From Mucilaginibacter sp. L3T2-6 (GTDB lineage Bacteria; Bacteroidota; Bacteroidia; Sphingobacteriales; Sphingobacteriaceae), in the NCBI RefSeq assembly GCF_030519355.1, contig NZ_JAUMKC010000003.1, forward strand, positions 1 through 64,000: 64,000 nucleotides of DNA, given 5' to 3'. Both the position numbers and the translations under genes were made by a program. The notes under the pieces were generated by a model, which saw nothing but the letters and a program-made list of their open reading frames with translations, had not been told where the DNA came from and did not search any database. Positions 1 through 64,000 of this stretch are shown here, piece by piece. Position 1 is the stretch's first letter; every line of letters starts with the position of its first letter.

Positions 1-86
1 CTTATTATTTTGTTTGCCCCATTTAATAACATCCGTGCTCTTGCAGGTTAAACACGCCTTTTTTTGACGATTTCATATAACAAAAA

Positions 87-116
87 AAGCAAATTGAAAA
101 CGTTTTCAATTTGCTT
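87..116 (-). terminator. 30-bp perfect palindrome (terminator or LacI-type operator)
   Basis: A perfect 30-bp inverted repeat with no loop. On the minus strand it is followed directly by a run of seven T, so it can act as an intrinsic terminator for the AraC gene that ends at 289. Its core TGAAAACGTTTTCA also fits the TGnAAnCGnTTnCA operator pattern of LacI/GalR repressors, so a regulator site for a gene left of the window is the alternative. The rest of 1-288 is A+T rich with no gene that I can support. Confidence 0.55.
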
Positions 117-288
117 GATGTATCTTTCTGTAATACAGATTCTTACAAAGGTTTTACCAACTATTTTTGGCAATTATATCTTTTTCCGGTCCATTGAGTT
201 AGACCGACGCCTTTAGAGTGAGCGCTATCGTAATAGGTGTTTCTTCAAAAGATCCAGCATAGACATTAGAAGCAGATAATAGTATTCT

Positions 289-1101
289 TCAGGCCGCCCT
301 CTCTGTTGGTGTCCTGCCATATCTTTTCTTAAAAGCATGCGAGAAATGAGAAAGGCTCTCAAACCCCAGGTCAAGATAGATAGCAGAAGGTTTTTTGTTT
401 TTGTTTTCTATCAGGTGACGAGCTTCAGCAAGCCTTCTTTCCTGTAGCCAATGCCGTGGCGGAACGCCAAATATTTTCTGGAAATCGCGTTTAAACCCCG
501 CAAGGCTTCTCCCGGTAAGCTGTGCAAACTTTTCGACAGTAACATTGAAATGAAAATTACTGAGCATAAATTTTTCGAGGTCGATTTTATAGGGTTCCGA
601 AAAATCGAACAGAAAACTACTGAGCCCGGGCATAGCATGCAATAGCAATTTCACACCTTCCTTCACTTTTAAAACCGCCATGTCTGTTGTTATCGTTTCC
701 GCCGGATTACGGACATAAGGAATCACCGACTGAAAATAACCCAGCAGGAAATCGTTTGCAGGTATCAAAATATTAGGCGGACCAGCATACTTCTGCTGTA
801 TGTGTATTTGTTCCTCAAGCGCAATTTTCCTGAGTAAGTCTTCCTGTAGCGTAATCACAAGCGTTTCATAATTTTCATTAGCCAACGGAGCTTTAGTTAT
901 TTGCCCGAGCTGGTTTTTGCGGATCAATAACATTTCACCTTTTCTCATCGAAATCTTTTGTTCTGATGTCTCTAGGGTAAATTGTCCGGAAACCAGTAAA
1001 ACCAGCATGTTGTGCTGTAAAAAGCTCACCTTTTCCTTTCGTGCTGCAGATAGATAAGCGTAAAACAGTACTCCCGGGATGATATCGTTTGGATTAGTCA
1101 C
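289..1101 (-). CDS. AraC-family transcriptional regulator
   Basis: The N-terminal half looks like an AraC-type cupin effector domain. The last ~100 residues form the double helix-turn-helix, with the usual signature near the C-terminus (LGFESLSHFSHAFKKRYG). The open frame continues upstream to 1185, but that start would overlap the aldo/keto reductase by 44 bases and would place a TATCTTTG -7 box (1106-1113, minus strand) inside the gene. I therefore prefer the GTG at 1101 (about 270 aa), although it leaves almost no leader. The gene lies just downstream of the reductase on the same strand, so it may regulate it or be co-transcribed. The ligand is unknown. Confidence 0.85.
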   Translation of the reverse strand: MTNPNDIIPGVLFYAYLSAARKEKVSFLQHNMLVLLVSGQFTLETSEQKISMRKGEMLLIRKNQLGQITKAPLANENYETLVITLQEDLLRKIALEEQIHIQQKYAGPPNILIPANDFLLGYFQSVIPYVRNPAETITTDMAVLKVKEGVKLLLHAMPGLSSFLFDFSEPYKIDLEKFMLSNFHFNVTVEKFAQLTGRSLAGFKRDFQKIFGVPPRHWLQERRLAEARHLIENKNKKPSAIYLDLGFESLSHFSHAFKKRYGRTPTERAA

Positions 1102-1105
1102 TTTG

Positions 1106-1113
1106 CAAAGATA
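1106..1113 (-). promoter_or_regulatory. Putative -7 box (TATCTTTG) for the AraC gene
   Basis: Matches the Bacteroidetes TAnnTTTG consensus on the minus strand, just upstream of the proposed GTG start. It implies transcription starting at about position 1100. No clear -33 element was confirmed. Confidence 0.35.
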
Positions 1114-1141
1114 AAAAGGAGGGGCTCTATATAATATCCCC

Positions 1142-2113
1142 CTACCGTTGTAAATAAGTGCTGCCCAATATCGCGCTGGGTGCAAAACTGGTATTAAGTG
1201 TGTTCATTTCTTCAATGGTAAATTCAATGTTCATAGCAGCTATATTTTCCGGCAAACGGGAACGGCGGCTCATGCTTACCAATGGCATGACATGTTTGCC
1301 CTGTGCATTAACCCAGGCGATTGCCAGCTGTGTTGGACTATAGCCTTTATCTTTTGCCATTTGCTTTAATACCTCCACCTTTTCCAGGTTTTTCACCAAG
1401 TTGTCTCCCTGGAAGCGTGTGAAATGACTGTGATAGCTATCAGAAGCAAGCGGGGCTTTCATATCACCGGTCAACAATCCTTCTGCTGTATTGGCAAAAG
1501 CCACTATGCCTATGCCCAATTCTTTTGCCACAGGAAGCAGTTCACCTTCTATTTGCCGGTCCGCAAGTGAATAACCAATCTCTAATGCTGACACCGGGTA
1601 TATGCTATGGGCTTTGCGGAGTTGCTCCGCGGTAATTTCAGAAACTCCGAGATAACGCACCTTACCTTCCTGTATCAGGTCGGCAACGGTTCCGATAATG
1701 TCTTCAATAGGAACGCTGTTGTCCATCCTGCAAGGTTGGTATAGGTCGATAGTGTCGATACCTAAACGAACCAAAGAATAATTGATGAAGTTTTTGATGG
1801 CTATCGGCCGAAGATCCAGTCCAAGCCACTGCCCGTTGTGGAAAATTGCGCCGAACTTTACGCTGATAAAGGCGTCGTCGCGGCGGTCTTTCACGGCTTT
1901 GCCTACAAGCAACTCGTTATGGCCAGCCCCATAAAAATCGCCCGTATTTAAAAAGTTGATGTCGTTATCCAGCGCTGCCTGTATAGTTGCTATACTTTCT
2001 TTCTCGTCATTTATGGGACCTCCCCAAACTGAAGACATGCGCATGCAGCCCAGCCCAAGTTTAGATACGAGCGGTCCATTTGTGCCAAGGGATATTTTTT
2101 TTATCGTTGTCAT
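1142..2113 (-). CDS. Aldo/keto reductase family protein
   Basis: A 323-aa TIM-barrel oxidoreductase of the aldo/keto reductase family, expected to use NADPH to reduce carbonyl substrates in the cytosol. It has the LGLGCMRMS start, the NTGDFYGAGHNE stretch and Lys86 in SVKFG. Two catalytic-tetrad positions differ from classical members: the usual Asp of DTAxxYG is Asn56 (Tyr61 is kept), and the usual His of the HRxD motif is Cys128 in QPCRMD. Relatives with a non-His residue at the second site exist, so the fold call is safe but the activity is not. It precedes the AraC gene on the same strand. Confidence 0.88.
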   Translation of the reverse strand: MTTIKKISLGTNGPLVSKLGLGCMRMSSVWGGPINDEKESIATIQAALDNDINFLNTGDFYGAGHNELLVGKAVKDRRDDAFISVKFGAIFHNGQWLGLDLRPIAIKNFINYSLVRLGIDTIDLYQPCRMDNSVPIEDIIGTVADLIQEGKVRYLGVSEITAEQLRKAHSIYPVSALEIGYSLADRQIEGELLPVAKELGIGIVAFANTAEGLLTGDMKAPLASDSYHSHFTRFQGDNLVKNLEKVEVLKQMAKDKGYSPTQLAIAWVNAQGKHVMPLVSMSRRSRLPENIAAMNIEFTIEEMNTLNTSFAPSAILGSTYLQR

Positions 2114-2266
2114 AGTTTTTTATGATGATTAACGATACAAAGTTCGGGATGTTTGCTCGTAGCCGCTTGTCCGTACAGCTCAAATTACTTGCCTGAGTGG
2201 CTCGTTTTTTCAATTGAACGTCATCAGATAAAAATCCCGTTCAAAATCTCCCGGCATTAAAATTGG

Positions 2267-3457
2267 TCAGCCGACCTCTATATTTTCCAGGTACTTATAC
2301 CCGCTGCCAGTGTTTATCATCAGCACATTTTCGCCGTCCTTTATCCACTGAGCATCTTTTAACTTTTTAAAGGCCTGCCAAAGGGCCGCGCCTTCAGGGG
2401 CTATCAGCATACCCTCGTGCCGCGCAATTTCTTTTAGGGCAGCGCTCATTTCTAAATCGCTTATAGCTAAAGCTGTGCCGTTGCTTTCGCGCAGCACTCT
2501 AAGTATTTGTTTGTCGGCATAGGGTTTAGGCACGCGCAGGCCGTTGGCTATTGTAAAGCCCCCATCGGTAAATTCAGAAATCTGCAAACCGGCGTTAAAA
2601 GCACTTACTATTCCGTTACAACTTTCTGACTGAACGGCGACCATCCGCGGACGCTTGCTGCCAATCCATCCCAGTTGTTGCATTTCGTCAAAGGCTTTCC
2701 AAATGCCGATTAGGCCGGTCCCGCCGCCTGTTGGATAGAGTATTACGTCCGGCAATTCCCAGTTAAATTGTTCAGCAATCTCATAGCCCATAGTTTTCTT
2801 GCCTTCCAGACGATATGGCTCTTTTAAAGTGGATATCTGGAACCAACCGTTCAGCGCAGACAGTTCGTTTACCAGTTTGCCGCAATCGTTTATGTTGCCT
2901 GCAACCTCCACCAGCTCAGCGCCGTAAAGCCTGCATTCGTCTTTAAAAACACCTGGCGTTTGCTGCGGCATGTATACCACGGCTTTTATACCAGCGCGGG
3001 CAGCATAGGCTGCCAACGCACCGCCGGCGTTACCCGCCGTAGGCGTTGCGATGGTATCAATACCTAACTCCTTCGCTTTGGACACCGCGGCGCTTATGCC
3101 CCTGGCTTTGAACGAGCCGGTAGGGTTGCCCGACTCATCCTTCCAGAAAACATTATTAGCAACCGTAAATTGTTTGAGGTTTGCTATAGGGATAACAGGG
3201 GTCATGCCTTCACCCAGCGTAACAATATTTTTTTCATTAACAACCGGCAGGAACTCCTTATACCGCCACATATTGGCCTGGCGATTTGCCAGCAATGGCT
3301 TACTAAAGCCGTCTGTAAAATCATAAACCGCAAATAGCGTGGATGCGCACTTTTTACAAACTGTATTTAGAGCAGCAGCATCGTGGATGTTGCCGCATTC
3401 GGGGCAGGTTAAATTTTTTAGTAACGAGCCGGTTTCCGTTTGAATATAGTTAACCAT
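2267..3457 (-). CDS. thrC: Threonine synthase-like PLP-dependent enzyme
   Basis: A 396-aa fold-type II pyridoxal-phosphate enzyme. An N-terminal zinc ribbon (Cys18-Cys21 and Cys34-Cys37) precedes the catalytic domain, and the PLP lysine is Lys117 in NPTGSFKARG. A Gly-rich phosphate-binding stretch (PTGGGTGLIG) follows mid-protein. This architecture is typical of the ThrC class that converts O-phosphohomoserine to threonine. The gene is not next to thrA or thrB, so a related PLP lyase role remains possible. It stands alone on the minus strand, with a terminator-like hairpin upstream separating it from the M28 peptidase gene. Confidence 0.85.
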   Translation of the reverse strand: MVNYIQTETGSLLKNLTCPECGNIHDAAALNTVCKKCASTLFAVYDFTDGFSKPLLANRQANMWRYKEFLPVVNEKNIVTLGEGMTPVIPIANLKQFTVANNVFWKDESGNPTGSFKARGISAAVSKAKELGIDTIATPTAGNAGGALAAYAARAGIKAVVYMPQQTPGVFKDECRLYGAELVEVAGNINDCGKLVNELSALNGWFQISTLKEPYRLEGKKTMGYEIAEQFNWELPDVILYPTGGGTGLIGIWKAFDEMQQLGWIGSKRPRMVAVQSESCNGIVSAFNAGLQISEFTDGGFTIANGLRVPKPYADKQILRVLRESNGTALAISDLEMSAALKEIARHEGMLIAPEGAALWQAFKKLKDAQWIKDGENVLMINTGSGYKYLENIEVG

Positions 3458-3501
3458 TTTCTATAGAAAGCCAAGAGTCAAGACTTAGAGACCTACGACA
3501 C

Positions 3502-3530
3502 AAAAAGCCGCAAGGTTGCGCGGCTGTTTT
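3502..3530. terminator. Bidirectional intrinsic terminator
   Basis: A stem of AGCCGC pairs with GCGGCT across a short loop. On the minus strand it is followed by TTTTTG, so it suits the end of the M28 peptidase transcript. On the plus strand the hairpin is followed by a T-rich stretch. Confidence 0.6.
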
Positions 3531-3566
3531 ATTTGTTTAGTCTCCTGATTCCTGTTCCCAATGATA

Positions 3567-5195
3567 TTATTTAGTAGCGAATATATCGCCAGAATTCCAG
3601 GTTGGCCGTGCAGTATCGTTGGCTACCAGGTATCCTATCAAAAAATTAAGCTCGGCGTATATTTTACCCGCTGTGAAATTAAAGATACCATTAATATCGT
3701 CCTGTGGTTTGTGATAATACTTAGCACGCCATTTGGCAACGTAATCATTCAGATTATTTTTCCCATCGGCAGTTTTTGCACCATATTTAATGTGAAGGGC
3801 CGGTATTCCATTAACCACAAAGCTATACTGGTCGCTGCGTACAAAGCGCACCTGCCTGGGTTCAGGGTCTGGCTCAACACCAAGCCCCAGGTATCCCGCC
3901 GCCTGGTCAACCTGTTTGGCCAGCGATGAGTGTTCGGCACCTAAGGCAGTTACCGAAAGAAGCGGGGCAATAATGGTCGGCATATCAGTATTTACATCGG
4001 CCACTATGTCTTTAACAGGAACGGTGGGATGTGCCGCAAAGTAGCCTGAGCCGAGGTCGCCCAGTTCCTCGCCAGTAAGCAACACAGTTAAAATCGAACG
4101 TTTCGGTCTTTCTTTAATGTTGTGATAGACGCCGGCGATAGCCAGTACGCTTGCTACACCCGATGCATTGTCGTGTGCACCGTTATAAATCGAATCACCT
4201 TCAACCGGACGGCCGATACCTAAATGGTCCAGATGGGCGCTATGCACGACATATTCGTTTTTTAGCTTAGGGTCGCTTCCTTCAATTTTGCCGGCAACAT
4301 TGTAGCTGATAATGTCTTTGTAGACGGAGGTAAAATTAATTTTAATAGTGCCGTTCAGCGGGAATGAGGACGGCTGCCCGCCTTTCATTTGCGCTACCGC
4401 GCCAGAAATTGTATTACCGGCGCCGTTAACCAGGCCATTAAACACGGCATAGCTTAATAGCCCTAATACTTTAACCTGATCTGAGTAAAATGTACGGGAG
4501 ATAACAACTGAACCATCCTTGCCGATTACGCTGTACTGGCCACCGCGCGTATTGCCCAGGCGTGAAGTAGAATCCGAAGGACAAATCATTACGCCAATAG
4601 CGCCGTGGTCAGCCGCCGCCTTTAGTATAGTAGTCGGGTTCATGGTATGCGCCATTACCGATGACGAGAACTTATCTGGGGCACCCCGTACTACCAGCAC
4701 AACTTTTCCCTTAACATCTAGTCCGGCGTAATCATCGTAGCCAAGCGACGGTTCGCTTGCGCCATACCCGGCAAAGGCTATTGGCGCCTCAAGAGAAACC
4801 TCAGGCTTTGAAGGGTTTGGCAGAAGGTTAAAATCCGTGCCCTGTTTCAGCTCAACAGTACTGTTAGTAGTTAGTGCAGCAGTCGCAGTACCGGTTGTGG
4901 CTTTCCTCAGTTTCACTTCCTGCAGCCAGGCGCCGTTTTCGCCGGCAGGTTTTACACCCAGGCTTTTCAGGCGACCGGTCACATAGTCAATGGCCATTTG
5001 GAAGCCTTCGGTGCCCGGACCACGTCCTTTCAACTTATCGTCGGCCAGATAGGCGATATCAGCTTTAATTTGTGCGGTATCGATTTTATTAAAGGCACGT
5101 TGAATTTCGGAACTCACTTTTATTTGCTGGGCAATACTTGTATTTACCAGGCAAATCAGCAAAGCCGCCGGCAGCATTTTACAAACTCTTATCAT
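3567..5195 (-). CDS. Secreted M28-family metallopeptidase
   Basis: A 542-aa exported peptidase. A signal peptide with a hydrophobic core (residues ~8-20) ends at ..SIAQ. A PA (protease-associated) insert lies at about residues 130-280. The M28 zinc-peptidase domain follows, with the metal-binding pieces HLDHLG, GAHDNASGVAS, the catalytic GEELG and DVNTDM, and a late His in IPALHIKYG. The family usually has aminopeptidase activity and probably acts in the periplasm or outside the cell on peptides. It is a single gene with a terminator downstream. The substrate cannot be told from sequence. Confidence 0.9.
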   Translation of the reverse strand: MIRVCKMLPAALLICLVNTSIAQQIKVSSEIQRAFNKIDTAQIKADIAYLADDKLKGRGPGTEGFQMAIDYVTGRLKSLGVKPAGENGAWLQEVKLRKATTGTATAALTTNSTVELKQGTDFNLLPNPSKPEVSLEAPIAFAGYGASEPSLGYDDYAGLDVKGKVVLVVRGAPDKFSSSVMAHTMNPTTILKAAADHGAIGVMICPSDSTSRLGNTRGGQYSVIGKDGSVVISRTFYSDQVKVLGLLSYAVFNGLVNGAGNTISGAVAQMKGGQPSSFPLNGTIKINFTSVYKDIISYNVAGKIEGSDPKLKNEYVVHSAHLDHLGIGRPVEGDSIYNGAHDNASGVASVLAIAGVYHNIKERPKRSILTVLLTGEELGDLGSGYFAAHPTVPVKDIVADVNTDMPTIIAPLLSVTALGAEHSSLAKQVDQAAGYLGLGVEPDPEPRQVRFVRSDQYSFVVNGIPALHIKYGAKTADGKNNLNDYVAKWRAKYYHKPQDDINGIFNFTAGKIYAELNFLIGYLVANDTARPTWNSGDIFATK

Positions 5196-5395
5196 GGTTA
5201 TAATTTAGATTTACGGTGAAAATACAATAAGGACCTGGATTTAGCAGATTTGAGACCGACACATCCTGTTTCGAATCCCGAAAAAATATCCTCTATGATC
5301 TATCAACCTTAATGCCTGTGAAGGTATCAACTAAGTATGTCAGCTGCAAATAGGTATTTGAATTGTTACCGGGAATAAAGTTTGGCCTTTTCCTT

Positions 5396-5566
5396 TTATT
5401 GCCCCTGCGTTTTCCAGTACATGTAAACAATAGCCACCACCACCAGTATTGCTAAAACCCACAGGCCCACAGCACCCCGGCGCTTATCCTGCCGCATCAG
5501 CCATATTAAAAACGCAACAAACGGCGCTACAAAAATTACCCAGAATATGATTGATAATATGTTCAT
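5396..5566 (-). CDS. Small two-helix membrane protein
   Basis: About 56 aa from the ATG at 5566, with two predicted membrane helices (IIFWVIFVAPFVAFLIW and VGLWVLAILVVVAIVYMYW) joined by a charged loop (MRQDKRRG). The frame can be opened upstream to 5593, but that start falls in an inverted repeat. Function is unknown. It looks like the phospholipase D-nuclease N-terminal type or other tiny membrane proteins common in this phylum. It follows tsaD on the same strand. Confidence 0.55.
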   Translation of the reverse strand: MNILSIIFWVIFVAPFVAFLIWLMRQDKRRGAVGLWVLAILVVVAIVYMYWKTQGQ

Positions 5567-5584
5567 GTGTTTGGTCGATAGTCG

Positions 5585-5645
5585 ATGGTCCATAGTCCAT
5601 TGACAGTTTGTCGTAATTGTTGCAAATCCATGGACTATGGTCCAT
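5585..5645. repeat. Inverted repeat, 16-bp arms
   Basis: Two 16-bp arms (5585-5600 and 5630-5645, ATGGTCCATAGTCCAT-like) are complementary with one mismatch and lie 29 bases apart. The site sits right after the tsaD stop. It could be a terminator without a T-run or a REP-like dispersed repeat. Confidence 0.6.
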
Positions 5646-5658
5646 GTTCTACGGCTTT

Positions 5659-6660
5659 CTAAAATGGCATACGCGCCAGTGGCGCTACGTCCTGGCCGGT
5701 GAATTCGCCTTTTAAATATTTATGATAGCCGGCAATTGCAATCATCGCGGCGTTATCTGTACAATATTGCATGGCCGGTATAAAGCACCGCCAGCCTTTC
5801 TTTTCGCCTAAAGCCAACAACCCTTGCCGCAAGCCGGTATTTGCAGATACGCCGCCTGCCAGGGCAATATCTTTAATGCCATATGCATCTGCAGCCTTCT
5901 CCAATTTATGCAACAGGATAGTTGCGATACGCTTTTCTACAGAAGCACAGATATCATTGATGTTTTGCTGAATGAAATCCGGATTGATGGCTACATTATC
6001 TCTTATAAAATAAAGAATAGACGTTTTAAGACCGCTGAAGCTAAAGTCGAATCCGGGTATCTGCGGTTCGGGAAACTTGTAGGCATCTGCATTGCCCTGG
6101 CGTGCATACTTGTCGATCAACGGGCCGCCGGGATAAGGCAGACCAAGTATCTTGCTGGTTTTGTCCATGGCTTCGCCGGCTGCATCATCAAGTGTCTGGC
6201 CGATCACCTCCATATCAAAATAATCTTTCACCAATACAATTTGTGTATGGCCTCCCGACACCGTTAAGCATAAAAACGGGAATGCGGGCTTATTATCGCC
6301 GATAAAATGTGCAAGCACATGGGCTTGCATGTGGTTTACTTCGATAAGCGGAATATTTTTGGCCAGCGCAAAAGACTTTGCAAATGATACGCCAACCAGC
6401 AGCGAGCCTAAAAGACCAGGTCCGCGTGTAAAAGCTACAGCATCCACATCATTTTTGCTTACTTTTGCGTTAAATAACGCTTGTTGCACGGCAGGAACAA
6501 TATTCTGCTGGTGAACCCTCGAGGCGAGTTCGGGTACAACGCCGCCGTAAGCTTCATGAATGGTTTGATTGGCAATTATGTTGCTCAATATCGCTCCATC
6601 AACGCAAACGGATGCAGAGGTTTCATCACAGGAGGATTCGATTGCAAGTATTACAGGCAC
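5659..6660 (-). CDS. tsaD: tRNA N6-adenosine threonylcarbamoyltransferase TsaD
   Basis: A 333-aa protein matching the Kae1/TsaD/Gcp family over its full length. It transfers the threonylcarbamoyl group to A37 of ANN-decoding tRNAs, working with TsaB and TsaE in the cytosol. It starts with the ASKHA-fold ILAIESSCDETS motif, has the metal-binding HxxxH pair (His110, His114), a Gly-rich SGGHTQ segment and the late LAGGVSANTGLR. The start at 6660 fits the family. It is divergent from the TamB-like gene. Confidence 0.96.
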   Translation of the reverse strand: MPVILAIESSCDETSASVCVDGAILSNIIANQTIHEAYGGVVPELASRVHQQNIVPAVQQALFNAKVSKNDVDAVAFTRGPGLLGSLLVGVSFAKSFALAKNIPLIEVNHMQAHVLAHFIGDNKPAFPFLCLTVSGGHTQIVLVKDYFDMEVIGQTLDDAAGEAMDKTSKILGLPYPGGPLIDKYARQGNADAYKFPEPQIPGFDFSFSGLKTSILYFIRDNVAINPDFIQQNINDICASVEKRIATILLHKLEKAADAYGIKDIALAGGVSANTGLRQGLLALGEKKGWRCFIPAMQYCTDNAAMIAIAGYHKYLKGEFTGQDVAPLARMPF

Positions 6661-6898
6661 AATTTTTTAATTAAAGGATCTGGCGGATCAGTGATTTATT
6701 AAATACATGATATTTAATACAATTAACGTTAAACTAATTTGCATTGATACTGTTAAACCAAACGGTTGTACATTTTATCAATCACTAATTCGCTAACTCA
6801 CTAAATCACTAATTTTTTAAAGCTGCAAAGTTATTAAAAAAGCACTCAAAATAGCGTTAAGTGTCGTACTGATTATCCTGCTGATTTTCAGCATTCTT

Positions 6899-9800
6899 TT
6901 GCTGGTGCTTCAATATAAACCTGTGCAAACCTGGGCCGCAAAAAAGGCTGCTGCTTATTTTTCTAAAAAATTAAAGACGGAGGTTGGCATTAAAAGCCTT
7001 TATATTCAACCCTTCTCGTCAGTAGTGCTTGAGGGGTTATATGTGCTGGATAAACAAAAAGACACATTGCTAAGCACGCCCAAGCTCGAGGTGGACCTTA
7101 ATAATTTCTCGCTTTTTAGCAGCATAAAAAATAAGATTATCGATTTCAAGGTAATCCAGATTGATAATGGCTCTGCGTATCTTAAAAAGCAGAAGGACAG
7201 CGTATCAAACCTCCAATTCATTATCGACGCTTTTAGCGGACCAAAAGATACCGTTAAAAGCAAGCCATGGCATGTAGAGTTTGAAAAGGTAGCGTTGAAT
7301 AATTTCCATTTCAGGTTTAAGAACATGCTGGTGGATACGGTCATAAAAGGCATTAATTTCGACGACCTCGACGTAAAGAACCTGAGCCTGGTGGTTAAGG
7401 ATATGGACCTTACAAATCATTTGTTTAAAGGAAATGTAACCAATCTTACCCTAAAAGAAAAAAGCGGGTTTTATCTGAAAAAATTTAATGCCGATGCCAC
7501 AATTGATACCAACCAGATTCTGGCTCAAAACCTTTTGGTAATTACCAACCGGTCATTGCTCAAAAACTATTTCAGGATGAAATTTAAATCCTTTGATGAC
7601 TTAAGCGAACATATTAATGACCAGGTTTATATGGATGGAGACTTTAAACAGTCGCGTATAAATTCCGCCGATATAGCTTATTTTACCGATGGACTGGAAT
7701 ATGTTAATTTTAACCTTGGTCTCGATGGCCGCGTCAGGGGGTATATAAATAACCTTAAAGCCAAAAACCTGACGATAACGGGGGCTAAAGCTACCTACAT
7801 TAGGGGAGACTTCAGTTTGAAGGGACTTCCTGACTGGGATAACACCTTTCTTGAGTTAAATTTTGACCAGATAGCCACCAACAAAGCTGACCTGGATTAT
7901 CTGTACAGTAATTTTGTGGGGAAACGTTACGCTAAAGTTCCCGATATCATCAACAAATTTGGTAACGTTAATTTTTCGGGCCGTTTTACAGGTTTGCAGA
8001 ACGACTTTGTGGCTTATGGCACTTTTAAAACCAGGCTCGGCCGGTTTGATACGGATGTTAACCTGAAGATAAATAAGGCTGGGGTGCCCTCGTATAGTGG
8101 CAAGCTGGACACTTATGCTTTTGACTTAGGCGATTTACTTGACGAGAACGACCTTGGCCGCATCACCATGAATGCCAATGTAAACGGCAGCGGCGATGAG
8201 CTGAAGAACTTAAATGAAAATGTAAATGCCAGGGTAAGCGAACTGGCTTTTAAAGGTTATAACTATCATAATCTCACCTTCAATGGCGATTTTGCAAAAA
8301 AAATAGCCAGTGGTAAAATAACTGTAAGTGATAAAAAAATTCATCTTGAAGGTAATGGTAGCGTTAATCTGAACCCGGCCCTGCCGGTTTACAGCTTTAA
8401 TGGTTCCATAGCGAATGCAAACCTGCACGATTTGAAGCTGCTTAAAGATACCATCACTTTTACTACTCAAATTAACGCTAACTTTTCAGGCAATAATTTG
8501 AGTAACCTCACGGGAGAAGCAGCGCTGCAGAAAATAAGGATTGTTGACCCGCGGAATAACTATGTGCTTGATTCGCTTAGCGTGTCCGCGACAGGGACGG
8601 GTAATCAAAGAGCTATTAACCTGAAATCGGACTTTGCCGACGGCTATATAAAGGGCAGTTATGATTTGGCCACTCTGCCATCATATTTTAAAACTATCCT
8701 AAAAAAATACATCCCTTCATTAAAAACGGAGATTGTGCCGCCTAAACCACAGGATTTTTCATTTAACCTGTCGATAAAAAATATCGACCCGCTGATTGCC
8801 ATATTTGTTCCTGACTTAAAAATTCCTGACCAGGGCACCTTCATTGGCGAGTTTAATTCTGAAAAGAAAACGGCCACGCTTGAATCGTACATAAAAACCA
8901 TTCAATATGGAAAGACTGTTTTTCATGATTTTATTATTGACGAAAGTACAACGGATAATTTTTTAGGCCTGAACGTTTCTTTAAGCAAGATCAATATTAC
9001 CGACAGTTTGTTTATAAAAAATATTACTGTTACTAATTTCTTAAAGAACGACAGTTTAAACTTTAACTTAAAGCTTTCGGATAAAGATGCCGTAAACCAG
9101 CTGGATTTGTACGGCCTGGTGAATTTTGGCCGCGATACCACGGCAAAGCTGCACATACTACCCTCGGACGTGATACTGGAACACCAGAACTGGAAAATAC
9201 TGGAAAAAGTAAGGGTGAAATTTTTGGATGGAAAAACCGCGGTGGAAGGTTTTGAGCTTTCAAACGGTCAGCAAAAGGTACGCATTGACGGTTTTATATC
9301 TGACAACCCGGCAGACAAGCTGAAAGTAACGTTTGACAAATTCAGCATGGCTACTCTAAACCAGCTTACCAAGCCGGCAGGCATTCAGATGAAGGGGGCG
9401 CTCAATGGCAATGTTAATCTATCCTCAATTTTGAAGACACCGGGTATAGATGCCAAGCTGGCTATCGACTCCATGGTCATGAATAAAACATTGGTGGGCG
9501 ATGTAAAGATTTCGTCGACATTGGGTAATGACCGTAAGCAGGCCGATGTAAATATCAACATTAAAAACCGCGGGCTGGAAACTATGAATCTTGCCGGTAC
9601 TTACCAAATCGGTCATGACACAGAAGACCAGTTGGATTTTGATGTAAATATGAATAAAACAGAGGCCATTATTTTCGAGCCATTTATAAAAAACCTGGTG
9701 TCTGACGTAAAGGGAACGATATCAAGTAATATGAAACTTACGGGGCCGGTCTCAAAACCTAAGTTAAATGGTACTATGGCGCTGAATAACCTCGGTGTAA

Positions 9801-11344
9801 CAGTAAACTATTTAAAAACGCCTTACACGGTTTCGGATACGGTTGATGTAGTTAACAGCGTAGTGAAAATCAACAGCATGACCCTCAGGGACAGCAAAAA
9901 GGGAATAGGTAAGGTTACTGGCACCGTTGACATAAATGACCTATCAAACCCCGATATTGAGGTTGATGTGGAAGCGAGAAACCTGATGGCCCTGAACACA
10001 AATTTTAAAGATAATCACCTTTATTATGGTACCGCTTACGGAACGGGCGACTTTAGCTTTAAAGGGCCGGTTGATAACATGAAAATCGACATTAAAGCAA
10101 AAACGGAGGCCGGCACAGTATTTAACATCCCGCTGAATACATCAATCACTGTGAGCGACTACGACTTTATAAGATTTGTTAGCCATAGTGACACGGCAAA
10201 GGCAAAACCCAAACAGTTGGCATTTAATGGTGTTACCCTGAATTTTGACTTAACCGTAGATGAAAAAACTACTGTAAAGATAACAACTGATTATGGCGTA
10301 CTGGAGGGGAGTGGACAGGCGAGAAACCTCAAGCTAAATATAAACAGCCTTGGAGACTTTGAAATGTTCGGCGACTTTTTGATTACCTCCGGAAAATTTG
10401 AATTTACAGCGAAAAACTTCATCAGCAAAAACTTTACTGTGAATCAGGGCGGAACTATCCGTTGGACAGGCAACCCATCTAATGCCAATATTAACCTGAA
10501 TGCCATATACGAGGTGCGCACCGATATACAGCCGCTTTACCAGGCGGCGGGTTCACAATCGCCCAAGGGCCGCTCGTACGAACTTGTGCAAGCTGAGCTG
10601 ATTTTAACAAAAACGCTGTTACAGCCGGCTATTGATTTTGATTTTAATTTTCCGCTCGACCCATCGATCAAAGAGGATTTGAGCACTTATCTTTCTGATA
10701 ACAATAACCGCAGCCAGCAGGCTTTGAGTATTATTGTGCGCCGAAACTTTAGCAATGGAACCAACAATAACTTAACCGACCAGGTATTAGGGACCGCAGG
10801 TGAAGCGGTAAGCGAATTTGCATTTAATAAACTGAATAGTTTTATTTCGCAATCGAATATCAAGAACCTGGACTTAAACATTCGTTCATTCAACGACCTT
10901 GGCGTGTCATACCGGTTTAAAAACAGGCTGATCCTTACCGGCAGTTTATTTAACTCTACTTCGGGCAGCAGCGATTTATTTAATAATAATACCAGCCTGT
11001 TCAATTCCAGCTTCAGCCAGCTTACCAAAGATTTTGAGGCCCAATATCTGATACGAAAAGACGGTAACCTATACGGTAAATACTCATACAGGGTGCTTAA
11101 CAGTACTACGCTGAATACACTTGGCGGTAATTTAACTGAACAATATGTAAACGGTATCGGTTTAGTTTACCAGCGGGATTTTGATACTTTTGGCGAGTTT
11201 ATCAGGAATATTTTCAGATCAGGCAGACGCACGCAGGCCCCGGTTAGCCCTGCACCAATACCTTCATCAACTCCGGTACCGGCGAAGCCCGCCAATCCCA
11301 CTCCTATAGTCGCACCGCCGCCAAAATCAGACGACGAAGATTAA
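6899..11344 (+). CDS. TamB-like translocation/assembly module protein
   Basis: A ~1480-aa AsmA/TamB-like protein, expected to be anchored in the inner membrane and to span the periplasm as a long beta-helical bridge that helps outer-membrane biogenesis or lipid transport. Repeated beta-rich segments fill residues ~40-1100, and the conserved TamB C-terminal domain (DUF490) lies at ~1100-1430. A Pro-rich tail with a charged end (..KSDDED) follows. In the same frame upstream of the TTG at 6899 there is a perfect N-terminal anchor (KKALKIALSV.. then a hydrophobic helix), reachable only from a non-standard start such as ATT at 6833. The annotated start is therefore probably too short. The 3' end overlaps ribBA tail to tail by 4 bases. 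Confidence 0.88.
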
Positions 11345-12543
11345 TGATCAAGCATGATGGTATGTTCCATCTTGTCGCGCTTGGTTTTAAGGTAATTTTC
11401 GTTATGCGGATTAGGCGCTATTTCTATCGGTACATTTTCCACCACTTCCAGCCCGTATCCTATCAAGCCAGCGCGCTTCTTGGGATTGTTGGTCATCAGG
11501 CGCATTTTTGATATGCCGAGACTGCGCAATATCTGTGCGCCCACGCCGTAATCGCGCTGATCCATTTTAAAGCCGAGCTCAATGTTTGCTTCAACAGTAT
11601 CCATGCCATTCTCCTGCAAGTGATAGGCCTTAAGTTTATTGATAAGCCCGATACCGCGTCCTTCCTGGTTCATATAAATTATAACGCCTTTACCCTCCTT
11701 ATTGATCATTTCCATGGCTTTATGGAGTTGCGGTCCGCAATCACAGCGACAGGACCCGAAGATATCACCGGTAACACATGAGCTGTGTACACGAACCAAA
11801 ACAGGCTCTCCTGGTTCCCAGCTACCTTTTACCAGGGCCAGGTGGTGCTCGCCGGTATCAACCTGCGTATAGGCGATCATATCGAAATCTCCCCACTCGG
11901 TCGGCATTTTTACTGATACATCCTTATGCACCAGGGTTTCTGTTGCCAGCCGGTAAGCAATCAAGTCTTTGATAGAGACGATTTTAAGACCGAACTCCTT
12001 TGCGATAGCCAGAAGTTCAGGAAGCCGGGCCATTTCGCCATCTTCCCTCATTATCTCGCAAATGACCCCGGCAGGTTCAAAGCCTGCTAAAACTGCCAGA
12101 TCGATAGCCGCTTCGGTATGCCCGGTGCGGCGTAGAACGCCGCCATCCTTCGCGATCAAAGGAAAAATATGCCCGGGCCGCCCTAAATCTTCAGGCCTGG
12201 TGGCTGGATCGATAAGGGCAAGCACAGTTTTCGAACGGTCAGACGCAGAAATACCTGTAGTACATCCTGCCAGCAAATCAACCGAAACAGTAAAATTGGT
12301 CTCATGCGAAGTGGTGTTGTGGCTCACCATCGGCTCAAGCTCCAGTTCCTTTGCGCGCTTTTTGGTAATAGGAGCGCACACCAGGCCACGGCCGTGGCGT
12401 ATCATAAAATTCACTGTCTCGGGGCTTGCATTGCGTGCAGCAGTTAAAAAGTCCCCTTCATTTTCGCGGTCTTCATCGTCAACCACAATAATTGTCTTAC
12501 CGTCTTTTATAGCTTCTATCGCTTCGTCTATTGTGTTTAGCAT
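11341..12543 (-). CDS. ribBA: Bifunctional RibBA (DHBP synthase / GTP cyclohydrolase II)
   Basis: A 400-aa fusion for riboflavin synthesis. Residues ~1-200 are RibB, which makes 3,4-dihydroxy-2-butanone 4-phosphate from ribulose 5-phosphate ([32 protein letters not shown]). Residues ~205-400 are RibA, which opens GTP, with zinc cysteines in [15 protein letters not shown] and [10 protein letters not shown]. Both active sites look complete. No other rib genes are adjacent and I saw no FMN-riboswitch-like element in the 230 bases upstream, so it is probably constitutive. Confidence 0.96.
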
Positions 12544-12776
12544 TTATCCAGATATTAGGGCAGCCCTGTTGGTTAATGGCCGCATCGTCGGTTTGTAAAA
12601 ACTATCAGCAAATTTAAGTCATTAGTAAATCACTCAAGTCGCCGGTTTGTAAATTAGTTGTGGTTGTAAATATCTAAAAAGTAAAGTGTTGATTATATTT
12701 TACTACTACAAATGCGGCCGCGGATTGGTTGCCTGTCAGATCCGGCAATTAAGCTGTTTGCAATCATTACAATTTT

Positions 12777-14216
12777 TTAGGCGGCCGCTTTTCTCCTCTT
12801 AAATAGCTTATTGAAAAAGCGTTTATACAATTCCATATCAAATAATACCGAATCGGTAGCAGCCTTGTAAGATAAGAATAGTCCAACGGGTGTTATCACA
12901 GCAATGGCTATCCAGGAGCCAATAATTGGTGACAGGTCGCCATCTTTAACAGCTTTTTCGCCTATGGTTGAGATGATATAATAGATAAGGAAGAATATAA
13001 CGGATACTACCACCGGCAAGCCCAATCCGCCTTTGCGGATGATGGCCCCAAGCGGAGCGCCTATTAGAAACAAGGCGAGGCAACCTGCCGAAAGCACGAA
13101 TTTTTTATGGAACTCCAACCGCGCACGACGCACATTCTTGCTAAGCTCGCTGGTGCGGTCTGCGCGGTTTTTCAGCAGGTCTTGTATGGAACGGGCTTCG
13201 CTGCTGGCATTTGCAGTAGCGGCCAGCTGTTCATATAGCTTCAGATCAGCAAAAGCCTTGTCTTTCTTGACTGCGTCTCTGTATTTTCTTGCTGTATCGG
13301 GGTTTATATTTATCGAGTAATATTTGATATAGGCCGTTATCAGCTTGTAATTTACCCGCAGGGTACTGTCTACCTGCCGGCGGTTTTGCTTTTCATTATC
13401 CTTAAGCTGGCTTAGGTTCATCATCTGCAGCGCACCCCTGAATTCGTTCTCATCCGTACGGTGTTTGTTAAACGCAAAGCTTGATATGTCAAACTTTTGT
13501 TCCGTTTCCTTAAAACGATAGCGTATAAGCCTTTGGCGGTAATCAAAGTTGTTACGCCCCTTGTCTTCTGAATACCGCACCCCGTCCTTTAGCTTTAAAA
13601 CCAGGAACATGCCGTTGGGCGTGCGATACATTTTACCCTCTTTTGCAATAAGTACATCCGTGTTGTTTTGTGCGGCGTTTTTTGAGTAAATCATTACGCC
13701 ATGAAGTGTTTGACCGTCCGGATCTTTCTTGTTCACCCTAACTACATAGCCGGGGAAGCTATTACTGAATACCCCTTCAGGTAAAAAATTCGCAGACTTT
13801 TGCTGACGTGCATCATACAGCAGCGAGTAATACTTAAGGTTGGCTATCGGCAGCATGTAATCCGAAAAAATAAAAGCAGATATACTTAAAATACCTATCA
13901 CTACAAACATGGGGTATAAGGCCCTGCGCAACGATATACCTGCTGATTTTATCGCTACCAATTCGTAATTTTCGCCAAGGCTGCCGTAGGTCATAATAGA
14001 TGAAAGCAACACTGATAACGGCAGCGCCATTTGTACATTGGTGGCCGAAGCATACATCATCAGTTCAAGGATAATATACCACTCAAAGCCTTTACCTATC
14101 AAGTCATCTACATACTTAAACAGGAACAGCATCAGCAGTACAAACATCACGATGAGGAACGTGACGAGGAATGGCCGTATAAAGGATTTAAGTATTAAAA
14201 GATGTATTTTCTTCAT
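12777..14216 (-). CDS. LptF/LptG-family permease
   Basis: A 479-aa inner-membrane protein of the YjgP/YjgQ family, which forms the transmembrane part of the LptBFG ABC exporter that pulls LPS out of the inner membrane. Three helices sit at the N-terminus (residues ~10-125), a periplasmic beta-jellyroll domain occupies the middle (~125-370) and three helices are at the C-terminus (~370-460). It is longer than enteric LptF (~366 aa) because of a charged coiled insertion around residues 255-365, usual for Bacteroidetes members. A -7 box lies at 14310-14317. F versus G cannot be decided. Confidence 0.9.
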   Translation of the reverse strand: MKKIHLLILKSFIRPFLVTFLIVMFVLLMLFLFKYVDDLIGKGFEWYIILELMMYASATNVQMALPLSVLLSSIMTYGSLGENYELVAIKSAGISLRRALYPMFVVIGILSISAFIFSDYMLPIANLKYYSLLYDARQQKSANFLPEGVFSNSFPGYVVRVNKKDPDGQTLHGVMIYSKNAAQNNTDVLIAKEGKMYRTPNGMFLVLKLKDGVRYSEDKGRNNFDYRQRLIRYRFKETEQKFDISSFAFNKHRTDENEFRGALQMMNLSQLKDNEKQNRRQVDSTLRVNYKLITAYIKYYSININPDTARKYRDAVKKDKAFADLKLYEQLAATANASSEARSIQDLLKNRADRTSELSKNVRRARLEFHKKFVLSAGCLALFLIGAPLGAIIRKGGLGLPVVVSVIFFLIYYIISTIGEKAVKDGDLSPIIGSWIAIAVITPVGLFLSYKAATDSVLFDMELYKRFFNKLFKRRKAAA

Positions 14217-14309
14217 TAATTGCCCTGTGGACTAAACAGCCGCCGCCGGTAATACAAAGTCATGCGTGCTTAAACTGATGTTAAAAACGGCGCATTATAC
14301 TTTAAGGTA

Positions 14310-14317
14310 CAAAGGTA
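14310..14317 (-). promoter_or_regulatory. Putative -7 box (TACCTTTG) for the lptF/G gene
   Basis: An exact TAnnTTTG match on the minus strand, about 95 bases upstream of the start codon at 14216 and just after the stop of the START-like gene. It suggests the permease has its own promoter. Confidence 0.45.
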
Positions 14318-14332
14318 GGGATATTTATTTTT

Positions 14333-14713
14333 TCAGGCCCCTAAAGTGCTGATAAGATACTTTATCTGGTTGTCCCAAATAAGCTTACGTTCATTTACGG
14401 CATCATCAGTGGCAAAATCGGTAATGCCCAGGGCGACATCGCTGGTAAGCTCGTCCTGCATAATTTCCATTTCGAAATAATACTGGGGATCGTCATCCAT
14501 CCAGCGGAACCTTACGAGTTTATTTTCTTTTGCGAGCAGCAATTTGGCCTTTTGCTCTTCATCGTCCCAGGTAAACGTATAAACCTGGTCTTTTACATTC
14601 ACGTCATCAGCAAACCATTGCGACAGTCCGTTAGGTTCATTTAGGAAGCTGTATAGTATCCGCGGAGATGATTTTATTTCATACTCTATATTAAATTTCT
14701 TCTTTTCAGGCAT
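14333..14713 (-). CDS. START-like (AHSA1-type) domain protein
   Basis: About 126 aa from the ATG at 14713 (frame open to 14737). It opens KKFNIEYEIKSSPRILYSFL and continues with WFADDV and FTWDDEEQKAKLL, the pattern of the Bacteroidetes START-like family related to AHSA1/SRPBCC proteins. These have a hydrophobic ligand or Hsp90-activator-like cavity, but no biochemical role is known for this group. The acidic composition and lack of a signal peptide suggest a cytosolic protein. It sits beside the lptF/G permease, an arrangement that may be conserved. Confidence 0.75.
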   Translation of the reverse strand: MPEKKKFNIEYEIKSSPRILYSFLNEPNGLSQWFADDVNVKDQVYTFTWDDEEQKAKLLLAKENKLVRFRWMDDDPQYYFEMEIMQDELTSDVALGITDFATDDAVNERKLIWDNQIKYLISTLGA

Positions 14714-14783
14714 GCTCGGGTTGTAATTGAATACCAATAAGCTGTAAATGTTAACATTTTTTCTAAAGAAAACGAATTTCTGC

Positions 14784-14791
14784 TATATTTG
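14784..14791 (+). promoter_or_regulatory. Putative -7 box (TATATTTG) for tRNA-Met
   Basis: An exact TAnnTTTG match about 85 bases before the tRNA, in an A+T-rich stretch with no ORF. Confidence 0.45.
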
Positions 14792-14876
14792 CAAACCTTT
14801 TTCGGATGGGAGACGGGTTTGGTTTAATTTAGAAAGATTAAAGCGAAAATCAAAGCATCCGAAAAGATGTAAACCC

Positions 14877-14950
14877 GGCGGGGTAGCTCAGATGGTTAGA
14901 GCGTAGGATTCATAACCCTAAGGTCGGCAGTTCGATCCTGCTCCCCGCTA
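14877..14950 (+). tRNA. tRNA-Met (CAU anticodon)
   Basis: 74 nt fold as a cloverleaf. The acceptor GGCGGGG pairs with CCCCGCT, the D-arm is GCTC..GAGC, the anticodon loop TTCATAA carries CAT, and the T-arm is GGCAG/CTGCT around TTCGATC. The discriminator is A and CCA is not encoded. The acceptor begins with a G-T wobble pair rather than the mismatch of an initiator tRNA, so an elongator tRNA-Met or a lysidine-modified tRNA-Ile2 fits. The 3' part is overlapped by the recombinase gene on the other strand, so the tRNA marks the left junction of the ICE. Confidence 0.9.
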
Positions 14951-16532
14951 CTAAACCGGCGAAAGCGGCAAAATCCAGATTCAATTCTGGTATGCCGCTT
15001 TTTTTATTGCTTATAATTTGCTGTAAATAAGCAAGATACAAAAACAAAAAATTTATTCGGCTGGTTCGACATCCATCAGTTTTCTTGCAATAACTTATGC
15101 CGCTTGGGAATAGCAAAAACTGAATCCGCTGTTTAGTATAATAATTGCCATTACGCCATTTAAACGCCATTTTTGACACCAAACCAAGGGCAATACTGAT
15201 AGCTTGAGACAGGTTCGACACCCTCCCCGCAGACTGTAATAGAACCGCCTCGATTTCCCTTTTTTCTGCATAGTATTTAGCTGCATATTTGTTGTATAAA
15301 TCAGCGTTCATTTCTTCTTCCACATAACGTTCCTCCAGCCGTTCAATTTTTTTATTCAGATCGAACAGTTGACTTTCCAAAACGCCCAGGTCGTCCTGAT
15401 GGCTGTCATTCATCTCGTTAAATTTAGCTGTCATCTGAGCCCTGATCAGGTCTGTCGATTCTTTCGGCGCATCTTCCGGCAAACCAAAATATTCAAGAAT
15501 GCCATAAAATCTTTGATTAAGGGCGATAGCATTTTTATTTACACAGCAACCCACTGTACTACATTTATAATAATGGATATCTTTCTTTTTCACGATATAC
15601 CCTCTCAGCAATTTGCCGCATTGCTCACAGCGAATAAAACATTTTAAGGGAATGGCCGGATTTTCTTCAACTAGCTTATAGCCATGCGCATTTTGGTCAA
15701 GCAGACCGTTTACTTGAAGGAAAATATCTTTGGATACCAACTTTTCGTGATTCCCTTCCACAACTCTACCTTCCAACATATTATGAGCCATCAGGCCACA
15801 GTAGAATGGATTTCTGAAAAGTTCCGATATCCGCTGGTGATTCAGCTTAAGGCCTTTTTCGGCCAGGCGCTGGCGAATTGCCTCGTTATTCAGCAATTCT
15901 TCTGCTTTCCACGTAAAGGCCTGGCGCAACAATTTGCCTTTCTGGTTGATCACCAATTTACGCTTACCATTCATGTTCACACTATCGTAACCCAGCGGCG
16001 GACTGGTCGGCCAGTCGCCGCGCAATAACATTTCCTTGATACCAGCCATACATTTTTCCTTGCGTAACTGATTGTCAAATTCGCCGAAAAGAAATAACAT
16101 TTTCTGCTGCATCTGCCCAGAAGAACTCGAGGTATCAATCGGCTGAGTAACCGAAACGATCTCTATACCGAGTTTACGCAGTTGGCCGCTTAACCATATA
16201 GAATTGTCATTACGTGAAAAACGTTCAAGGCTATAAACGATGATATAAGAAACCCTGGCTTTAGATTTTTTCACAAAGGCCAGCATAGAGGCGAATTCCC
16301 TCCGTTCATCAGTTTGTGCACTTTCAAACGTACCACCGAAATTAGCCAGTACTGTATAACCGTGCCGTTCGGTATAGATGGTGCACGCTTTTCTTTGCGT
16401 ATCTAAGCTGAGGTTTTTGTCCGCCTGTTCTTTGGTGCTTACCCGGGTGTAAATCACGCAGTTGGTGCCCTTTTTTGCTTGAGCCAACCGTGAGCCCTTG
16501 GCGAATGTGTTGAAGATTGAGTTTTCGACCAT
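14910..16532 (-). CDS. Large serine recombinase (ICE integrase)
   Basis: A 540-aa large serine recombinase that should integrate and excise the element. The resolvase domain holds catalytic Ser32 in IYTRVSTKEQ, followed by Arg in SLERFSRN. The recombinase domain follows at ~170-280, then a zinc ribbon (CEQCG, then CSTVGCC near 300-330) and a coiled coil (~375-430). The natural C-terminus continues through KSGIPELNLDF. The last ~14 codons (..GSRIELPTLGL, stop at 14910) are the antisense of the tRNA-Met gene, so the tail is created by the integration junction. It is the last gene of the minus-strand ICE block. Confidence 0.92.
   Translation of the reverse strand: MVENSIFNTFAKGSRLAQAKKGTNCVIYTRVSTKEQADKNLSLDTQRKACTIYTERHGYTVLANFGGTFESAQTDERREFASMLAFVKKSKARVSYIIVYSLERFSRNDNSIWLSGQLRKLGIEIVSVTQPIDTSSSSGQMQQKMLFLFGEFDNQLRKEKCMAGIKEMLLRGDWPTSPPLGYDSVNMNGKRKLVINQKGKLLRQAFTWKAEELLNNEAIRQRLAEKGLKLNHQRISELFRNPFYCGLMAHNMLEGRVVEGNHEKLVSKDIFLQVNGLLDQNAHGYKLVEENPAIPLKCFIRCEQCGKLLRGYIVKKKDIHYYKCSTVGCCVNKNAIALNQRFYGILEYFGLPEDAPKESTDLIRAQMTAKFNEMNDSHQDDLGVLESQLFDLNKKIERLEERYVEEEMNADLYNKYAAKYYAEKREIEAVLLQSAGRVSNLSQAISIALGLVSKMAFKWRNGNYYTKQRIQFLLFPSGISYCKKTDGCRTSRINFLFLYLAYLQQIISNKKSGIPELNLDFAAFAGLVAGSRIELPTLGL
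14963..15005 (+). terminator. Hairpin with T-run downstream of tRNA-Met
   Basis: AAGCGGCA pairs with TGCCGCTT, with an inner stem CCAGA/TCTGG, followed by seven T on the plus strand. It would end the tRNA transcript. It also lies inside the last codons of the recombinase on the other strand, so it belongs to the incoming element and replaces whatever terminator the tRNA had before. Confidence 0.6.
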
Positions 16533-16544
16533 AACACAATATTT

Positions 16545-16575
16545 ATGCGATTTTCTGAGTATACAAAATACGCAT
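16545..16575. promoter_or_regulatory. Imperfect inverted repeat upstream of recombinase
   Basis: ATGCGATTTT and AAAATACGCAT form imperfect arms around a GTATAC centre, 13 bases upstream of the recombinase start. The position suits an operator or a recombinase-binding site. Confidence 0.35.
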
Positions 16576-16588
16576 TTTTGGGGTCAAA

Positions 16589-16771
16589 TCAAAGCTTTTT
16601 TTGCTTTTCCTGCCGGTAAATATAATAAGCGATCTGGCTTATTTCTTTTAATGTGTTGATCACTTCGATGGCTTGTTCGTCGGTGAAATGGGCAAACCAG
16701 GGGCAAGACCGCACCTCTTCTATGGTAAGATCATGCTTTCTTTTTGGGTTTAAATCTATAACCTGGCTCAT
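16589..16771 (-). CDS. Small ICE protein, unknown function (60 aa)
   Basis: A charged 60-aa ORF (MSQVIDLNPKRKHDLTIEE..) with an amphipathic middle and a Lys-rich end (YRQEKQKKL). No membrane segment or known motif. It lies between the 96-aa ORF and the recombinase, all on the same strand with short gaps, so it is probably part of the operon. The coding call rests on operon position and on the sensible amino-acid composition. Confidence 0.5.
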   Translation of the reverse strand: MSQVIDLNPKRKHDLTIEEVRSCPWFAHFTDEQAIEVINTLKEISQIAYYIYRQEKQKKL

Positions 16772-16786
16772 GAAGTTCTGGAGAAG

Positions 16787-17077
16787 CTATTCAGCTAAAT
16801 AGAGTAACTGTACTTTACTGCGTTGATTTCGTTTAAAGGAAGGCTCATAATTGATGTAGCCGAAGTCGTGCAGATCGCGGATACATTTATGGTAAGTATT
16901 GGCAGAAATCTTCGCCATCCCCGTAACCTCGTAGCTAAAGGCCTGAAAGGGGTTAACAAAATGATGTTCCTGCCAATACTGTACCAGGGTAGCATATAAG
17001 CCAATATGGGAAATACAAATCCGGCCATCACTTTTAATGGCTTCAAAGAATCCCGATAATGGCCTAAACTGCTCCAC
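16787..17077 (-). CDS. Small winged-helix-like ICE protein (96 aa)
   Basis: A 96-aa protein with features of a winged-helix DNA-binding domain: KSDGRICISHIGLYATLVQYW, then VTGMAKISANTYHKCIRDLHDFGYI resembling a helix-turn-helix recognition segment, then a basic wing (SFKRNQRSKVQL). Small proteins like this often regulate or initiate replication in mobile elements. It lies 8 bases after the DUF3945-like gene. No specific family is claimed. Confidence 0.5.
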   Translation of the reverse strand: MEQFRPLSGFFEAIKSDGRICISHIGLYATLVQYWQEHHFVNPFQAFSYEVTGMAKISANTYHKCIRDLHDFGYINYEPSFKRNQRSKVQLLYLAE

Positions 17078-17084
17078 GGTATGT

Positions 17085-18815
17085 TTAGGCTACTTTCAAA
17101 CCGCGTTTTTTACCCTGTTTTGCCTCGCTGTTCTGTTCGGCAGCCGTGCTCTGATGCTGTTCTTCTTTCTTATCCTGCTTCAGCTCTTTATTTTCTTCCT
17201 GCTTGACATCTTCAGTTTTATTCAGCGTTTGCTTTTCGACCTGTTTCACGATCAGGCTTTGACCATTGTTATCATAAAAATCAAAACGCTGCATACGAGG
17301 ATTCGCCGCGACGCTGCCTTTAATTTCCTGGCCATCTTTTAGGATGGTCGCGTTAACCTTGTTGCCCTTTTCCAGGGACGCCAACATCCGTTTATGGTCA
17401 TAGGGTTCTGCCAGTTCTTTGATGGGGTATTTCACCAGTTCCTTTTCGTGGTTCCAGAACATGGTCTTCGGCAGGAAATTACCGTATTTATCGCTTTCTT
17501 TAAAGTTCAGCCCTTTCCAACCCAGATAGGTCTCGCCAGTGGGTACCATCCTGGTCTCACCGTTCACTTCCCTGGGTTCAACCTTCGGCTGTTCCCGGTA
17601 AGCAAAACGGCCATCCATCATATTATAGCGTTCCTGTAAGGTATAATTGTATTGCTGTCCGACAAAGAAAGTTTGGGTCAGGTCTTCCTTACCCGGTTGT
17701 TTCAGCGTAACATCAAAGCGGTTAAAAAAGGTCATATCCTTTTGATCGCCTTTGGAAAAATGCAATACGGAACTGGTTTCATCCTGCCCGAATTTCCGGG
17801 TATGCGGCAACGTGAATTCCGCCAGGTTTTGTTCCATTTTCTCGCGTAAAGGTTTGCCGATCTCTTCGCCAAAGCCTAAGTAAAGCAACTGGTTCTTTAC
17901 ATAATCAAAACTACTTTCATTCATGGTGTTTGAATTTTTAAAGGTTAAATAATCATGGTTAAAATGCACCGGGTAAAAAGCGTGCTGGCTATCTGCCAGC
18001 GTCGTTTGCTCCAGCTTATCATTGTAGAGCTGCAGTTTGCCATCGCTCATCCCGGCAAAGAAATACCGGCGGATGGTCGCCGGCTCGAAAAGGGAGTGCA
18101 GCTCATAGTAATCATGGCCATGGTTGTAATCATGATGTGCCGTCACCAGGGTTAAGCCGGAATGCGGCAAGGCATATCCTTCAATATCCAGTTCCAGCCG
18201 TTGATCGTGATACCGGCCGATGATCAGGTAATCTATGCCCTTGTCTGACAGTTCATTGAAAAGCACCGCGCTATCCATAAAAATGCGGGCATCTCTTAAG
18301 CTGCCGAAGGTTTCCAGCGCCCGGAGGCTATGCCCTGTTTCATAGATCTGACCGCCGCTGTGCTGGTGGCCAATGACGTGATAATCAGCGATCTCTTTCA
18401 GCGGATCAATGCTGCGCTGCCAGAGCACCGGGTAAACCAAATTACTGGCAAGCGTTTTTTCGAGGTCATCAAAAGAATGGCCTGCAGGCAGATAGAGGTT
18501 CTGTTCAGCCATTTGCCTGGCGATATTCGCTGCATCATCCCAAATGGTCTTCAGTTCCGTTAAGCCCAGCCTGGCCGTTAAAGTCCTGGCCTGCATAAAG
18601 ACATAATGATCCCAATTGAAGAGCTGATCGGCGAAGATGTCCGGCCCGTTGGCCTCATCGCAGAATTTTTCGGCTTCAGTTGCGGAGGCAAAAAAATGCA
18701 GGTCAAAAGCATGCAGCTCTTTACCGTCCTGGTCATCAAAAGCCACCCAGGGTTTCCGTTCTTTTTCCGCCGCTTTAAACGCTGCGGTCAATTGCTCCTG
18801 TTCGTTCGCTGTCAT
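17085..18815 (-). CDS. DUF3945-like ICE protein (576 aa)
   Basis: The first ~300 residues are unfamiliar (no signal peptide; ANEQEQLTAAFKAAEKERKPW start). From ~350 on it resembles DUF3945 modules of Bacteroidetes mobile elements: NMMDGRFAYRE, YLGWKGLNFKESDKYGNF, YPIKELAEPYDHKRMLASL, LEKGNKVNATILKDGQEI, AANPRMQRFDFYD. The last ~60 residues are a Lys/Glu/Gln-rich low-complexity tail. The module is common beside conjugation and topoisomerase genes, but its role is unknown. It begins 3 bases after the TraM stop, where TraN would be expected in classical elements. Confidence 0.6.
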   Translation of the reverse strand: MTANEQEQLTAAFKAAEKERKPWVAFDDQDGKELHAFDLHFFASATEAEKFCDEANGPDIFADQLFNWDHYVFMQARTLTARLGLTELKTIWDDAANIARQMAEQNLYLPAGHSFDDLEKTLASNLVYPVLWQRSIDPLKEIADYHVIGHQHSGGQIYETGHSLRALETFGSLRDARIFMDSAVLFNELSDKGIDYLIIGRYHDQRLELDIEGYALPHSGLTLVTAHHDYNHGHDYYELHSLFEPATIRRYFFAGMSDGKLQLYNDKLEQTTLADSQHAFYPVHFNHDYLTFKNSNTMNESSFDYVKNQLLYLGFGEEIGKPLREKMEQNLAEFTLPHTRKFGQDETSSVLHFSKGDQKDMTFFNRFDVTLKQPGKEDLTQTFFVGQQYNYTLQERYNMMDGRFAYREQPKVEPREVNGETRMVPTGETYLGWKGLNFKESDKYGNFLPKTMFWNHEKELVKYPIKELAEPYDHKRMLASLEKGNKVNATILKDGQEIKGSVAANPRMQRFDFYDNNGQSLIVKQVEKQTLNKTEDVKQEENKELKQDKKEEQHQSTAAEQNSEAKQGKKRGLKVA

Positions 18816-18818
18816 CTG

Positions 18819-19949
18819 TCAGATATTAGCGGTTGTTCTTCCTTCCTGGTTATCCCGCAGCAGCAGCAGATGCCCGTCTTTGAGTTTTGCTTTGACCCGC
18901 TTGATCTTTTTACCGAAAAGCCCTTTCGCGGTATTAATGCCAGCGGTGGTGAGTTGCGCCGTCATCGATGGATCGAAGCTCATAACATCCATATTCTGTA
19001 CACCGCTGTTGGCGCCATCCCGGAGGGCGTCGCCGGTAATTGCTTCGGGCACGCTGATACCCTCCAGCCCGTCGGTCTGATCAAAGACCGTCAGGTCAAC
19101 CGGGTAAAAGTTATAGCCGACGTGGATGCTTTTGATGTTCAGGGTATAGCGCTGGCTGGCCAAGTTTCCGCTGCCGTAGATCAGTTGCCCCTTGCTGAAC
19201 AGTGTCCCGCCTATGGTTACCGTGTCCAGCAGCTTCATCCGGATCACCGTTCCCTGGACGATCTTTTGCGTGCCTTCAATCACTGCCGGGATGGCCCGGA
19301 ATTTTTTGACTGGGATCGGATTCGCCGTTTGCTCCCCTGCCGCCTTAACCCGTTCCGGGTGCTGGATATCCAGGATCTTTTCTAAAAGCCCGTTCATCTG
19401 GCTGAGCTGGGGATCTTCCGGGGGTACGACATTCTTTAAAGGACTTTCCGTACTGGCGGCCGGCGATGTTACAGCTGGTTTAGGTTCAGCTGGCGATTTA
19501 TTGATCGCCGATTGTAATTGTGCCAGTTTCTGGTACACTTTATCGACGTTCTCTGCTGAAGCGCCGTTCGTCTGGGCGGGCTGATAAAAATGGCTGCTAC
19601 CTGCATTATTACCTTTGGCGGTCAGGGGAAAATGCAAAGCGGCGGTATCAGCACCGGCGTGGCTCTGGTAATAAGGATCACTTTTCATCTGCTGGCGCAG
19701 CTTATCGGAATCGAGCGCGGCCTGGTCATAATAACTCATCTTGTTCAGTGACCGGTTATCCTTCAGTTTGGCATCGGGTAAACGGGTATTTAAACCTTGC
19801 TGACCTGTAGTTCGCGCAAGCGCCGGGTTTCCTTTACCGCCGCCCAATGCCCAGAAAAATAGCGTCAGGAATGGCAGGATGATGGCCGGGAGCGCCAGGA
19901 GCATTTTGCGCTGGCGCTGCATTTTTGGTGTTAGTGTTTGCTGTTTCAT
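18819..19949 (-). CDS. traM: Conjugative transposon protein TraM (VirB10-like)
   Basis: About 376 aa from the ATG at 19949 (MKQQTLTPKMQRQRK). The longer frame to 20006 would overlap traK. An N-terminal basic stretch and one membrane helix (~18-38, LLALPAIILPFLTLFFWALGG) are followed by a Pro/Ala-rich periplasmic linker and a C-terminal beta domain (~210-376) with GTVIRMKLLDTVTIGGTLFSKG, as in TraM/VirB10 proteins. VirB10 links inner and outer membranes in the mating channel. It follows traK by 11 bases. Confidence 0.85.
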   Translation of the reverse strand: MKQQTLTPKMQRQRKMLLALPAIILPFLTLFFWALGGGKGNPALARTTGQQGLNTRLPDAKLKDNRSLNKMSYYDQAALDSDKLRQQMKSDPYYQSHAGADTAALHFPLTAKGNNAGSSHFYQPAQTNGASAENVDKVYQKLAQLQSAINKSPAEPKPAVTSPAASTESPLKNVVPPEDPQLSQMNGLLEKILDIQHPERVKAAGEQTANPIPVKKFRAIPAVIEGTQKIVQGTVIRMKLLDTVTIGGTLFSKGQLIYGSGNLASQRYTLNIKSIHVGYNFYPVDLTVFDQTDGLEGISVPEAITGDALRDGANSGVQNMDVMSFDPSMTAQLTTAGINTAKGLFGKKIKRVKAKLKDGHLLLLRDNQEGRTTANI

Positions 19950-19960
19950 AATTTGTTTGA

Positions 19961-20578
19961 TTAATGATTGATGACTTTGATATCCCTGTTCTCCAGGGTT
20001 TCCCAACGTTGGATCAGGAAGCCGTGCGGGTTATTATCACTCCGGGAAACATTCCTGAGTTCCCCCTGGGTGACCAGGCTGCGGGTAACGGTACTGGTCG
20101 TCCGGATGATGCTTTGGGTGGCATAACACCTGAAGGCATAGGGATAATTACGGAGGTCGACCGATACGCTGTCAACTTTGATCTGCTGGCTGATGTTGCC
20201 CGCGATCACATTGGCATAATAACCGTTCTCGCTCAGGTTATCGTATTCCCTTTTGGCGGATTCGTCGGCCAGGTAAAGTGCTTTGGTGAGGTTGGCCCGG
20301 ATGACCTTGTCATCGGGGTCAAGCGTGAAGAACAGTTCATGGAAAGTTTTCACATGGTCACGGGCTTCTACGGCGACATTGTCCTTCCGGTCGGCTTCCA
20401 GAGCCTCCAGCACTTTACCGTTATAGAGGATATAGATCCTGCTTTGAACGGCAGCGATCAGCGTTTTGCACTGGTACACCGTATAGCAACTGATGACTGC
20501 GGCAGCGATGACTACCGCGATGGTGAAACTGCGCACATGCTGGAAGGCGGTCTCGATATTTTTCATTTTTTTAAACAT
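19961..20578 (-). CDS. traK: Conjugative transposon protein TraK (VirB8-like)
   Basis: About 205 aa from the ATG at 20578 (MFKKMKNIETAFQHVRSF; frame open to 20596). An amphipathic start, one membrane helix (FTIAVVIAAAVISCYTVYQC), then a periplasmic domain with VLEALEADRKDN, AREHVKTFHELFFTLDPDD-like and YPYAFRCYATQ. These are typical of TraK in the Bacteroidetes tra operon, whose fold corresponds to the VirB8 assembly factor. Family length is about 207 aa, so it is complete. Confidence 0.9.
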   Translation of the reverse strand: MFKKMKNIETAFQHVRSFTIAVVIAAAVISCYTVYQCKTLIAAVQSRIYILYNGKVLEALEADRKDNVAVEARDHVKTFHELFFTLDPDDKVIRANLTKALYLADESAKREYDNLSENGYYANVIAGNISQQIKVDSVSVDLRNYPYAFRCYATQSIIRTTSTVTRSLVTQGELRNVSRSDNNPHGFLIQRWETLENRDIKVINH

Positions 20579-20629
20579 GGTTTTTCTACTTTTCACTCAT
20601 CATTTTCACGAACCATTTATCCCAAGTGA

Positions 20630-21772
20630 TCAGGTTTTGCCGGAGCCGGAGAGCTTGTCGCGGGCGGCTAGCTGGCCGTTATTGGCGTTGCCGGGGTTAT
20701 TCTGCGGGGGTTGCGGCGGAGGCGGCGACTGGCTAAAAAAGCCCTGCATGATACTGCCGCTGACATAAGACACGGCCATCGAGGCCAGCGCACTGGTGCG
20801 GCTGAACAGCGCATGGCCGCCGACATTCATGATGTAATTGGCGATGCCGGGCACGGTAAAATAGCCAACGATACCGATGACCAGGAAGATCAGATAGGCC
20901 GTATTTTCATTCCCGAACCCGTTACCGCCAAGTGTACCATTTTGCTGCGCCAGGAGCATGTTCTCCTGTATCCTGGCGATAATCGCCCCGAAGATATTCG
21001 CCACCGGCAGCCACATGAACACGTTGACATAGCGGGCGATCCATTGCTTGATCGTGTGCTGGAAGCCGTCAAAAACACCCAGCCCGAAACACAGCGGCCC
21101 GAGGATCGCCAGGACAATGAGCTTAAAAGTCCGGATGGTGTCGATACAAAGTGCGGCCGCTTCGAACAAGACATTGAGCATTTCGGCAATGGCTTTTTTG
21201 ACCATATTCTTCCAGCCCCAGCCGGAGAACTGATCAGACAGGTTAGTGGCCGGGGCGGCACCAGCTGTGTTGCCGGTGTCGTCCGGGTGACTGTACTGGT
21301 ACCATTTATCCGGGTCATTATTGAGGCCGGAACTACCCGGCTGTGTGTTGATTTGCGCCTGCTGGTTGGCCAGCATCGTTTCAATAGCCTGGTTAGTATT
21401 GGTGACCATGCCGTGCGTCGCATCTACGACCGGCTGCAATACGCCGTTCATCAGCGTCAGCACCGACGGGAAAACAAGAATGCAAAAGCCGATCGCAAAG
21501 GGCCGCAACAGGGGGTATATATCCACCGGCTCTGCAGCCGCCAGGTGTTTCCATACCCTGGCGCCGATATACCACAAGGTGGCGAAACCGGCCACGGCGC
21601 GGGCAACACCGATGAGACCCGCACACAAGGGCATCATCTGGCTATAGAGGTCATTGAGCATCCCCTGCAAGCTGTGCAGGTCGCTGGCGACCCCCTGCGC
21701 ATAGGTCAGCGCAGGCGCAAAAAGGAAGCATAACGCTGCGATAACCCTCAAGGTTATTTTTTTTCTTTTCAT
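20630..21772 (-). CDS. traJ: Conjugative transposon protein TraJ (VirB6-like)
   Basis: About 380 aa from the ATG at 21772 (MKRKKITLRV). The longer start at 21796 would overlap the gene before it. A signal-like segment is followed by several membrane helices (GLIGVARAVAGFATLWYIGA, LLRPFAIGFCILVFPSVLTL, LIVLAILGPLCFGLGVFDGF, AYLIFLVIGIVGYFTVPGIA). The conserved TraJ stretch ..GWGWKNMVKKAIAEML lies mid-protein, and a Pro/Asn-rich tail ends the protein. It should be the polytopic inner-membrane channel component. Confidence 0.9.
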   Translation of the reverse strand: MKRKKITLRVIAALCFLFAPALTYAQGVASDLHSLQGMLNDLYSQMMPLCAGLIGVARAVAGFATLWYIGARVWKHLAAAEPVDIYPLLRPFAIGFCILVFPSVLTLMNGVLQPVVDATHGMVTNTNQAIETMLANQQAQINTQPGSSGLNNDPDKWYQYSHPDDTGNTAGAAPATNLSDQFSGWGWKNMVKKAIAEMLNVLFEAAALCIDTIRTFKLIVLAILGPLCFGLGVFDGFQHTIKQWIARYVNVFMWLPVANIFGAIIARIQENMLLAQQNGTLGGNGFGNENTAYLIFLVIGIVGYFTVPGIANYIMNVGGHALFSRTSALASMAVSYVSGSIMQGFFSQSPPPPQPPQNNPGNANNGQLAARDKLSGSGKT

Positions 21773-21782
21773 CGTTTTACGG

Positions 21783-22427
21783 TTAGTTGATGCCATATAA
21801 AGATTTCAGGGTTTGCTGGTCACCCGCCTCCCTTGCCCGCTGTACGGCCAGGCGGTAGGTGTGGTCGTTAAAGCCGCGCAGGAAACTGAGCTGCCCGTGG
21901 CCACCGGTATAGATACGGTCAATCGCGGCCAGCCGCTCGGCATCGCTCATCCGGAGCCGGCCGTCGGTGAGGATTATGGTGAGGTCGTTGATGTTTTTCA
22001 GGCTGGCCGAAATGAGGTTATTGTAAACATCCATTATATAGACGATCTCGTCCGGGCTGAAACGCCCGTTAACCCGGAACATCGCCCAGGCGGAGCGGTA
22101 TTCACTGAGTATGGTCGCCTGGTCATTGATGATATCCGCCACGCGCGGATATTGCCGAACGGCCGGACTCACGATCATTAAACCATCAAGGAAAGCTTCG
22201 TGCAGCGAAAAGTTGCCTTTCGATACGTCCTGAACCGCACGGTAGCCTTTGCTCACAATCTCGTAACCCTGGTACATTTGCGATAAAATCCTTTTCAGGC
22301 CGCTCAGCTTCCGGTAATCCAGTGTCAACTGCTCAATGCAGTCGGCGATAGACTGCGCTTTACCTGCTTTCGGGACCGCAAGGCCCAGGGCCAGCGCGAT
22401 CAGGAGGATAGAAATGGTCTTTTTCAT
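21783..22427 (-). CDS. TraI-like exported conjugation protein, third copy
   Basis: About 214 aa from the ATG at 22427 (MKKTISILLIALALGLAVPKAGKAQ), which overlaps the stop of the preceding gene as TAATG, so translation is coupled. A signal peptide is followed by a helix-rich domain (LTLDYRKLSGLKRILSQMYQGYEIVSKGY..) ending in LKSLYGIN. The same layout and the LYG ending recur in the next two genes upstream, so these three look like paralogues. The role is probably a periplasmic subunit of the mating apparatus. Confidence 0.75.
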   Translation of the reverse strand: MKKTISILLIALALGLAVPKAGKAQSIADCIEQLTLDYRKLSGLKRILSQMYQGYEIVSKGYRAVQDVSKGNFSLHEAFLDGLMIVSPAVRQYPRVADIINDQATILSEYRSAWAMFRVNGRFSPDEIVYIMDVYNNLISASLKNINDLTIILTDGRLRMSDAERLAAIDRIYTGGHGQLSFLRGFNDHTYRLAVQRAREAGDQQTLKSLYGIN

Positions 22428-23071
22428 TACTGAATACCGTAAAGTTTTTTGAGCTGATCGTTCTGCTGGCGGGCGTGCTGGCGGTCGGTCGCCAGCTTGC
22501 GGCATTTGGCGGTAAATGAGGCGGCAAAGGCTTGCTTGTCCTGCATGGCTGCGTAAAGGTGGTCCAGCCGTTCCAGCCGTTGGTGGTCGGTCAATTGCAG
22601 CTTCCCGGGTGTCAGTACCTGTAAGAGTTCATCCATATCCGCCTGGCATTTTTTATCGAGGCTTTGGTAGACATTTTGGATATAGCCGATCTCGTCACCG
22701 GATAGCACTTTTTGTTGCTGCTGCCGGCTTAATTCAGCCGCGAACAACCTGTTGATCTGCCAGCACAGGTCGCTAATCGCTTTTCCTTTGGGGTTATTCG
22801 CAATTACCGGGTTAACCTGCTGTAAGGAGTTGAAATAAGCGGTATGCAAACCAAAGGTGCCGCCCTTCATCGCATTAGCGGTATTGAGGCCGTTATTCAC
22901 AATACCATAACCGCTTTTGATGGCATGCAGGTAGGTTTCATAACCCGCGATCTGAGTCAGCATGATCTTCACTTTGGAAGCTTGCTGGTTAAAAAAACCG
23001 CCCGTGCCCTGCGCCCGGCTTTGACCGGGCAGGAGGCTGGTGAGAGAGAATATTAAAAGGTACTTTTTCAT
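22427..23071 (-). CDS. TraI-like exported conjugation protein, second copy
   Basis: A 214-aa protein with signal peptide (MKKYLLIFSLTSLLPGQSRAQ) and a mostly helical mature part (LTQIAGYETYLHAIKSGYGIV, DEIGYIQNVYQSLDKKCQADM, QRLERLDHLYAAMQDKQAF) ending LKKLYGIQ. It is very similar in layout to the next gene downstream. Members are sometimes called TerB-like or TraI in annotations, and the true function is unknown. A 165-base gap with a GAGGGGAAAA-type inverted repeat separates it from the first copy. Confidence 0.75.
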   Translation of the reverse strand: MKKYLLIFSLTSLLPGQSRAQGTGGFFNQQASKVKIMLTQIAGYETYLHAIKSGYGIVNNGLNTANAMKGGTFGLHTAYFNSLQQVNPVIANNPKGKAISDLCWQINRLFAAELSRQQQQKVLSGDEIGYIQNVYQSLDKKCQADMDELLQVLTPGKLQLTDHQRLERLDHLYAAMQDKQAFAASFTAKCRKLATDRQHARQQNDQLKKLYGIQ

Positions 23072-23110
23072 ATTGTGTTGATTCTATTGTTGTTCATTTT
23101 TTAAGTCTTA

Positions 23111-23162
23111 GCCGCTGAGGGGAAAACAAAGCGTTAAATCCAGTCTGCGGTTCTCCCCGCTG
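23111..23162. repeat. Intergenic imperfect hairpin
   Basis: GCTGAGGGGAAAAC and GTTCTCCCCGCTG form loose arms in the gap between two traI-like genes. They resemble the arms of the intergenic hairpins at 26403 and 33679. Confidence 0.3.
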
Positions 23163-23236
23163 TGTCTTGTCCCGTGCTTTTGCTTTTTTCTATCACCAGT
23201 CGCTTGTTCCGGCGGGAAAAAAAATCAGCCCCCGGT

Positions 23237-23920
23237 TCAGGGCAGCCCGTACAACTGTCTGATCTGCTGCCGGTCATTGTCATCCCTGGCGCGTTCAAGG
23301 CTAAGCGTTTCGTTCTGGCTGTTGTATTGCCGGAGGTGGTCGAGATTGGTCTGCATCCCGGCGGAAGCGTGGTGCACAAGCAGCATTCTTTCGGCATCAT
23401 CCATCTGCGTGCTGAACGAACTGACGGCCAGCAGCGCCTCGTTAAGGTTGCGCAGGCTTTCCTGTAAGATGCCGCTGTAGATATTTTCCATGGATTGGAG
23501 CTCGGATGCCGAAAAATGCCGGTCCTGGTGGAAGAGGCGGCTGGCCGACTGGTATTCCGCCAACAATTGTTTTTGCCGGCTGATGATGGTCTTGATCTCA
23601 TCATAACCGGAGATAATGGTTTTGACCGTCGCCAGTTCCTCGTAATAATCGGCGTAAAGTTTGCGTTCCTTACCGAGCCAGCTGTTGATATCGTTGAGGC
23701 TGGACAGGTGCAGGCTGTTTTCGAGGCTTTGCTCGGCATTTTGCAGGGCAATGGTCTGGTTCTGTAATTGCTGTACTTTCAGGTCAATGGCGATGATCAC
23801 TTTTTTAATGATCCCGGAGACGATGCTGACTACGGGGATCTGGGCCCGGACGGTGTTTCCGGTGAGGAAAAAAAACAGGCAGGCGAGCACGCAGACCGGG
23901 GGTTTGATTTTTCTTTTCAT
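23237..23920 (-). CDS. traI: Conjugative transposon protein TraI (DUF4141-like)
   Basis: A 227-aa exported protein. A long signal peptide with a Leu/Phe core ends near ..TVRAQIP, then comes a coiled, Gln-rich helical domain (LKVQQLQNQTIALQNAEQ), LGKERKLYADYYEELATVK and a C-terminal IRQLYGLP. This is the DUF4141/TraI pattern that follows TraG in Bacteroidetes conjugative elements and is compared with VirB5. The start is 8 bases after the traG stop. It is the best match to canonical TraI among the three paralogues. Confidence 0.85.
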   Translation of the reverse strand: MKRKIKPPVCVLACLFFFLTGNTVRAQIPVVSIVSGIIKKVIIAIDLKVQQLQNQTIALQNAEQSLENSLHLSSLNDINSWLGKERKLYADYYEELATVKTIISGYDEIKTIISRQKQLLAEYQSASRLFHQDRHFSASELQSMENIYSGILQESLRNLNEALLAVSSFSTQMDDAERMLLVHHASAGMQTNLDHLRQYNSQNETLSLERARDDNDRQQIRQLYGLP

Positions 23921-23928
23921 GAGCGTTT

Positions 23929-26376
23929 CTATTTTAGTGTACTTTGTTTTTCTTTGACCAGCATTTCGATGCCCTTTTCGAGGCTGCCGTATTGTTCGGC
24001 CAGCTGCCGGACTTTGACCCGTTCCTTGCCTTCGGTGGTATAGGCATAATATTCTTCGGGGCAGAGTTCATTTTTAAAAACCTTCAGGAGCTGCCCGCCG
24101 ATATCGATGAAGATCTCGCGGTTGTCCTTGTTGACCGACAACAGGATGGTTTTGCCTTTTTCATTCATACCGAGCACGTCCTGCAATTTTTCGATCTTGC
24201 CCTGGAACTTGCGCATATCCATCAGGATCTTGATGTCCGCGTTATTGATAATCGCATCTTTGATAATGGGTGAAGAGATCAGGTCCTCCAGTTCCTGGGT
24301 GATCACGATGGGTATCCCATTAAATTTCCGGATGGTCTTGAAGGCATATTTCAGGAATTCGGCCATGCCGGATTTGGCGATAGCCTTCCAGGCTTCGTCG
24401 ATGGTCAGCACTTTACGCACCCCCTGCAGCTTGCGCATCTTGGAGATAAACAGCTCCATAATAATGAGTGTTACCACCGGGAACAGGATCGGGTGATCTT
24501 TGATATTATCCAGCTCGATGACAATGAAGGGCTGGTCGAGCAAATTGAGGTTTTCGGTGGCGTTAAGCAGGTAATCAAACTCCCCGCCCCGGTAAAACGG
24601 CCCCAGCACATACAGGAAATTATCCAGGTTGAAGTCCCGGTCTTTCACGCGCTGGTCTTTCAGGATCTCCCCGTAATGATTTTGCAGGTACTCGTAAAAG
24701 GTATTGAAACAGGGGAATATCGCCGTGTCTTTCGCCAACTGCCGGTAATAGCCTTGCAAGGCATTGGACAGTGCCACGTATTCGCTGCGGTAATAGGCTT
24801 CATCCTCTTGTTTCCAGAGGGCGACGAGTAAGGCCTTGAGGCTTTCTTTTTTCTCCGTGTCCAGGCTTTCCCCGGCTTTGATATAAAAGGGGTTAAAACG
24901 GATGGGATTCTCCTCCGTATAAGTAAAGTAATAGCCTTTAACCAGTTCGCACAAACCGAGGTAACTGCCGCCGATATCCACGGTCACACAATGCGCACCC
25001 TGGTCATACAGCGAGCGCAGGATATGGTTGACCGTCATCGATTTACCACCGCCTGAAGTACCACAGACCAGCACGCCCATATTGGAAGAGATACCCTGGG
25101 TACGCGGCCCGTCAAACAGGTCGATAAACACCGGGGTCCCGGAACGGTCACAAAAACGGATGCCTTCCTCCGGTTTGGCGCTTTTGTAATTGCTTTCCAG
25201 GTTCAAAAAGCAGCAGGCCTGTTCGGCGAAGGTGTCAAAGGTATCATTGACGGGAAAGTCCGCCGCATTACCTGGGATGCCCGCCCACCAGATCTGCGCG
25301 GCACCGGCTGTTTCGGGTTTGGCGGCTGCATCCATACCGGCCAGCGCCGAAGCGACCTGGTTTTTGATGTCCTTGAGTTCTTCGGTATCGTCCGACCAGG
25401 CCATGACATTGAAATGCGCCTTGACCGGCAGGCGGCCCTGGCTGATCGCCTCGTTCAGGAAATCATTGGTTGCCGCCAGCGAGATCGCATTTTCGCGGGA
25501 ATAAGCTGACAAAGATTGCAGGCGCAGCCTTTTCTTTTCGAGCTGTTTGAGCGTGGCCTGCGCGTCGCCGACCAGGATATACTGGTTATAGATATGGTTG
25601 CAGGGTAAGAGCAGGCCCAGGTTAGCCGCAAAGCTGACCGGGAACTTGGTCTTATCCGTCGAATAGGCATCATAGGTCATGCGCGAACCGCAGAGGCCGG
25701 GCAGGTTTTCGGCGTCGCCAAGCGTATAGATAACCGCTTTACGTTCGCCGATCTGGACGCCCTCCTCGAAACGGATATCCCGGTAAAGCAGTTGCTCTTC
25801 CCTTTCCGACAAGTAGCAGTAACGTTCGATCAACCCGCTTTTGCTGACCTGGCTTTGCAGGCCGCCGGCATTTACCCTTTGCAATTTGATCAGGCGGCTG
25901 TCTTCCAGCAGGCGTTGGAACTGCCCGGCCAGGTCCAGGAAATTCCGCAAGGACTGGGGCTTCAGCGTATCCTGCGGCGCGAGGTTCGGCCGCAGCAGGT
26001 TGGAGAGCAGCGAGCTGGAAGGTTTTCGCCCGGCAGGCTTCTTGGTCAGCAGGATATAACAGTCATGCTGGCGGTAAGGCCTGCCGCTGAAATAACGGTC
26101 GGCGGCCTGCTTTAAAAAACCTGGCGCGGTCTTCCCGTTTTCCGGCCGGTACTGTTTTTCCATAAACCAGTCCTGTTTATGCAGCACGGTATCTTTGGGC
26201 AATACCCGGATGGCTTTCACCCAGGCCTGGTGCAGGGTTTCGTAATCCTCATCTGACAAGGTGAATATCTCCGGCAGGCTCGCTTTAAAGACCACCGTTA
26301 CATCGCCCTGCTTGGACAGGATACAATCGTCTTCGATGCCCATGATGGGCAGTATATTTTTCAGTTCTTTTTCCAT
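23929..26376 (-). CDS. traG: TraG-family conjugation ATPase (VirB4-like)
   Basis: About 815 aa from the ATG at 26376 (MEKELKNILPIMGIED). The frame opens further to 26421, but that part covers an intergenic hairpin. The N-terminal ~400 residues are the TraG/VirB4 domain. Then comes Walker A GTSGGGKSMTVNHIL (~442), VDIGGSYLGLCEL, RFNPFYI and the Walker B region VLTIDEAWK (~660), with FNGIPIVITQELEDL after it. It powers pilus or channel assembly at the inner membrane. This is the TraG of the CTnDOT naming, not the VirD4-type coupling protein. Confidence 0.95.
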   Translation of the reverse strand: MEKELKNILPIMGIEDDCILSKQGDVTVVFKASLPEIFTLSDEDYETLHQAWVKAIRVLPKDTVLHKQDWFMEKQYRPENGKTAPGFLKQAADRYFSGRPYRQHDCYILLTKKPAGRKPSSSLLSNLLRPNLAPQDTLKPQSLRNFLDLAGQFQRLLEDSRLIKLQRVNAGGLQSQVSKSGLIERYCYLSEREEQLLYRDIRFEEGVQIGERKAVIYTLGDAENLPGLCGSRMTYDAYSTDKTKFPVSFAANLGLLLPCNHIYNQYILVGDAQATLKQLEKKRLRLQSLSAYSRENAISLAATNDFLNEAISQGRLPVKAHFNVMAWSDDTEELKDIKNQVASALAGMDAAAKPETAGAAQIWWAGIPGNAADFPVNDTFDTFAEQACCFLNLESNYKSAKPEEGIRFCDRSGTPVFIDLFDGPRTQGISSNMGVLVCGTSGGGKSMTVNHILRSLYDQGAHCVTVDIGGSYLGLCELVKGYYFTYTEENPIRFNPFYIKAGESLDTEKKESLKALLVALWKQEDEAYYRSEYVALSNALQGYYRQLAKDTAIFPCFNTFYEYLQNHYGEILKDQRVKDRDFNLDNFLYVLGPFYRGGEFDYLLNATENLNLLDQPFIVIELDNIKDHPILFPVVTLIIMELFISKMRKLQGVRKVLTIDEAWKAIAKSGMAEFLKYAFKTIRKFNGIPIVITQELEDLISSPIIKDAIINNADIKILMDMRKFQGKIEKLQDVLGMNEKGKTILLSVNKDNREIFIDIGGQLLKVFKNELCPEEYYAYTTEGKERVKVRQLAEQYGSLEKGIEMLVKEKQSTLK

Positions 26377-26402
26377 CTCACAAATCCTTCTCCTATCGTT
26401 GC

Positions 26403-26443
26403 GCGGTGAGGAAAAAATCAAAAGCTGCTTTTCCCCTCATCAG
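26403..26443. repeat. Intergenic hairpin with GGTGAGGAAA arm
   Basis: GCGGTGAGGAAAAA and CTTTTCCCCTCATCAG pair imperfectly in the 74-base gap before traG. Similar arms occur at 33679-33752 and, more loosely, at 23111-23162. It may be an mRNA-stability or attenuation element of the tra operon. Confidence 0.4.
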
Positions 26444-26450
26444 TAAAAAA

Positions 26451-27254
26451 TTAAAATTTCGGTCGTATACGCGGCTTGATGCGCCGGGCGATTTCCTGGT
26501 GTTCCTGCAGCAATTGTTCCCGGTTGCGCCGGATCAGGGCAGGGATATGGGTCTCGCTCAATGGAATGACCTCCGCTTTCAAATCTTTTTGGATCGGGAA
26601 CCTTCTTAGCAGTTCCCGCTCGTCCATGCCATATTGCCTCGCAGTTTCCACCGGGTCGAGGCCGATCTCGTTCGGGATGCGGATTTTGATCACGCCCTCG
26701 GGGAACTCGGTCAGTTTGGCGTCGATCGCTACGACCTGTTTCATGACCGGGTGGTAAAATGCTTCGTAATTCCAGCCGTCATTGGTCAGCTCAAAGCTTT
26801 TCAGGCTGAGCACAGGAAAGAAATATTGCTGGTGCCTCAGTTCGTGTAAGCGCAGGTCGACGATAAACGCTTCACCGGCGATATCGATGTGGGGTAAAAT
26901 TCCCTGGCGGCGCAGGTATAAAGCGTCCTGGTCAACAATGACATCGAAGTCGGTCTTGCCTTTGAACTCGCTTTGCGGAACGCCATATTTTTCGGCCATG
27001 CCGGCAGGGTCAAGTTCTATTAATGGTGGGATATGAAAGGACAGCCAGGTTAAGGGATCCAATACCGCCGGCGTACAGGTTTTTTCCACGATATCGTAAT
27101 TCAACAGGTAATGGCTGCCCATATCTTTCATGTCGTTCACAAAAGATATTTCATGGTCCGGCCTTTGGGCATCGCGGAGCACTTGCTTGTCGATATCGAC
27201 AATAAAATCGGTATCATGTATCGTATAAATTGGCGGTTGACTTAGCTTATTCAT
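26451..27254 (-). CDS. Unknown ICE protein between traF and traG (267 aa)
   Basis: A 267-aa protein without signal peptide or membrane segment. It starts [22 protein letters not shown], has a PDHEISFVNDM segment, a LHELRHQQYFFPVLSL middle and a basic tail (RRIKPRIRPKF). Two short repeats, PPLIELDPAGMAEKYG and NEIGLDPVETARQYGM, look like a duplicated Asp-Pro-x5-YG motif. The start overlaps traF by 4 bases (ATGA-type coupling). I recognise no family. The position suggests a cytosolic partner of the ATPase or a cargo insertion in the operon. Confidence 0.7.
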   Translation of the reverse strand: MNKLSQPPIYTIHDTDFIVDIDKQVLRDAQRPDHEISFVNDMKDMGSHYLLNYDIVEKTCTPAVLDPLTWLSFHIPPLIELDPAGMAEKYGVPQSEFKGKTDFDVIVDQDALYLRRQGILPHIDIAGEAFIVDLRLHELRHQQYFFPVLSLKSFELTNDGWNYEAFYHPVMKQVVAIDAKLTEFPEGVIKIRIPNEIGLDPVETARQYGMDERELLRRFPIQKDLKAEVIPLSETHIPALIRRNREQLLQEHQEIARRIKPRIRPKF

Positions 27255-27583
27255 GGTTTACTCCTTTCACTGAGTTGCTGGAAATTCCTGCGGGTATAAG
27301 ATTTAAGGACCTTGGGCGACCGCTTTTTCGCCATGGCCTTCATCAGCCCATGTTCCCCGTACTCATGGCTGAGCGCGAATATTTTGATGGTGCCGCCTGC
27401 AGCCGCGCTGCCGGTCAGCGCCAGGCAGATCCAGGTGCTTACGCCGAGGATATACAGCGCAGCGAACAGGATCAGCAGCCCGATGACCAGGCCGCCGAAA
27501 TACCAGATATACTGTGCGCGTAATCCCCGGAACTCGATGCTTTTGTTAATGCCTTTGTTGAGGTTATAAATGCTGTTGTTCAT
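27251..27583 (-). CDS. traF: Conjugative transposon protein TraF (DUF4133-like)
   Basis: A 110-aa membrane protein: [18 protein letters not shown], then two helices ([22 protein letters not shown] and [21 protein letters not shown]) and a basic C-terminus. This is the DUF4133/TraF (VirB3-like) pattern, and these small proteins pair with TraG. It overlaps the genes on both sides by 4 bases, consistent with coupled translation. Confidence 0.88.
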
Positions 27584-30500
27584 ACGCTTAATCCTTTCGC
27601 TCTTTTAAATGTTGGCTTGATCTCCTGCTGAGGAGAAAAAGCAGTTTCACCGGAATTAGCCACCAGGCGCCCATGCGGTTGATGACCGGGTTCCTGCAGG
27701 CTGACCACGCTCGCATCAATCCCCACAGTTGTGTTTTTTTCCTCACCAGCTACCTGGCTAATCGCCGGCTGCTCACCATCCGGCTGTTGCTGCGCCTGCT
27801 GTTTTTCCTGTATTTTCTGTGCAATCTCCCGTTCAAGCCGGCCGAGTTCGGACTTCATCTGCTGGAGCTCCGCCTCTTTTTCAAAAGGCTTGTCCAGTAT
27901 TCCCCGGAGCTGGGGTATCTGCCCGTCCATTTCCCGGCTTTCCTTCCGATATTTTTCTGCCAGGCCGTCCACCTTGTCAATCGCATTCAGGAAATAGCGG
28001 GCAGCGAGCTTCGGGTTATCAGTATTCGGCGCGCCGGAGCTGAAGGTATAGCGGATGCTGCCGTCCGGCCTTTCCGCATACAGGCTGTTGTATTCGTTAT
28101 TGAACAGCCTGCCGTCAAGGCTGCCCAGTTCCTTCTCATGGCGGATATAGAGTTTGAAGCCATAGAGTTCGCCCAGCTCTTTGGGGTTCTCCGCATCGCT
28201 TTTGGGTTTCCAGGCGCGGTAGAGCCTGATCAGGTAATTGCCGACCGCCTTTGCGTCAGCACTGGGCATCTCCTTCAACCGGATGGGGTTGGATTTGCTG
28301 CCGTCCTTCTCCATTTTGAGCTGGCTATGGTATAACTGTTGGTCAGCGGCCAAGGCCCGCAGCGTTCCCGCATTATCCGCCTTTTCCTTTTCAATGTTCT
28401 CCAGTTGGTAGCGCACCCGCACGATCTCCCTGAAATGGGCCGTTTTCAGGCTTTCGGTGACTGCGATCTTTTTCTCCAGCTTGGTTTTTTCCAGCAGTGT
28501 GGTATCCCCCGAAAGGATGGCGATGTATTCCGAAAAGTTCATGCCGCTCTTTTCATCGATGGAACCCTCGTCGATGGTGCGCACGTTCAGCTCGCAATTC
28601 TTCATCTGCGCAATAAAGGTTTGCTTGTTTTTGAGCAGGTTGAACTTGTAGTTGTCCAGCGATTGCTCTACGGCATAGATGAAATTCTGCACCTTGTTGC
28701 CGTAACCGGATTTGGCCAGCTTATTGCCCTGGCGTGCACCACGCCCGTTGCGCTGTTCCAGCTCGCTGGGTTTCCAGGGAATATCGAGGTGGTGCATGGC
28801 GATCACCCTTTCCTGCACATTAAGGCCGGTACCTGCTTTTTCGGTACTGCCGATCAGGATGCGGATCTCGCCCCGGTTCATCTTTTTAAACAGTTCCGGC
28901 TTTTGCTTATCCGTCCAGTCATGGATATAGGTGACCTGGTTAGCCGGGATGTCCATATCCCGCACCAGCTTTTCTTTCAGCGCATCATAGATATTAAAAC
29001 TGTCAGGTTTGGGCGTACCTATATCGCAAAAGACGATCTGGGTACCGCGTTGCGCCTGGCTCTCCCGGTAGAGTCCGGCCAGTTTGCGTGCGCAGACATT
29101 GACTTTAAAGTCCGGGTGGTCATCATATTTGTAAGGGTCAATCAACCGCATATCCGCCGCCATCTTTTTGGCATAATTGGTCGCGATCAGCATCCGGCCT
29201 TTATCTTCGTCCCCGGTCAGGGGTGCCCGTCCGATCAGCGTGGCGTCGCCGGTTTTGGCGAATTGCATCAGGCGTTTGATAAATTCCGACTGTTCGGGGG
29301 TAGGCGGAATATTGACCAGCTGTTCATCCAGCGCGGGCTTGTCCAGCGCGATATGCCGGGCGGTCTTGTAATCGGTGATCTCGTTGTAGAACAAGGCCAG
29401 CTCGGGCACCTTGATAAAGTGGCGGAAGCGTTCCTTGGCAATGATCTCGTTGGTGACCGAAAACTCAAAGTCGGTGGTTTTCTTGGCGAATACCGCCGCC
29501 CAGCCGTCGAAGTTTTCAATGCATTGCCGCGCCATCTCCTTTGGCCGGAGGTACTTAAAGATGAGGTACATCTCCGTCAGGCTGTTGGAAATGGGCGTAC
29601 CGCTCAGAAAGGTAACACAGAGATCGCTGTCGAATTTCTCCTGGAGCGTGCGCACCGCGAACAGCATATTCAATGCCTTCTGGCTGCCTTGGGTATTGCC
29701 CAGCCCGGCGACCCTATCATGCCGGGTGGTAAAAGTCAGGTTCTTAAACTTATGGGATTCGTCTACGAACAGGTGGTCCACCTCCATTTCCCTGAAGTCA
29801 ATGCCCTTGTCCTTTTTGCCGGCGATCTCCTGCTGCAGGGTTTTGAGCTTAACGGTCAGGTTCTTTTTGCGGAGTTCCAGCCCCTTGAGCATCCGGCGGG
29901 AAATATCCCCGCCCTCCGTTTGCAGGGTATCCAGGTCGCGCTCGGTGTTGTTGAGTTCGGTTTGAAATATCCGCTGCTGGATTTCGGCCGATTGCGGGAT
30001 CTTGCCGAACTGGTCATGCGTCAGAATGATACAGTCCCAATTGTTGTTTTTAATCTCGTGAAAAAGCCGGAGCCGTTTGTCGGGGGTAAAATCGTTTTCA
30101 CCGGGTGACAGTATCCGCGCTGCTGGGTAAGCTTTGCGATAAGTTTCCGCAATCTGGTTGACATTGGCTTTGAGCGCCAGGATCATGGGTTTATGAACGA
30201 TGCCGAGTCGCTTCATCTCCTGCGCAGCTACGATCATGGTCAGCGTTTTGCCCAGGCCGACCTCATGGTCAATCAGCGCGCCCCGGTTCTGCATGATGCG
30301 CCAGGCCGCATTTTTCTGCGAGCTGTACAGGTCTCCGATGCCCAATGCCTGCCTGTCCAGACCGGGAAATTGCAGGTGGCTGCCGTCGTATTCGCGCAGG
30401 CGGTAACAATTGAACGTATCGTTGTACAGTTTTTCAATAGCCTTCTTTTCTGCTACCGGCAGATCGGATAACCATGCGGTAAAGCCGTTGCGGATCTGCT

Positions 30501-33186
30501 CAATCTTCTGGTGCGCCAGCTGGATGGCCTCGTTGTCCGGGTAGCGTTTGGTCTGCCCGCCGCCCAGGCTGACTTCGTAGCTGAAATACGGGCTGGTATT
30601 TTCCAGCGCATGCTCCAGCAAGGTATAACCATAAGTCCGGCGGCTGCTTTCTTTGGGCGTGATCGCAAATTCCCGGCTGATCTTTAAATTGCTGCCTTTG
30701 GTCGCCACCTTAAAACTGTCGCTGCCATGCAGGTAGGCAATAGTCACCGGCAGTTCAAAAAAGTCCGTCGCAAAGCGTTCATAATAAGCCAGGGGGAACC
30801 AGCGTTCACCGAGGTTAAAATCCAGCAACTCAAAGGGGATGGGTTCCGGCTGCACCCGGCTGATCTCCTGCAGGCTATGTTGCAGTTGCGCATCGTCCGG
30901 GCTTTGAGCTGCTATACGCTGCGCGGTTTCCAGTTTTTGCACTACGTTGCCCGACAGGTATTGATCGACGGTTTCCCATTGCCGGTTCTGCGGGTTCAGG
31001 CAGATATGGCTGTGCAGACTGATCATGGTTTCCTCAGCAGACAACCCCGTAGCCGCACCGATAAAGCCCAGGTCGACTGCACCTTTTTCATTCAGGCATC
31101 GGGCAAGGGCAGACACGGGGTCGTCCGTTTTAAATTTCTCCCGGTTACTGAAGACAGGGCCGCTCAGGATATCCGCCCGCTTGAAGTCGTTACCGTTTTT
31201 GACCTCAATGGAGGCCAATAATTTAAAACCTTCCTTTTCATCGGCCAGGATTAACCGGCGGTTGGCCGGGCGGTTGAGTTCGCCGTATTGGCTGGTGAAT
31301 TTGTCATAGGCCTCATTCAGTTCACGACGGAACGAAGGATATTCGCTTTGCGCCGTCGCTTCGGTTTCAGATAGCGCCAGGTAGGTATCCCGCACGCGGG
31401 TATAACGCTCATAAAACAGCGCATCCCTCTGGTCTGCCAGCGGCTGGAAAACGGCCTGCGTCCGGGTTTCATTGATCCGGTGGATCGTACCTATTTGACC
31501 GTTCAGGCTGACCAGGCTGCCTTCCTGGTGGAAGGCGTTGAGCGCCCGGTAATAAATTTCGGCGTTTTGCCCGAAGTTAAAATGCGCCTTCAGGCTCTGG
31601 TCGCCCTCAAAATAGAAATCATGGTTAAATGCCTGCAGTTCGGGCACCAGCCGGGGCAGTTCCTGGCTGAGCAGGTTGCCATTGATCCAGCCATTGGGGA
31701 CAGACACGTCTTCAACATTGACATACAGCTGGTACAGGTAATATTTCTGGATGGCATGCCTGGCGGTGACCAGCACCACGATTTCATGGTCCGGACGGTC
31801 CTTCGTGCGGATGGTGCCGATCAGCCTGGCGGTGTTTTTTAAGACCGTTTGTTCGTCACCGGCACTGATATAATCCATGGCCCGGTTACCGTTTTCAGCG
31901 GGGGCAGTATCGAACAAGCCTAATTGGACACTGACCTGGTTAGCGGATTTTTCCGGCATGGGCAGGTAGTTCAGGTTAGGTTTTTGCCCGACTTTTTCTT
32001 CCTCACCGGGAAATTGCTGCGCTTTATAAAAGGCCTGCTTGTCGAATAAAGATTGCAGGCCATCACTGATATGCTCCCGTATTTTATCCCCGATGGCATT
32101 GATATCGCCCTGCTGCCAGTAGACTTCATGGGCCAGGCCGTATTGGTTCTTACCTGCTTTAACGGTATCGGCGGCAATCAAGCGCTCCCGTTCGGTCACA
32201 ATAAACTCATTGACATGATATCGGCCACATTCATTGACCTGCTGCATCGTTTCCAGCAGCATCGCTTCATCCGGGCTCAGGCCGGTTTTACCGCTGTTTT
32301 TTTGCACGAGGAGCAAATGGCTCGGCGCTTCCGTATTCCCGGTATCCTTCATCAGGTTATCGGGCATCACAGTGACGCTGATAAAATCGGCATGCAGGAA
32401 CAGGTACTCGCGGGCAGCGCGGTTGGAGGGGCTGTTCAGGAAAGCATCCGAGGTAATATAGGCCATCAGACCGCCCTCGGCCAGTTTGTCCAGCCCTTTG
32501 GCGAAAAAATAATTATGGATCTTGCCGCTGATGTCCTTATCCGGGAAAGCCGGGTCGAATACCTGGAAATTACCAAAGGGAATATTGCTGACGATCAGGT
32601 CGTGGCGGCCGTTTTCGGTGGTTGCGGTTTCCTCCAGCCCTTTGATCTGCACGTCGACCGGCACGGGTAAGGTAGCGGCCAGCGCCTGCAAAACCATCCC
32701 GGTCACCAGGTCTTTTTCCACAGCGGTAACTCGTTCGGTCTCCGGAAAAGTTTTGACCAGTTCGGTGATAAAGACCCCTGCGCCGCTGCTGGGTTCGTAA
32801 GGGCGTTTGGGGCTGATGCCCTGTTCCTTTAAAACTGCGTATAGGGTTTGGGGTACGACCTGAGGTGTATAATAGGCCGTAAGGATACTGTCGCGGATGG
32901 ACTGGACGGCGGTTTTATACTCCGCTTCGTTCAGCCCGTTTTTCAAAACCTCATGCAGCTCCATCATGGAGGGGTACAATTTCAGGTCGCTTTGCGATGC
33001 GTTCCGGTCGATCCAGCTTTGCTTATCCCCAGCCGGGAATAAGACCGCTTTCAGCCCGCCGAAACCGGCATAGGCCTGCAAAGCCGCCTGGTCTTCCGGG
33101 GGTGCGGTTTGCCCGTTCCGGTGAGCCAGCGCAATTTTGATCGCTGCGATATTGTCCCTTAAATGTTGGATCTGGTTATAAGCCAT
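27580..33186 (-). CDS. Giant DNA methyltransferase-helicase (1868 aa)
   Basis: A fused enzyme. Residues ~85-330 form an N6-adenine methylase domain: SAM motif PSSGAG near 132 and catalytic-type SNIPFGNF near 203. A linker of ~600 aa follows. A SNF2/DEAH helicase covers ~930-1500: [10 protein letters not shown] (~975), [10 protein letters not shown] (~1143), [10 protein letters not shown], and the arginine-finger box [10 protein letters not shown] (~1482). A coiled coil and Gln-rich tail end it. Such proteins are common in Bacteroidetes conjugative elements and resemble phage P1 DarB in layout, where DNA modification protects incoming DNA. Here it sits inside the tra operon, overlapping traF by 4 bases, which suggests a conserved transfer-linked function. 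SNIPF replaces the common NPPF/Y, so methylation activity is unproven. Confidence 0.88.
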
Positions 33187-33215
33187 GGTTCCGCACTTAT
33201 CGTTTTCGCTTTTGG

Positions 33216-33662
33216 TTATCGTTCCAGGTATTCCTCCACCATGCCCATGATGGCGTATTTCAGTTGGCGGCTGTCTTCGCTTTCCTCGCCGAATCCGAAG
33301 ATTTCGAAAATGGGCTCGCAGGCGCCGATCAGGTTGATGACCTCGTAGGCGAGGATGCCGCTTTTATGCCAGCGGCGGTAAGCCGTGTCGAATTCCGTTT
33401 CCAGCAGGTCGCGCATAAAATTGAAGCGCGAGGGCCGCAGGTCGCGGGTCAGTTCTTCCAGGCACAGGGCCTCGATGACATAGGCCGGGCGATTTTCTGA
33501 TTCCAGTCCTTCCCAGAGTTCTTTGACAGAGCCTGCCTTGGTTTCCAGGTAGGGTGTCAGGCGGTGGTCTTCCTGCAGCGCAATGAGCAGGTCGAGGTGG
33601 TGGTCCAGCAGGTAGCTGTACAGTTTGCTGATGAGTAGTTCTTTCATGATATTTTTGTCCAT
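33216..33662 (-). CDS. DUF1896-like ICE protein (148 aa)
   Basis: A 148-aa acidic helical protein ([48 protein letters not shown]) ending GMVEEYLER. Spacing and composition resemble the DUF1896 proteins that accompany methylase-helicases in Bacteroidetes elements, but the match is by eye only. It lies 29 bases before the 1868-aa gene. Role unknown, possibly a regulator or partner of that enzyme. Confidence 0.55.
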
Positions 33663-33678
33663 GAGGTTTTCAATTGGG

Positions 33679-33752
33679 GCTGGTGAGGGAAAAAAGCATG
33701 GCTGCAGTCATTGTTTATGCGGCCGGAAGCGTTGTTGTGTTTCCTCACCGGC
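33679..33752. repeat. Intergenic hairpin with GGTGAGG arms
   Basis: GCTGGTGAGGGAAA at 33679 pairs with TTTCCTCACCGGC ending at 33752, around a 47-base loop, in the gap between traE and the DUF1896-like gene. It is the clearest of the recurring hairpins in this operon. Confidence 0.5.
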
Positions 33753-33779
33753 GTTCTGATTTTACCTTCAGGGGCGGGG

Positions 33780-34115
33780 CTACAGGCCGAAAAAGGATTT
33801 GATAATGGTGGCGACCACGACCAGAAAGATGCAGGAGCCGAACCAGGCGGCGGCGACTTTGGAGGTATCCTGGTCGCCGGAGTTCCATTTCTGGTAGACC
33901 TTGACGGCCCCGATCAGGCCGACGAGGGCGCCAATGGCATACATCAGGTTGGTACCGCTTTCAAAATAGCCGCGTACCTGGGTGTTGGCCTGCTGGATAC
34001 CGGCGTTGCCGTCCTGGGCAAGGGCATAAAAGCCGGTGATGGCTAATAAGGCGCAGAGCGCACTTGCTTTGAGGGGTATTCCCTTGAATCTTCTCTTCCA
34101 CGTTTTCATCTTCAC
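33780..34115 (-). CDS. traE: Conjugative transposon protein TraE (DUF4134-like)
   Basis: A 111-aa membrane protein: signal-like helix (ASALCALLAITGFYALAQ), then GNAGIQQANTQVRGYFESG and two further helices (LMYAIGALVGLIGAVKVYQKW and AAAWFGSCIFLVVVATIIKSF). This is the DUF4134/TraE pattern, a pilin/VirB2-like subunit in this conjugation family. In CTnDOT-like elements traE directly precedes traF. Here they are split by two genes, so the order is rearranged. Confidence 0.88.
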   Translation of the reverse strand: MKMKTWKRRFKGIPLKASALCALLAITGFYALAQDGNAGIQQANTQVRGYFESGTNLMYAIGALVGLIGAVKVYQKWNSGDQDTSKVAAAWFGSCIFLVVVATIIKSFFGL

Positions 34116-34155
34116 TTATCTTTTTAAATTTATGGGTATGGTTTTTCCATCTCCG

Positions 34156-34175
34156 CTCCGCCCGCACAGGCGGAG
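34156..34175. other. Small hairpin upstream of traE
   Basis: CTCCGCC pairs with GGCGGAG across a 6-base loop in the 205-base gap between traE and the next gene upstream. No T-run follows. Confidence 0.35.
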
Positions 34176-34272
34176 GGAAAGGAAAATTGCTGCCGCCGTT
34201 TCCCCTTTTTCGGTTAACCGGATGGCGCTGCGCGCCGGGACGTTCGGTCAGTAAATTTTTTGTTTTCCGTTG

Positions 34273-34301
34273 CCGGCCCCCGGTATTGACCGGGGAGCCG
34301 G
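34273..34301. terminator. Strong GC hairpin after the 170-aa ORF
   Basis: Long G+C arms (CCGGCCCCCGGT with ACCGGGGAGCCGG) close a 4-base loop just downstream of the stop at 34321 on the minus strand. Without a T-run it may attenuate rather than end transcription before traE. Confidence 0.4.
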
Positions 34302-34320
34302 GACGGAAGGGGCACGCCTG

Positions 34321-34809
34321 CTACACGCTCCACCACTGGTCCACCTCCTCTTCGGTAAGCAGGGCGGTGCCGGTTTTTTCACATTCGTTCACAATCAGTT
34401 CGTTGATGGCCGGCCGCTCTGCTGAGGCGGCCAGTGCAGGATGTTCCTGTAATATTTTCTTCAGCTGGGGGATGAGTACTGCCGGTGCAAAGGGTTTTTC
34501 GGAGGCGATGGCGATGCAGGCTTTCAGCCGCCCGGTGAGGTGATCGGTATCGCTTGGGATTTCCTGCTGTTGCCGGTTTTCGCTATTCACCGCGGCGGCG
34601 CTGGCCGGGCAGTCGGCTTCTGATTCCTGGTATCGCAGTGCGGCGGGCAGTTCGTTGGCTGCGTTTTCCCGGCCGTTCAGCCGGTTGAGCAGGCTGCGCA
34701 GTTCATCGCTGTAAAAGCTGGCGCCAATCCATAGGTAATAAGCTATGTTGAGAACGGTCACGCCGGTGAAGTAAGCGGCCCAGCTCATGTGTTGCAGTAA
34801 GTGGTTCAT
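34321..34809 (-). CDS. ICE membrane protein, unknown (about 162 aa)
   Basis: From the ATG at 34809 (MNHLLQHMSW; frame open to 34833) one N-terminal membrane helix (AAYFTGVTVLNIAYYLWIGA) is followed by a cytosolic Glu/Ala-rich domain with LLTEEEVDQWW at the end. Such proteins are frequently the first gene of the tra cluster in this group. No family is claimed. It is the first minus-strand gene after a 713-base gap, so the tra promoter should lie just upstream. Confidence 0.55.
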   Translation of the reverse strand: MNHLLQHMSWAAYFTGVTVLNIAYYLWIGASFYSDELRSLLNRLNGRENAANELPAALRYQESEADCPASAAAVNSENRQQQEIPSDTDHLTGRLKACIAIASEKPFAPAVLIPQLKKILQEHPALAASAERPAINELIVNECEKTGTALLTEEEVDQWWSV

Positions 34810-34833
34810 GTCTTTTTGCTTTGTTTGTTTCAA

Positions 34834-35546
34834 TAATCGGCAGTGTTATGCTGCCTTTTTGTTGATACAAAGCAAGCGTAAAAGGCTGTGCGCATAAACT
34901 TCAACTTTGGATTGCACCCTGGCTGCAGCCACTGAAGCCTGTTGAAAACCAGCTTTTTAAAGTAAAATAAAACAGCCGGGTGTAAGCTTTAAAAGCCCAT
35001 ACCTGCCTCGGGAATTTAAAAAAGGGCACAACAGTAGAACAGCGGGCAGAACCAGGCCGGAACCATCTGGCCACAAGTCAGAGAACCGGGAGGCTTAGCT
35101 TGCGAATCGCTACCTGGGGCGGACAAGGGATGGCTCTGACGGTTAACGGCCTATCCCGCAACCGCGATTGATCCGGACAAAATAATAGGGATATCAGGTC
35201 ATAGACTACTTTCGCGAAGGCAAAACTGGCTTAGTTTTATAGAGAGGAAAGTGATGACCGATTAGCTGCAGTACCACATTTTTGATTTGAATCAATTTTT
35301 TATAACCGAAAAATATTATTAAACTTTCAACCGGCCTGTTTTCAAAAGCAAAGAAAGGGATGTTCCAGGTGCTTCATTTGAACTTTCCGGCAAGGGATCA
35401 CCATCGTAAACGCCGGTTGAATAGCCGCACAGTTGCTCACATCCTGTAAAATTGATTTCGGCTTGATGCATGGTATACAATTTTTGACTGAAATCATGCC
35501 CGTTTCCTAACCCGGGCTCTTATTTCGCATTATTAATTTACCGCGT
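34834..35546. other. 713-base intergenic region, possible tra promoter/oriT
   Basis: No convincing ORF on either strand. It separates the minus-strand tra block from plus-strand genes. I see one arm-perfect small inverted repeat, TTGATTTGAATCAA at 35282-35295, and a looser GGGAT..ATCCC pair around 35127-35158. A transfer origin or control region would fit here, but no nick-site consensus was recognised. Confidence 0.35.
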
Positions 35547-36206
35547 ATGGAAAACCGATATCCTTTCAAAAGGCTTGATGAACTGGTGGAATTCAAACTG
35601 GACCCGCTCTCAAAAACATTTAACGCTCCGGCGGAGGAAGAGCAGGAGGCCATGCGGGCGTCGATTTCGGCTTCCCTGGAGGAAATTTTTACAGCCCTGA
35701 ATGCACAGGTTTTTTTGCTGTTTTCAAGTAACGCAGCTGTACCGGTCATACAGGCCTTTAAGAATGCAGTTGCGTGGCTGCATTTACGGGTGGAACAAAA
35801 CCTGGTAATGACCACGGACCTTGCCTCGCAGGAGATGAATAGGTTTTTACTGGAAGGGCTGGAAGAACTGCAGGTTCGCATAGATAAACGGCATGACGCG
35901 CTGGCCGGGCAGCCGGATAATTTGAAACGGATGGCTGCTGACAGTGCCGTGAATTACAAAGTCCTGCTAAAGATGAGTGTTGACCAGTTTGCGATCATAT
36001 TGAAGGCGGCGGATGATGCGCGGATACTGGCTTCGCGCTCCCTGAGCATGGTCTTTCGCAGCGTGATTCCGCATATCTCAACAACGAAAACGGAACACGT
36101 TTCCTGGAAGAGCGCGCGGAGCAGCACGTATAAAATGGAGGAAAATGACAAGTCTGCTGCTATAGCGGTGTTAAAGCAACTGATTGACCGGATACAGTCT
36201 TACTAG
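35547..36206 (+). CDS. Unknown ICE protein with shared C-terminal motif (219 aa)
   Basis: A helical cytosolic protein (EEEQEAMRASISASLEEIF, MNRFLLEGLEELQVRIDKRHDAL). Its last ~40 residues, TKTEHVSWKSARSSTY then a helix to IQSY, resemble the end of the 368-aa protein at 36732-37838 (S-K-x4-[VM]-S-x2-S-x6-Y, then a hydrophobic helix). A similar tail occurs in many uncharacterised Bacteroidetes mobile-element proteins. It ends 7 bases before the XRE gene stop on the other strand. Confidence 0.65.
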   Translation: MENRYPFKRLDELVEFKLDPLSKTFNAPAEEEQEAMRASISASLEEIFTALNAQVFLLFSSNAAVPVIQAFKNAVAWLHLRVEQNLVMTTDLASQEMNRFLLEGLEELQVRIDKRHDALAGQPDNLKRMAADSAVNYKVLLKMSVDQFAIILKAADDARILASRSLSMVFRSVIPHISTTKTEHVSWKSARSSTYKMEENDKSAAIAVLKQLIDRIQSY

Positions 36207-36213
36207 CTGGTTT

Positions 36214-36465
36214 TCAGGAGTGAACACCTGTTTTGAACTCGGTTAGCAGTTCAGAAACATCAATTTCCAACGCCTCGCATGCCCTGAGCAGCGAGGTGAA
36301 CCGCAGGTCCTGCCCGTTCTCGTACCTTCCCCATTGCGCGCGGGGAATATTCTTTTCATTCGCAAATGTTTCGGAGTTCGAAAAGCCCAGTTCAATCCGG
36401 CGCTGCCGGATGAGGCTGCCCAGCTTGGAGAGATTATCCTGTTTGTTTAATTTCCCGGCCGACAT
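36214..36465 (-). CDS. XRE-family helix-turn-helix regulator (83 aa)
   Basis: A Cro/CI-type DNA-binding protein: LGSLIRQRRIELGFSNSETFA, then IPRAQWGRYENGQ as recognition helix, ending in ISVSELL-like DVSELLTEFK. It is only the HTH domain, as in small phage or ICE repressors. It is divergent from the RpoA-CTD-like gene, and two tandem 14-bp sites fill the shared promoter region, so autoregulation and control of that gene are likely. Confidence 0.85.
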   Translation of the reverse strand: MSAGKLNKQDNLSKLGSLIRQRRIELGFSNSETFANEKNIPRAQWGRYENGQDLRFTSLLRACEALEIDVSELLTEFKTGVHS

Positions 36466-36500
36466 GCCGTAAAATAACTCAAAAGATAAGATTATTTAAA

Positions 36501-36528
36501 CTACTCATAAGTTCCTACTTATAAGTAG
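36501..36528. promoter_or_regulatory. Tandem 14-bp operator sites
   Basis: CTACTTATAAGTAG (36515-36528) is a perfect palindrome. It is preceded without a gap by CTACTCATAAGTTC (36501-36514), which matches it at 11 of 14 positions. They lie between the XRE gene and a -7 box for the divergent gene, the usual place for repressor binding. Confidence 0.65.
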
Positions 36529-36537
36529 ATTTTTATC

Positions 36538-36545
36538 TATATTTG
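36538..36545 (+). promoter_or_regulatory. Putative -7 box (TATATTTG)
   Basis: An exact TAnnTTTG match 12-15 bases before the start of the RpoA-CTD-like gene and 9 bases after the operators, so a repressor bound there would block it. The leader would be very short. Confidence 0.5.
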
Positions 36546-36559
36546 AGTAATTTTATGTG

Positions 36560-36778
36560 ATGTCCGGATTACCATTACTCACGAAACCAATTGAAGAGAC
36601 AGGGTTGAGCCTGGCTTTTTGCGAAAAAACCAGGAGCATGGGTTTCCATAATTTGGCGGAGATTTTGGAATTAAGGCCAAAGCAGCTGACAGAAATACCG
36701 GGATTCAGCTATAACTGGCTTGGAGACCTTGTCACCTTCCTGGAGGAAAAAGGATGCCTGCACTTATTACAGCAATAA
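36560..36778 (+). CDS. RNA polymerase alpha-CTD-like mini-protein (72 aa)
   Basis: A stand-alone helix-hairpin-helix domain resembling the C-terminal domain of RpoA: PIEETGLSLAFCEKTRSMGF, NLAEILELRPKQLTEIPGF, then LGDLVTFLEEKG. The alpha-CTD binds UP elements and activators, so a free copy could compete with or recruit polymerase, but that is inference. ATG at 36560 is preferred over the overlapping GTG at 36557. Its 3' end overlaps the 368-aa gene tail to tail by 47 bases. Confidence 0.7.
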   Translation: MSGLPLLTKPIEETGLSLAFCEKTRSMGFHNLAEILELRPKQLTEIPGFSYNWLGDLVTFLEEKGCLHLLQQ

Positions 36779-37838
36779 GCGAAAAAAAATTTTTGTCGAT
36801 GAAGGCGATCATTTGCTGCAAATGACCGCGGACGTGGGCGGCGGTCACCTGGTCGGCGGTATAGCAGTTTTTACTCAGGCTGCGGGGGGACATACAGGCT
36901 TGATTTTTACTGGAAAAGGTCCGGGATATCTGATCGACCAAACCGGTCAGCGTTATTTTACTGAATATACCGCCTTCGAAAAGCAGACGCGCAAAAAGGG
37001 CAATTTGCGGGACCGGAAGTTCAAGTCCTATTTTTTCCAGTAATGAATGGTTGGGTTTTACAACTGCGTTCCCGGTACAGGCAGTCAGCTCTTCGTCTAT
37101 CCAGGACCTGAACATTTGACCTGTGGACGGCCATTCAGGGTCGTAAACCAGTAATATATTTGCGTCAAAAGAAAACCGCGATCTTTCCGCGCGGAGCAGG
37201 CTGCTTTTATCGGTATTGTTTAGGCCGCATAGTTTTTGGCGAACGGTCTCCTGATATGCTTTAAGCAGCCGGATATTATTAAAGTTCAGCGATACCAATT
37301 CGGTTATCAGCCATTCTTCAGTATATTCAGGAAGTCCGGCCGGCCATTGTGTTGCAGTCAGCTCTTCGAGGAAGCGCGCATAGTACTGAAGCGCGGCTAA
37401 AGTCGAGAAACGCGGCAATAGTTTTTGATCGAATAAACTTAAATAATTTTCGATGCTTTTTCTCAGCGAATTATTCTTTATACGACTATTCAGGCGTTGA
37501 ATTAAGGTTTCTTTTCGGCAGGCCAGGCTTTTTACGGTATTGGTAAGATAGGCATGAGGCAGTATAACGTTGGTGTCAAGGTAAGGAAGTGTAAACTGTA
37601 CTAAATATCCGGTCAGCTGTAAGATATCAGCTTGACTAAACAGCGTCGAATTAAGCGGCGTATCGGGCAGTTGCGCGATACGCCGCAATTGGAATGTAAA
37701 GTACCGTTTTAGCTTTACGTCTGGCGAGCCGGAAAGCAACATGCGCTCCCATTCGGCTAAAAGCCATCCGGTGTCGAAAGTCCCGCAGGAATCCGTCTCA
37801 ACGGTAAAGGTAATCCCGGTCAATGCATTCTTCCGCAT
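36732..37838 (-). CDS. Unknown ICE protein (368 aa)
   Basis: A 368-aa mostly helical protein with no signal peptide. A CLFDQK-type central region (IENYLSLFDQKLLPRFSTLA) and a C-terminal motif (SPRSLSKNCYTADQVTAAHV) resemble the tail of the 219-aa protein at 35547. After that tail come extra hydrophobic residues (FFSLIAVISAGILF) that look like read-through past a natural end near IDKNF. I cannot assign a family. It is transcribed towards the XRE block. Confidence 0.6.
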   Translation of the reverse strand: MRKNALTGITFTVETDSCGTFDTGWLLAEWERMLLSGSPDVKLKRYFTFQLRRIAQLPDTPLNSTLFSQADILQLTGYLVQFTLPYLDTNVILPHAYLTNTVKSLACRKETLIQRLNSRIKNNSLRKSIENYLSLFDQKLLPRFSTLAALQYYARFLEELTATQWPAGLPEYTEEWLITELVSLNFNNIRLLKAYQETVRQKLCGLNNTDKSSLLRAERSRFSFDANILLVYDPEWPSTGQMFRSWIDEELTACTGNAVVKPNHSLLEKIGLELPVPQIALFARLLFEGGIFSKITLTGLVDQISRTFSSKNQACMSPRSLSKNCYTADQVTAAHVRGHLQQMIAFIDKNFFSLIAVISAGILFPPGR

Positions 37839-38063
37839 AGCAAACTCTCTACCGCTTCATTACGTGTGTAGTACTGATGGTAAATGACGATAGTGGTTCA
37901 GTCGGGCAAGTCTCAGTCGGAAACATGGCTGCGTTAGGGAGTTGCTGGCTTGCAAAGCGATAACGATCACTGTAAGCTGATTTCAAAATTCTCATGTTTT
38001 TTTTCATAATGGTTAATTTTTGTTTAATTTAAAGTTCCTGGAAAAGTCCGCCAATTTTATTAC

Positions 38064-39113
38064 ATGAACGCCCTGATTACCTATGTCACCGACAAAGCAA
38101 TGAAATTAACAACGTCTTTATCAGCAGGGAAAGGAGTCACTATCATTACCCATGCCTGCTGCTGGGCGTTATATATTACCTACGAGATGATTAGCCTGAT
38201 AGGTATGCACCAGGTATTGGCTCCGGCTTATGTATATGTTGCTTACTATATGGTTAACATTGGGTTTTTCTACGGTACGGCAGCTACTCTTTACGCGATT
38301 TTCACGGTTAAGCGCTGGAGTATTGCCGGCGGCTTTATTCGTTATGCGGGTCTGTCCGTCATTTATTTGTTGATAAAATTGATCATTTCCGCCTTTATCG
38401 AAAATCACCTGAGCGTGCTGCTGCGATTCACCGATAATTTGCAGTTCGTCTTCCCCTGGCTGTTCCGGAGCTGGTACTTCGCCTTGCTTGGCGGCTTCTA
38501 TTGGGCCACAAATCACTTTGCAGTTTATCGGTTAAAGCTGGCAAGCCTGGAAGCCGCCTACCTGCGGCAGCGAATCAGCCCTCATCTTTTATTCAATTCA
38601 TTGAATTTCATTTACAGCGGTGTGCAGGAATGCTCCGAAGATGCAGCAAACGCGGTGCTGCTGCTGTCAGACCTGATGCGTTCCAGCTTAGCCGGACCTG
38701 GAAGTGACGGCAAAATTGCGCTTGGGCAGGAGCTTACCCAGGTAAACCGGCTCATTCAGCTCAACCGGCTCCGTTTTGCGGGGAGAACGCTGGTGGATAG
38801 CAGCGTTGGGGAAGGCAAAGATAAATTTCGAATTGCCCCATTGATATTGGTTACGCTTACTGAAAATATGTTTAAACATGGTGACCTCTCCGGGAAGGGC
38901 CAGCCAGCGCACCTCGCGATTTCGGTTTCGGACGACGGCCAACTGCTGTGGCGAAGCAGCAACCGGAAAATACGCGAAAAGGAATCGCCGGGAACAGGCC
39001 TTGGCCTCGGGTACGTACGCGACCGGCTGGAACAATTTTACCGCGGAAAATATACGCTCGAAATTGAAGCTACTGAAATTGATTACCAAGTGAAAATGAC
39101 TATATGGCTCTAA
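38064..39113 (+). CDS. LytS-type sensor histidine kinase
   Basis: A 349-aa membrane kinase. Four to five helices in residues ~25-150 form the sensor part. The His_kinase region has phospho-acceptor His174 in RQRISPHLLFNSLNF. The ATPase has the N-box LTENMFKHG and G-box GTGLGLGYVRDRL. Typical length for this family in Bacteroidetes is ~350 aa. It overlaps the LytTR regulator by 10 bases, so the two are a pair. It probably senses an envelope or peptide signal and controls the neighbouring LanB/SusCD genes. Confidence 0.92.
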   Translation: MNALITYVTDKAMKLTTSLSAGKGVTIITHACCWALYITYEMISLIGMHQVLAPAYVYVAYYMVNIGFFYGTAATLYAIFTVKRWSIAGGFIRYAGLSVIYLLIKLIISAFIENHLSVLLRFTDNLQFVFPWLFRSWYFALLGGFYWATNHFAVYRLKLASLEAAYLRQRISPHLLFNSLNFIYSGVQECSEDAANAVLLLSDLMRSSLAGPGSDGKIALGQELTQVNRLIQLNRLRFAGRTLVDSSVGEGKDKFRIAPLILVTLTENMFKHGDLSGKGQPAHLAISVSDDGQLLWRSSNRKIREKESPGTGLGLGYVRDRLEQFYRGKYTLEIEATEIDYQVKMTIWL

Positions 39114-39829
39114 ATATCACCTGTTATATCGCTGACGACGAATCGCATGCAATAAAAACACTGGAGCGCTATGCTGAGAAAACAGCCGACCTGGAATTGG
39201 CAGGCACCGCGACGGACGCAGCAGTTGCCCTGGAAGCAATTATGCGGCTTCGTCCGGCGGTTGCTTTCCTGGACATCGGCATGCCGGGAATCGACGGGCT
39301 CCAGCTTGCGGGTCTTCTCGGCGGCCCCACGAAGATAGTATTTGTGACCGGCCGCCGCGAGTTCGGTCCGGAGGCTTTTGCCCTGTCGGCCCTCGATTAT
39401 TTGCTGAAACCAGTTAGCTATGAGCGTTTCCTGCAATGTGTAGCACGATTGAGAACACCGGCGGAACAGCCGGGAACAGCATCCTCATTTTTCTTTGTAA
39501 AGACCGGCGCGAAGGGAAGGCTTGAGAAGATCTGCATTCCGGAAATTATCTATATCAGCGCCGCGCTGAATTATGTGGAAATACATTTCAAAGAACGAAC
39601 CGTGCTCACCTATCTCAGCTTCAGTGACCTCCTGGAAAAACTTCCTGCGGATCAGTTTCTCCGGATCCACAAGTCCTATATCGTCAACCTGGAATCGGTC
39701 AGCGTATTGGAGTATGGGCAGTTGGTCTTGTATAGCGGGATAACATTACCCATCGGGCGGGTTTTTCGCGATACATTACAGAAAACGCTAAGCGCCTCCT
39801 TCCTTTTCAGCAAACGCGAGTCGCCATGA
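39104..39829 (+). CDS. LytTR-family response regulator
   Basis: A 241-aa regulator. The receiver domain (1-~120) has DD at 11-12, phospho-acceptor Asp57 in FLDIGMPGIDG and Lys near the end (LLKPVSYERF). The LytTR DNA-binding domain (~135-235) has IIYISAALNYVEIHF and FLRIHKSYIVNLESV. It is phosphorylated by the kinase just upstream. Its 3' end overlaps the lanB gene tail to tail by 42 bases, so read-through could interfere with lanB. Confidence 0.93.
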   Translation: MALNITCYIADDESHAIKTLERYAEKTADLELAGTATDAAVALEAIMRLRPAVAFLDIGMPGIDGLQLAGLLGGPTKIVFVTGRREFGPEAFALSALDYLLKPVSYERFLQCVARLRTPAEQPGTASSFFFVKTGAKGRLEKICIPEIIYISAALNYVEIHFKERTVLTYLSFSDLLEKLPADQFLRIHKSYIVNLESVSVLEYGQLVLYSGITLPIGRVFRDTLQKTLSASFLFSKRESP

Positions 39830-42733
39830 ACTGCCTATGCCCCTTGCATGCAGGGAAGATAAGTACAGGTAAAGACAATGCCAGACGATCATTTCCTGCT
39901 TCCGCGGCTCAAACCTGAATGTCCGGTTAAGGTTCATATGCACCAGGTCTGCCGTTAACTGCCCGCTGGTTGTCTCCCCGGCAAAGGTCACCGAAACAAG
40001 TGCAGCTTTTAGGTCCTTAAGCGGGCCGGAAAGGTAAACCGGAACTTTAACTTTCGGTTCCAACAGGTCCGCTATTGCCTTCCTGGCCCCCCTGAAGTTT
40101 TGGTCAAGTGCGATTTTAAGCTTTTTCTCCCCGCCGGCTTCCCGGAAAAGATTTTCAGACACGGAAAGGGCCAGAGCCAGAACCTGCTGGTCACCGGGGA
40201 GGAGCTTGTCGAGGATCAGGGCAGTGACATAGATGCCAAACTGGAATTCGGTCCATTCCTTTTTTCCCCGGCGATCCGAAGAGATGAGCGCAAGCACCAG
40301 CAGGCTGCTGCGGTAAAATACTGCTTCCGCTGCAACAATGAACCCGCCATAGCGCTCCAGCTCGCGCTCATAGGTTGCAACCACATACTTTTGTACAAAG
40401 GCACCTGCAGTGACTTCTGTCATTTCCCGGAAGCTGGTCAGCAGCCGCCCGTTGTCGCCGGGGTTAATCAAAAGCCGCAGCCGGAGATGGTGCCCTTCCT
40501 CGTTGTACCGGATAAAAAACCATTGGGTAATGATTTTTTGGTTTTCGCGGATGAATGGTCCTATCAAAACCGCCAGAACTTCATTGGCGGTTTCCTCCGT
40601 GCAGTAGATCTTCAGGAAGAGCCATTCGCTGCCCGGCGGGAAAGTACGTCGCGTCCGCTTACGGTGCACAGTACCATTGCCTTCCGGTTTACGGTAAATT
40701 GTCCCTTCTTTATACAGGAACGCGATGCTTTGACCGGCGAGCGGCCGGTTACCGGTTTTGATGGTTTTAGCGGGCTGAATATATTCCTCGAGGATTAATT
40801 CTTTTTTACCCTGGACGAAGCGAAGAAAGAAATCTGCCTCAGCCGGGTTATCCAGGTCAAAAACCAGCTGCTGATCGTGGCTGCCGCAGATAACAACCTG
40901 GGGCAGTTGTTGCCGCACACGGATGATGGACAGGGCTTCCGCAAATGCAGGGGCGCCAGGCGCGGGTAAGCCGGCCGCATCTATCACCCATCGGGCAGGC
41001 GACACAACAGTTTCACCGATTTGTATGCGCGGGTAGTAATCCAGCCCCGGGAAGAAACGGCCCGGGTCCAGCGACAAATCACTGCAGAGCCCCTGGTGCT
41101 GCAGGTCGCAAAGGAACCGAAAAACAGCAAGCTGGTTACGCTGGTAGTTGAATGCCGAAGCAAGGCGGGGTACAATCCTTTTTCCGAGACGAGGGCATTC
41201 GAGGATAACTTCACCTTGCCGGCAGGAGATCAGCAGTTCGGCCGGGGTAATCACGTTTTGATCCGCGCCGCTATTAAAGGTATTGACCGCCAGCTCATAC
41301 GGATAAACCGGCCTTCGCCGGCTGATGTTATCGGTATGCGGGTCGGAAAGCTGGCTGATGTCAGCGAAAATAATTTCCGGGTTTTGTTCCGCCTCCAGCC
41401 GGGCAATGTCCCGGGAGAGCTGAGCGGCTTCGCCGTTAAAAACCGAAAACCGGGCAATGAGGGCGGCAGGGGTAGCGCCGCCTGCGTATTCAATGTGCAG
41501 GCGGCCCGATGTCTTCCTGAAAATTACCGGGAGCACTGGCGGCAGCGGTTTTGCCGGCAATGGTAAATCAGCCAGCATATCCGCACTGATCACCACGGGT
41601 ATACCCCGTCCTTTGGCCGTAGCCTCACCTGTCAGGCGGAAGAGCAGTTGATGGGTGGCCGTCCATTCCTGGCGCGCTTCCGCCTGGTTTACGGCCAAAC
41701 CCATCCGGTCGATGATTTCCGGCAAACCTGCCCCGCGCGCGAGGTTATCATAATTAACGCCGCAGTCCGGGTCGAGCGCCAGAAGGAGCGGTACCTGCTG
41801 TTCCCCGAAGCGCGCCGAGAAAGCGCGGGCAAACCGGTCCAATACGGTTTCGGTCCGGGCTGAGGTCAGCCGGGCCAGCCCTTCGATAGCCGCCAGGAGT
41901 GCGGCACCTTCAAGCAGGGGCAATGTACCACTGGCCCAAGGCCGCCCGGTAACGGCGTACCAGGTCACCGAAGGGCCGGCTGCTTTATCCAAATCAGCCG
42001 GAAGATCCGGTGACATAGGACAGGCAATAAGCGGCGTTTCGTCCGAAATCAAACGTGACCGTGACCCTGAAAAGAGGACCTGTGCACTGATAAGCTCCCG
42101 GGTAAAGGCCTCCGCCTCCTTAAGTTCAGCACCCGTCAGCCCGGAGACAAAAGCTGACACCTCAGTTATTCCGGCGTTTTTCCCGGATAGCCAGCTGATC
42201 ACACGGTTGAGCAGCCTGGACCCGGGCATGGCCCCGATGCTGAACAGCAGGCGCCCCCCGGAATCTACCGAGCGGATGTACCGCCATTCCCTGCCTGCTT
42301 TGTACAGTGTAGGGTTGGTGCAGATCGCAGAGGCGCCGCTGCTTAAAGCTGGCGCTTCAGGGTCGCCAAAAGGCTGAAGCTGCGGCAATAAGCCCAGCCG
42401 CAGTTCGTTGTCCCCCGCCAAACGCAGGTCGTCCCGATGGCCCCAGCACACAACGGAAAAAGCGGCGAACAAGCCGAAAGGCGTTGGTCGGAAACACATG
42501 CGGTTATAATATTTCAGCAGGGTAAACTGCTGTTTTTGCGTTAAATCCTTGTATGAAAACCCGCGCTTTTCCAGTTCGGCATAAAAAGACCTGCTTGCCA
42601 GCCAGATGGCGTTCCGGAACAGGGGGGTACCCAGCAATTCCGGCAGCCGCTCCGGGTCATAGCGCAGGAAGCTATAGACCGGCGTACGTAAAAACGCCTG
42701 TTCGTACAATCGATAGCCCGTGTTATTTTTCAT
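39788..42733 (-). CDS. Lantibiotic dehydratase (LanB, full length)
   Basis: A 981-aa protein of the class I lanthipeptide dehydratase family. The glutamyl-tRNA-dependent N-terminal domain spans ~1-680, with LRTPVYSFL at the start and YYNRMCFRPTPFGLFAAFS near 80-100. The elimination (SpaB C-terminal) domain runs from ~700, with PPGSEWLFLKIY and WFFIRYNEEGHHLRLRL (~740). Both halves look complete, so it could dehydrate Ser/Thr of a peptide. No LanC cyclase, LanT exporter or protease gene is near. Divergent MauE and DUF6520 genes share its promoter region, and a GGGTATATACCC palindrome lies 11-22 bases before the start. Confidence 0.93.
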   Translation of the reverse strand: MKNNTGYRLYEQAFLRTPVYSFLRYDPERLPELLGTPLFRNAIWLASRSFYAELEKRGFSYKDLTQKQQFTLLKYYNRMCFRPTPFGLFAAFSVVCWGHRDDLRLAGDNELRLGLLPQLQPFGDPEAPALSSGASAICTNPTLYKAGREWRYIRSVDSGGRLLFSIGAMPGSRLLNRVISWLSGKNAGITEVSAFVSGLTGAELKEAEAFTRELISAQVLFSGSRSRLISDETPLIACPMSPDLPADLDKAAGPSVTWYAVTGRPWASGTLPLLEGAALLAAIEGLARLTSARTETVLDRFARAFSARFGEQQVPLLLALDPDCGVNYDNLARGAGLPEIIDRMGLAVNQAEARQEWTATHQLLFRLTGEATAKGRGIPVVISADMLADLPLPAKPLPPVLPVIFRKTSGRLHIEYAGGATPAALIARFSVFNGEAAQLSRDIARLEAEQNPEIIFADISQLSDPHTDNISRRRPVYPYELAVNTFNSGADQNVITPAELLISCRQGEVILECPRLGKRIVPRLASAFNYQRNQLAVFRFLCDLQHQGLCSDLSLDPGRFFPGLDYYPRIQIGETVVSPARWVIDAAGLPAPGAPAFAEALSIIRVRQQLPQVVICGSHDQQLVFDLDNPAEADFFLRFVQGKKELILEEYIQPAKTIKTGNRPLAGQSIAFLYKEGTIYRKPEGNGTVHRKRTRRTFPPGSEWLFLKIYCTEETANEVLAVLIGPFIRENQKIITQWFFIRYNEEGHHLRLRLLINPGDNGRLLTSFREMTEVTAGAFVQKYVVATYERELERYGGFIVAAEAVFYRSSLLVLALISSDRRGKKEWTEFQFGIYVTALILDKLLPGDQQVLALALSVSENLFREAGGEKKLKIALDQNFRGARKAIADLLEPKVKVPVYLSGPLKDLKAALVSVTFAGETTSGQLTADLVHMNLNRTFRFEPRKQEMIVWHCLYLYLSSLHARGIGSSWRLAFAEKEGGA

Positions 42734-42743
42734 GGTTCATAGG

Positions 42744-42755
42744 GGGTATATACCC
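42744..42755. promoter_or_regulatory. 12-bp palindrome between lanB and the MauE gene
   Basis: A perfect GGGTATATACCC lies in the 81-base divergent gap, close to the lanB start. A site for the LytTR regulator or another dimeric protein is possible, though LytTR proteins usually bind direct repeats. Confidence 0.45.
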
Positions 42756-42814
42756 TTTTACTACTGTTTTGCCTTTATCCAGGCCTGTTACTTTGTCTCA
42801 TCAATTGCCACACG

Positions 42815-43252
42815 ATGAGAACATTTTTAAAATCTTTACCGTCCGCAGCATTGGTGCTGCTGTATGCATATGCCGCCGGCAGTAAGCTGGCGGATGTTGC
42901 CGCTTTTCGGCGGGAACTGCACCGGCAGCCTTTTCCGCCGGGAGTGGCCGACGTGTTGTTGTACCTGTTGCCGGCGGCTGAGCTTGCCGTTGCAGCGTTG
43001 CTGCTTTTTGGCCGCACACTGCGGACCGGGCTGCAGGCTTCCCTGGTGCTGCTGGTGCTGTTCACCGGCTACATCCTGCTGGCGATGCTGGGCTACTGGG
43101 AACAGGTTCCCTGTTCCTGCGGCGGGATCATCAGCCACCTGACCTGGGGGCAGCATTTGGCGTTCAACTGCTTTTGCATGGCTGTCAACCTGATGGCCCT
43201 TCACATTTATGCTAAAGGGGAAGCCGGTAACCCTCGACCCGATCCGGCATAA
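42815..43252 (+). CDS. MauE/DoxX-like redox membrane protein (145 aa)
   Basis: A four-helix membrane protein (LPSAALVLLYAYAAGSKLAD, VLLYLLPAAELAVAALLLFG, LQASLVLLVLFTGYILLAM, ending in LAFNCFCMAVNLMALHIY). The CSCGG stretch near 107 and its companion Cys pair are typical of MauE-related proteins, which help thiol oxidation or maturation in the periplasm. It is divergent from lanB and followed after 25 bases by the DUF6520-like gene. Confidence 0.82.
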   Translation: MRTFLKSLPSAALVLLYAYAAGSKLADVAAFRRELHRQPFPPGVADVLLYLLPAAELAVAALLLFGRTLRTGLQASLVLLVLFTGYILLAMLGYWEQVPCSCGGIISHLTWGQHLAFNCFCMAVNLMALHIYAKGEAGNPRPDPA

Positions 43253-43277
43253 TGTTTTATCTTTTATTTTTTTCATT

Positions 43278-43571
43278 ATGAAACGTGTTCAAAAAAGCGT
43301 GTCCATGGTTGCTTTGGCGCTTGGATTAACCGCAGCACTGGGTTTTAATGCCCATGCGAAAAAATCGTTCACCACTTACTGGTTCGACACCACCGCTGCG
43401 GGCGTACCGACCAGCTATGATCCCGACGGCGCCCAGTGCGCGCAGGCCTCCGGCGACTACTGCTCGAAGGAGTACAACGCCAGCCAGCTGAACTTCAGCG
43501 GCGGCATCCCGGTCAGCGTAAAGGCCGGGCAGGAGAACCTGCAGATCCTTGCCGAGCGCAAAGGCAACTAA
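43278..43571 (+). CDS. Secreted DUF6520-like peptide (97 aa)
   Basis: From the ATG at 43278 a clear signal peptide (MVALALGLTAALGFNAHAK) is followed by a ~70-aa mature part with two cysteines (AQCAQASGDYCSKEY) and FTTYWFDTTAA. DUF6520 peptides often sit beside MauE genes in this phylum and their role is unknown. The two Cys may be oxidised by the MauE/TlpA proteins. As the only small secreted product next to lanB it is a candidate substrate, but it lacks a typical lantibiotic leader. A terminator follows. Confidence 0.75.
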   Translation: MKRVQKSVSMVALALGLTAALGFNAHAKKSFTTYWFDTTAAGVPTSYDPDGAQCAQASGDYCSKEYNASQLNFSGGIPVSVKAGQENLQILAERKGN

Positions 43572-43582
43572 TTGTCAATCCA

Positions 43583-43613
43583 AGGCCCGCCGCTCCCCGG
43601 CGGGCCTTTTTTA
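43583..43613. terminator. Bidirectional intrinsic terminator
   Basis: AAGGCCCGCCG pairs with CGGCGGGCCTT across a short loop, followed by TTTTTT on the plus strand. It lies between the convergent DUF6520-like and SusD genes and could serve both. Confidence 0.8.
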
Positions 43614-44969
43614 TTACCTCGGGTTTTGCGGGATCCCGCTCAGCTGGATCACGATGTCCGGTATGGGCAAGACATACCGCGGGTCGTTCGGCGGCAGCGT
43701 GTACAGCTGTCCGTTCAGCTGTCTTTGGAGCGTCACTTCCCTCCCCGGCTCCTCGTTGAACCGCCGTAGATCCGACCAGCGGAGCCCGCGCAGCAGCAAT
43801 TCTTTTCTTCTTTCCGCCAGCACCAGTTCCAGCACCTCCGCCGCTGTGGCTGCGGCCGGCGGACTGTACGTGCCGGTACGGTACCGCTTGTCCAGCAGGG
43901 TCTGCAGGTCGGCCATGGCCGCATCCTTTTGGCCCATGCGGGCCGAGGCTTCCGCGCGGATGAGGTAGAGTTCATCTGTCGCGACCCCGTTGAAGAGGTC
44001 GTCGGTGCCGGTATAGCTCCCTTTAAAAGTCTGGCCCGGCGCGGCGGGCGTAAAGAACAGGACCTTGCGCAGGTCATCCGGCTGGTATAGGGCATACAGG
44101 CTGGTGTCGATGCGCAGGCGGGAGGTGTTATTGGTCAAAGACGTGTAATAGATCCGGCTGTGGAAGATCACTTCGTCATTGTATTTCCGGAAAGGATGGA
44201 GTTTGGCGGTGCTGGCGGTATTGTAGTCCAGCAGGGTGCTGTATAGTTTCAAAGCCTGGTCAGCATACTGGAAGGCATGCGGGTAGTCGGCCATGGACAG
44301 GTACACCCGGGCGAGCAGGCCGTTACCCGCTGCCAGGCTGGGCCGGGTTTTGATGCTGACGGTCTGCGGCAGGTAGCCCAGGCTTTCCTGCAGGTCGGCG
44401 GTGACCTGGCCGTAGGTGGCTTTCACAGATGCCCGGGTGCTCTTTTGGGTGATATCGGAGGAGGTGCGGACCGGCATGCCCAGATCGGTTGCGGCCGTTG
44501 AAGCATGATAGGGCTTGCAGAACAGCTGCGCGGCGGCATACAGGCCATAGGCCCGGAAAAACAGGGCGCTGCCTTTTTCGGCGGCATACCGCGGATCGGC
44601 CCGCTGTGTGGCGCTCATTTTGGCAAGGCCTTCGAGGACGACGTTGCTGTAGAAGACCTGCTGGTAGCAATAGTTCCAGTCGATCACGTCGGGGCTGCCT
44701 TCATAGAGGTCCTTGTTCCAGGTATAGGCATTGCGGAACATGGGGGTGGTGACCGAGGCAAAGGCTGCATCGGTCACGTAATAATCGTCTGAGGACACCT
44801 CGCCCAGCGCCGGGAGGTTGAGGTTCATGGTGTTGGCATTGTCGAGCAGGGCCTGCAGGTCCTGGAAGGTTTGCGGGACCACGAGGGTCTGGTCAGGCTT
44901 TTTGTCCAGGAAAGTTTTGGTGCAACTTGTTAGCAGGCCTAGTAATAAGATATAAAGTAACTTTTTCAT
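43614..44969 (-). CDS. SusD/RagB-family outer-membrane lipoprotein
   Basis: A 451-aa surface lipoprotein: lipobox LLTSC near residues 12-16, then FLDKKPDQTLVVPQTFQDLQALLD, TPR-like helices and the C-terminal conserved ELVLAERRKELLLRGLRWSDLRRF and a late WDYYLPIP-type DPRYVLPIPD. It forms the lid over the SusC transporter and captures the nutrient. It begins 9 bases after the SusC stop, so they form an operon. Substrate unknown. With lanB nearby a peptide is possible. Confidence 0.9.
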   Translation of the reverse strand: MKKLLYILLLGLLTSCTKTFLDKKPDQTLVVPQTFQDLQALLDNANTMNLNLPALGEVSSDDYYVTDAAFASVTTPMFRNAYTWNKDLYEGSPDVIDWNYCYQQVFYSNVVLEGLAKMSATQRADPRYAAEKGSALFFRAYGLYAAAQLFCKPYHASTAATDLGMPVRTSSDITQKSTRASVKATYGQVTADLQESLGYLPQTVSIKTRPSLAAGNGLLARVYLSMADYPHAFQYADQALKLYSTLLDYNTASTAKLHPFRKYNDEVIFHSRIYYTSLTNNTSRLRIDTSLYALYQPDDLRKVLFFTPAAPGQTFKGSYTGTDDLFNGVATDELYLIRAEASARMGQKDAAMADLQTLLDKRYRTGTYSPPAAATAAEVLELVLAERRKELLLRGLRWSDLRRFNEEPGREVTLQRQLNGQLYTLPPNDPRYVLPIPDIVIQLSGIPQNPR

Positions 44970-44978
44970 AATCGTGAA

Positions 44979-47900
44979 TTAAAAGTGAGCCCTTACGCCA
45001 AGGGAATAAGTGTGAACGGGCCGGATAGTGGAAGTCCCGTAAACGTAATCGGGGTCCAGGCTGTCTTTGTTCGCGCGCCAGAGCAGGCCCAGGTTGCTGG
45101 CATACGCATAAAACGTGATCTTGCCCAAGGTCCAGGAGAAGCGTACATCCTGCAGGCGGATGTTATCGCCTTTGTCCACCAGTATACTAGACCCCAGGTA
45201 GGCCGCGTCGCGGCTACCGACGCCGGTGAGAGACAGGGAGGGTACGCTGGTCTGCTGTTCGTCGCCGGGTTTTTGCCAGCGCTTATCAAAGTCGCGGTGC
45301 CCGCTCCAATTATTGATCAGGTCGCTATAGGAAATGGAGCTGCGGTGGAAATAGTAGCCGAACTTATAGGTGATATTGGCGCTCAGGCTGAACTGCTTCC
45401 AGGTGACGGTATTCATCACCGAGCCGAACACCGGCGGCAGCGCAGGGCCGTTATAAACCAGATCCTTCACCGTCGCATTGGCGGCGATGGCGGCGTAGTC
45501 TTTGCTGGGCGCGCCGTTCAAATAGACCACCGGGTCGCCGGTGGCCGGGTCCAGGCCGGCCCATTTATAGCTGTAGATGCCCAGCACCGGTTTCCCCGCC
45601 AGCGGCGGGGAATTGGGTGAGAGGTAAGCGCTGACCGGGCTGGTATACTGGTATTTGGTGACCTTATCGGTTACATAGCTGAATAGGAAGCGGGTTTGCC
45701 AGCCGATGGCTCCTTTTATGTTGACGGTATTTAATTCAATGTCCAGGCCATGGCCCGCAATGGATGAGCTGTTGAGGCTGTAGCTGTACCGGTCGCTGAC
45801 AAAAAACCCGGTGGTCGGGTCGAGCGCGACGCTGCCGATCTGGTCGGTGCCTTTTTTGGTGAAATAATCGAGGCTGCCGCTCAGCCGGTTGTTCTTTGTT
45901 TCAAAATCCAGACCGATGTTGAGCGTTTTCACTTTTTCCCAGTGCAGGTCGGGGTTGGGCGGGGTCAGGATGATCGCAGCCGGCTGGTTGGTGTACGGGT
46001 CGGTGGCATAAACGGCGGTGGTGAACGCGGTGACGGTCTTGTTGACATTGCCGGTCACGCCGTAGCTCGCCCGCAGCTTCAGGTAGGGCAGCCAGTCCAT
46101 GTGGTAGAAGCTTTCTTTGCTGGCTTCCCAGGCACCGCCAAAGGAATATAACGGCACGCCCTTCTGGTTGGCGTTCACGCCGAACAGGTTCGATTCGTCC
46201 TTCCGGGCGCTGGCCGATAAAAAATACCGCCCCGCATAATTATAGTTCGCGTTCAGGTAGGCTGACACGTACCGGTCGGTCTGGTCGCTGAGATTGGCGA
46301 CATAGGGGATGGTCAGCGAATTGCCGCTCGGGTTAATGGTATAATAGTTCGTATAGTCGACGGGCTGGCTGACCAGGATATCCGGGTCATAACCGTAAAG
46401 CCGGGACGTCATACTGCGCGTATGCGTATCGCGCACCTCCGCCCCGGCCAGCACGTTCAGCTGGTGCCGCTCCCCGAAGACATGGCCGTAGTTCAGCTGG
46501 AAGCGGCCCGAGCGCGCATCCAGCGCCCCGTGCTGGCTGTCGAGGATGCCCGCATCCGGCACGATATACTGGTTGCCCGGCTGGGTAAATTCGTTGATGA
46601 GGTTGCGGGTGTAATACGTATCCCTGCTGTACAAAAAGCTGCCGTTCCGGTCCGCATGCTGGTACTGGTACAAGGCCTCGGCGCTTAGGTCCCGGAAGAC
46701 ATCATACTTCAGGTTGAACTTCAGCCGCACATCATTGCTGCCGGACACATTGTCCGCCAGTCCCAGTTCCGCCACAGGCCGGTACTGCCAGTCCAGGAAA
46801 CCGTTGCCCTGCGCGGCCCCTGAAAACGACAAAGGGTAATCTTTGGCCACCGCGCCCGCCAGCTGCGCATAGGGGTACAGCGTCTTCCCGCCGCCGCTGT
46901 TAATGCCGCTATAGCCGGGATTATCATTCACCCCATGCGTGGAACTGTACGACAGGTCTGCCCCGGCCATTAAATTCTTCAGCAGCCTGAAATTGCTGAC
47001 CGCATGCAGCGTATAGCGGTTATCCGAATTGCCAACAAGATTTGACCGGTTGTCATCAAAACCGCCGGAAACCAAATAGTTGTAGCGCTCCCCGCCACCA
47101 TCCAGGCTCAAACTGTATTGCTGGCTCAGACTTTTCCGGTAAAAGTATTTGCCAAAATCGTTGCGGACATCGATTTTGCTTAACGCAGCTAATTTCGTTT
47201 GCAGGTCCGCATCGCTGAGCTGCCCGTCCCGGTTTTGGATCATCAGCTCCACCGCCGGGCTCAGCACCGGCTTCGCCGGGTCGTTCTCCGCCGCCGAATA
47301 AAAGCCCGCTTGGAACAATTGCTGCTCTACCCCGATAAAATCCGCCGAAGGCAAAAACGCCGGGTTGTAGAACAGGTCCGGCTTCCCGCCCGCCGTCCAG
47401 CTGGCATTGAACGAAAGATGCGCCGGACGGTTGTATTTCCCGTGTTTGGTCGTCACCACAATGACCCCATTGCCGGCCCTTGCCCCCCAGATGGCCGAAG
47501 CCGCGGCATCCTTCAAAACGGTGATGTTCTCTACATCGTTCGGGTTCAGGTCATGCAGGTCCCCTTCAAAAGGAAAATTATCGACCACCACCAAAGGGGA
47601 ATTGTCCGACAAGATCGTGCTCCGGCCCCGGACGCTCAGCTGCTGATGCCCCGGAGCGCGGTTATCGAATGCGAGCGACGGGGTGATGCCGTCCAGCCGG
47701 GCGGTGAGGTCGGTTGCAGGGTTCCTTTCGATCAATTCTTTGCTGACGGCGCCGTAAGCGCCGGTAGCCTGCTTCCGGCTGACCTGCTGGTAGCCGGAGG
47801 AAACCGTAACTTCCTTCAGCTGGCTTTCATCAGGGCTTAAAATAATGGCGGTCAGGGTCACGGTATCGGTGATATCGACGAGGCGGGGCACATAACCGGT

Positions 47901-48113
47901 AAAGGTGATTTCCAGCATGCCCTGTTTGCGGGGAACGTCGAGGTTAAACAGGCCGCGGGTATCGGTATGCGTACCTGCATTGGTGCCGGCGAGTTTAACG
48001 GTGGCGCCGGGCAGCGGCCGGTGGTCTTCGGTAAGCACGCGGCCGCGAACGGTGATTTGCGCAGTGGCGCAAAAGCCGCAGGTAATTAATAAAAACAGCA
48101 GTAAAATTCTCAT
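44979..48113 (-). CDS. SusC/RagA-family TonB-dependent transporter
   Basis: About 1044 aa from the ATG at 48113 (MRILLLFLLITCGFCATAQ; frame open to 48173). Signal peptide, carboxypeptidase-regulatory-like domain (~20-100, TVRGRVLTEDHRPLPGATV), plug (VSVSSGYQQV-type EVTVSSGYQQVSRKQATGAYG; VRGRSTILSDNSPLVVVDN) and a 22-strand barrel to the end. It imports ligands with energy from TonB. The TlpA-like gene stops 20 bases upstream. Confidence 0.93.
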   Translation of the reverse strand: MRILLLFLLITCGFCATAQITVRGRVLTEDHRPLPGATVKLAGTNAGTHTDTRGLFNLDVPRKQGMLEITFTGYVPRLVDITDTVTLTAIILSPDESQLKEVTVSSGYQQVSRKQATGAYGAVSKELIERNPATDLTARLDGITPSLAFDNRAPGHQQLSVRGRSTILSDNSPLVVVDNFPFEGDLHDLNPNDVENITVLKDAAASAIWGARAGNGVIVVTTKHGKYNRPAHLSFNASWTAGGKPDLFYNPAFLPSADFIGVEQQLFQAGFYSAAENDPAKPVLSPAVELMIQNRDGQLSDADLQTKLAALSKIDVRNDFGKYFYRKSLSQQYSLSLDGGGERYNYLVSGGFDDNRSNLVGNSDNRYTLHAVSNFRLLKNLMAGADLSYSSTHGVNDNPGYSGINSGGGKTLYPYAQLAGAVAKDYPLSFSGAAQGNGFLDWQYRPVAELGLADNVSGSNDVRLKFNLKYDVFRDLSAEALYQYQHADRNGSFLYSRDTYYTRNLINEFTQPGNQYIVPDAGILDSQHGALDARSGRFQLNYGHVFGERHQLNVLAGAEVRDTHTRSMTSRLYGYDPDILVSQPVDYTNYYTINPSGNSLTIPYVANLSDQTDRYVSAYLNANYNYAGRYFLSASARKDESNLFGVNANQKGVPLYSFGGAWEASKESFYHMDWLPYLKLRASYGVTGNVNKTVTAFTTAVYATDPYTNQPAAIILTPPNPDLHWEKVKTLNIGLDFETKNNRLSGSLDYFTKKGTDQIGSVALDPTTGFFVSDRYSYSLNSSSIAGHGLDIELNTVNIKGAIGWQTRFLFSYVTDKVTKYQYTSPVSAYLSPNSPPLAGKPVLGIYSYKWAGLDPATGDPVVYLNGAPSKDYAAIAANATVKDLVYNGPALPPVFGSVMNTVTWKQFSLSANITYKFGYYFHRSSISYSDLINNWSGHRDFDKRWQKPGDEQQTSVPSLSLTGVGSRDAAYLGSSILVDKGDNIRLQDVRFSWTLGKITFYAYASNLGLLWRANKDSLDPDYVYGTSTIRPVHTYSLGVRAHF

Positions 48114-48132
48114 ATCAAATGGTTGCTTAGGT

Positions 48133-49434
48133 TTATTGGATGGTTTGGGCTGGACGGATAACGAGGATATCAACAGGTCTTTTTTTGACGTTCAGGTCAA
48201 GCCCGGATCTGCGCAGTTCTTTTTGCAGGGCGGCGAGATCGCTGAGATCGCACCTGAGCTGCAGGTCAATGGGTTTTTCGTATCCCGTTTCGTTTATATA
48301 GGGTGTGAGTAATTTCCGGAAGCGCTGTGCGATGTCCATATCGAGGCTGCTGATGCCGAGATTGCGGAGGGTCAGTCCTTTGGCGGTTTCGGAAAAAAGG
48401 GGTTCGCCGCCTTTGCTTTCGATAGCCGCTGTGCCGGGTATGCGGGAAAGGACGAGGCAGTCCTGTTCGCGTTTTTCCAGGGCTGCGCGGATATGGTAGC
48501 GGGCGCCGAAATAGCGGTTGAGGTCGGTGGCCATGACCTCGCTGATGTCGCCGGTGAAGCCGGGGGGCAGGGTGAGCTGGTAGCTGTAGCCGTATTGTTT
48601 GATCCACTCGTGGAAGCCGGGGCCGCCGCCCTGGTCGATGATGCGCTTCAGGGAATCGGGCAGTTCGACGGAACAGCGGTTGGCGAGGTCGAACATGGGG
48701 TCTTTCCTGATGAAGGCCTGCTGGTACAGGGCGAGCGGGGAATGGTTGAGGGCGACGGCAATGATCTTTTCGGGGGTCCTTTGGAATCCTTCGGGGGAGC
48801 TGACGCCGGGCAGGTACGGGGTAATGACGGACTGGAAGACGACCTCGCCTTTGCCGTTGCCGTTGGCGAGCAGGGGCTGGAGGGGGTCGAGGCTGAGATC
48901 GTCTTTGCGCTGGGCGATGCTGTCGGTGTGGCCGTCAAGGGCTTTTTGGATGGCCGCTGCGCTGACGTCTTCGCCGTAGGTCATGGCGATGACGGCGCCG
49001 TTCCTGATCCATACTTCAAAGGGTATGGAATTATGGGGAAAAAGTGCGCTGAGCAGGTAATCGTCGGTGATGGAAGGCAGGCGGAGGGCGTTCTTTTTAA
49101 AGAAGGCCTGGACGGTTTTGCTTTTTTCGCGGGTGACGAGCAGGAACTGGATTTTGCCCGCAAACTGGTTTTGCAGGGTGTCGTATTTGGGGAGGAGGTG
49201 CAGGCAGGGGGTGCAGTAGGTGCCCCAAAAATCGAGGATGAGGAGCTGGTCGTTAAACTGCGACATCCGGATCTGGTCAGCAGGCTTTCCTCCTGCTTCA
49301 TAATTAAGGAGGCCGGATATTTGCATATCGGGCATTTTATCGCCGGTTTTAAGGGCTTTATAGGTGTTTCCTGGTTGTGCGTATGCCTGGAAGAAAAGGC
49401 ATAGGAAGGCCAGGAGGCTTGTTTTGAGCTTCAT
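48133..49434 (-). CDS. TlpA-like thioredoxin fused to a TIGR03435-like domain
   Basis: A 433-aa exported protein. Signal peptide, then a thioredoxin fold with redox cysteines Cys74 and Cys77 in FWGTYCTPCLHLLPKY (~25-170). A middle segment of ~100 residues follows. The C-terminal part (~330-433) resembles the TIGR03435 family, ending in ALQKELRRSGLDLNVKKRP then VDILVIRPA. The TlpA domain would reduce disulfides in the periplasm. The second domain has no known function. It is upstream of susC in the same operon. Confidence 0.85.
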   Translation of the reverse strand: MKLKTSLLAFLCLFFQAYAQPGNTYKALKTGDKMPDMQISGLLNYEAGGKPADQIRMSQFNDQLLILDFWGTYCTPCLHLLPKYDTLQNQFAGKIQFLLVTREKSKTVQAFFKKNALRLPSITDDYLLSALFPHNSIPFEVWIRNGAVIAMTYGEDVSAAAIQKALDGHTDSIAQRKDDLSLDPLQPLLANGNGKGEVVFQSVITPYLPGVSSPEGFQRTPEKIIAVALNHSPLALYQQAFIRKDPMFDLANRCSVELPDSLKRIIDQGGGPGFHEWIKQYGYSYQLTLPPGFTGDISEVMATDLNRYFGARYHIRAALEKREQDCLVLSRIPGTAAIESKGGEPLFSETAKGLTLRNLGISSLDMDIAQRFRKLLTPYINETGYEKPIDLQLRCDLSDLAALQKELRRSGLDLNVKKRPVDILVIRPAQTIQ

Positions 49435-49480
49435 TTGGTGGTGGTTCGGTAAAATATTCAGTTAGCTTGTCCGGGCCTGT

Positions 49481-49774
49481 TTAGCCGCTGTCATTCGTCT
49501 GGCTCTTTCCGCAGGCGGGGCATCTGCAATTGTCCTCGCGCAGCTCGTGGATGGCGCGGGTGAATGCGATGACCTGGTCGAAGAGGCTGGCGATGTCGGT
49601 TAGGAGGGGTCTTGTCCCGGGGTTTTCCTTTTCTTTGGTTTGGGCACAAAGGATAAATATGTCCATGAGTGCTGTCTCGATGGCTTCGGGGGTGTATTCT
49701 GCAAAGAATACGCGGATCACCTGGTCTGGTGTCCGGGTGCCGAAGTCTTTTATATCGATGATCATAGCGTCCAT
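49481..49774 (-). CDS. Unknown 97-aa protein with C-terminal CxxC
   Basis: A 97-aa cytosolic-looking protein: MIIDIKDFGTRTPDQVIRVFF, helices (ETALMDIFILCAQTKEKE, TDIASLFDQVIAFTRAIHEL) and a C-terminal CRCPACGK that could bind zinc. It lies 46 bases before the TlpA gene on the same strand and is the first gene of the susCD operon. Function unknown. Confidence 0.65.
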   Translation of the reverse strand: MDAMIIDIKDFGTRTPDQVIRVFFAEYTPEAIETALMDIFILCAQTKEKENPGTRPLLTDIASLFDQVIAFTRAIHELREDNCRCPACGKSQTNDSG

Positions 49775-49818
49775 GGTTGTATTTAGGGTTAGGTTTGTGC
49801 CTTGGTGGAAAAGGAAAC

Positions 49819-49875
49819 AAACGGCAACCCCGGTGATGGTTTTAACTATTTAACTGATCGGAGGGGTTGCCGTTT
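49819..49875. terminator. 13-bp inverted repeat after the small peptide ORF
   Basis: AAACGGCAACCCC (49819-49831) and GGGGTTGCCGTTT (49863-49875) are perfectly complementary with a 31-base loop. On the minus strand it follows the 45-aa ORF stop and is followed by a T-rich stretch, so it can end that transcript. Confidence 0.65.
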
Positions 49876-49884
49876 AGGTAGTAT

Positions 49885-50022
49885 TTATACGGGTGATTTG
49901 ATGATGTTCTTGAAGAGGTTTTTAAGGGCGGGGATGAAGGTTCTCAGGTAGAGCAGGCATAATGATGCGGTTCCGGTAAGAGGAAATAATGCCGTGTTGC
50001 TGTGGTTATGGTTTGTGCTCAT
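49885..50022 (-). CDS. Possible small cationic amphipathic peptide (45 aa)
   Basis: From ATG at 50022 the peptide starts MSTNHNHSNTALFPLTG, continues TASLCLLYLRTF and ends in a basic amphipathic helix (IPALKNLFKNIIKSPV). A terminator-like inverted repeat lies directly after the stop. It resembles membrane-active or bacteriocin-like peptides in composition, but no family or leader motif is recognised. The longer frame to 50079 is not preferred. The 45-aa length makes it uncertain that it is translated. Confidence 0.4.
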   Translation of the reverse strand: MSTNHNHSNTALFPLTGTASLCLLYLRTFIPALKNLFKNIIKSPV

Positions 50023-50080
50023 TATTGTTGCATTTAATAACGAGCCTTTTAGAAATGGACCAGCTTTTGTAAAATACAAT

Positions 50081-50275
50081 AGGGCCGGTAACCCGCTCAG
50101 TCAATGCCTCTTGGCTCTGGTAAGCCGCCATTCCTTACGGAATGACTCCAACATTGAACATAAGCGAGCACCGACCCTATATGCATAGGGACCGATACTC
50201 TACTTACACTCGCTGGAAAATTTACCAGATTTAGAGGCGAGGCTCGTAAGCGGTCCATTAAATTAAGAACCGCAA
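50081..50275. ncRNA. Putative structured non-coding element
   Basis: About 195 bases with no convincing gene and several self-complementary parts: CCCTATATGCATAGGG around 50176 (perfect, 16 bp), CATTCCTTACGGAATG around 50130 (arms CATTCC/GGAATG), and GCGGT..ACCGC at its right edge (50250-50273). The composition differs from the A+T-rich flanks. It lies upstream of the 45-aa peptide ORF on the minus strand, so a structured leader or small RNA is possible. Confidence 0.4.
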
Positions 50276-50411
50276 ATATAACTTTTAAATTTGGAGCAAT
50301 TTATACTAAACTTAGCCCCATCATATTATGCTAAAATCGTTTAAAAATTATGATTCGCCATATTAAATGGGTAGTTTTACATATATAATTCTTTTAACAA
50401 ATTCAACTAAA

Positions 50412-50810
50412 ATGCAAGCAAACAGGGATATAGAATTTAATGTATTGGAAAATAATGCAATTGGTAGAAATTTGGCTCGATTTAGAAAATTTAAGGAAAA
50501 AAAAGCTTTAGAAGTAGCAGATTACATCGGAATTGGGGAAGCTGCCTATACCAAATATGAAAGAGGTGAAAGTAAAATCACTGTTGAGCTAATCCAAAAA
50601 GTATCGGAATATTTAAATATTGACCCATTGCAATTATTAACGACAAATGAAGGTCATGTGGTCGAAAATGTGAGCAATTCACCCTTTGCAATTAATGGAA
50701 CTGTACAAACGACAAACGACGCCCAAAATCAAGCTATACTGACATTGATTGATAGTGTCGTAGAGATGAATAAAAGAATATTGGAACTTTTAGAAAGAAG
50801 TAGGAAATAA
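50412..50810 (+). CDS. XRE-family helix-turn-helix regulator (132 aa)
   Basis: From the ATG at 50412 (MQANRDIEFNVLENNAIG; frame open to 50367). The HTH domain has LARFRKFKEKKALEVADYIG, then IGEAAYTKYERGESKITVEL as the recognition part. A C-terminal segment (NSPFAINGTVQTTNDAQNQ) and a coiled helix (VVEMNKRILELLERSRK) follow, probably for dimerisation. The gene is clearly more A+T rich than the neighbouring cargo, so it may come from a different source. A hairpin follows. Confidence 0.8.
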   Translation: MQANRDIEFNVLENNAIGRNLARFRKFKEKKALEVADYIGIGEAAYTKYERGESKITVELIQKVSEYLNIDPLQLLTTNEGHVVENVSNSPFAINGTVQTTNDAQNQAILTLIDSVVEMNKRILELLERSRK

Positions 50811-50846
50811 CAAGATGGTTGCCTGCTTGGTGCATTAAGAATAAGA

Positions 50847-50871
50847 AAGCCCTGGCTTATTGCCGGGGCTT
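50847..50871 (+). terminator. Hairpin after the XRE gene
   Basis: AAGCCCTGGC pairs with GCCGGGGCTT with one mismatch and a 5-base loop, 37 bases after the stop, followed by a T-rich run. Confidence 0.55.
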
Positions 50872-51068
50872 CATTCTATTATTTTATACAAATATCCTAA
50901 TTTAATAGGAAAAGTTTGGTCTGAGTGATATAAGTTCGCCAATTGATTAATGAATACCTCAAAGAGCTGAGGCTTCATTACCCGATAATGTTCAGTTATC
51001 CTTTGTTAACGGTAGAGAATGTTTAGTTTGACAATTCAAGATATTCAGTCATCTTTTTAATAATTAAA

Positions 51069-51281
51069 TCAGTTGGCCTGTTTAACACTTTGATTCGAGT
51101 CGAGTTTGGGAAACTGCAAATTCGTCCCCAGAATGGACATAATTCTAACTATTGGATGGATAAACTTAAAAACATTTTCGCAATCAAAATTGAGAGCTTG
51201 AAGGTTCGAGTCTTGTTGGGCTAGCCCGAAAGGACTAATCTCGAACCGCCTGATAGATTCAATGCGCGTTTTATCAGGCAT
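51069..51281 (-). pseudogene. Possible recombinase tail relic with tRNA-like end
   Basis: A 70-aa frame reads DKTRIESIRRFE, then GLAQQDSNLQ. The layout parallels the recombinase end at 14.9 kb (SGIPELNLDF then GSRIELPTL), including a hairpin in the coding DNA (CCTGATA..TATCAGG). Such DSNLQ/RIELPTL endings typically come from reading a tRNA gene backwards. It may be an old integration junction, but no full tRNA folds here. Confidence 0.25.
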
Positions 51282-51428
51282 TTAGCAAAATTAAATTGGT
51301 TTGAGAATTGGATAAGTCCGGCTCGGTTTGTTCGGGTACTAAATACTTGCGCCGAAATAAATCAGATTATAATATAAGTTTATACTTATCGATTAGAAAT
51401 TCGTTAACTTCTTGTGGAGATTCCGCTC

Positions 51429-51510
51429 AAACTGACCACCTGATTCCGATTTAAAGTGACCAGGGTATTCCGGACCAAAGTGACCACCTGATTCCGGAGC
51501 AAAGTGACCA
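51429..51510. repeat. Four 24-bp direct repeats (IS21-like element end)
   Basis: AAAGTGACCA (first copy AAACTGACCA) recurs at 51429, 51453, 51477 and 51501 with exact 24-base spacing, with CCTGATTCCG or GGTATTCCG between. Multiple spaced TGACCAC repeats are typical of IS21-family termini. No istA or istB gene remains beside them. The overlapping frame 51393-51656 on the minus strand, which reads GGHF-PE repeats, is a consequence of this DNA. Confidence 0.6.
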
Positions 51511-52310
51511 CCCCCTTTTTTTGTTTTATGCTTTAGATTCCGGCTGTCCTGTTTAAATGCCAAGTACCGTTTCCGGAGGAACGAGTTGACCGGAAGCCTC
51601 ATTAGGTATGCGAAGTCGCTCTGGAATGCCTCTATTAAAGCGATAACGGCCATCACCAGCAGGACATACCAGGTAGCTTACCCAAAGTGTTAAGCTTCAA
51701 AAAAAATAAAGATGTTATAGCTGGAGGAGCACCAGGCTAAATGGAAATCGGTAAATAATTATCTTTGTTTATGCTGCTAAAGCATGAGTTGCGTTTCTTT
51801 GCCAGCAAACAGATGGTCAGTTTTGCCACGGAATAGGGTGTAACATATCTCCGAAACGCCCACGAATCATTAAGTAAGGCAAAAATCAAGATTGAAATTT
51901 TAATTTTTGCCTTTATTTTAAATATTTGCTCTAATGCAAATCCCATATTTGTGTTGTCGGACTCTAAGAACTCATAAACACTCAGTTTAAATTAAAACAA
52001 CTGGAATAATTTAACTAGGCTGCCTTGTATTTAACTTGTGGTATCGGACGATTATTAAAATTTGTACCTGCAATAGTATTCGTTATTTTTTTAATAATTT
52101 TCAGGAAGCAAGCCATGTTTTGGTCAGACCAAAACGCTGGTCGGAACACACTCTCGAACTTTGAATAACCACTTCGTTAACAGATAATCTAATTGCATTG
52201 CTAAAGTGTAACAATCAAAAATAGATAACTATTTATTATCGGTATTAATAACGTCGTTTCTGTTTTGGATAACAAAACAGACCGGTGAATTTATGCCCTG
52301 AGCCAAAAAT
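51511..52310. other. A+T-rich stretch without a supportable gene
   Basis: Only short frames without recognisable motifs. A minus-strand segment at 51530-51656 reads VIALIEAFQSDFAYLMRLP but cannot be assigned. I see no RNA gene or clear repeats here. Confidence 0.4.
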
Positions 52311-52601
52311 GTGTTAAGAACTAAGATCCACCTGGCTGCCCATGGAAATAAAGCGTCCCGGATCTCACCCGGAACGCCTGGATCAACTAAATTTCGCTAT
52401 CGTGCCGGAAAGCAAAGCCTGCGCACGCCGCATCCAGGCCTGGCCGGCGCCTTTATAATGATTGACCAGGGTGCTGCCGTCAACTTTGCAAAAGTTGCGG
52501 CAGCCTGCCAGTCCGGGGTATCCCGTCCGGCCGGCAGCAATCAGAATTTAATACGATTATTGATCAAAATAGTACGCGTCATTCCTAGCGTAGGCTTTTA
52601 A
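52311..52601 (+). pseudogene. Possible DUF6262-like element fragment
   Basis: A 96-aa frame contains MIDQGAAVNFAKVAAA, GVSRPAGSNQNLIRLLI. This resembles the N-terminal [IV]NFxxVAxxAGVSRxWLY pattern of DUF6262 proteins of Tn554-type transposons, but the Trp-Leu-Tyr part is lost. The frame runs into the 3' end of the permease relic on the other strand. Read as a decayed fragment. Confidence 0.3.
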
Positions 52602-54104
52602 CCGGATCGTCAATGCCGCTTTGAGGCTATGATAACTTGCAGTCAGCAAAGTGATTATGACCGTGCCTGCTCCCGTCAGCGCAAATACCCACCAGGACAG
52701 ACCGGTACGGTAAGTATATGGCTGCAGCCATTGGTGCATGAGATACCAGGAAACCGGTACGGCGATCAGCAGGGCGATACTCACCAGCAGGACAAACTCT
52801 TTAGATAACAGGCCCCAGATCCCCGCTACCGAGGCGCCCAGTACCTTCCGGACACCGATCTCTTTGATACGCTGTTCGGCCACAAAGGATGCGACGCCGA
52901 ATAAGCCGAAGCAGGAGATGAAGATCGCGAGCCCTGCGAATAGGAAAGCCAGTTTCCCGGTGCGTTCTTCTGCCAGGAATTTTTGCGCGTACTCGCTGTC
53001 CGCAAATTTGTAATTAAAAGGTGCTTCCGGCGCGAATTTCTTGAACACCGTTTCGATGCCTGCGAGCGACCGGGAAACTGGCATGCCGGCTTTCAGTTTA
53101 AAAATGATCACATTGAAGGATCGTTCCCGGTCATCCATCAAAAAGACGACGGGGGTAACCGGCTCGAAAGGCGAATTCATCACTATGTCTTTCACTACCC
53201 CCAGTACCTTCCAGTCTTTACCATGCCATTTGATGGTTTCGCCTACCGGCTGCTTCAGCCCCATTTGCCTGATGGCGGCCTCGTTAAACAGGAAACCTGC
53301 CGAATCAGTCAGCAATTCTTTTGAGAAATTCCGGCCCTCCTTCATCTTCCAGCCGACCACACTGCCGAAATCCGGATCGATCAGCACGGTGCCGAACACC
53401 TCCAGGCGGTTGGGATCTTTGCCTCGCCAGCTCAGGTTGTCTGCGGACGACCATGTTCCGGTGGTTGGGTTGACCGAGGCGGTGACGCCGGATACCTCGC
53501 CTGTGTTCAGCAGTTCCTGGCTAAAAGCGCAGTACGCCCTGATCCCGTTATAAGGGATCATGACCAGGTTGTCCCGGTCATAGCCGACCGGCCTGTCCCT
53601 GGCGAATTCGATTTGTTTAAAAACCACGATGGTTCCGGTAATGATGGTGACGGAAACGGCAAATTGGATGACCACCAGCACCTTGCGTGGCAGAGACGCC
53701 GACGGCCACGCCTTAAAAGTGCCTTTCAGTACCCTGACCGCGTTAAAGGATGACAGGTAGATGGCCGGGTAACTGCCTGCCACCAGTCCGGTGAGGAAGC
53801 AAAAGCAAATGCAGGCCAGCCAGAACAGCGGGTCATTCCAGATCAGGTGCAGCTGCTTGCCGGAAATATCATTAAACAGGGGCAGGCTAAGCCAGGCCAA
53901 AAGCACGGCGAGCACAAAGGATAACGCAACGATTAAAAAAGATTCGCTCAGGAACTGCAAGACGAGCTGTGCGCGCAGGGAGCCGATAGCCTTACGGATG
54001 CCGACCTCTTTGGCGCGCTTTTCGCTCCGGGCGGTGCTGAGATTCATAATATTGATACAGGCCAGCAACAGCACGAACAGGCCGCGCAGGTTCTTATTGG
54101 GCAA
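52557..54104 (-). pseudogene. FtsX/MacB-like ABC permease, truncated
   Basis: A ~515-aa remnant of a ~800-aa antimicrobial-peptide-type ABC permease. It begins inside the first FtsX domain (LLLACINIMNLSTARSEKRAKEVGIRKAIG), so the N-terminal ~280 residues are lost. The periplasmic domain and second FtsX domain follow (ERIKEIGVRKVLGAS-like EQRIKEIGVRKVLGASVAGI). Upstream of 54104 the DNA no longer encodes permease. The 3' end is also shifted: the usual DPVKSLR tail is in another frame with a TAG at 52585-52587, while this frame runs on to ..YYFDQ. Confidence 0.8.
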
Positions 54105-54311
54105 AACCCGCTGAAAACCGAATCGCTTTCCGCCGGAGAAGTTTGCCCCAATTTGGCAATCCGGCCGGCCAGCGCATCTTTGACAGATGTTACAGCATTA
54201 TGTACATCTGCTAAATGCGCGAGACTGGTTTCTTTCATTTGGTTTTAAATTAAAAAGGTTAGCTCATTTTTTTAACCATCGTCGTCCTTTCTCAGGAAAA
54301 AGCTACCGTGC
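54105..54311. other. Junction between permease relic and rteC relic
   Basis: Contains a short minus-strand frame (to 54238, MKETSLAHLADVHNAVTSVKD..) that I cannot assign. It does not extend the permease. Probably the site where two unrelated relics were joined. Confidence 0.35.
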
Positions 54312-55091
54312 TCTTGCTGCAAATTATTAAAAAAGTGGAAACAGCTTCGTTAAACTGAGTTGCTGGTCTTCAAAAAACAGGCAATCGATATAAAAGCCTG
54401 ATCGACCTGTCCGATGCGGTAAAGTCGGGCTGCCGTCAAAATTATTGCTATCATCGGCATAATACGTTTCCAGCAAACCCCAGGGATTGGGATCCGGGAA
54501 TACCTGGAACTGGGCTCCGCCAAATTTAAACTACTTCCCAAATTCAGCTTCCTTTATCAATACTTTCAGTTGGATTCAACCGACATGGATGCTGTCTTCT
54601 TTGTACGCGGCGCACATCCGAAAGACGTATTAGTGCCGGATGTGCCTGATCTTGACCCGGAGTTTTCGACGGCGTGTGACCACGCCTGGGCCAGGTTTAT
54701 GGCTAATGACCGATTGCAGGAGTGGATACTGGCGGAAATGCGTGGATTGGAAGGCGGTGGTTTGCTGAAGTATTGCTGCCGGGTTAGAAGGTGAGGCCGG
54801 AAACCTTGTTTCGGCTGGCAATGGATTTGACAATGTTCTGCGCTGGACAGGCGATACGATTAACCTGGCTGAATTGGCTTATGGTATCTGGCTGACCGGG
54901 CAAATCAATAATGGACAGATTTCGGTTACAGAGATTTTAGAATGCCTGGAGCGGGTGTTTCGCGTTCGGCTCGGTAAACCGCACCGGCGATGGCAGAGTA
55001 TAGCGGCAAGGAAGCCATTGGGGTATGCGAAGTATATGGATGAGAGAAGGTGGCGATTGAGAGGAGGGTGGAGGATGAGTTGGGGAGGTAA
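54312..55091 (+). pseudogene. rteC: rteC relic with frameshifts
   Basis: RteC regulates excision and transfer of CTnDOT-type elements. Clear pieces are KFKLLPKFSFLYQYFQLDSTD, DPEFSTACDHAWARFM with DRLQEWILAEMRGLE, and LRWTGDTINLAELAYGIWLTG then LECLERVFRVRLGKPHRRW and AARKPLGYAKYMDE. The frame breaks near 54780 and again near 55045; in the shifted frame ..AIERRVEDELGR ends at the TAA 55089-55091. The N-terminal part (RYKSLIDLSDAVKSG) carries a stop and lacks the usual EIxFFK stretch. It is a dead copy of a conjugative-element regulator. Confidence 0.8.
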
Positions 55092-55309
55092 TATACAATT
55101 TCACTAGCGATATTACCCATGGTAAAAACGCTGTAAAACCAATAGGAATGTGAATTTTTATACTATGTTAAAAATATTATGGCGCAAACTTGCATGATTT
55201 AAATATTATTTTTAACATTGCATAACTCCCTAAAAACCAAAGCCTTGTCGATAATCTAATAACTTAATATTTAGCTATAGATCGCCGAAAGGTCTTTAAT
55301 CGATTTGAT

Positions 55310-58300
55310 ATGAAGACATTTATCGCTATTCTATTTGTTCTATTCACTGCGACCGTTTCAAACGCTCAAATTGTCGGTGGCTATTTCCCTTCTTACAGGG
55401 CTGATAGTGTTGATAGAATTCAATATAACAAGCTAACCGACATTTGGTATGCCATATTTTTTAGTCAAAAACCAGGTCAAATTTGGGTTGATCATTCAGG
55501 CAATATAAAAACTGTTAGTGATGTCGCCTTTAAAAAGCTGCTTGGTCATTGCAAAGCCAACAATGTACGGTTACACCTTACTATTGTCGATAATCCACCT
55601 AAGGATTCAATTAATCGCTTTCCGGCAGTTGCCCATGATGACACCAAACGGAGTAGTTTTGTCCGACAATGTGTGAATTTTTGTATCGATAATGGTTTAG
55701 CTGGTGTAGATATCGATTGGGAAACGCCTACACCTGGGCAGAAAGATGATTTTGAGAAACTATTGAGCGATCTACGCAACCAATTGGATAATCGAGGAGC
55801 AAGTATAGGACGAAGTTTTAAGTTAAGTATCGCTGCAAATGATTACCATTCGAATACCGGTATCAAGCCGACTGCTCTCCCGTATCTTGATTATTTACAC
55901 GTAATGGCTTATGACGGGGGTGGGGGAAGTGCACATTCGCCATTTCAATTAGCTCAAACCGAAATGACAGATTGGGCGAATGCAGGATGTCCTTACAGCA
56001 AAATGATTTTAGGTTTACCGTTTTACGGAAAGAATGATGCTGGTTTAACTCAAAGATACGGGGACCTCAATCCGGGTGTTGGCACGCCAAGCACCTTCGA
56101 GGGATATTACGTCGCAGGGTATTTTTATAATGGGAAAACGCTAATTGGAGAAAAAGTCGATTATGAGGTCGGAAAAGGCGCTGCGGGAGTTTTTTCATGG
56201 GAATTAAGTCAAGATCGCCTGGGTAACGATCCATATTCGTTGTTAGGCGCTATGTACAACGCGATGAACTCAAAAAGCACCTGCGTTGACGGCAATGAAC
56301 CTAATAATGATACGCGCAGCGCCACAAATTTTTTATCTAACCCCCTAAATCAAAATAATGTCACTGAAAGCGTAGACGGGATTATCCCCGACCCGAACGA
56401 TCAGGACTGGTATAAGATACCGGTTGACGGAAAGGGTACCCTAACGTTGTCGCTGACCAACTTTCCGGCCGACTATGACTTGGAACTATATCCTTACAGC
56501 GGCTTATCCGGAGGAACGATAGGAAAATCTTATAATACTGGCACTGCCAGCGAATTATTGACATATTCCTACGATTCCCCTCAATCAACGATGCTTTATG
56601 CAAAAGTATATCCGAAAAATCCCTCTCAATACAACGCCTGCGGAAAGTATCATTTAACATTAAATTGGACCTCGAGTACAGGTACGACCTGTGCTACTCC
56701 ACAGCCGCCTACGGCCGCCTTCGGATCCGATATTTGCGGCGCGCCGACATTAGCTTCGTCAAATTTATTCCTTTCATTCTCGTCGGGTGGCGGAAGCAGT
56801 TTTAGAGCCCAGATTAGTAAATATCCTTATGGGGCATCAAATATTGTTTACACTTCTCCTTGTCAGCCCACTACATCACCGTTTACGCCAACGGGTTTAA
56901 CCGCTGGCATGTTGTACCGTTGGAATATGTATGCTTACGGCGCCACGGATTGTACCTCTTGCCAAAGTAATGTTTCCAACACAAAATACTTCGGTATCGC
57001 GCCGTTAATCAGTTCAGCTACTACACAATTACAAGCTGGCAGCAGCATAACACTGACCACCCAAGCCCAATCGCCTGGGTCTGGAGCAAGCATCAATTAT
57101 CGTTGGCTTAAAGATGGCGCACCGTTTCAGCAAGGTGCAAACCTGACATCGGTCACGGTAAACACGCCGGGCAATTATACATTGATCATTGATTATTCCG
57201 GCTTCGCAGATTGCAGCGGAACCACCTCCACCGGAAGCAGTAACAGCATTAACATCACCGCTGGAAGTTCTTGCAGTCAATCGGTGGCACCCACCTCGGT
57301 ATCTCAAACGACGTCGAATGGCACCACCACATTAACAGCTGTAGGAGGCTCATTAGGCAATAATGCCGCCTGGAAATGGTACTCCGGTAATTGCGGCGGC
57401 ACCTACCTCGGCGCAGGCACGGTATTGACTGTTAATCCTGCGGTTACAACTGACTATTTCGTGCGCGCTGAAAATGACTGCAATATTACTGATTGCGCCA
57501 AAACTACGGTCACTGTCGGAGCATGCACACCTTCAACAGCGCCCACGGACATTACACAATCTACTACGAACACGGTGGACGGCCCGGCTATTCTGTTAAC
57601 GGTTAACGGCAGCACACTCGGTACAAATGCGACCTGGAGATGGTATGTTGATGGCTGCGGCAAAAATCTGATAGCCTCCGGTCACGTCAACAATATCTAT
57701 GTTACCCCTACAGCGCGCACGACCTATTATGTTCGCGCAGAAGGCGATTGCAATATTACAGATTGCGCAAGCATAACAGTCGATCCAGTGGGTGGCTGTG
57801 TACCATCTGTTGGAGCAACTTCCATATCACAACAAACGACAGATACGCCAAATGGGCCGCAAACCTTACTGACCTTGAATGATGGCTCACTCGGCACCAA
57901 TGCAACATGGCGTTGGTATACAGAAAGCTGCGGCGGAACGATCTTCGCTTCCGGCCACGCCAATAGCATCATCGTAACGCCAAATTCAACGACTACTTAC
58001 TATGTCCGGGCTGAGGGCGATTGCAATACCACAGGATGTGCTTCGATAACCGTGAATAATTGCACGATGTCTACTTTGCCAACCTCGTTGGTGCTATCTT
58101 CGAATAACATCTTGCCTGGCGCCCAGGTACAAATTACCGAAGTCGGAGGCTTTTTAGGTTCAGGAGCTTCCTGGTTATTAACTCGTGATGCCTGTGACGG
58201 ACCGACCGCATCGTCGGGAAGGGGAAGCGTGTTTACGTTAAACCCCACAAAAACTACAACCTACTATTTACGAGGAGTCGGAATATGTGGCCTTACCGAT

Positions 58301-59758
58301 TGTATGAGTGTCACTGTAAACGTTGTAGAACCTCCTACAATTACTTCTGTAACCCCACTCACTGGCGGCAAAGGCGCTACAATCACAATTTATGGAAGCC
58401 AATTTATAGATGTCAGCGATGTGACCATTGGAGGGACACAGGTACAAAGCTTCACTGTTGTTGACCCTAACACCATCATGGCGGTCGTTGGTGCCGGCGC
58501 AAGCGGCGATGTCGCCGTGACCACTCCAGGCGGGACTGTAAACTACGCAGGTTTTACTTTTCTCCCTGCACCGGCCATTACAGCTGTCTCTCCGTTAAGT
58601 GGAAAAGATGGCACAGTCGTTAAAATTACCGGTACAAATTTTCAGAATATGCAAAGCGTCACATTTGGCGGTAAAGCGGCTGGTAGTTACACACTTGTAA
58701 GTTCTGAAGAAATCGATGCTACGGTCTCGGGAGGTTCGTCAGGCGATATTCTCGTCAAAACTGACGGGGGCCAGGCAAGCTTTTCAGGTTTTGTTTACTA
58801 TCCTAAACCACAAATCACAGCGGCCGATCCCCTGGTCGTTATGAAAGATGGGATTGTTACTATAACTGGAAAGAATTTAAGCGGAACCTCAGCTGTTTCT
58901 TTTGGAGGAACACCGGCTGCTAGTTTCACAGTGAATTCGGCTACATCCGTAAGCGCGACCGTTGGCGATGGGACGAGTGGAAACATTTTTTTAACGACGA
59001 AAGGAGGGACGGCCACCTTCTCCGGTTTTAGCTTTGTATTTAGTTTACCGGCAGATAATTTCAACCTTTCGGTCCAATCCGTCAGCTGCAGCGGAAACAG
59101 CGATGGTGCGATCAATGTCGAGGCTAAAACAGCGATGAAATATTCAGCTGCACTCTCCGGACCTAACGGCTCCAATAATATCCCATTCGTTCAAACCTTG
59201 TCCATCAATAACCTGCCTGCAGGTGATTACCACCTATGTATAACCATTAGTGGTCAAAGCAATTACCAGCAATGCTACGATCTGACTGTCGGTCAGCCGC
59301 AACCGCTTTCCGTGTTGGCTTCGGCCAATCCGAATACAAGGGTTGTAAACCTTGATCTTTCCGGTGGAGGAACTTATTATATACAGTTGAATGGAAACAT
59401 GACGGCGACAACCAATTCCCGCGTTTCACTTCGATTAGCAAGCGGTAATAATGAAGTTGTAGTCACGACCGACAAACCATGCCAGGGCGCATTCAAGAAA
59501 ACATTTCAGATCAACCCAGACATTACCCCGTACCCAGTACCGTTTCAAGATGTTTTGCACCTGAATCTCGGCGGACGGCAGCCCAAGAAAGTTTCGATAA
59601 AGATTACCGAATTGATGGGAAAGGATGTTTTAAAACAAGATTTTCGGCAACCGTCTAATGTGATCCAATTGGATGTCAAAACGCTCGCCAATGGATTTTA
59701 TATTCTTCAGGCCGACCTTGACGGTAAAGAATTCACCTACAAAATCGAGAAAAGATGA
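55310..59758 (+). CDS. Secreted GH18 chitinase with Ig, IPT and T9SS domains
   Basis: A 1482-aa protein. Signal peptide (~1-19). The GH18 domain (~20-315) has the catalytic DxDxE motif Asp134-Asp136-Glu138 in GVDIDWETP, so it should cut chitin or related N-acetylglucosamine polymers. A pre-peptidase-like beta domain is at ~330-450. From ~650 there are four related ~85-aa Ig-like repeats, each ending near TTYYVRAEGDCN. Three IPT/TIG domains lie at ~1010-1250. A SprB-like segment and the type IX sorting domain (~1405-1482, YPVPFQDVLHL .. NGFYILQ) end it. It should be secreted by T9SS and anchored or released at the surface. It overlaps the next gene by 4 bases. Confidence 0.93.
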   Translation: MKTFIAILFVLFTATVSNAQIVGGYFPSYRADSVDRIQYNKLTDIWYAIFFSQKPGQIWVDHSGNIKTVSDVAFKKLLGHCKANNVRLHLTIVDNPPKDSINRFPAVAHDDTKRSSFVRQCVNFCIDNGLAGVDIDWETPTPGQKDDFEKLLSDLRNQLDNRGASIGRSFKLSIAANDYHSNTGIKPTALPYLDYLHVMAYDGGGGSAHSPFQLAQTEMTDWANAGCPYSKMILGLPFYGKNDAGLTQRYGDLNPGVGTPSTFEGYYVAGYFYNGKTLIGEKVDYEVGKGAAGVFSWELSQDRLGNDPYSLLGAMYNAMNSKSTCVDGNEPNNDTRSATNFLSNPLNQNNVTESVDGIIPDPNDQDWYKIPVDGKGTLTLSLTNFPADYDLELYPYSGLSGGTIGKSYNTGTASELLTYSYDSPQSTMLYAKVYPKNPSQYNACGKYHLTLNWTSSTGTTCATPQPPTAAFGSDICGAPTLASSNLFLSFSSGGGSSFRAQISKYPYGASNIVYTSPCQPTTSPFTPTGLTAGMLYRWNMYAYGATDCTSCQSNVSNTKYFGIAPLISSATTQLQAGSSITLTTQAQSPGSGASINYRWLKDGAPFQQGANLTSVTVNTPGNYTLIIDYSGFADCSGTTSTGSSNSINITAGSSCSQSVAPTSVSQTTSNGTTTLTAVGGSLGNNAAWKWYSGNCGGTYLGAGTVLTVNPAVTTDYFVRAENDCNITDCAKTTVTVGACTPSTAPTDITQSTTNTVDGPAILLTVNGSTLGTNATWRWYVDGCGKNLIASGHVNNIYVTPTARTTYYVRAEGDCNITDCASITVDPVGGCVPSVGATSISQQTTDTPNGPQTLLTLNDGSLGTNATWRWYTESCGGTIFASGHANSIIVTPNSTTTYYVRAEGDCNTTGCASITVNNCTMSTLPTSLVLSSNNILPGAQVQITEVGGFLGSGASWLLTRDACDGPTASSGRGSVFTLNPTKTTTYYLRGVGICGLTDCMSVTVNVVEPPTITSVTPLTGGKGATITIYGSQFIDVSDVTIGGTQVQSFTVVDPNTIMAVVGAGASGDVAVTTPGGTVNYAGFTFLPAPAITAVSPLSGKDGTVVKITGTNFQNMQSVTFGGKAAGSYTLVSSEEIDATVSGGSSGDILVKTDGGQASFSGFVYYPKPQITAADPLVVMKDGIVTITGKNLSGTSAVSFGGTPAASFTVNSATSVSATVGDGTSGNIFLTTKGGTATFSGFSFVFSLPADNFNLSVQSVSCSGNSDGAINVEAKTAMKYSAALSGPNGSNNIPFVQTLSINNLPAGDYHLCITISGQSNYQQCYDLTVGQPQPLSVLASANPNTRVVNLDLSGGGTYYIQLNGNMTATTNSRVSLRLASGNNEVVVTTDKPCQGAFKKTFQINPDITPYPVPFQDVLHLNLGGRQPKKVSIKITELMGKDVLKQDFRQPSNVIQLDVKTLANGFYILQADLDGKEFTYKIEKR

Positions 59759-60444
59759 AAAATATAATCTTTGGAATTATGCTAATTCTTTGTTTAGCCG
59801 CGTGCTCAAAACACAATAATCCTACGCCACCAGCCGCGCCGGGAAAGGCCACCCTGCTTTTTCCGGCAACTGATGCAGTATGCACTATTGGCACAGTCAA
59901 ATCAGCCACAGTAAGTGAAATCCAATTACAGTGGAGCGGGGACGCAAATACCAACAGTTACGAAGTGCACATAAAAAATCTATACACCCACGCAGATTCA
60001 GTAGCGCAAGCTAACAATTCACCGCTTAATGTACTGTTAAAAAGATCGACTCCCTATTCATGGTATGTTATTTCCAAATCATCGAAATCGTCATCTACGG
60101 CACAAAGCGATACCTGGAAATTCTACACTTCCGGCCCAGGCGCAATAGTGTACGCACCCTTTCCGGCTGAGTTGATTGCGCCGAAGTTTGGCGCGACCGT
60201 ATCTGCAACATCGGTTATGTTACAATGGAAAGGGAGTGATGTACAGGCAGATGCCTCATTAATGTACGATGTTTATTTCGGCACTGACAAAACTCCCACT
60301 CAAATTATCATGGCAAACACTTCAGCTACCAGTTCCTTTAGTGTAACCGTCACTGCCGGACAGACTTATTACTGGAAAGTAGTTACGAAGGATTCTTTTA
60401 AAAATAGTTCGGAAAGTGGGGTTTATCAGTTTAGTGTGAAATAG
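59755..60444 (+). CDS. Lipoprotein with fibronectin-III-like repeats (229 aa)
   Basis: A lipobox (LCLAACSK) near residue 20 marks an outer-membrane lipoprotein. Two FN3-like beta-sandwich domains follow (VSEIQLQWSGDANTNSYEVHI; TSVMLQWKGSDVQADASLMYDVYF). The start overlaps the chitinase stop as ATGA, so the two are translated together. It may help hold the chitinase or bind polysaccharide. No enzymatic motif is present. Confidence 0.85.
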   Translation: MKNIIFGIMLILCLAACSKHNNPTPPAAPGKATLLFPATDAVCTIGTVKSATVSEIQLQWSGDANTNSYEVHIKNLYTHADSVAQANNSPLNVLLKRSTPYSWYVISKSSKSSSTAQSDTWKFYTSGPGAIVYAPFPAELIAPKFGATVSATSVMLQWKGSDVQADASLMYDVYFGTDKTPTQIIMANTSATSSFSVTVTAGQTYYWKVVTKDSFKNSSESGVYQFSVK

Positions 60445-60839
60445 GTAATTACTCCTAAAAATTTTATTAATAATTCTTTACTGTAAATATTTGAAAGTCA
60501 ACTTTAGGTCTCCCAATGCTCCAATCTTGATAACACTCAATTAAGCGCATTGTCGCCCTATTTTATGGCATAGTCTTATTCAACTGAAAAATCAGATAAT
60601 GAATTTTGGTCAGCCCCTTATCTTACCTGCTTTTACAAGGGTTATAAAACAATTCCAACCAGTTCGTCATAACTCAACACAAATTTCTGATTCAAGCAAT
60701 CCTCTGAAGCGGTAACGTATATCCGCCACCAAACGAACTAAAGAAGCTCAATTACATCAGACTACATCCTTCAGCCGCCAAGTAAGTTCCAATGCTTCCT
60801 GCCATCCTGAGTTGATGAATAAATCGGGGATCACCCATT
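60445..60839. other. Intergenic stretch, nothing supportable
   Basis: About 395 A+T-rich bases after the lipoprotein gene. No ORF, RNA gene or clear repeat is seen. Confidence 0.5.
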
Positions 60840-61027
60840 ATGAAAATAGTATGCCTATACATCCGAGTCAGCACGGACGAACAAATAAGAAAAGGTTACT
60901 CTTCGCTAGAACAAGAAGACAGATTCTTACAATACGTCATTACGACGGCATAGAAGTAAAGACATATCTAGAAAAGATCATTCAGCGGAGATATTCAACA
61001 AGAACCGCCCTTCATAAACCTGCTGCA
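60840..61027 (+). pseudogene. Serine recombinase N-terminal relic
   Basis: ATG at 60840 opens a frame MKIVCLYIRVSTDEQIRKGY then SSLEQEDRFLQY, the resolvase start with the catalytic Ser, and stops after 36 codons. In other frames the next conserved pieces follow: IEVKTYLEKDHSAEIFN and NLLQ, matching the DHSAKTFxRPxFxxLL stretch. At least two frameshifts are present, and the rest of the gene is gone. It is a different subfamily from the intact recombinase at 14.9 kb. Confidence 0.75.
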
Positions 61028-61128
61028 AATACAAATTCGCCTGTGCTATCTTTTCTAACCCTTCAACCGGCGTCGCCTGGCGATCGCGTACAGCTAACTG
61101 ACTTTCTTTTGAAGATCCATAACTGATT

Positions 61129-63639
61129 TCAAAGTAACTGTAATTGTACCTGGTCGAAATAAGAAAGCTGCCCCTTAATGTTCTCCAGCTTGCGCTTTAG
61201 CGCTGGAATATCGTCCGGATCACCCAGGTTATATTTCTCATCGATCGTAATAGCCGTCTCGCGCGGAATGTTCAAGTCGATCAGCCGCCGGATCATCGGC
61301 TGATACGCTCCTTGCTCAATAAATCGGAGGAACATCTGGCCTGGCGCGCGCATATCATATAGCGGCTTCAGCAGCATAGGCAAACCGAACGAAATCGTAT
61401 TTTGAAGCAGAATGATCGTCCGCTCGATCTTATCATTCGTATCGTAATATTCGGCACCCAGGATTCGTTTCAGGGATTGTCCTTTGAGCCAGCTTTCCGC
61501 ATTGATGCAGGCACTCAGCAACGGATCACCGCTCTCGGTTTCCTGTATGCCGAACAAGCGATTATAATAGACCGGGAAATGTTGCTTGAGTTCCAACAAA
61601 ATGTTTTTCAGCTTGAAGGCGATCTGCAGTTCGGCTGCGCTGGTTGGAATCAGCCAGTTCTTCGACAATTGCCAAAGACGGTTCTGGTCCACCGGGTCCC
61701 AGTACCTGTTAGCTAGGCAAACCTCCCGGCTGACCTCCAATTTATTCAGTACTTCCTGCTCTGCCTGGATCTGTTCCGGCGAGAGTTCGATACCCACCTC
61801 TTTCAGCCTTAGCCCCGCATACGAACCATACTTCAGGATAGATTGGCGAACATAGGTTAGCAGGTAACTATAATCGCTATTCGCCGGTGTTTGCCCCGTG
61901 CCCTTCGTCAGGGCATCCATGATATTTTGCTTGTTACCTTCGAAAGCTTCCTTATAACCCACAGTGATATTCTTTTCTGTGTTCTCGAAAAGAGAAGTTT
62001 GCCGGTCATCCACATCCTGAAAACTATCCTCGTCCATAACATAGGTGCGCCCGATAAAGTCTTTCAGCAGACGCCCCGCCCGGCCTCGAAGGTTGGCCGT
62101 CTCATAACTGGTCAGCTTCGGTTGGTTACCATTTACCTTTGTAAGCGACAGGTTTGGGTTGCGGATAATGATATTCTTCACCGGCAGGTTCACGCCTTGT
62201 AGCAAGGTCGTCGTGCAGACGATGTTCCGGATATGCTGCCTGCGGATACCGTCCTCCACAGCGTTGCGCACATGATGCGGCAATTTGCCGTTATGATAGG
62301 CGATCCCACCCAGAACCGTATGGCTCAACGCAAAATCCTCGTGCACGGTATCGCTCAAATAGTCTGATAATTCCCTTAGATAAGGGTTGTTCCCGCTTTC
62401 GGCAGATGAGCGCAACTCCTTGGCCATCTTGCGTGAGGCCGGGGCCGTAGGCGAGAAAATGATATTACTTTCCTGGGCGTCGAAACAAGACATGAAAGCA
62501 TTGAAGAAGCCCATATATTTTTCTGTGTAGCGCGATTGTCCGTAACCTTCCAGCATCTGCTGGTTCTCGATCTTCAGGCTCAAAGGTTCGCTGTTCAGGT
62601 CACAATATAATTTAAATCTGTGCTCCCTGTTACTTACTTTTTTCAGCGCGTAAGTCAAGTTCACTACCGGCGAGTTTCTGGTCGAGGCCCCGTATCCATC
62701 GATGCCGAAAATATCTTTTCCCAACCGGGCAATATTGGTCACCCTGGGGCCCGAGATGATCACTTTATCGATCGCCAGCGCGTTCCTAACCTCCGTCATC
62801 AGGTCGAACAGAATCTTTGCCCGCTGGTCATCCGCGTCCGCTACTCGCTCCACATTCTGGATCTCATCCACGACCAGCAGCCGCAGGTGACCAAACGGTT
62901 TATCCGCCTGGCTGAACGCCGCGATCGCCTTTTCCTGCGTCAATACATAGATCGTTTCAGCGGTAAAACGCTGCGGGTTATAATTCGTCTCAACTGTCAT
63001 CCCCAGCTGGAATAGCGCCAGTTGCTGCTTGATATCCGTCGCCACTTGTGCCACCAAACTCAAAGTCGGCACGATATAGAACATTGTCCCTTTCTTTTCC
63101 AGCAGCAGCGACATCATCTTGATCAGGATAATATAGGATTTGCCTGCGGAGGTTGGTGCAGAGATACCCACCATGACCCTTTCCGAGATCGCGTCCCAAA
63201 CCTCTTTCTGGAAACTGGTTATCAGGAACCTGCGCCCAGCGATTCGGATCTCGTAATTCAGCTGCCCCAGCGAGATCGCGAACTGGTTCAGTAAACTACA
63301 GTTCCCCTCAAAAGCCCTGGCCTCACTATAACCCGCGTCCAGCATCGTCGCCGTCGGCGCGAAACCCCGCCGGGTCAGGAACAAGATCAGGTAATGCTGC
63401 AAACCCGACCATTGCGGTTTGGCATAGGTCCACAATAACGCCGAGATCACTACTAAGTAACGGTCGGTATCATCCGTCTTCGCCAGCGAGAGCTCATCCA
63501 GCACCGCGATCGCCTCAACGATAAAATCCCGGTTCAACTCATAAGTATACGCCGGGATGAATTTGAACTTCAGAGCATTTGAGCGCAGATCGATCTTCAG
63601 CAACTCGTTCAATACCGCTTTGGATTGCTTCATCTCCAT
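61129..63639 (-). CDS. Ski2-like DEAD/DEAH helicase, Hachiman HamB-like
   Basis: About 836 aa from the ATG at 63639, which overlaps the preceding stop as TAATG (frame open to 63690). Walker A GISAPTSAGKSYI (Lys167), Walker B VVDEIQN, motif III ISGPRV, IIFSPTAPASRKM (IV), YHNGKLPHHVRNAVEDG and TTLLQGVNLPV, then NLRGRAGRL (VI). These are the motifs of superfamily 2 Ski2-like helicases used in anti-phage systems such as Hachiman (HamB) and AbpB. The tight coupling to an upstream small protein supports that reading. Confidence 0.8.
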   Translation of the reverse strand: MEMKQSKAVLNELLKIDLRSNALKFKFIPAYTYELNRDFIVEAIAVLDELSLAKTDDTDRYLVVISALLWTYAKPQWSGLQHYLILFLTRRGFAPTATMLDAGYSEARAFEGNCSLLNQFAISLGQLNYEIRIAGRRFLITSFQKEVWDAISERVMVGISAPTSAGKSYIILIKMMSLLLEKKGTMFYIVPTLSLVAQVATDIKQQLALFQLGMTVETNYNPQRFTAETIYVLTQEKAIAAFSQADKPFGHLRLLVVDEIQNVERVADADDQRAKILFDLMTEVRNALAIDKVIISGPRVTNIARLGKDIFGIDGYGASTRNSPVVNLTYALKKVSNREHRFKLYCDLNSEPLSLKIENQQMLEGYGQSRYTEKYMGFFNAFMSCFDAQESNIIFSPTAPASRKMAKELRSSAESGNNPYLRELSDYLSDTVHEDFALSHTVLGGIAYHNGKLPHHVRNAVEDGIRRQHIRNIVCTTTLLQGVNLPVKNIIIRNPNLSLTKVNGNQPKLTSYETANLRGRAGRLLKDFIGRTYVMDEDSFQDVDDRQTSLFENTEKNITVGYKEAFEGNKQNIMDALTKGTGQTPANSDYSYLLTYVRQSILKYGSYAGLRLKEVGIELSPEQIQAEQEVLNKLEVSREVCLANRYWDPVDQNRLWQLSKNWLIPTSAAELQIAFKLKNILLELKQHFPVYYNRLFGIQETESGDPLLSACINAESWLKGQSLKRILGAEYYDTNDKIERTIILLQNTISFGLPMLLKPLYDMRAPGQMFLRFIEQGAYQPMIRRLIDLNIPRETAITIDEKYNLGDPDDIPALKRKLENIKGQLSYFDQVQLQLL

Positions 63640-64000
63640 TATTTCCCGATTAAGCGTTGAAAAGATTTGAGCAATTCTGCCATTTCCCATAGAGGGAAAA
63701 AGATATAATTGAAACGTGGCAGCAATTCCGGGGCAATGCCATCAAACAAGTTTTTGTCGATCTTACCCGTCCGGTCCGTTACGATCTTCATGATCGACGC
63801 CTTTTTTTCTGTTTCATTTGCGCCAATTACTTTATCCGTTTCGTTATATAAAATGATCGAAACAAGGTGTACCTCTACCGGGCTCAGTTTTCCCTGCTTA
63901 TAGGCTTTGGCGACCGGCACCAGTTCCTCGTCCAGGAAATCATCATAGATATACAGTTTCAGTTCCGTCCTGTGGTTTTTATAGTTGTCGCGGATACTGC
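63639..64000 (-). CDS. Partner of the helicase, 5' end outside window
   Basis: The last ~120 codons of a gene that continues beyond 64000. The visible part (KLYIYDDFLDEELVPVAKAYK, VHLVSIILYNETDKVIGA, NKNLFDGIAPELLPRFNYIFF, ending ..SFQRLIGK) has no signal peptide or membrane segment. Gene order and coupled translation fit HamA (DUF1837 nuclease) or AbpA, but the catalytic part would lie off the window and I cannot confirm the family from this end. Confidence 0.5.
   Translation of the reverse strand, partial: SIRDNYKNHRTELKLYIYDDFLDEELVPVAKAYKQGKLSPVEVHLVSIILYNETDKVIGANETEKKASIMKIVTDRTGKIDKNLFDGIAPELLPRFNYIFFPLWEMAELLKSFQRLIGK

Follow-up and report, generated by a model that had tools for sequence, protein, structure and literature searches.

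A LanB dehydratase, a LytS/LytTR kinase-regulator pair and a small gene encoding a threonine/serine-rich peptide form, in our judgement with rather more confidence than doubt, a conserved unit in which LanB is predicted to dehydrate the peptide, likely without ring formation. The unit was recognized in a stretch of 64,000 nucleotides from Mucilaginibacter sp. L3T2-6, hereafter the window, and traced through related loci of one bacterial family. A second set of genes adjoining LanB, namely SusC, SusD, TlpA, MauE and a DUF6520-like peptide, proved to be a separable module.

Gene order in the window and in related loci

Gene identities in the window were assigned via Pfam and NCBIfam profile matches (Table 1), and LanB relatives were taken with their flanks from contigs and genomes of one bacterial family. 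The 62 LanB loci thus collected are related to each other, and L048 and L079 are a single locus counted twice. The kinase is found in 57 of these loci, the regulator in 55, the peptide gene in 52, o368 in 30, SusCD in 26 and MauE in 24, and 47 of 54 loci have LanB convergent with the regulator. Gene order is kept in near Mucilaginibacter and Pedobacter relatives, where p97-TlpA-SusC-SusD runs convergent with DUF6520-MauE and LanB is divergent; on the other side, LanB is convergent with the regulator-kinase pair and o368 lies beyond the kinase.

Table 1. Features of the window, with positions counted from its first nucleotide
Feature	Position	Strand	Basis
Conjugative-element region: serine recombinase, TraM, TraJ, TraG ATPase, DUF4133, DUF4134, helicase, HTH	14910-36465	-	
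o368, 368 aa, predicted all-helical, on the strand of the tra genes	36732-37838	-	Conserved ORF 10 nt after the peptide gene
52-codon gene, Thr/Ser-rich peptide, predicted LanB substrate	37849-38007	-	Conserved divergent ORF, purifying selection, fixed promoter element
LytTR-type repeat region, peptide promoter	38055-38093	-	Overlaps the start of the kinase gene
LytS-type histidine kinase	38064-39113	+	PF06580 (His_kinase)
LytTR response regulator	39104-39829	+	PF00072 + PF04397
LanB dehydratase, 981 aa, glutamylation and elimination domains	39788-42733	-	Lant_dehydr_N + Lant_dehydr_C, catalytic residues
MauE membrane protein, accessory module	42815-43252	+	PF07291
DUF6520-like two-Cys peptide, secreted-looking, accessory module	43272-43571	+	23 aligned sequences share two Cys and one Gly without exception
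SusD, accessory module	43614-44969	-	PF14322/PF07980; closest solved chain 8ypt
SusC TonB-dependent transporter, accessory module	44979-48173	-	TIGR04056; closest solved chains 8ypt/8ypu, also RagA 6sli
TlpA-like thioredoxin protein, accessory module	48133-49434	-	PF00578/PF00085
p97, 97-aa small helical protein, first in the TlpA-SusC-SusD operon	49481-49774	-	No Pfam/NCBIfam family

A preliminary description of the DNA from LytS to p97 had named LytS, LytTR, LanB, MauE, SusD, SusC, a TlpA-like protein and a 97-aa ORF, and the Pfam and NCBIfam matches confirm these genes and their positions. The TIGR03435 domain that it ascribed to the TlpA protein is not among the NCBIfam matches of that protein. 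Its view that the locus departs from the canonical class I lanthipeptide type is supported, its remark that LanC is missing holds for the whole genome, and the gene set that it delineated recurs in other genomes. The same description saw no clear precursor; a precursor-like gene lies just beyond the coordinates that it covered, and the conserved o368 was also overlooked.

The peptide gene, its promoter and LanB

The peptide gene of the window is divergent from the LytS kinase gene. Peptide ORFs of 43-67 aa are likewise divergent from the kinase in the 52 LanB loci that carry them; the head of these peptides is basic, and their Thr-rich tail has the consensus TDPT..T.T..T.TH. Between the first and second halves of 56 candidates, K+R content falls from 25% to 6% and Thr content rises from 9% to 27%, a leader/core layout. 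Upstream of LanB-linked LytS kinases, 26 of 57 regions contain a divergent ORF of 36-85 aa with at least eight Thr in the last 32 residues, against an expectation of 0.025 from dinucleotide shuffles. In two genomes, no ORF with at least six Thr was found beside 21 LytS kinases located away from listed LanB genes (the largest count being four Thr, with just 63 bases of upstream sequence available for one kinase), versus four out of four LanB-linked kinases, whose ORFs hold 6 to 10 Thr. All 24 peptide pairs compared have a pN/pS below 1 (median 0.32; the pairs were picked by protein identity, which favours low values); the gene evolves like coding sequence under purifying selection.

With 52 aa, one Cys and six Thr in its last 32 residues, the peptide of the window has fewer Thr than many of its relatives. 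After removal of three doubtful ORFs, 53 peptides remained, of which 39 contain no Cys, 11 contain one and three contain two or more; neither the FxLD nor the Bacteroidetes LxLxKx5L leader motif occurs in any of the 53. No Pfam or NCBIfam family fits the peptide, the few weak single-member matches looking like chance. A search among 5.8 billion proteins returned 31 relatives at E<=0.01, the named ones being 'hypothetical' or 'uncharacterized'. Gene maps of the LanB loci display no exporter or leader protease recurring around the peptide gene, and we found no description in the open-licence literature of the peptide family, of DUF6520 or of a LanB unit carried by a conjugative element of Bacteroidota. 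At one further locus, L115, a kinase, a regulator and a Thr-rich peptide stand beside SusCD, TlpA and MauE, and LanB was not detected by tblastn.

A Gibbs search of 52 peptide promoters gave GTTGGTGTAATAAAG as the best 15-mer, which in 44 of the 52 ends 46-57 nt before the ATG. When scored with this motif model, which was trained on the same promoters that it scores, 46 of 56 peptide promoters lie above the 95th percentile set by 405 upstream regions of unlabelled ORFs. Matches of at least 10 bits are found upstream of 36 of 55 LanB-linked kinases versus 3 of 21 control kinases (medians of 12.5 versus 5.7); since three controls also match, the promoter element is enriched near LanB-linked kinases and not exclusive to them. 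In 10 of the 52 loci a 9-mer recurs 21 bp away with at most one mismatch, where 1.3 such loci would be expected; the largest count for any spacing in 200 shuffles is 7. A spacing of 28 bp is likewise in excess (8/52 loci versus 1.45 expected), and a shift of -21 tops the 36 shifts tested (z 2.66). In the window promoter, the proximal copy GCGTTCATGTAATAA at 38057-38071 is good, the distal copy about 21 bp upstream (38082-38093) is degenerate, and no 9-mer pair with at least six matches is found at 21 bp. Two articles describe 9-bp LytTR repeats with 12-bp gaps (PMC6193735) and canonical LytTR sites of 9-bp repeats 10-13 bp apart (PMC11347149).

A LytTR-type site was also considered as the switch of LanB, MauE or SusCD and rejected, with no clear enrichment above the 95th percentile (LanB 7/65, MauE 3/26, TlpA 1/31, SusC 1/37 and p97 0/11). 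As the element and the repeats lie at the peptide promoter and not clearly at the other genes, the peptide-o368 operon is, judging from these motifs, the likely target of the LytTR regulator.

The LanB of the window carries both domains far above cut-off and is the only LanB-domain gene in the genome. A profile built from 22 LanB relatives aligns near full length with NisB (4wd9) and with 9g04. The window protein is identical at the residues aligned to NisB R83, R87, T89, R464, R784, R786, E823, R826 and H961, which we take to be catalytic, and has no Asp aligned to NisB Asp299, presumably also an important residue. LanC (PF05147) is absent from the whole genome, so ring closure is likely missing; in the wider set, LanC lies within 15 kb of 4 of 47 LanB loci and some LanC is encoded in 13 of 32 genomes. 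We hold with high confidence that the partner of LanB is the Thr-rich peptide. Given the peptide-LanB pairing, the lack of LanC and the mostly Cys-free peptides, LanB would most likely dehydrate this peptide, rather than the DUF6520 peptide, into a Dhb-rich product that is likely to be ring-free.

The SusCD block, o368 and the conjugation genes

MauE, TlpA and SusC occur together in 23 of the 62 LanB loci, 20 of these with o368, and the presence of the block beside LanB is more than chance. LanB and the block also occur apart, in both directions: no listed LanB lies within 12 kb of 31 of the 55 MauE copies (10 of the 31 being within 40 kb of TraG), and 28 peptide-LanB loci, a count from which two loci whose SusD is damaged or unlabelled are left out, have none of MauE, TlpA or SusD in the fetched flanks. 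The SusCD-TlpA-MauE-DUF6520 block is therefore a separable module. Twelve MauE loci away from LanB were read, and in two of them SusC is only distant (22-23% identity). On the C5 element of the same genome (L116), a C39 peptidase-like gene and RteC come after the block, and according to Pfam a C39 peptidase stands by the block in L111, L116 and L117, three loci without LanB; since the block is found beside LanB or C39 genes, it appears to be a module that meets different peptide enzymes. A pair formed by a protein of roughly 210 aa and a C39 peptidase-like protein was observed near the block in L116, L110, L111 and L117, in L110 by position and length only; it would represent another kind of peptide-maturation cassette adjoining the block.

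LanB and MauE have a common divergent promoter region of 81 bp. The DUF6520-like peptide has a signal-peptide-like head and two invariant Cys; against DUF6520 (PF20130), the window peptide obtains an E-value of 0.13, short of the cut-off, and all 23 aligned sequences, the window peptide among them, obtain E<=1, with a best value of 2.8e-8. Of 12 aligned p97 proteins, 8 carry a C-terminal CxxC; p97 was considered as a precursor or a known fold, which was rejected as its alignment indicates a helical protein with no significant PDB fold match. The SusC sequence resembles 8ypt/8ypu and RagA. RagA imports peptides, and a receptor role of SusCD is possible on the basis of this resemblance. Elsewhere in the window, at 51428-51510, an 87-aa ORF contains three copies of a repeat recurring every 24 bp.

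For o368, whose predicted fold has a pLDDT of 81.5, comparison with Pfam, NCBIfam and PDB folds gave nothing significant. Its position suggested RteC, a candidate that was discarded: the profile matches 0 of 30 members, and PF09357 is found only at other places. One of these, at 54540-55044 (+) of the window, is apparently a broken gene, with RteC (PF09357) matching as two pieces within short frames; intact copies lie elsewhere in the genome.

Loci with o368 are linked to conjugation genes. In a test of 46 LanB loci, one more being excluded at a contig end, 17 of the 23 loci with o368, the window included, have TraG within 40 kb, versus 2 of the 23 lacking o368 (p = 1.3e-5, for loci that are not independent); among the six o368 loci lacking TraG at this distance, one lies on a contig that ends about 16 kb away. 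The peptide-o368 pair leads directly into tra genes on one strand in L061, L090, L093, L095, L097 and L102. In the window, the tra genes (14.9 kb to 36 kb) are also downstream of the pair and on its strand; two opposite-strand ORFs (35547-36206 and 36557-36778) stand between o368 and the tra genes, making a single transcript into tra unlikely there. TraG is absent within 40 kb of 27 of the 46 LanB loci, and control of conjugation thus cannot be the general function of the unit.

The conjugative-element region of the window includes DUF4133 and DUF4134 proteins, which we take to be TraF-like and TraE-like, respectively, and no PF03432 relaxase was found in the window. Its serine recombinase gene overlaps tRNA-Met. 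The 3' end of this tRNA was examined as an att repeat and rejected, being present in a single copy with up to two mismatches allowed, and the ends of the element were not found. GC content is 0.48-0.58 from 16 to 48 kb versus 0.43-0.475 outside.

Proposed mechanism, alternatives and relation to known systems

According to the mechanism that we propose, LanB would use Glu-tRNA to convert tail Thr/Ser into Dhb/Dha, and the peptide would then be exported via a route not encoded at the locus and detected by LytS. Binding of the LytTR regulator to the promoter repeats of the peptide gene would in turn increase the peptide-o368 transcript. The result would be an autoinducing switch, which in element-borne loci may also feed into transfer, while the SusCD-TlpA-MauE-DUF6520 block would be separate and at most help the peptide across the outer membrane. 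The peptide is likely to be a self-inducing signal or a bacteriocin, and that its product signals and gates conjugation is a minority reading. We regard as improbable the most elaborate form of the latter, a Bacteroidota peptide pheromone controlling a conjugative element, in which the LanB-made, ring-free and Dhb-rich peptide would be exported, re-enter via SusCD and act through LytS/LytTR on both the peptide-o368 operon and transfer.

The Thr-rich peptide may instead be an autoinduced bacteriocin-like antimicrobial made by LanB, with nisin-type induction via LytS/LytTR, sometimes carried by mobile elements and favouring their hosts. Autoinduced class I bacteriocins usually combine a LanB with a kinase-regulator pair, and the 27 loci remote from TraG require a role beyond conjugation; yet no exporter, immunity gene or leader protease recurs around the peptide in the gene maps, LanC is rarely near and most peptides lack Cys, and we consider this possibility unlikely, though a serious contender. 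The last two observations, together with the lack of LanC in the genome, also weigh against a normal lanthipeptide whose rings would be closed after LanB by a LanC or another thiol donor encoded elsewhere, which we judge very unlikely even though a minority of the peptides, including that of the window, do contain Cys and some of the genomes do encode a LanC.

Of similarly low probability, if not slightly lower, is the proposal of the preliminary description that LanB modifies the DUF6520 peptide or one imported by SusCD, MauE and TlpA carrying out thiol steps. The recurrence of MauE, TlpA and SusC with LanB and the short divergent promoter region between LanB and MauE speak for it, but the two modules occur apart in both directions, for which reason the DUF6520 peptide was rejected as LanB substrate in our main reading. 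Moreover, LanB is cytoplasmic while SusCD delivers only to the periplasm, the DUF6520 peptide has a signal-peptide-like head and two invariant Cys, and C39 peptidases take the place of LanB beside some copies of the block. A MauE/TlpA thiol step would fit this two-Cys peptide and not the mostly Cys-free LanB peptide. The putative assignment to DUF6520 comes from relatives that match the family, the window peptide alone not reaching the cut-off.

The unit resembles class I lanthipeptide systems (nisin, pinensins, Pedobacter LanB/LanC clusters; PMC7268733 and PMC3091789) in its full two-domain LanB with conserved catalytic residues, its short precursor-like peptide with a basic head and a Thr/Ser-rich tail, and its adjoining kinase-regulator pair. 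It differs from them by the lack of a genomic LanC, the mostly Cys-free peptides devoid of FxLD and LxLxKx5L motifs, the LytTR regulator and the frequent proximity of tra genes. In two loci of the same bacterial family, L096 and L103, LanB lies within 130 bp of LanC together with several ORFs of 72-78 aa, an arrangement resembling canonical lanthipeptide clusters. Cyanotins, Cys-free relatives of lanthipeptides, likewise have dehydratase-linked core peptides, some without Cys, but are tied to LanM synthetases (PMC7268733), unlike the LanB without cyclase encountered here.

LytTR-controlled peptide systems (Agr and bacteriocin/LytTR regulatory systems; PMC4227749 and PMC6193735) share with the unit the LytTR regulator and a likely positive feedback, and their 9-bp direct repeats with 12-bp gaps have candidate counterparts before the peptide gene here, clear in only part of the loci; the Bacteroidota host, the predicted LanB modification and the link to conjugation genes set the present unit apart. 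Riemerella elements carry a bacteriocin exporter and a TonB receptor as cargo (PMC6491836). The loci described here resemble such Riemerella and CTnDOT-type elements by tra genes beside peptide-related and TonB-type genes and by a two-component pair, and TraG ATPase and other CTn Tra proteins are indeed found near the window locus. Unlike CTnDOT-type elements, they have o368, with no RteC match, in place of a regulatory gene such as RteC; the sister element on C5 has RteC as well as its C39 peptidase-like gene.

LanB genes without LanC are easily taken for orphans, whereas those analyzed here are paired, in most loci of one bacterial family, with a specific peptide gene. This gene falls outside Pfam and NCBIfam, and genome mining guided by LanC or Cys would overlook such genes; if our reading is true, this is a peptide-making system that LanC-keyed searches would not find. 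Two questions thereby become testable, namely what role LanB plays without a cyclase and whether Bacteroidota conjugative elements may be switched by a modified peptide signal.
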